DNA of 26,896 nt. Origin: Baffinella frigidus (lineage: Eukaryota; Cryptophyceae; Cryptomonadales; Baffinellaceae). The stretch is taken from NCBI GenBank assembly GCA_026770585.1, contig MU646312.1, positions 817,124-844,019 on the forward strand. The letters run 5' to 3'. This document shows, piece by piece, positions 1-26,896 of this stretch. The notes under the pieces are model-generated. The model worked only from the letters and a program-made list of their open reading frames with translations, did no database searches and was not told the DNA's origin. How positions within the stretch are numbered: the stretch's first letter is position 1; every line of letters begins with the position of its first letter. The translations under genes and the position numbers were made by a program.

Positions 1-104
1 CGTCAGTTGGCTGAGGATAGGGCGTCGGCTGGCAGGATAAAGTGTCGGTTGGCTGAGGATAGGGCGTCGGTTGGCTGAGGATAGGGCGTCAGTTGACAGG
101 ATAG
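1..104 (+). repeat. 20-bp repeat array a
   Basis: About five units of GTTGGCTGAGGATAGGGCGTC and variants; cut by the window edge. Its right side touches an exon 37-like fragment. Confidence 0.9.
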
Positions 105-108
105 TCGT

Positions 109-152
109 TGTGCGCGAGTGAGAGCGCCTTCAGCAGGCTAGTTAGGGTTTAG
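109..152 (-). pseudogene. Exon 37-like fragment beside a 20-bp array
   Basis: Reads SLLKALSLAHN, an LRR core with the conserved Asn, then runs straight into the array at 1-104. It could be the 3' half of exon 37. Confidence 0.5.
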
Positions 153-325
153 GGTTTAGGGTTTAGGGTTTAGGGTTTAGGGTTCAGCTGACCCTACACC
201 CACTCGGCCTGGTTCGTTTCAGCTTCGACAGGCTGCCGGGTGTGGGGTTTCGGGTTTCGGATTTAGGGTTTAGGGTTTAGGGTTTAGGGTTTAGGGTTTA
301 GGGTTTAGGGTTTAGGGTTTAGGGT
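142..325 (+). repeat. Telomere-type TTTAGGG tracts
   Basis: Perfect runs at 142-184 and 262-325, interrupted by an exon-like fragment. Interstitial, since coding sequence lies on both sides. Confidence 0.9.
205..240 (-). pseudogene. Exon 37-like fragment
   Basis: Reads GSLSKLKR after a CGGCAG; similar to SSLLKLK at 370-404. Flanked by heptads on both sides. Confidence 0.4.
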
Positions 326-369
326 TTCGGGTGTGGGGTTTCGGGTTTCGGGTTTCGGGTTTAGGGGTT

Positions 370-404
370 GGAGGTGCTTTCAGCTTCAGCAGGCTGCTCA
401 ATAT
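370..404 (-). pseudogene. Fragment of the next LRR exon (37)
   Basis: Acceptor CTCAG followed by ILSSLLKLKA in the phase left by exon 36, but no donor before heptads begin. Related fragments at 205-240 (SLSKLKR) and 109-152 (SLLKALSLAHN). The functional exon 37 probably lies left of the window or is lost. Confidence 0.55.
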
Positions 405-780
405 CTGAGCTTGAAGTTAATACGATTTCATCTCAGAAGACAACTGAATCAGTTCCCTAATTAGCAATTCCATTCAATTAGGAGGCCTATTAAAATTGAC
501 TATGCCCTAACTAATTTCTTCTGTTGAAACTCTTATTGAAAAGGAATTGATCCAGTTATCTTCCGAGATGAAATTTGACCAGACGAGACCACCCACGCAA
601 GAGTGTAGAGCTGACTGGCTTACAGGAAAAATAGTCAGATCTGACCATTTTTTAAGTTCAGAAGTGGACATTCTCCCCAGAGAAAAATCGAAATTTCGAA
701 AAGTTGGTACAAATTCCGTGTGAACTGACTTGTTTTCCCAGGCCAGCCCTACACTCTTGCGTGAACGCGGAGGAACAGTC

Positions 781-931
781 TCATCCGGACGAGTATTCGA
801 GTCAAATACGATTTCGGGGATCTCCGATCCAATTTGCAACGAAAATTACCACACGGACATGACTGAAAAAGACCGGTGTGTAGTAATTTTCGTTGCCAGA
901 TCGTATTTGAGTCAAATACTCGCCGCGATTA
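781..931. mobile_element. MITE family 1, copy 1 (151 bp)
   Basis: Ends TCATCCGGACGAGTATT / AATACTCGCCGCGATTA form imperfect terminal inverted repeats (13 of 17). Flanked by direct repeat AGTC (777-780 and 932-935). The interior is a foldback containing GAAAATTACCACAC. Confidence 0.82.
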
Positions 932-1070
932 AGTCATTGTTGAACAGGTGGATGCACCGTTTGTCAGCATAGGTGTAGCCTAGACCCCTACACCCTACAC
1001 CCTACACCTGCACCCACCCCCGATCCTGAACAGATGACTGGACTAGGCAGGATTTGTATGATGACGGTGA

Positions 1071-1231
1071 CCACCCAGCGGGCTACGAAGGGATTTTCGG
1101 CCCAAATCGGGCCGAGTTTCTGTTACCTTATCCGTAGGAACCCCCCTATGTCCCTACGGGTTGCCTGCCGTAGGGTCCTAGGTCTTATCGCTTGGGAGTC
1201 ATTCAAAATCCCTTCGAAGTCCGCTGTGTGG
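1071..1231. mobile_element. MITE family 2, copy A (161 bp)
   Basis: Terminal repeats CCACCCAGCGGGCTACGAAG / CTTCGAAGTCCGCTGTGTGG. The interior has CCCCCTATGTCCCTACGG and its inverse. No clear target duplication. Confidence 0.85.
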
Positions 1232-1350
1232 CTAACCCGGGCATTATTAGTACCAACAAAGCCAGAAATCAGTCACCAGTCGCAGGGGGGAGGTATAACC
1301 TGCAAATGCTGACATTTGTAGTCTCGCTCAGTGCACTTCTTCAATAGAGC

Positions 1351-1409
<59 letters not shown>

Positions 1410-1414
1410 GCGCG

Positions 1415-1459
<45 letters not shown>

Positions 1460-1478
1460 TCTCTCTCTCTCCCTCTGC
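1351..1478 (+). repeat. (CT)n microsatellite with (CG)4 islands
   Basis: CT runs broken by CGCGCGCG at 1409-1418 and 1450-1459. The Ser/Leu and Arg/Glu ORFs here are artefacts. Confidence 0.95.
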
Positions 1479-1565
1479 GAATGGGGGGGTTCGCAACCCG
1501 CAAATGCAGGCAGGGACGCCGTACGGCCCACCGAGGACCTCGCCCATCTCGCCCAGCTGCCAACA

Positions 1566-1770
1566 CGCTTCTGTCAGCACCGGGTGTGTCCAACACACCC
1601 ACTGTCAGCAACAGGTGTGTCCAGCACACGCGCCCAGCTGCCGAGAGGGTCCGACACACTCGCCGTCAGCACGTAGTGTATCCAACACTCCCGCTGTCAG
1701 CACCGGATGTATCCGACACACTCGCTGTCAGCACTGCACGTGTCCAACACAGGTACTGGACACGACAAGC
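1566..1770 (+). repeat. ~31-bp degenerate tandem repeat
   Basis: CTGTCAGCACCGGGTGTGTC and following bases repeat about six times. No coding evidence. Confidence 0.75.
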
Positions 1771-1974
1771 GGGTTCGACACACTCGTTCACAAACACACC
1801 CGCTGTCAGCGCGAACAACGATACACGGGGGACTCGTCAGCGGACGCCAAACAGTCCCCAACGACCACGTCTGGGTTTGGGGTTTCGGGTTCGGGGGTTT
1901 AGGTTCCGTGTTTCCGGGCTGCGGATGTGAGGATCGCAGGCCGCATGCCTGGAGCATGTGTGCATCATGCTTCT

Positions 1975-2030
1975 GTCCTGTATTTCCCCGGCACGTGCAA
2001 CCCCACTAGGGCGGTCACGTTACCAAACAT
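1975..2030 (-). pseudogene. Possible LRR fragment
   Basis: Reads FGNVTALVGLHV, which fits half an LRR, but no convincing splice sites. Could be chance. Confidence 0.25.
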
Positions 2031-2073
2031 CGGAGTTCCCGACGACCACGTTTGGGTTTGGGAACAAACCTTT

Positions 2074-2075
<2 letters not shown>

Positions 2076-2113
<38 letters not shown>

Positions 2114-2145
2114 CAGGGGGGGGGGGAGAGAGAGACAGACAGACA
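2076..2145 (+). repeat. (GA)n/(GACA)n microsatellite
   Basis: GA run, poly-G, then GACA units. Confidence 0.95.
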
Positions 2146-2381
2146 GACACCACACGCGGTGTAAGTAGTAGTTGATCACTCTTCAAAAGGCTCTAGGGCC
2201 TTCTCGAGTATCATCGAGGTCCTTTCTGATGGTAATAAAGAAGAAGAAGAAAAAGGGTTTGGGGTTTCGGGGATGGGGGGTTGGGTTCCGTGTGTCCGGG
2301 CTGCGGACGCGCGTGCCCTTTGAGTTTCGGGCTTTGGGTCTTGGAGTTAGGGGGGTTGGGTTTCTGGTTTGCGGGCGGAAC

Positions 2382-2463
2382 CTGGACGTGACCGAAGCTG
2401 TTTTCGTGCAGGAATAGCTCCAACAGTTGCGTGAGCTTCGGAAACGAGTCGCACAGAAAATGC
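2382..2463 (-). CDS. LRR exon 36 (last linked)
   Basis: 82 bp, [20 protein letters not shown] then NSFGHVQ, after the split Leu. Acceptor TGCAG, donor GTTCCGCC, phase 0. A 5' copy is at 2567-2600. Confidence 0.87.
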
Positions 2464-5400
2464 CTGCACGTGGAGGGGGGCGGGTTATGAGGAAACCCTG
2501 TCAGGGGGATCAAAATAACCCCCCCTATCTATCCACTGGGATCGAATTGAATTGGGAACCCCTAACTGTCCACGTAGGGAACAACTCGCACAGGAAGTGC
2601 CTGCGTGGGGGGGGGGCAGGTTAACTAACATGGTAGATTTCGGCTTCACTTGAATTTTGAACCGGGGAATCGGGGATCGACAAAAACAACGCGAATATTT
2701 TCACGCCATCTCAAGTTTTATATTATGTTAGGCATGGGTTTTATTTTTTGCCACGATGGCAAGCCCTGCCCATAATATCTAGCTCTATTCCACTCGATTT
2801 GGTCTCGCCAATTTGGCGAGACCAGATCGCAACGGTTCGCCAAAAGTTGACAAATCCCTTTGAAAAAGATGACTTTTGGCGTTTTGAGTTGAATAAAAGG
2901 ACATAATCGATTTAGTCTACCAGAGTGAAACAGAGCTAGAATATGTCACAATACGGCCAGGTTTTCTCGGTTTTTCCATTTCCCGATATCCTAACCCGAT
3001 CCAGAGGAAATTCGAGCGAACCCGAATTCTAAAATACCAAATGTCAAGGCGGGGGTGTACAAATGGCTCTTGTCCAGGTGAAGTTCCGTGAGCGCAGAAA
3101 GCTCTCCGAAAGACTCGGGGAGCTGCTGGCCGATGTTCCATATTAAGGGTGGGCGATGCTATCTTGGCATCAAACCCAAGCCTAACATACGATAAAAGTT
3201 GGTTTTCTGGAATTCTCTGATCCGACCCCGCATTCAAGCCAAGCCGAATTCTTCGACACCAGATATCAAGGTGGTAGAATTCGGGTTCGCTCGAATTTCC
3301 TCTGGATCGGGTTAGGATATCGGGAAATGGAAAAACCTAGAAAACCTGGCCGTATTGTGACATATTAAAATACCAAATGTCAAGGTGGGGGTGTACAAAT
3401 GGTTCTTGTCCAGGTGAAGCTCCGTGAGCGCAGAAAGCTCTCCAAAAGACTCGGGGAGCTGCTGCAGGATGTTTCCTGATTGAGGGTTTGGGTTTGGGGT
3501 TTGGTGTTTGGTGTTTGGTGTTTGGGGTTTGGGGTTTGGAATTTGGGGTTTGGGGTTTGGTGTTTGGTGTTTGTTGTTTGGTGTCGAGGGTTGGGGTTCG
3601 ATTTTTAGTGATTTTTAGTGATTTTTAGTGCGCAGGGTTAAGAGTTTTAGAGTTTGGGGTTTAGGGTGAGTTCAGGGTTTGGGGTTTAGGGTGATTCAGG
3701 GTTTGGGGTTTAGGGTGAGTTCAAGATGCCGAGGATTTAGGGTTTGGGGACGTACCGTCTGCCCAGAGCCTTTCGAGGTTGTACAGCTCTCCGAACTGGT
3801 TGAGGGTTTGGGGTTTGGGGTCAAAGCGTGGGTCGAAGGTTTAGGGCCGAAGGGCCGAAGGGTCCAAGGTTTAGGGCCGGAGCACTCCACTCTAGGCCTG
3901 AAAGCAACCAATAAAAAGAAGGGAGAAAAAATTCGGCGCGAGAACAGTCGGGTGTGGACCTTCAGGGTACACCCGAACCCCCAAACCCGATAAATCAATA
4001 GGTAGATACCCGAATGCCTACACCCTACATCCACCCAGCTCACCTCGTCCGGCAGAGTTTTTAGTGAGTTGGCGTCGATCGAGAGTTTCGTGAGGGAGGT
4101 CAGCCCCTTGATAGACCCTGGCAGCTCCTTCAATTTGTTCCTGGATTCAGGGTTTAGGGTTGAGGGCTTGGAATCTGGGGTTTGGGATTTGAGATTTGGA
4201 GTTTGGGATTTGGGGTTTGGGGTTTAGGGTTTAACGTTTAGGGTTCAGGATCTAGGGTGAAGACAAAGAAGACAGAGCGTACCCAAACAGTCAACTTTGG
4301 CGCGGGAGAGAACCCGGCCTCGCGGACTATTCGTAAGTTGACAAGCGGAGTCCACGGTGCAAATCCGTCAACTTTGGCGTAGAAAAGAGCCTGGTCGCAT
4401 CAAAATGGTGAGACCAAATAGACTGAGAGAGAGCTAGGGTTAGCGTACCCGGACAAGACGAGGAGGCGGAGGGAGTGTAGCGCGGAGATCTCGGGGGTGA
4501 TCTCCGCGAGTTTGTTCCCGTCGAGACGCAGTTCCGTGAGGTTTGAGAGCAGCCGGATCTCGTCTGGCAGCCTGTGATAGAGTTGCTTTACAAAACTGAC
4601 AGCCTGTGACAGAGCTGCTTTACAAAACTGTGCCGGTGGACTGTCTCGTCAGTGGAATACTTCGTGTCCATCTTGAATTAGAGACGAATCGACCGCGAGA
4701 CAAACGATCTTCAATGAAAAATGTGAGCTTGTTTCCGTCGAGGAAGAGTTCTCTGAGGTTTGAGAGCAGCCGGATTTCGCCTGGGAGCTTGCTGAGAGTT
4801 GAAAAAGTGGTTCAGGGCTGCAGCAGCCTCTGGGGAAAAGTCATGCACACTCCACACGTAAGGTTTGAGGGCAGCCGGATCTAGTCGAGGAGCCTGTACC
4901 AGCAGGCGTTTAATGTCAGGGAAGCCCCAAAATTTATCCTCGCAAATTTGTCCTTGCACAATTTTTGGGACTCGACTCAATTCGGGTAGGCTGAAGGGGA
5001 GTTTACTTCTCGAGGAGGTTGTTGTGGAAGAGGAGGGAGGTGAGCCTGAAAAAACTAAATTTGCTAAGTCCCAAAATTTGTCTTTGACGTTTCAAAATAG
5101 AACGTTGGGGTATGCTGGAAGGCTCCTCACTTTTCAAGCTTGTTGGTGTGGAAGAGGTTTGAGTCAAGTCCCAAAATTGATTCACGTCCCAAAATTTATC
5201 CGTGCAAATTCGTCTTTGCACGAATTTTGGGGCTTGACCCAATTTCATCCGGACGAGTATTTATGATAAATACGCACCGGCAACGAAGTTTAATACACAA
5301 ATTCTTTAATAATTACTAGTATGATCTATTTGTGTAGTAAATTTCGTCACCGGTGCGTATCTTTATTACTTCTTTATTACTCTCGATACAGGTCCTAGAA

Positions 5401-5989
5401 AGGCCCTTGAGCCTTGAGTTGAGTTGAGTGATACAATGTCTATGAGCCTCAAGAGAGAGCCCGCACCGGAAATGAAAATACTACGTCAAAGTCAACTTTC
5501 GTCATTCATCATAAATACTCGCCGCGATTAAATTCGGGTATGCTGGAAGGCTCCTCACTGTTCGGGCTTGTTGTTGTGGAAGAGGAGGGATGCGAGCGCG
5601 AGCGGGGACCGAGAAACTTCTCAAGGTGGTTGTGTAAAACAGAGGTAAGTCGCTCCATTGGATCACTCAACTTACGGCTCGAGAGTTAAAAAAAGAAAGA
5701 AGAAAGGTGGGGTATGCTGGAGGGGAATCGACTTTTCAAGCTTGTTGTTGTGGAAGAGGAGGGAGGTGAGCGCGAGCGCCTTGCAGACCGACCCGTCCAT
5801 CTCACTCACCTGATCGCCCCCGCCATCCCCATGATTAATGATAAATTCACGTAAAACATACATTTATATACATGTGTATGCATATATACACATTTATATA
5901 CATTTACGTACATATATACATATATATATATATACGCGTATACACACACGCACACACACACACACGCACACACACACACATAAATATAA

Positions 5990-6027
<38 letters not shown>

Positions 6028-6372
6028 GACGTACGAGTTTGTTGTGGAAGAGGAGAGAGGTGAGCCATCTCCGACGCCTGCTCGCCATCTCTGTGATTAC
6101 TGATTGAACCACATAATATATTGAAGCACAATATATATATTTAATCACATAATATATATATCTAATCACATCATACATACGTGCATAGACATTTACATAC
6201 ATATAGATATACATTTATATACACTTACGTACGCGTATACAAAGATATCACACGTATATGTATGACGGTGTTGTGGAAGGGGAAGAGGAGAGAGGTGAGC
6301 GCGAGCGCCTTGCAGACCGATCCGTCCATCTCACTCACCTGCTCCCGCCCGCCATCTCCATGATTAACAACG

Positions 6373-6429
<57 letters not shown>

Positions 6430-6510
6430 CATACACATATACATATACAAATGTATATACATATACATATAAATATACATATACACACACACACACATAT
6501 CAATCAATCA

Positions 6511-6552
<42 letters not shown>

Positions 6553-9500
6553 ATCTATGCATCTATCCTGGAAGAGGAGAGAGGTCTCTCTCTGCACAAG
6601 CGCCTTGCAGACCGAGCCATCTCACTCACCTTCATTCAGGGTTCAGGGTTCAGGGTTCAGGGTTCAGGGTTCAGGGTTCAGGGTTCAGGGTTCAGGGTTC
6701 AGGGTTCAGGGTTCAGGGTTTAGGGTTTGAGGTTTAGGGTTTAGGGTTTGAGGTTTGGCGTTTAGGGTTCAGGGTGTAGGGTTAAGGGTTTGGGGTTTGG
6801 GGTTTGGGGCTTAGGGCTTAGGGCTTAGGGTTTAGGGTTTAGGGTTAAGGGTTTAGGGTTTAGGGGTTAGGGTTCAGGTAAACCAGGTTGTCATTGAAGG
6901 TGAGGGTGCCGAGGTGTTGCATGAACAACGCTTTATCCTCCCAACTGACGCCATATCCTCTGGCAACTGACGCCCTATCCTGCCAACTGCCGCCTTGGAC
7001 GAACCTGGTTGTCGTTGAAGGTGAGGGTCCCGAGATGGTGCATGAACATGAGTGCTTCCGGCACATCCACGATCGTGTTGTGGTCCAACTGCAGATAGTT
7101 TGGGGTTTAGGGTTTAGGGTTTTGATAATCCGCTCAAACGACTACGAGGCACACCCGCCCCGGATATCACGTGTACCGTGAGCTGCAGCGGGAAAGGGGA
7201 GTTGGGGTCAGAGTTCAACTGCAGAGGGGAAAGGGCTTGGGGTTTCGGGTTTGGGGGTTGGGGTTTCGGGTTTCGGGGGTGAGAGTTATGACGTCCACGA
7301 CCGTGTTGTGCTCCAACTGGAGAGGGGAAAGGGGTTTGGGGTCAGGGTTCAACTGCAGAGGAGAAAGGGCGTTGAGTTTGGGGTTTGGGGCTTGGGGTTT
7401 GGGGTTTGGGGTTTGGGGTTTGGGGTTTGGGGTTTGGGGTTTAGGGTTTAGGTTTAGGGTTAAGAGTTGGGGGGTGGAGTACAGGGCCTGAGGTGTAGAG
7501 TGTGGGGTTTCAGGTTCAGGGTTTCGGATTCTTAGGGTTTGCGCCTCAGGGTTTAGAGTTTAGGGTCTAGGGTCTAGGATCTAGGGTTTAGGGTTTAGGG
7601 TTTAGGGTTTGTGGTTTAGGGTTTAGGGTCTAGGGTCTAGGGTTTAGGGTTTAGGGTTTAGGGTTTAGGGACCTGGAGGCGCTTGAGATACTTGAGCTTC
7701 TTGAGCGCTGGGGGGACGCGCGCCAGGCCGTTTCCTGAAATGTTGGTTTGATTTGGGTGTTAGGGTGTGGGGTTTGGGGTTTGGGGGTCATGGTTTGGGG
7801 TTTGGGGTTTGGAGTTTGGTGTTCAGGGTTCAGGGTTCAGGGTTCAGGGTTCAGGGTCCAGGGTTCAGGGTTTGGGATTTGTGGTTTGTGGTTTGAGGTT
7901 TGTGGTTTGTGGTTTGTGGTTTGGGCTTTGGTTTTTGGGTTTAGGGCGGGGTTGGGGTTTCAGGGTTTGGGATTTGGGGTTTGGGGTTTAGGGCTCGGGG
8001 TTTAGTGTTCAGGGAGTGGGGTTTAGAGTCTGGGGTTTAGGGTTTAGGGTTTAGACCGTATAGGGCGAGGGCGGTGAGCGCGGCGCATGACCCGATGTGC
8101 GCAGGCACGGACGGAATCTTGCAAAACTGCCGCCTTATCCTGCCAACTGCCGCCCTATCTTGTACCAACTGACGCCCTATCCTCTGCCATCTGACATCCT
8201 ATCCTGCCAACTGACGCCCTATTCTCTGCCAACTGCCGCCCTATCCTACCAACTGCCGCCCTATCCTGCCAACTGACGCCCTAAGGGTTTGGGATTTACC
8301 GTAAAGGGCGAGGGCGGTGAGCGCGGCGCATGACCCGATGTGCGCAGGCACGGACGAGATCATGTTGTTGCCCTGCGGGGTTATATAACGATATTAGTCA
8401 GCACTATAATACTAGTAGTCAGCATTACCACACTATTCACCCCGCTATAATGATATTAGTCAGCACTATAATACTAATTCGGGGTTTTCGGGTTTTGTTA
8501 TAGTACCAAGTTGAGGGTGGAAAGCTTGTTGAGCTTTCTAGAAGGTTTGGGGTTTGGGGTTTTGGGGATTCCGGGTTTGGTATAGTACCAAGTGGAGGGT
8601 CGAAAGTCTGTTGAGCTGTCCGACGAGAGGGTGCACCGACGTGAGCAGATTGTCCCGATCTTCGGGCTTCGGGCTTCGGGTATTGGGGATTCGGAGATTC
8701 GGGTAGTACCAAGTTGAGGGTCGACAGCCTCTTGAGCTTTCGTGTTTTGGGGTTTCGTGTTTTGGGTTTGGTACAGTACCAAGTTGAGGGTCGAAAGCCT
8801 GTTGAGCTTTCTAGAAGGGGTGGGCTTTGGGGTTTGGGGGGTTCGATTTTTGGGCTTTGGAAGTACCAGGTTGAGGGTGGACAGGTTGAGCTGTCAGACA
8901 AGCGGGCGCACCGACGTGAGCAGGTTGTCCCGATTGTCGGGTTCCGAGTTTCCGCGTTCCGGGCTTCGGGTATTGGGGATTCGGGGATTCGAGTAGTACC
9001 AAGTTAAGGGTGGAGAGTCTGTTGAGCTTTCTCGAAGGTTTCGGGTTCGGGGGTTCGGGGATTCGGGGATTCGGAGATTCGGGTAGTACCAGGTTGAGGG
9101 TGGAGAGTCTGTTGAGCTGCCCGACGAGGGGTTCGAGGGTGGGCTTCGGGTTTCGGGCATCAGGTATTCGGGTTTCGGGTACTGGGGGTTCGGGTTCCGG
9201 GTAGTACCAAGTTGAGGGTGGAGAGTCTGTCCAGCTGTCCGACGAGCTTGGGTTTTGGGTTTCTGGGTGTTGGTTTCTAGTTCCCGGATTTCGGATTTTG
9301 GGTTCCGGGTTTCGGGTAGTACCAAGTTGAGGGTGGAGAGTCTGTTGAGCTGTCCGACGAGAGGGTGCACCGACGTGAGCAGATTGTCCTGCCACGAACG
9401 AGAGAGAAAATCAATCAACTTTCCTGCCACGAATGAGAGAAAGAATCAGTTAACGAACGAGAGAAATGACCACGTGAAGAACGAGAGAAACCATCACTTC

Positions 9501-12500
9501 AAGAAAGAGAGAAAAAAATAGTCAACTGTCCTGCCACGGACAGTCCTGCCACGGACAGTCCTGCCACGGACAAGACCGCCATCTTTTCACGGTTAAGACG
9601 GTCACGTGAGCAGGTTGTCCTGCCACGAACGAGAGAGAATTTCAGTCAACTTTCCTGCCACGAACATAGAGAAACGATCAGTTAACGCACGAGAGAAATC
9701 ATCACTCAAAGAATGAGAAAGACAATCAGTTACCTTTCCTGCCACGAACAAGAGAAAGAATCAGTCAACTGTCCTGCCTTTCGACACTTAAGACCGTGCT
9801 TTACTTTGTGACAAACTTCACTTGGTAAAGCAAACAAACGGACACTGGGAGGCTCATAACATAAAATGAGACTCATAACCTGCATCCACACCCTAAACTG
9901 TATCACTAAACCCCAACCCTAAAGCCTAAAGCCAAAACCTGCATCCAGAGCTGCTCGAGCATCTTGCACTCCCCGAGCACCGACGAAATCGTCTTTGTAA
10001 AGCAAAAAGTTGATTTTGTAAAGCAACACGTAGTGTGTTTGCTTTAGAAAGTAAACTTATTGCTTTATATAAAGTCAACTTGTTACGTTACAAAGTAAAC
10101 GTTTGTTTCACAAAGTCAAATTGTTGCTTTATACAGTCAACTTTTAAGCAACACGGGAGCCTCATAACATAAAAGAAGACTGATAACCTGCATCCAGAGC
10201 TGCTCGAGCATCTTGCACTCCCCGAGCACCGACGATATCGTCTTGATCTTGTTGTGCCCCTATGTCGGGGTGTGGGGTTTGTGGTTTGGGGTTCATGGTT
10301 TGGGGTTTGGGGTTTGGGGTTTGGGGTTTGGGGTTTGGGGTTTGGGGTTTGGGGTTTGGGGTTTGGGGTTTGTGGTTTGTGGTTTGGGGTGTGGGGTTTG
10401 GGGTTTNNNNNNNNNNGGGGTTTGGGGTTTGGGGTTTGGGGTTTGTGGTTTGTGGTTTGGGGTGTGGGGTTTGGGGTTTGGGGTTTGGGGTTTGGTTTTT
10501 GGGGTTCAGGGTTTGGGGTTTAAGGGTCCAGGGTTTGGGGTTTGGGGTTCAGTGTTTGGGGTTTGGGAGTAGGGTTTGCACCACTTGCAGGAGCTTGAGC
10601 GCCGTGTCATTCTCTTTATGATCTAAGGTTGATAGTTTGGGGTTTGGGTTTGGGGTTGGGGAATAGGTTTGAAACCGGTTGCAGGACCTTAGCGCTGTGT
10701 AATTCTCTTGATGACGTAGGGTTTAGAGTTTGGGGTTTGGGGTTTGGGGTTTGGGTTTGGGTTTTGGGTTTTGGGCTTTGGGTTTTGGTGTTTGGTGTTT
10801 GGGAACAGGGGTTGTACCGCTTGCAGTATCTTGAGCGCCGTGTAATTCTCGATGCAGTCTGGAATCATCTGTTTCGGGTGTCGGCTTTTGGGTTTATGGT
10901 TCATTTTGTATGGTTTATGGTTTATGGTTTATGGTGTATGGTTTATGGTGTGTGGTTTGTGCTTTATGGTTTATGGTTTATGGTTTATGGTTTATAGTTT
11001 ATGGTTTGTGGTTTATGGTTTATGGTTTAGGTATTAGGGTTTTGAGTTTGTTGTTTGTTGTTTGTGGTTTCGGGTTTAGGGTTCAGGGTTCAGGATTGAG
11101 GGTAAAGTGTTAGGGTTCAGGCTTTAGGGTTTAAGGTTTAGGGTTTAGTGTTTAGTGTTTAGGGTTTAGGGTTTAGGGTTTAAGGTAAGGGTTGATGGCT
11201 CAGGGTTTAGGGTTTAGGGCTTAGGGCTGACCTTGAACTCGTTGCGGCGGATGTCGAGGGTAGTGAGATTCCGGAGAGATGACATGTGTTCCGGGAAATC
11301 GACAATCCGGTTGCCTGCGAGAGGGAGAGACCGTTATTAAAACCGACAGTTGACAGGATAGGGCGTCAGTTGGAAGGATAGGGCGTCAGTTGGCAGAGGA
11401 TAGGGCATCAGTTGACAGGATATGGCGTCAGTTGGCAAGATAGGGCATCAGTTGGCAGGATCAGGGTTTGGAGACATGGCATAAGTTCCGAAAAATCCAC
11501 GATCCGTTTGCCTGCGAGAGGGAAAAACCGGTTTTAGTACCAAGGATTTTCGGGTTTCGGGTTTCGGGTTCACGGGTGCGGGGTTCCAGTTTCCTGAGAG
11601 GATCAAAGGGTTTAGGGCTTATGATTTGCATGAAATAAAATCCGAATGCAAGGGTTTCCGTATGAACCCACGCCAACACCCCAAACCCCAAGCCCTCAGA
11701 CCTCAACCCTAACACTGTACCTGAGAGATCGAGCAAGACGAGAGCCGTCATCTTGCCCATTTCGCCAGGGACGAGCGAGCACAGGCTGTGCCCTGTAGCT
11801 AATCCGCTACAAGTTTTGTACCGGAGTGTTTTACGCTTGTACCACGATCCGGACGTTTGTACCGGGCTACATCCGAGTTGTAGCGGGATTAGGGGTACCT
11901 GATGTATCGTCAAGTGTAGAGACACTTAGCTGGAGCCCTTTCTGGACGCTTTAAGTTCATGGTTTGACGTCATATGTTCAATAAAACTCTCTGCTCTGTA
12001 CCCTTCAGGATTAGGGGTGCCTGAGAGATTGAGCGCGACGAGGGCCGTCATCTTGCCCATCTCGCCAGGGACGAGCGAGAGGAGGTTGTGTGAGATCCTC
12101 AGGACCTGTGGTTTGGGGTTTTGGGTTTTTGTTTTGTTTTTTTGTTTTTTGTTTTTGGGGTTTGGGGTTTGGGGTTTGGGGTTTGGGGTGGTTCGGGGTG
12201 TGGGATTGGGGTTTGGGGTTTGGGGTTTAGGGTTTAGGGTTTAGGGTTTGGGGTTTGGGGTTAAGGTGTAAGATTTAAGTTTTTAGGTTTGGATTTGGGT
12301 TTAGGGTTTAGGGTTCAGGGTTCAGGGTTCAGGGTTCAGTGTTCAGGGTTTGGGGCTTAGGGTTTGGTGCTTGGGGTGTAGGGTTTGGTGTTTGGGGTTG
12401 AGGGTTGGAGAACCTGCAGTCGTCGCATTGCCTTGATCTCTTTCGGTATGACCTGGTTCAGGGTTTATGGTTCAGGGTTTATGGTTTAGGGTTTCGGGCT

Positions 12501-15500
12501 TAGGGTTTAGGGTTTAAGGGTTTCGGGCTTCGGGTTTAGGGTTTAGGGTTTAGGGTTCAGGGGTGAGGGTTTAGGGTTTCGTGGTTTGTGTTACTGTGCA
12601 GGGTTTCAGGTTTCGGGTTTCGGGGTTAAGGGTTCGGGTTTCGATTTCAGGGACTACGGTTTCGGGTTTCGGGTTTCGGGTTGAGGGTGCAGGACCAATG
12701 TCCGTCGTAGGGTCCCTCGGAAAAGTGAGGGGTTTAGGGATTAGGGGTTCGACTGCTATGAGGCTGTTATGCAGGTTGAGCAACCGCACGCACATCATCA
12801 CTGTACAAACATGAACCCTAAACCCTCAGACCTAGACCCTAAGACCTAGATCCTCAGAGGCTGGTTTAGACTTTAGACTTTAGGTCTGAGGGTTTAAGTC
12901 TTAAACCCGTGCCGCGGAGTCGATTTGTTTGAAGGGTTAATAACTACGGTGAAGAACTAGCGTTTTAGAGGCAGGAATTCAGGTTCAGATATAGAGTAGG
13001 GCAAGAAGGTTCGGGTTTCAGGGGGCACACCGTAATCAAGTTGTTGTGTAGGTCCAGGGATCGCACAAACATCATCCCCCCCCCATTGATAATCCCCGTC
13101 AACGTCCCCTCCCCTGTCTCCGTATCCGAATCTGGATCCTCCTGAATCCCCCTCCCCCCGCGACTTGAACTCCCGTCTCCCCCGCCCTCGTCCTCTGAAT
13201 CTGATGATTTATGGTTTTGGTTTCAGATTTGTGGTTTATAGTATACATGGTTTATGGTTTATGGTTTATGGTTTTTGGTTCAGGTCTCCGTATCAGAGTC
13301 CGGATCTTCCTGAATCCCCCTCCCCCCGCGACTCTCCCCGTCGCCCCCGTCTCCCTCCTCTGAATCTGATGAGGGTTTAGGGTTTTGGTTGACGATTTAT
13401 GGTTCGTGGTTTATGGTTTAGGATTTATGGTTTATGGTGCATGGTTCATGGTTCTTAAGTTATGGTTTTGAGTATCGGAGTCCGGGTCCTCCTGAATCCC
13501 CCTCCCCCCGCGATTTGAACTCCCGTCTCCCCCGCCCTCGTCCTCTGAATCTGAGGGTTTTGGGGTTGGGGTTCAGGGATTATTTGTGGAAGCAGTCACA
13601 CTCGCGTCAAGGACGCCGTTTTGTGAAGTCCGCGGCTCTCTCGTGAAGCGCATCTCGTCTCAGGCTCATAACCTCTTTCTTAAAGTGGCTCTCGGGTGAG
13701 GCTCATACCACACAGCGGGCTACGAAGGGATTTTCGACCCAATTCGGGCCGACGTTCCGTTACCTTATCCGTTGGAACCCCCCTATGTCCCTACGGTACT
13801 AGCTACCGTAGGGCCTATGGACCATTCACCAAAGGGTTATTCAAACTCCCGTCGAAGTCCGCTGTGTGGATAGAAAGGGAGGATCATAACCTTAGTCGTC
13901 GTCGGAGTCAATATCGCCAGCCCCCTTGGCCATCCTACACGGGACTGTGTCCCTATCCGTTCGGATATCCGTAGGAACGACCCTATGTCCCTACGGATCG
14001 CCTACGGATCGCCTACCGTAGAATCCTATGGATTATCCACATACCGCAGGATGATAACCCGATTCGACATCGGAGTCGATATCGCCCCCTCGACCGTCGC
14101 TTCCAGCGCCTGCTCTATTTCTTCCAGTAGAGCAGTCACCTGGGGGCGCGACTCCCTTGCAAGGGGGTCGCAAGGGGGTTTCAAGGCGGGTGCGACCCCC
14201 TTATAAGGCTCATAACGCACGATTATAACCTGAGTCGGCGTCGGAGTTGATATCGCCAGCCCCCTTGGCCGTCGCTTCCAGCGCCAGCTCTATCTCCTCA
14301 GCCAGCTGCTGGGAGTCCACCGTCGACACGCTTTTGATCTGCATACAACCACAAAATCCAGGGTGTTACAGAGCGGAATCCAGCCGAGTGCGAGCCTCTA
14401 AGGGCAGGTGAAGTGACATATTTGAAGGTTTCAGGCGTGGGGTGTGGGGATTAGGGTTTGGGGGTTGTGAGGTGAGAGAAGTCTCCTCCCCCCTTGGCCA
14501 CCATCGACACGCTTTTGATCTGCTCCGGGATGATGATTTAGGGTTCGAGTTCAGGGGGTTGGGCGGGGTTTAGGGTTAGGTTTCGAGCGCTAGCTCGATT
14601 TCTTCTGCGAGTTTCTGGGAATCGACTGTCGACACGCTTTTGATCTGTAAAAGTTGTTTGGGGTTTGGGGTTTGTAAGGTGAGAGATATCCCCCCGAAAT
14701 GACGGGAATTTTAGGGGTTGGGGTTTAGGGTTTAGGGTTTAGGGTTTAGGGTTATTGACCTCCTCGGGATCGTCGTCGCTCCACTCTGCCTCGCTTCCGT
14801 GCTTCATTCGCACCTTGGTTTAGGGTTTAGAGTTTAGGGTTTAGGGTTTAGGGTTTGGGTTTGGAGGTTTGAGGTTTGAGGTTTGGGTTTTGGGTTTGGG
14901 GGTTTAGGGTTTATGGTTTATGGTTTATGGTTTATGGTTTATGGTTTGGGTTTTAGGTTTGATGGTGAATGGTTTCTTGTTTAGGAATTAAGGTGCACGC
15001 AAATTATGGCTCATTACTAAACCATGCTTGGTTGCGTGACTAAACCATGCAGCAGGGTTAGGGCTATGCGTTGCGCACCGTAAGATGATACCACCCGGTC
15101 CTTGCCACCCGATGGCAGGCTCGATTTGGTCCAGTTTGGAGGGCTCGGTATAGGGCCCCTTATGGCGCTTAGGTAGGTCCGGTTGTACCTTTAGTATCGA
15201 GCACTTGGTCCTTAGTTCGAGCCCTCTCTGGACGCCTCAAGGTTATGGTCCGATGTCATAAGTTCAATACAAGTCTCTTCTCATGGCGCCCTTTATGGCT
15301 CCGCATCCGTCCCGCCACAGGTGGACGAAACAACGCCACAAGTTGACGAAGCTCGTCAACTTTCACCGTAGCGTTTTCAAAATAATGCTTCGAAACACGG
15401 TGTGTTTCAAACTTCATGCATGAATTTCCTTGAGGTGCTACCACCCTGTCCTTGCCGCCCTATGATAACACCACAAGCTTTCACGCGTGAGCCCCTTAAG

Positions 15501-18500
15501 GTCTTCACGCGTGGGCACCTTACTTGAGCCATTGATGGTTAAAAGGGGTTTTCAAAATTTCAAAATAATCACTGCCTCCACTTTACTACACGTTTGACAA
15601 TCAACGGCTCAAGTAAGTCCTCACGCGTGAGCACCTCAAGGGTCTCACGCGTGAAAGCTTTTTGCTTGAATGACGCCCCTTAACCAAGCCCTCCGAAGTG
15701 GATCAAACCGAGCCTGAAGCGTGAGTCATTTCCTTCCGCCAGAGCCTCGAATTCAAAGCTCGACGACTACAAAATCCTTTCCCGGAAAGGTCGATTTGAA
15801 GTACCTTGAGATGGTACCACCCTGCCCTGGCCGCCCGATGGCGCCCCTTATGCCTCCGCATGCGCCCCTGGTCCGACCCCACCTCCGCACACCCATTATG
15901 CAGCTCGATACACCTGGTGTAGCGTCTCAGGATTGAGTCAGGAGGCCTCAGGATAAAGGTCAGAGGGTTATGGTCCTGGTTTCACCCCACCTCCGCACAC
16001 CCATTATGCTACTCGATACACCCAGTGTGGGGGTTGGGGTTTGGGGTCTGGGGTTTGCGAATCCTGCCAACTGCCGCACTATCCTGCCAACCCGTGTGTC
16101 TCCGCATTCGCCCCTGGTCCGACCCGACATCCGCGCACCCATTATACACCTGATTTCGTAGCGTTCAGGGTTCAGCGTTTAGGGTTTGGGGTTTGGCGTG
16201 CCCCTTGCCTCCACGTCCATCCCCTGGTTGGGTTATGGATTTTGGGGTTTGGGGTTTGGGGTCCGACCCAACCTCTGCGCAACCATTATGCCACTCGATA
16301 AACCTGGGTTTGGGGTGTAGGGTTTAGGGTTTAGGGTTTAGGGTTTAGGGTTTAGGGTTTAGGGTTTAGGGTTTAGGTTTTATGGTGTAGGACCTACAAC
16401 CCACCGCCCCTAGGGTCGTAGGGCTTTGGGTTTAGGGTTTAGGCTTTGGGTTTAGGGTTCCCGGTTTGGTGAAGGTGCTTTGGGTTTAGGGTTTAGGGTG
16501 CACAAGCGGCATGGAGGCACGATTTCCGACGTCAAGGATTCGTTGTTTGTTGTTTGTGGTTTGGTGTTTGGTGTGTCGGGTATCAGGTTTAGAATTTAGG
16601 TTTAGGGGAAAACCAGCGACACGGCGGCTCAATTTCTGGAGGGCCGAAACGCTCCACGAAAAATTCGTACACCGCTTCCTGGATGCGCGTTTGGGGTTTA
16701 GGGGTTCAGAGTCATGATTTAGGGTTTATGATTGGGTTTTGGGTTTTGGGGTTTGGGGTTTGGGGTTAAGGGTTTGGGGTTTGGGGTTTGGGGTGTGGGG
16801 TTTAGGGTTTGGGGTTTGGGGTTTGGGGTTTGGGTTTTTGAGTTTGGAGTATGAGGTTTCAGGTTTCGGGTTTCGGGTTCAGTTGTTAGGGTTCGATGAG
16901 TTTTTAGTGAGGGTTTGGTGAGGGTGTATAGAGGGTTTAGTGAGGGTTTAGTGAGGGTTCACGGAGGGTTTAGTGAGGTGGTAGTGAGGATTCCTGGAGT
17001 GGTGAAGGTTCCTGGATGGTTTAGGGTTTGGGGTGTACCTCATCCGGCAGCATCCCAACATCTTTGTCCTCTCCCTAGTTCTTCATCATCATTTTTCGGG
17101 GTTTGTTTTTCATTTTTCGGGTTCGGGGTTTCGAGTTTGGGGGTTGAAGTTGGGGTTTCGTGTTTCGTGTTTCGAGTCTCCGGTTTGGCGTTTAGGGTTG
17201 AGGGGTTCGGTTCGGTTTTGATCATTGGGTATTGGGTTTGCGGTTTGCGGTTGAGTGGTTCGGGTCTTGGTTTTCAGGGGGTTAGGGTTGATGGTTCAAG
17301 GGTTTCGATTCGGAGAGGTGTTTGACCTCATCCGGCAGCATCCCAACATCCTTGTCCTCCTTCTTGTTCTTCATCATTTCGTCAACCCCATTATACCCCA
17401 GCGCAAACGCATACCACCCCCTGAACGACTCGAAAATCTGGTACGGGTTTGGGTTTTAGGGATTAGTGACTAGCGTTGAGTGTTTAGTGTTTAGTGTTTA
17501 GTGTTATGTATGGTCATACAGGGTGTAGGATTTAGTAGTTAGTGTTTTGTGTTAAGTGCTTGGGGTGTAGGGTGTAGGGTTTAGTGTTTAGGGTTATTCA
17601 TCGTTTCGTCGACCCCATTATACCCCAGCGCAAACGCATACCACCCCCTGAACGACTCGAAAATCTTGTGTGGGGCTTATGGATTAGTTTATCATTTCTC
17701 AGGGGTTTCACTTATTAGTGTTTATAATTGCGGGTTTAGGAATCAAAGTCTAGGGTGTGGGGTTTAAAGTCTAGGGTTTAGGGTTTGGGGTTGGTGTTAG
17801 GGTATAATGTTTTCATGTAGGGTGTAGGATTTAGTAGTTAGTGTTTTGTGTTAAGTGCGTGGGGTTTAGGGTGTAGGGTTTAGTGTTTAGGGTTCTTCAT
17901 CGTTTCGTCAACCCCATTATATCCCAGCGCAAACGCATACCACCCCCTGAAGGACTCGAAAATCTGGTGTGGGGTTTAGGGTTTAGGGTTTAGGGTTTAG
18001 GGTTTAGGGTTTAGGGTTTAGGTGTTCGGGTTTCGGGTTTCGGGTTCAGGATCCAGGGTTCAGGGTTCAGGGTTCAGGGTTTAGGGTTTAGGGTAAGAGT
18101 TTAGTGTTTAGGGTTCAGGGTTCAGGGTTTAGAGTTTGGGGATCGAAAACCTGCTCGCCAGTGCGCAGCTTGTGTCTTTGCCGCACCGCCGTCCCCGGAG
18201 AGCTTTCTATTACCTGTTCCTCCAAAGGGCGCGTTTTCAGTGACGCAAATGAAAATTACTACACAGCGACTGTACTGGTACTAGAATGCTCTTGTTTGTG
18301 TAGTAATCGCTTGCGGAATTGCGCGTGTTCCACAGATTCTCGTCCGCGAAAAGACGCGATTCCGCGAGCGATTACTACACGAAAAGTATCATCTATACTA
18401 GTACATCAGCTGTGTAGTAATTTTCGTGCGCGCTTGTGCGCAGCTTGTCTCTCCGCCGAACCGCCGTCCTCGGAGAGCTTTCTATTACCTAGAACGCGAA

Positions 18501-21500
18501 AAGGCGCGCTTTTAGGGAGTCTCGTCCGCGAAAGAGTCTGTTTTCAGGGTGTCTCGTCCGCGAAACGGCGTCTTTCACGGGCCGTGAAACGCTGATAAAC
18601 ACACACCGTGTGTCAGACACTCACGCGGCGGCTAAAAGGGCACTTTCCAGGGAGGCGCGTCCACGGAACGGTGCGCTTTTACGATTTCACTGGAGGGGGG
18701 CCAAACCGCGTCCTCAAAAAAATCCGAATGTTGACTAGCGTCTTAAAACCCCCAAAATGCGCGATTTCACGGAAGGGGAGAAGACGAATTCCGTAAGCGG
18801 ATCCAGCGCGTTTTCAGGGGTCTTATACCCGAAACGGCGCTTTCAGGGTGCCTCATCCGTGAAAGGGTGCGTTTTCAGGATGTCGCGTCCGCGAACGAGC
18901 CCTATTTCGAGTGTCTCGTCCGCGAAAGGTCGCCCTTTTGATATTCGCGGGAGCCACGCAGCGGGCTTCGAAGGGATTTTCGGCCCAAATCGGGCCACCT
19001 TTCCGTAACCTTATCTGTAGGAACCCCCCTATGTCCCTACGGGTTGCCTACCGTAGGGTCGTAGGTCTTATCGCTTAGCGGTTATTCAAAACCCCTTCGA
19101 AGTCCGCTATGTGGGGGGGCAAACCGCGTCTTCGACGAATTCCGAAAGTGGGTCCCAGACTGCGTCTTCTTCGTCGAGATCGGAGTCCTCGTACCCGAAA
19201 CAGCGCGCTTTCAGGGAGTCTCATCCGCGAAAGGGTGCGTCGTCAGGATGTCGCGTCCGCGAAAAGAGCCCTATTTCGAGTGTCTCGTCCGCAAAAGGGC
19301 GCGTTTTCGACATTCGCGGGAGGGGGGGCAAACCGCGTCTTCGACGAATTCCGAAAGTGCATCCCAGACCGCGTCTTCTTCGTCGAGATCGGAGTCCTCG
19401 TCCGGATCGAGGCCTAGTGATTCTTTCATCGCTCTTTTTTCCGCATCCTTGATGTCCTACGATCGGATAGGGCGTCAGTTGGTAGGATAGGGCGTCCGTT
19501 GGCAGGATAGGGCGTCAGTTGGCAGGATAGGGCGTCGGTTGGCAGGATAGGGCGGCATTTGGCAGGATAGGGTATCAGTTTGTAGGATAGCGACGCTTTC
19601 ATCGCTCTCTTTTCCGCATCCTTGATATCCTGCGCAGGATCGCGGAAAACCGTTTATCAGCATGCCCGAAAAAACTCATTCGCGTTATAACCCCGGGGCC
19701 TTGAAACAGAGGCCACGGCCGGGCTGAGGGTGCAGGGTTCAGGGGACGATCGTGATAAGTCATCAGCGCGGCTGTGGAAGTCATCAGCATCCACGACTGC
19801 AAAAGTCGTGGCATCGCTACAAAAGTCGCAACACATCCATACCCGTGAAAGTCACTTACATCGCGATCAGAGTCATCGGCAAAGCCTACGAGACCGAGTC
19901 TTCTAGAGACTCTCTTATCAAGGGAAAAGAAATTTAAATCGTTTCTGGCAATGAAAATTACTACGCAGCTGAATCATACTAGAAACAGTGGAGCAAATGC
20001 ACTCGGAGCCAGAACATTTCGCTCAAGTCAACTCCCCCTGAAAACCAGCGCCTTAAGTCAAATGCCTGCCATGGTGGCAGGGTCCATCTAAACGAAATCA
20101 GGGGAAAGTCGACTTAGGTGAGCTGGTTGACTTAGCTGAAATCTTGTGACTTGGAGTGAAATGGGTAGGAGAGGCTCACAACCTTGATTTCGCGCTTGTG
20201 TAGGCGCTGCTGCTCCTCGGCGAACACTCGGAGATACCTTCGGGAGAGTTTGGGGTTAAGAGTACCACCACACGGTGGACAACGAACCGTTCATCAAAAG
20301 TAAACTTGCCTTCGAAAGTCAACTTGGCAATTAGGGAGGGTTTGGGGTTTGAGGATTGGGGTTTGGGATTTGGGGTTTGGGTTCAGGTTTATCTCCGAGT
20401 GTTCGCCGAGGAGCAGCACCTGGTTTGGGGTGTATGGTTTAGGTTGGAGCCTAGTTCATGGTTTATGGTTCATGGTTTATGGTTCAGGGTTCAGAGTTCA
20501 GAGTTAGGGCTGAGGGTTTATGCGAAAGCTTGAGGGCTTGAAACCTCCTCGACTTCAGGGTTTCTGGTTTCTGGTGTCTGGTTTCGGTGTTCGGTTTTTG
20601 TGTTTCGGGATTTGGATTTCGTTTTTTGTGTTTCGTGTTTCGTGGTCTGGATTTTGGACTTCGGGTTTCGGGTTTCGGGTTTCTAATTTCGGATTTCGGA
20701 TCTGGCGTTTGGGGTTTCGTGTTTCGGGGTTTGGGTTTCGGGATTTCGGATTTCGGATTTAGCGTTTGGGGTTTGGGGTTCAGGGTGTAGCGTTTGGGGT
20801 TTAGGGTTTAGGGTTTAGGGTTCAGGGCTTAGAGTACCGGTCGATCCCAGAGCGCTTCCACCGATCGAGCCTGTCCACGAAGAAGTGGTAGACCGCGCAA
20901 AACAGCGACCTTATCCTGCCAACTGCCGCCCTATCCTCTGCCAACTGCCGCCCTATCCTGCCTAACCGACGCCCTATCCTCGCAGCTGCCGCCCTTTCCT
21001 GCCAACTGCCTCCCTATCCTGCCAAACCGACGCCCTATCCTACCAAACCGACGCCCTATCCTGCCAACTGACGTCCTATCCGGTTTGGGGTTTGAGGTTG
21101 AGAGTACCGGTCGATCCCAGAGCGCTTCCACCGATCCGGCCGGTCCACCTGAAATAGGGTTTGGGGGTTAGGGTTTTGGGTTTGGGGTGTGGGGTTCAGG
21201 ATCTTGGGTTCAGGATGTCTTTAGAAAATTATTCAGGGTTTGGGGGACAGGGGGTTAGGTTTTTTTTAGAAGAGGGTGTAGGGTTTAGGGTTCGGGGTTT
21301 AGGGTGTAGGGCTCAGGGTTTGGGGTTTAGAGGTTTAGGTTGATTTAGAAAAGGGTGTAGGGTCTACGCGTTAGGGTTTAGGGGTTTCACCTTAATGATG
21401 TCTTTCGGAATCGCCAATAGCTCGAATCCCGAGAGGTTCACGTGTCCCTCCATCCTCCCGCGTTTGACCTGGCTCAGGGTTTCGGGTTTAGGGTGCAGGG

Positions 21501-24500
21501 CTGTGTACCACTTAGCAGCCATCGCGGCCTTGGACGATGTGTCCATCTAAACGATTCTGGTACACATTGCAATTCATTTCAGGGTGGGGGGCTTGAAATG
21601 ATCCCCGGAAATCCGGGGAAGAGAGAACTCGGGCGCTGTTAAGTGGCCAGGGTTCAGGGTATGCACCCGCGTTTTACCTGGTTTAGGGTCTGGGGCTTCT
21701 GTTTTCGGGTTTCAGGTTCCGGGCTCCGGGTTCTGGGTTCGGGGTTTCGGGTTTCGGGTTTCGGGTTGAGGATTTACCTCGCTGACGTACTCGAGTGCGA
21801 GCCACGGGGTCTTGGCAACTTCCGGGGGGGCGTCGCCCAGAAAGTTACCGTACAAGTTTGGTACCAGGGTGGTTTATCGTTTTTATTATTATTGTTATTG
21901 ATTTTACTGAATTCAGGGTTTGGGAGGTAGAAATACCTCGCTGACGTACTCGAGTGCGAGCCACGGGGTCTTGGCAACTTCCGGGGGGGCGTCGCCTGGG
22001 GTTTCGGGTTTCGGGTTTCGGGTTTCGGGTTTACGGTGTAGGGTTTAGGTTTCAGGGTCTAGGGTGTAGGGTTTAAGGTTTGGGGTTTAGTGTTGAGGGT
22101 TTGAACCTTTTCTTCTCAAATATCGCCAGGGTGTAGGGTGTAGGGTGTAGGGGGTGTACCGAGAAAGTTGCCGTTCAAGTGGACGTCGAGCAGGTTCACC
22201 AGACGCGTGATCTTGTCGGGCAGCTGTTTCGGAGTTGAGGGGTTAGGGTCGGTGATCGCGTGGGGGTTGTCGAGCATGTTCCGCCTCGCACTGGCATGAT
22301 CCTACCAACTGACGCCCTATCCTGCCAACTGACGCCCTATCCTGCCAACTGACGCCGTATCCTGAAAACTGTTTTGGGGCGTGTGGTTTAGGCAGACCCC
22401 CCACACGAGGCTGATCGAGCACCTAATTCAAAAGTCCAAAGGTTCACAATGTATTCATTGTGTAGTAATTTTCATTGGGTTGATCACGCGTCACCCCGTG
22501 TTTCGGGGCGACACGTGACCAACCCAATGGAAACGCCTGCACTCCACTTTTATTCTGGGTGCTTGGGCAGCCTGGTGTAGCCCTTGAGGATATCGGATGA
22601 GAAGTCCTGGCGTTGAGAGTTAGGTTTAACTACACCGTTGCTAGGCTTGAGGGTGGTCTAGCGTTTGGTGTTTGGTGTTTGGAGTTTGGGGTGTGGGATT
22701 TGGGGTTTGGGGTCTGGGGTCGGGGGTCTGTGGTTTGGGGTTTGGGGTTTGGGGTTTATGGTTCATGGTTTCGGGTTGAGGGTGTAGGGTTTGGGGTTTA
22801 AGGTTTAGGGGTTATGGTGTAGGGTTCAATGATTCAGAATGAGGGTTTAGCGTTTAGGGTTTAGAGTTTAAGGTTTAGGGTTTAGGGCTTAGGGGTGACC
22901 GCAACAAGGAAGTTGTTCTCGCAGGAGAGAGAACGCAGACGCGTCAGCTCGCACACCTGCCCCAGGATAGGGCGTCAGTTGGCAGGATAGGGCGTCGGTT
23001 TGGCAGGATAGGGCGTCAGTTGGCAGGATATGGCGGCAGTTGGCAGAGGATAGGGCGTCAGTTGGCAAGATAGGGCGGCAGTTGACAGGACAAGATTTGA
23101 AGTTGTTCTCGCAGGAGGGAGAGCGCAGACGCGTCAATTCGCACACCTGTTAGGGATTAGGGATTAGGGATTAGGGTTTCAGGTTTCGGGTTTCGAGTTC
23201 AGGGTTTAGAGTTTAGGGCTGGTGGTTTCAGGATTCGGGTTTAGGTTTTAGGGTTTCAGATGTAGGGCTTGTGGTTTTGGGTTTCGAGTTTCGGGTTAAG
23301 GGTTGGATGGTTTCAGGTTCCGGATTTTGGATGGTTTTGGATTTCGGGTTTCGGGTTAAGGGTTGGATGGTTTCAGGTTCCGGATTTTGGATTCAGGGTT
23401 TAGGGTTTAGAACCTCGTCGCACAGCATTGCGAGCCTGTTCTTGTCGAGGTTGAGCGATCCGAGGGAAGTGAGGCCTGCGTTTAGGGTTCGGAGTTCAGG
23501 GTTTGGGGTTAAGGGTTTGGGGTTTGTGATCTGTGATTTGTGGTTTGTGGTTTGGGGTTTAGATTTTGTGGTTTGGGGTTTGGGGTTTAGGGTTTAGGGT
23601 TTAGGGTTTAGGGTTCAAGGTTGAGAGTTTAGGGTTTAGGGTTTGGGGTTTAGGGTTTAAGGTTCAAGGTTGAGAGTTTAGGGTTTAGGGTTTAGGGTTT
23701 AGGGTTCAAGGTTGAGAGATTAGGGTTTAGGGTTTGGGGTTTACTCGCGATTTCCGACGGGAGAATTTCGATGGCGTTGCGCGCGAGGGACCTGGGTTGA
23801 AGTTTTGGATTTGGGGTTTGGTATAAAAACCCACACCCCACATACACTACACCCTAAACCCACACCCCACATACCGTCAGGGCAAGGGACCTGGGTTGGA
23901 GTTTTGGATTTGGGGTTTGTTATGTGGGGTGTGGGGTTTGGGGTTTGAGGTTTGGGGTTAGGGTATTGGGGTGTGGGGTGTGTGGTTTGGAATGTGGGGT
24001 ACCGTATTTAGGGTACGAAGTTTGGGGCTTGGGGTTTAGAGTTTGGGTCTAGGGTTTAGGGTTCAGGAATGAGTTTTTAGGGTTTGGGGGTTAGGGTTTG
24101 GGGTTGGCATGGAGGTGACGCTGGCGAGCGACATGATCTCGAGCGGGACCCGGAGGTAGGACGATCTGCCAACTGACGCCCTATCCTCTGCCAACCGACG
24201 CCCTATCCTGCCAAACCGACGCCCTATCCTGCCAAACCGAAGCCCTATCCTCCCAACTGACGCCCTATCCTGCCAACTGACGCCCTAAGGGTTTGGGGTT
24301 TTGACATGGAGGTGACGCTGGCGAGGGACATGATCTCGAGCGGGACCCGGAGGTAGGACGACCTGGTTCAAGGTTTGGGGTTTAGTGCTTGGGGTGTAGT
24401 GTGTTTAGAGATCCGTGTTTAGGGTTCAGGGTATCTGGTTCAGAGTTTAGAGTATCCACCTTGGTTTAGGATGTAGAGATTAGGGACCTTGGTTTAGGAT

Positions 24501-26825: not shown

Positions 26826-26896
26826 CTGTGTTTAGGGTTTAGGGTTTGGGGTTTGGGGTTTGGGGTTTGGGGTTTGGGGTTTAGGGTTTAGGGTTT
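26826..26896 (+). repeat. Heptad tract at window edge
   Basis: TTTAGGG and TTTGGGG units upstream of exon 1; the intron continues outside the window. Confidence 0.88.

What the first reader, a model, noticed from the sequence alone, without database searches (positions are those of the whole stretch)
6884..24362. 20-bp arrays sit between two copies of the same exon segment
Arrays b, c, d, f, g, i and j (seven of ten) each separate an exon from a 40-80 bp direct copy of it (exons 30, 28, 24, 14, 12, 8 and 5). Array e lies among exon 18 copies, h is an exception, and a is cut by the window. Both orientations occur. This looks like a very long target duplication or a duplicate-and-fill repair of a break, and I know of no described element that does this. 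Some arrays directly provide the splice acceptor (24166, 22957).
Basis: seen in the sequence. Interest (0 to 1): 0.87.

Follow-up and report, generated by a model that had tools for sequence, protein, structure and literature searches.

The report
Repeat arrays flanked by duplicated exons
In one intron-rich gene of an unidentified eukaryote, short tandem-repeat arrays sit between two direct copies of a 40-80 bp piece of the neighbouring exon, as if each array had been pasted into a widely staggered DNA break that crossed a splice site, which would lengthen the intron while leaving one intact exon.

Summary
The window holds part of a minus-strand leucine-rich-repeat gene (19 exons modelled) with introns rich in telomere-like repeats. 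In 7 of these 8 the copies end within 11 bp of the array on both sides. Two corrections. First, such duplications are not array-specific: 44 of 51 adjacent duplication pairs hold other filler, including an inverted-repeat element and another tandem array. Arrays are, however, the most consistently flanked class. Second, the acceptor at 22957 lies in the duplicated exon edge, not in the array. The arrays are not locally amplified, show no fixed ends, and the duplications vary in length. Best reading: preformed satellite DNA was captured at widely staggered breaks, with fill-in. Survivors are those whose duplication spans a splice site, leaving one complete exon and a longer intron. This is a long-stagger, satellite-filled variant of known staggered-break and tandem-duplication intron growth. 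The own-genome search did not complete, so genome-wide generality and empty alleles are untested.

The parts
1..104 (-). 20-bp array a, cut by the window start
6928..6994 (+). array b
6881..6927 (-). second, truncated exon copy (donor side) next to array b; partner of 7002-7048
   Evidence: 89% over 47 bp
7002..7048 (-). first exon copy, duplicated part with donor, next to array b
8116..8283 (+). array c
8039..8113 (-). second, truncated exon copy with donor and intron edge, next to array c
   Evidence: 94% over the 67 unmasked bp
8284..8356 (-). first exon copy, duplicated part; begins at the base after array c
11344..11466 (-). array d
11273..11344 (-). duplicated acceptor-side part of the complete exon, next to array d
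   Evidence: 79% over 72 bp
11470..11541 (-). first, truncated copy with acceptor, next to array d
16061..16091 (+). array e, little more than one unit, among several copies of one exon (15805-16303)
19465..19590 (-). array f
19415..19461 (-). duplicated acceptor-side part of the complete exon 19331-19456
   Evidence: 87% over 47 bp
19588..19634 (-). first, truncated copy of that exon with acceptor
20901..21081 (+). array g
20812..20889 (-). second exon copy with donor, next to array g
   Evidence: 94% over the 48 unmasked bp
21082..21160 (-). first exon copy with donor; begins at the base after array g
22299..22371 (+). array h, no flanking duplication at the thresholds used
22963..23090 (-). 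array i
22909..22959 (-). duplicated acceptor-side part of the complete exon 22900-22956
   Evidence: 92% over 51 bp
23099..23149 (-). first, truncated copy of that exon with acceptor
24166..24287 (+). array j
24093..24164 (-). second copy of a whole 57-bp exon and its intron edge
   Evidence: 98% over the unmasked 57 bp
24288..24361 (-). first copy of the same exon; begins at the base after array j
18244..18426 (.). non-array comparison: nested inverted-repeat (MITE-like) filler, flush between two 92-bp copies (18152-18243, 18427-18518) that carry exon O
   Evidence: one inverted-repeat arm runs to 18432, 6 bp into the right copy
9996..10145. non-array comparison: unrelated 21-bp tandem array (10039-10143) and its edges, between two 60-bp exon-like copies 9936-9995 and 10185-10244 (98%); flush on the left, 39 bp away on the right
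14760..26825 (-). host gene, exons A to S as modelled; 50-51% identical to predicted proteins P0001 and P0002 where they overlap

Best explanation
Each flanked array is a piece of a pre-existing dispersed 20-bp satellite that was captured when a widely staggered break (offset about 40-80 nt) in or next to an exon was repaired. Both single-stranded overhangs were filled in, so the stretch between the two nicks (Y) now stands on both sides of the insert: X-Y-array-Y-Z. Insertions survived when Y contained a splice site. If Y holds the acceptor, the downstream copy is the complete exon and the upstream copy became intron; if Y holds the donor, the reverse. The net effect is a longer intron with one complete exon kept. 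SHOWN: the array-copy association, near-flush edges, side of the truncated copies, variable duplication length, no local amplification, no fixed ends. INFERRED: the staggered break, the fill-in, the capture, the order of events and the splicing outcome.
For: 8 of 9 arrays flanked, against 0 of 72 mismatched flank pairs and 11.3% of random sites. In 7 of 8 flanked arrays both copies end within 11 bp of the array, and on the right-hand side of c, g and j the copy starts at the very next base; this is hard to obtain if a tandem duplication came first and the array landed in it later. Duplication lengths vary (39-79 bp by local alignment), unlike a transposase with a fixed stagger. Units are no more alike within an array than between arrays (0.860 and 0.859, permutation P 0.47, 47 units; 0.800 and 0.797, P 0.43, 54 units including some edge fragments), so arrays look inserted ready-made. 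End phases are scattered (P 0.66; start phases P 0.06). Of 20 copies, 12 are one-sided: 7 acceptor-side copies lie upstream and 4 donor-side copies downstream of the complete exon, as X-Y-filler-Y-Z requires; the 12th (exon L) disagrees as scored, but I had set that exon's end wrongly and the copy carries the donor. In b, c, d, f, g, i and j the duplicated stretch spans a splice junction (my reading; exon ends of b, c and d have no homologue support). Other filler types stand in the same geometry, one inverted-repeat element flush on both sides. For the exons next to f, g, i and j, homologues P0001 and P0002 run through the region as one protein with each segment once. In print, tandem duplications arise by fill-in at breaks with protruding ends (PMC8355091 introduction; PMC5730883 passages), and Daphnia neo-introns show staggered-break direct repeats.
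Against: Generic break repair should treat all filler alike, yet arrays are flanked much more often (8 of 9) than telomere-like tracts (7 of 42 at 50 bp or more, random 5.0; 12 of 59 at 30 bp or more, random 8.0) or other hand-picked inserts (4 of 18); younger age of the arrays could explain this but was not tested. Staggers of 40-80 nt are long for spontaneous breaks (my judgement). The copies differ mostly at third codon positions (11, 9 and 28 mismatches at positions 1, 2, 3; 18 amino-acid differences against 26.5 expected if one copy had been non-coding since the duplication, P 0.006; pos-3 P 0.047), which the dead-copy view does not predict. Array h has no duplication. No empty allele was seen.
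Confidence: 0.55

Rival explanations
1. The arrays are a mobile element in their own right: satellite DNA or its RNA copied in by a dedicated endonuclease or reverse transcriptase that cuts the two strands 40-80 bp apart, giving a long, variable target-site duplication.
For: The duplication is more regular around arrays than around the other fillers counted (8 of 9 against 7 of 42 and 4 of 18). Ten dispersed array sites of one family lie in 27 kb, in both orientations. Widely spaced cuts exist: R9, 126 bp (PMC6895275 passage). Start phases lean weakly to one position (P 0.06).
Against: Array ends are not fixed (end-phase P 0.66). I noticed no terminal inverted repeat, but did not test for one, and no search for an enzyme was made. 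The same geometry occurs with an inverted-repeat element, another tandem array and microsatellite filler.
Confidence: 0.2
2. [quoted passage not shown] arrays and other repeats later accumulated in the new intron between the copies.
For: Duplications without arrays are common in this gene (44 of 51 adjacent pairs; 100 direct against 5 inverted matches at 31 bits or more and gaps under 600, redundant counts). A potato intron arose from a duplication crossing an intron-exon boundary (PMC4974935 passages).
Against: Later insertions should usually land inside one copy, but 7 of 8 arrays sit within 11 bp of both copy edges.
Confidence: 0.12
3. Both copies are still coding (duplicated or alternative exons), and the arrays are ordinary intron filler between repeated exons of an expanding LRR protein.
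For: Third-position excess, no gaps in the aligned copies (with a gap-averse local aligner) and fewer amino-acid changes than a dead-copy model gives (P 0.006).
Against: Twelve of 20 copies hold only one side of the exon. One donor-side copy has an in-frame stop (P3). Homologues carry each mapped segment once. Does not explain flush edges.
Confidence: 0.08
4. Assembly artefact: haplotypes or paralogues joined wrongly through shared arrays.
For: One 10-base N run at 10407-10416 shows scaffolding. Synonymous-biased differences would also fit copies taken from two functional alleles.
Against: Copy identity in the coding pairs ranges from about 84% to 100%, not one haplotype distance. The same geometry occurs at several unrelated fillers. 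The only N run is inside a telomere-like tract, not at an array.
Confidence: 0.05

Closest known systems
Staggered double-strand-break repair in Daphnia neo-introns (PMC4202315, passages)
   Same: Insert in a gene flanked by a direct repeat of the adjacent exon, attributed to repair of a staggered break; repeated events enlarge the intron.
   Different: There the exon-sharing repeats are 4-12 bp; here 39-79 bp, with satellite arrays as filler.
Direct repeats near intron borders in general (PMC11782384, abstract)
   Same: Direct repeats at or near intron/exon borders taken as the mark of insertion at a double-strand break.
   Different: 4-30 bp, mean 11.4, in 213 introns there; longer here, with a recognisable repeat-array filler.
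Small tandem duplications from fill-in at protruding break ends (PMC8355091 abstract and introduction; PMC5730883 passages)
   Same: A segment between two offset nicks is duplicated by fill-in and joined by end joining.
   Different: Those are described as duplications of the protruding segment; here a foreign repeat array stands between the copies.
[quoted passage not shown]
   Same: The duplicated stretch crosses an intron-exon boundary and brings its splice signals along.
   Different: No filler between the copies in the passages I saw; single event.
R9 and similar site-specific LINEs with widely spaced cuts (PMC6895275 passage; R9 paper seen only as a reference)
   Same: Very long target duplication caused by offset cleavage.
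   Different: R9 is an rDNA-specific retroelement with a 126-bp stagger; the arrays look non-coding, lie in a protein gene and have variable duplications.
Introner elements (PMC9860276 and PMC7789003, passages)
   Same: Repeated families of inserts found as introns, some taking splice sites from the target duplication.
   Different: Reported target duplications are 3-9 bp in previously characterised families (PMC9860276) and direct repeats of 3-5 nt in Amoebophrya; tandem arrays are not mentioned in the passages I saw. Here existing splice sites are duplicated rather than made.
Interstitial telomeric sequences inserted at breaks (PMC7215372, passages)
   Same: Short tandem repeats inserted at a break, occasionally with a direct duplication attributed to a staggered break.
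   Different: Duplication alone in 3 of 66 horse loci there; here 8 of 9 arrays, and the repeat is not telomeric.

Membership tests
Staggered-break insertion (Daphnia type) | Direct repeat of the adjacent exon at both ends of the insert, above chance | tested here: met
   8 of 9 arrays; 0 of 72 mismatched flank pairs; 11.3% of random sites
Staggered-break insertion (Daphnia type) | Insert abuts the repeats | tested here: met
   7 of 8 within 11 bp on both sides; e has gaps of 7 and 21
Staggered-break insertion (Daphnia type) | Insert-free allele known | not tested
   Own-genome search did not complete
Introner elements | Many sequence-similar copies at different intron positions | tested here: met
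   Ten array sites in one gene, outside the exons as modelled or read; number in the genome unknown
Introner elements | Defined element ends | tested here: not met
   End phases random, P 0.66; start phases P 0.06
Introner elements | Short target duplication where one is present | tested here: not met
   39-79 bp here against 3-9 bp in print
Cut-and-paste DNA transposon | Constant, short target duplication | tested here: not met
   Lengths vary from 39 to 79 bp by local alignment
LINE-like element with long target duplication (R9 type) | Long target duplication | tested here: met
LINE-like element with long target duplication (R9 type) | Fixed 3' end, source element with reverse transcriptase | tested here: inconclusive
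   Ends not fixed; no source element was sought, since the genome could not be searched
Tandem-duplication intron gain | Duplicated stretch carries splice signals | tested here: met
   Splice junction inside the duplicated stretch in b, c, d, f, g, i, j (read by eye)
Tandem-duplication intron gain | New intron spliced out in RNA | not testable with these tools
   No RNA reads

The most novel reading that the evidence does not exclude
A dispersed satellite moves as whole arrays through a dedicated insertion machinery that cuts the two strands 40-80 bp apart. The resulting very long target duplication carries a splice site with it, so that insertions into short exons are automatically hidden in a longer intron: a 'satellite introner' that protects its host gene by duplicating the splice site.
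Probability: 0.2. Interest if true: 0.85.

Novelty: new variant of a known kind. Interest (0 to 1): 0.62.

Why it matters
How introns grow and arise is a long-standing question, and the staggered-break model rests on short repeats (4-12 bp next to exons in Daphnia). Here the same kind of signature is 39-79 bp long, well above chance, and found at eight arrays of one gene with recognisable filler, so break position, filler source and splice-site rescue can be read off directly. If it holds genome-wide, this organism is a natural laboratory for intron growth, and the duplicated splice site would explain simply why insertions into very short exons are tolerated.

Tried and rejected
Null reading that the duplications are array-blind: rejected in part, because arrays are flanked 8 of 9, telomere-like tracts of 50 bp or more only 7 of 42 against 5.0 at random. 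That comparison is uneven: telomere-like letters were masked in the search, so copies made of them cannot be seen, and many tracts are longer than the arrays. Local expansion of a single inserted unit: not supported. Fixed element ends: not supported. Arrays as direct source of the splice acceptor: rejected at 22957, ambiguous at 24166. A rule that the array 5' end always faces the exon interior held by eye in b, c, d, f, g, i but not in e; dropped. Dead-copy model for the truncated exons: disfavoured but left unexplained. In one search I used 13 of the 20 copies: the six copies of exon R were dropped (no homologue support) and one of two similar acceptor-side copies of exon P; with all 20 copies the mismatches are 19 of 339, 16 of 340 and 51 of 342 at codon positions 1, 2 and 3. 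The 18 non-array inserts were picked by hand.

Organism: not identified. The 20-mer had no exact match in viral contigs or genome contigs, both with the warning that the window's own genome may be left out; P0001 found no relative in viral contigs. A 17-mer of an inverted-repeat element gave 15 viral-contig matches, probably chance and not read. Rfam: 0 matches at gathering scores.

Not in print as far as searched: the nine paper searches gave no listed title or abstract start that describes satellite arrays between long exon duplications; I opened only the papers named here. What I saw of papers: passages of PMC4202315, PMC9860276, PMC7789003, PMC7215372, PMC5730883, PMC4974935, PMC2861651 and PMC6895275; abstract, outline and introduction of PMC8355091; abstracts and outlines of PMC11782384 and PMC12730881. 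Vaughn and Bennetzen 2014, Schiml 2016 and the R9 paper were seen only as citations.


Full report
WHAT THE WINDOW IS. The sequence is eukaryotic. The minus strand carries a leucine-rich-repeat gene. Nineteen exons of 41-126 bp were modelled by hand from 26825 down to 14760; 18 of the 20 rows listed have AG before and 18 of 20 have GT after, ends that I chose with that in mind. Their joined translation matches predicted proteins P0001 (51% over 79% of the query) and P0002 (50% over 87%) and Pfam LRR families; the mapped part of P0001 and P0002 follows the exon order from 26825 to about 16616, and each segment occurs once there by my reading. LRR-like motifs occur further down, to about 2400. 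The introns are rich in telomere-like repeats in one orientation: five heptamers count 522 on the + strand and 21 on the - strand. The organism could not be named.

CHECK OF THE OBSERVATION. The 20-bp unit is not a chance find (39 matches, 0 expected). Eight of nine complete arrays lie between direct copies. Three controls were used: random placement of array-sized segments (1.26 of 9 expected, 0 of 2000 trials as high); left flank of one array against right flank of another (72 pairs, maximum score 21; own scores 33-57 for b, c, d, f, g, i, j, 22 for e, 8 for h); and random 120-bp sites in the same duplication-rich window (11.3% at 22 or more, binomial P 2e-7).

GEOMETRY. Aligning the flanks gives edge-to-array gaps (left, right) of b 0,7; c 2,0; d 4,3; e 7,21; f 3,5; g 11,0; i 3,8; j 1,0. 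So, e apart, the filler is the array and little else. The duplicated stretch spans an intron-exon junction in b, c and g (donor), d, f and i (acceptor) and j (a whole 57-bp exon), read by eye from the sequence with the exon ends; for b, c and d these ends have no homologue support. Over the modelled exons, 20 copies were found within 900 bp for 11 of 19 exons; 8 exons had none at the threshold. Twelve copies are one-sided, four whole and four internal. Of the twelve, 7 acceptor-side copies upstream and 4 donor-side copies downstream of the complete exon fit an X-Y-filler-Y-Z insertion. The twelfth, exon L, disagrees as scored, but I had set its end too far into the intron and the copy in fact carries the donor. 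Each event thus leaves one complete exon and, if the truncated copy is skipped, only a longer intron. That last step is inferred; no RNA was available.

NOT ONLY ARRAYS. Direct copies within 600 bp are frequent in this gene: 100 direct against 5 inverted matches at 31 bits or more (redundant counts), and 51 adjacent pairs at 38 bits or more after a greedy removal of nested ones, of which 7 hold an array (e is not among these 7). Not all 51 are exonic, and some belong to multi-copy families such as 8499-9361. Fillers include telomere-like tracts, microsatellites, an unrelated 21-bp array (copies 98% identical around 9996-10184) and a nested inverted-repeat element at 18244-18426 that is flush with two 92-bp copies carrying exon O. 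Still, the rates differ: 8 of 9 arrays, 7 of 42 telomere-like tracts of 50 bp or more (random 5.0; 12 of 59 and random 8.0 at 30 bp or more; Fisher P 8e-5), and 4 of 18 other hand-picked inserts at the score. Either arrays are the youngest inserts, whose duplications are still readable, or they have their own insertion route. My data do not separate these.

WHAT THE ARRAYS TELL. Units are no more alike inside an array than between arrays (0.860 and 0.859, P 0.47, 47 units; 0.800 and 0.797, P 0.43, 54 units), so there is no sign that the arrays grew in place from one unit. Phases at array ends are scattered (P 0.66) and at starts only weakly clustered (P 0.06), as expected for fragments of a longer satellite. 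Duplication lengths run from 39 to 79 bp by local alignment, which speaks against a fixed-stagger transposase.

AN UNEXPLAINED POINT. In homologue-supported exons (13 pairs) the copies differ at 11, 9 and 28 sites of codon positions 1, 2 and 3, with 18 amino-acid differences where a model with one dead copy gives 26.5 (P 0.006; third positions P 0.047). Either some copies were used as coding for a time, or the copies come from diverged functional alleles, or my simple model is too crude. It weakens the plain statement that the truncated copies are dead.

SPLICE ACCEPTORS. At 22957 the AG belongs to the duplicated exon edge, since the array starts at 22963. At 24166 the AG lies in bases shared by copy and array. 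The arrays therefore need not supply acceptors, though they may supply upstream sequence of the intron.

COMPARISON WITH WHAT IS KNOWN. The nearest described process is repair of staggered breaks with direct repeats of the exon, in Daphnia 4-12 bp long (PMC4202315 passages); direct repeats of 4-30 bp near 213 introns are reported in PMC11782384 (abstract). Tandem duplications by fill-in of protruding break ends are documented (PMC8355091 introduction; PMC5730883 passages). A potato intron arose from a duplication crossing an intron-exon boundary (PMC4974935 passages). Long staggers exist in R9, 126 bp (PMC6895275 passage). Introners have short target duplications, 3-9 bp where previously characterised (PMC9860276 passages). 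What I did not find described is the combination: very long duplications, satellite arrays as the filler, many events in one gene, and splice sites inside the duplicated stretch. I file it as a new variant of staggered-break or tandem-duplication intron growth, not as an introner, because fixed ends and short target duplications were tested and not met.

LIMITS.

Noticed in passing
1071-1231, 13708-13869, 18954-19114: Three copies of an inverted-repeat element of about 161 bp with 27-bp arms 85-89% complementary, MITE-like; none has a flanking duplication above the threshold (scores 7, 11, 14).
   Followed up: partly
whole window: Telomere-like heptamers are almost all in one orientation (G-rich on +, C-rich in the transcript; 522 to 21). 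Selection for splicing or the insertion process could cause this.
   Followed up: no
20208-20236 and 20390-20418: An exact 29-bp inverted copy of an exon piece, a rare inverted case among many direct ones.
   Followed up: no
9880, 10190, 13670, 13895, 14215, 20165 (approximate): Several introns seem to begin in the transcript with a shared motif like GTTATGAGCCTC, perhaps an introner-like family; seen by eye in the output.
   Followed up: no
10407-10416: A run of ten N inside a telomere-like tract, showing scaffolding of the assembly.
   Followed up: no
21778-21836 and 21937-21995: Two copies of a 59-bp exon with no mismatch, one of them fused to a copy of the end of the preceding exon (by eye); probably the most recent duplication seen here.
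   Followed up: partly
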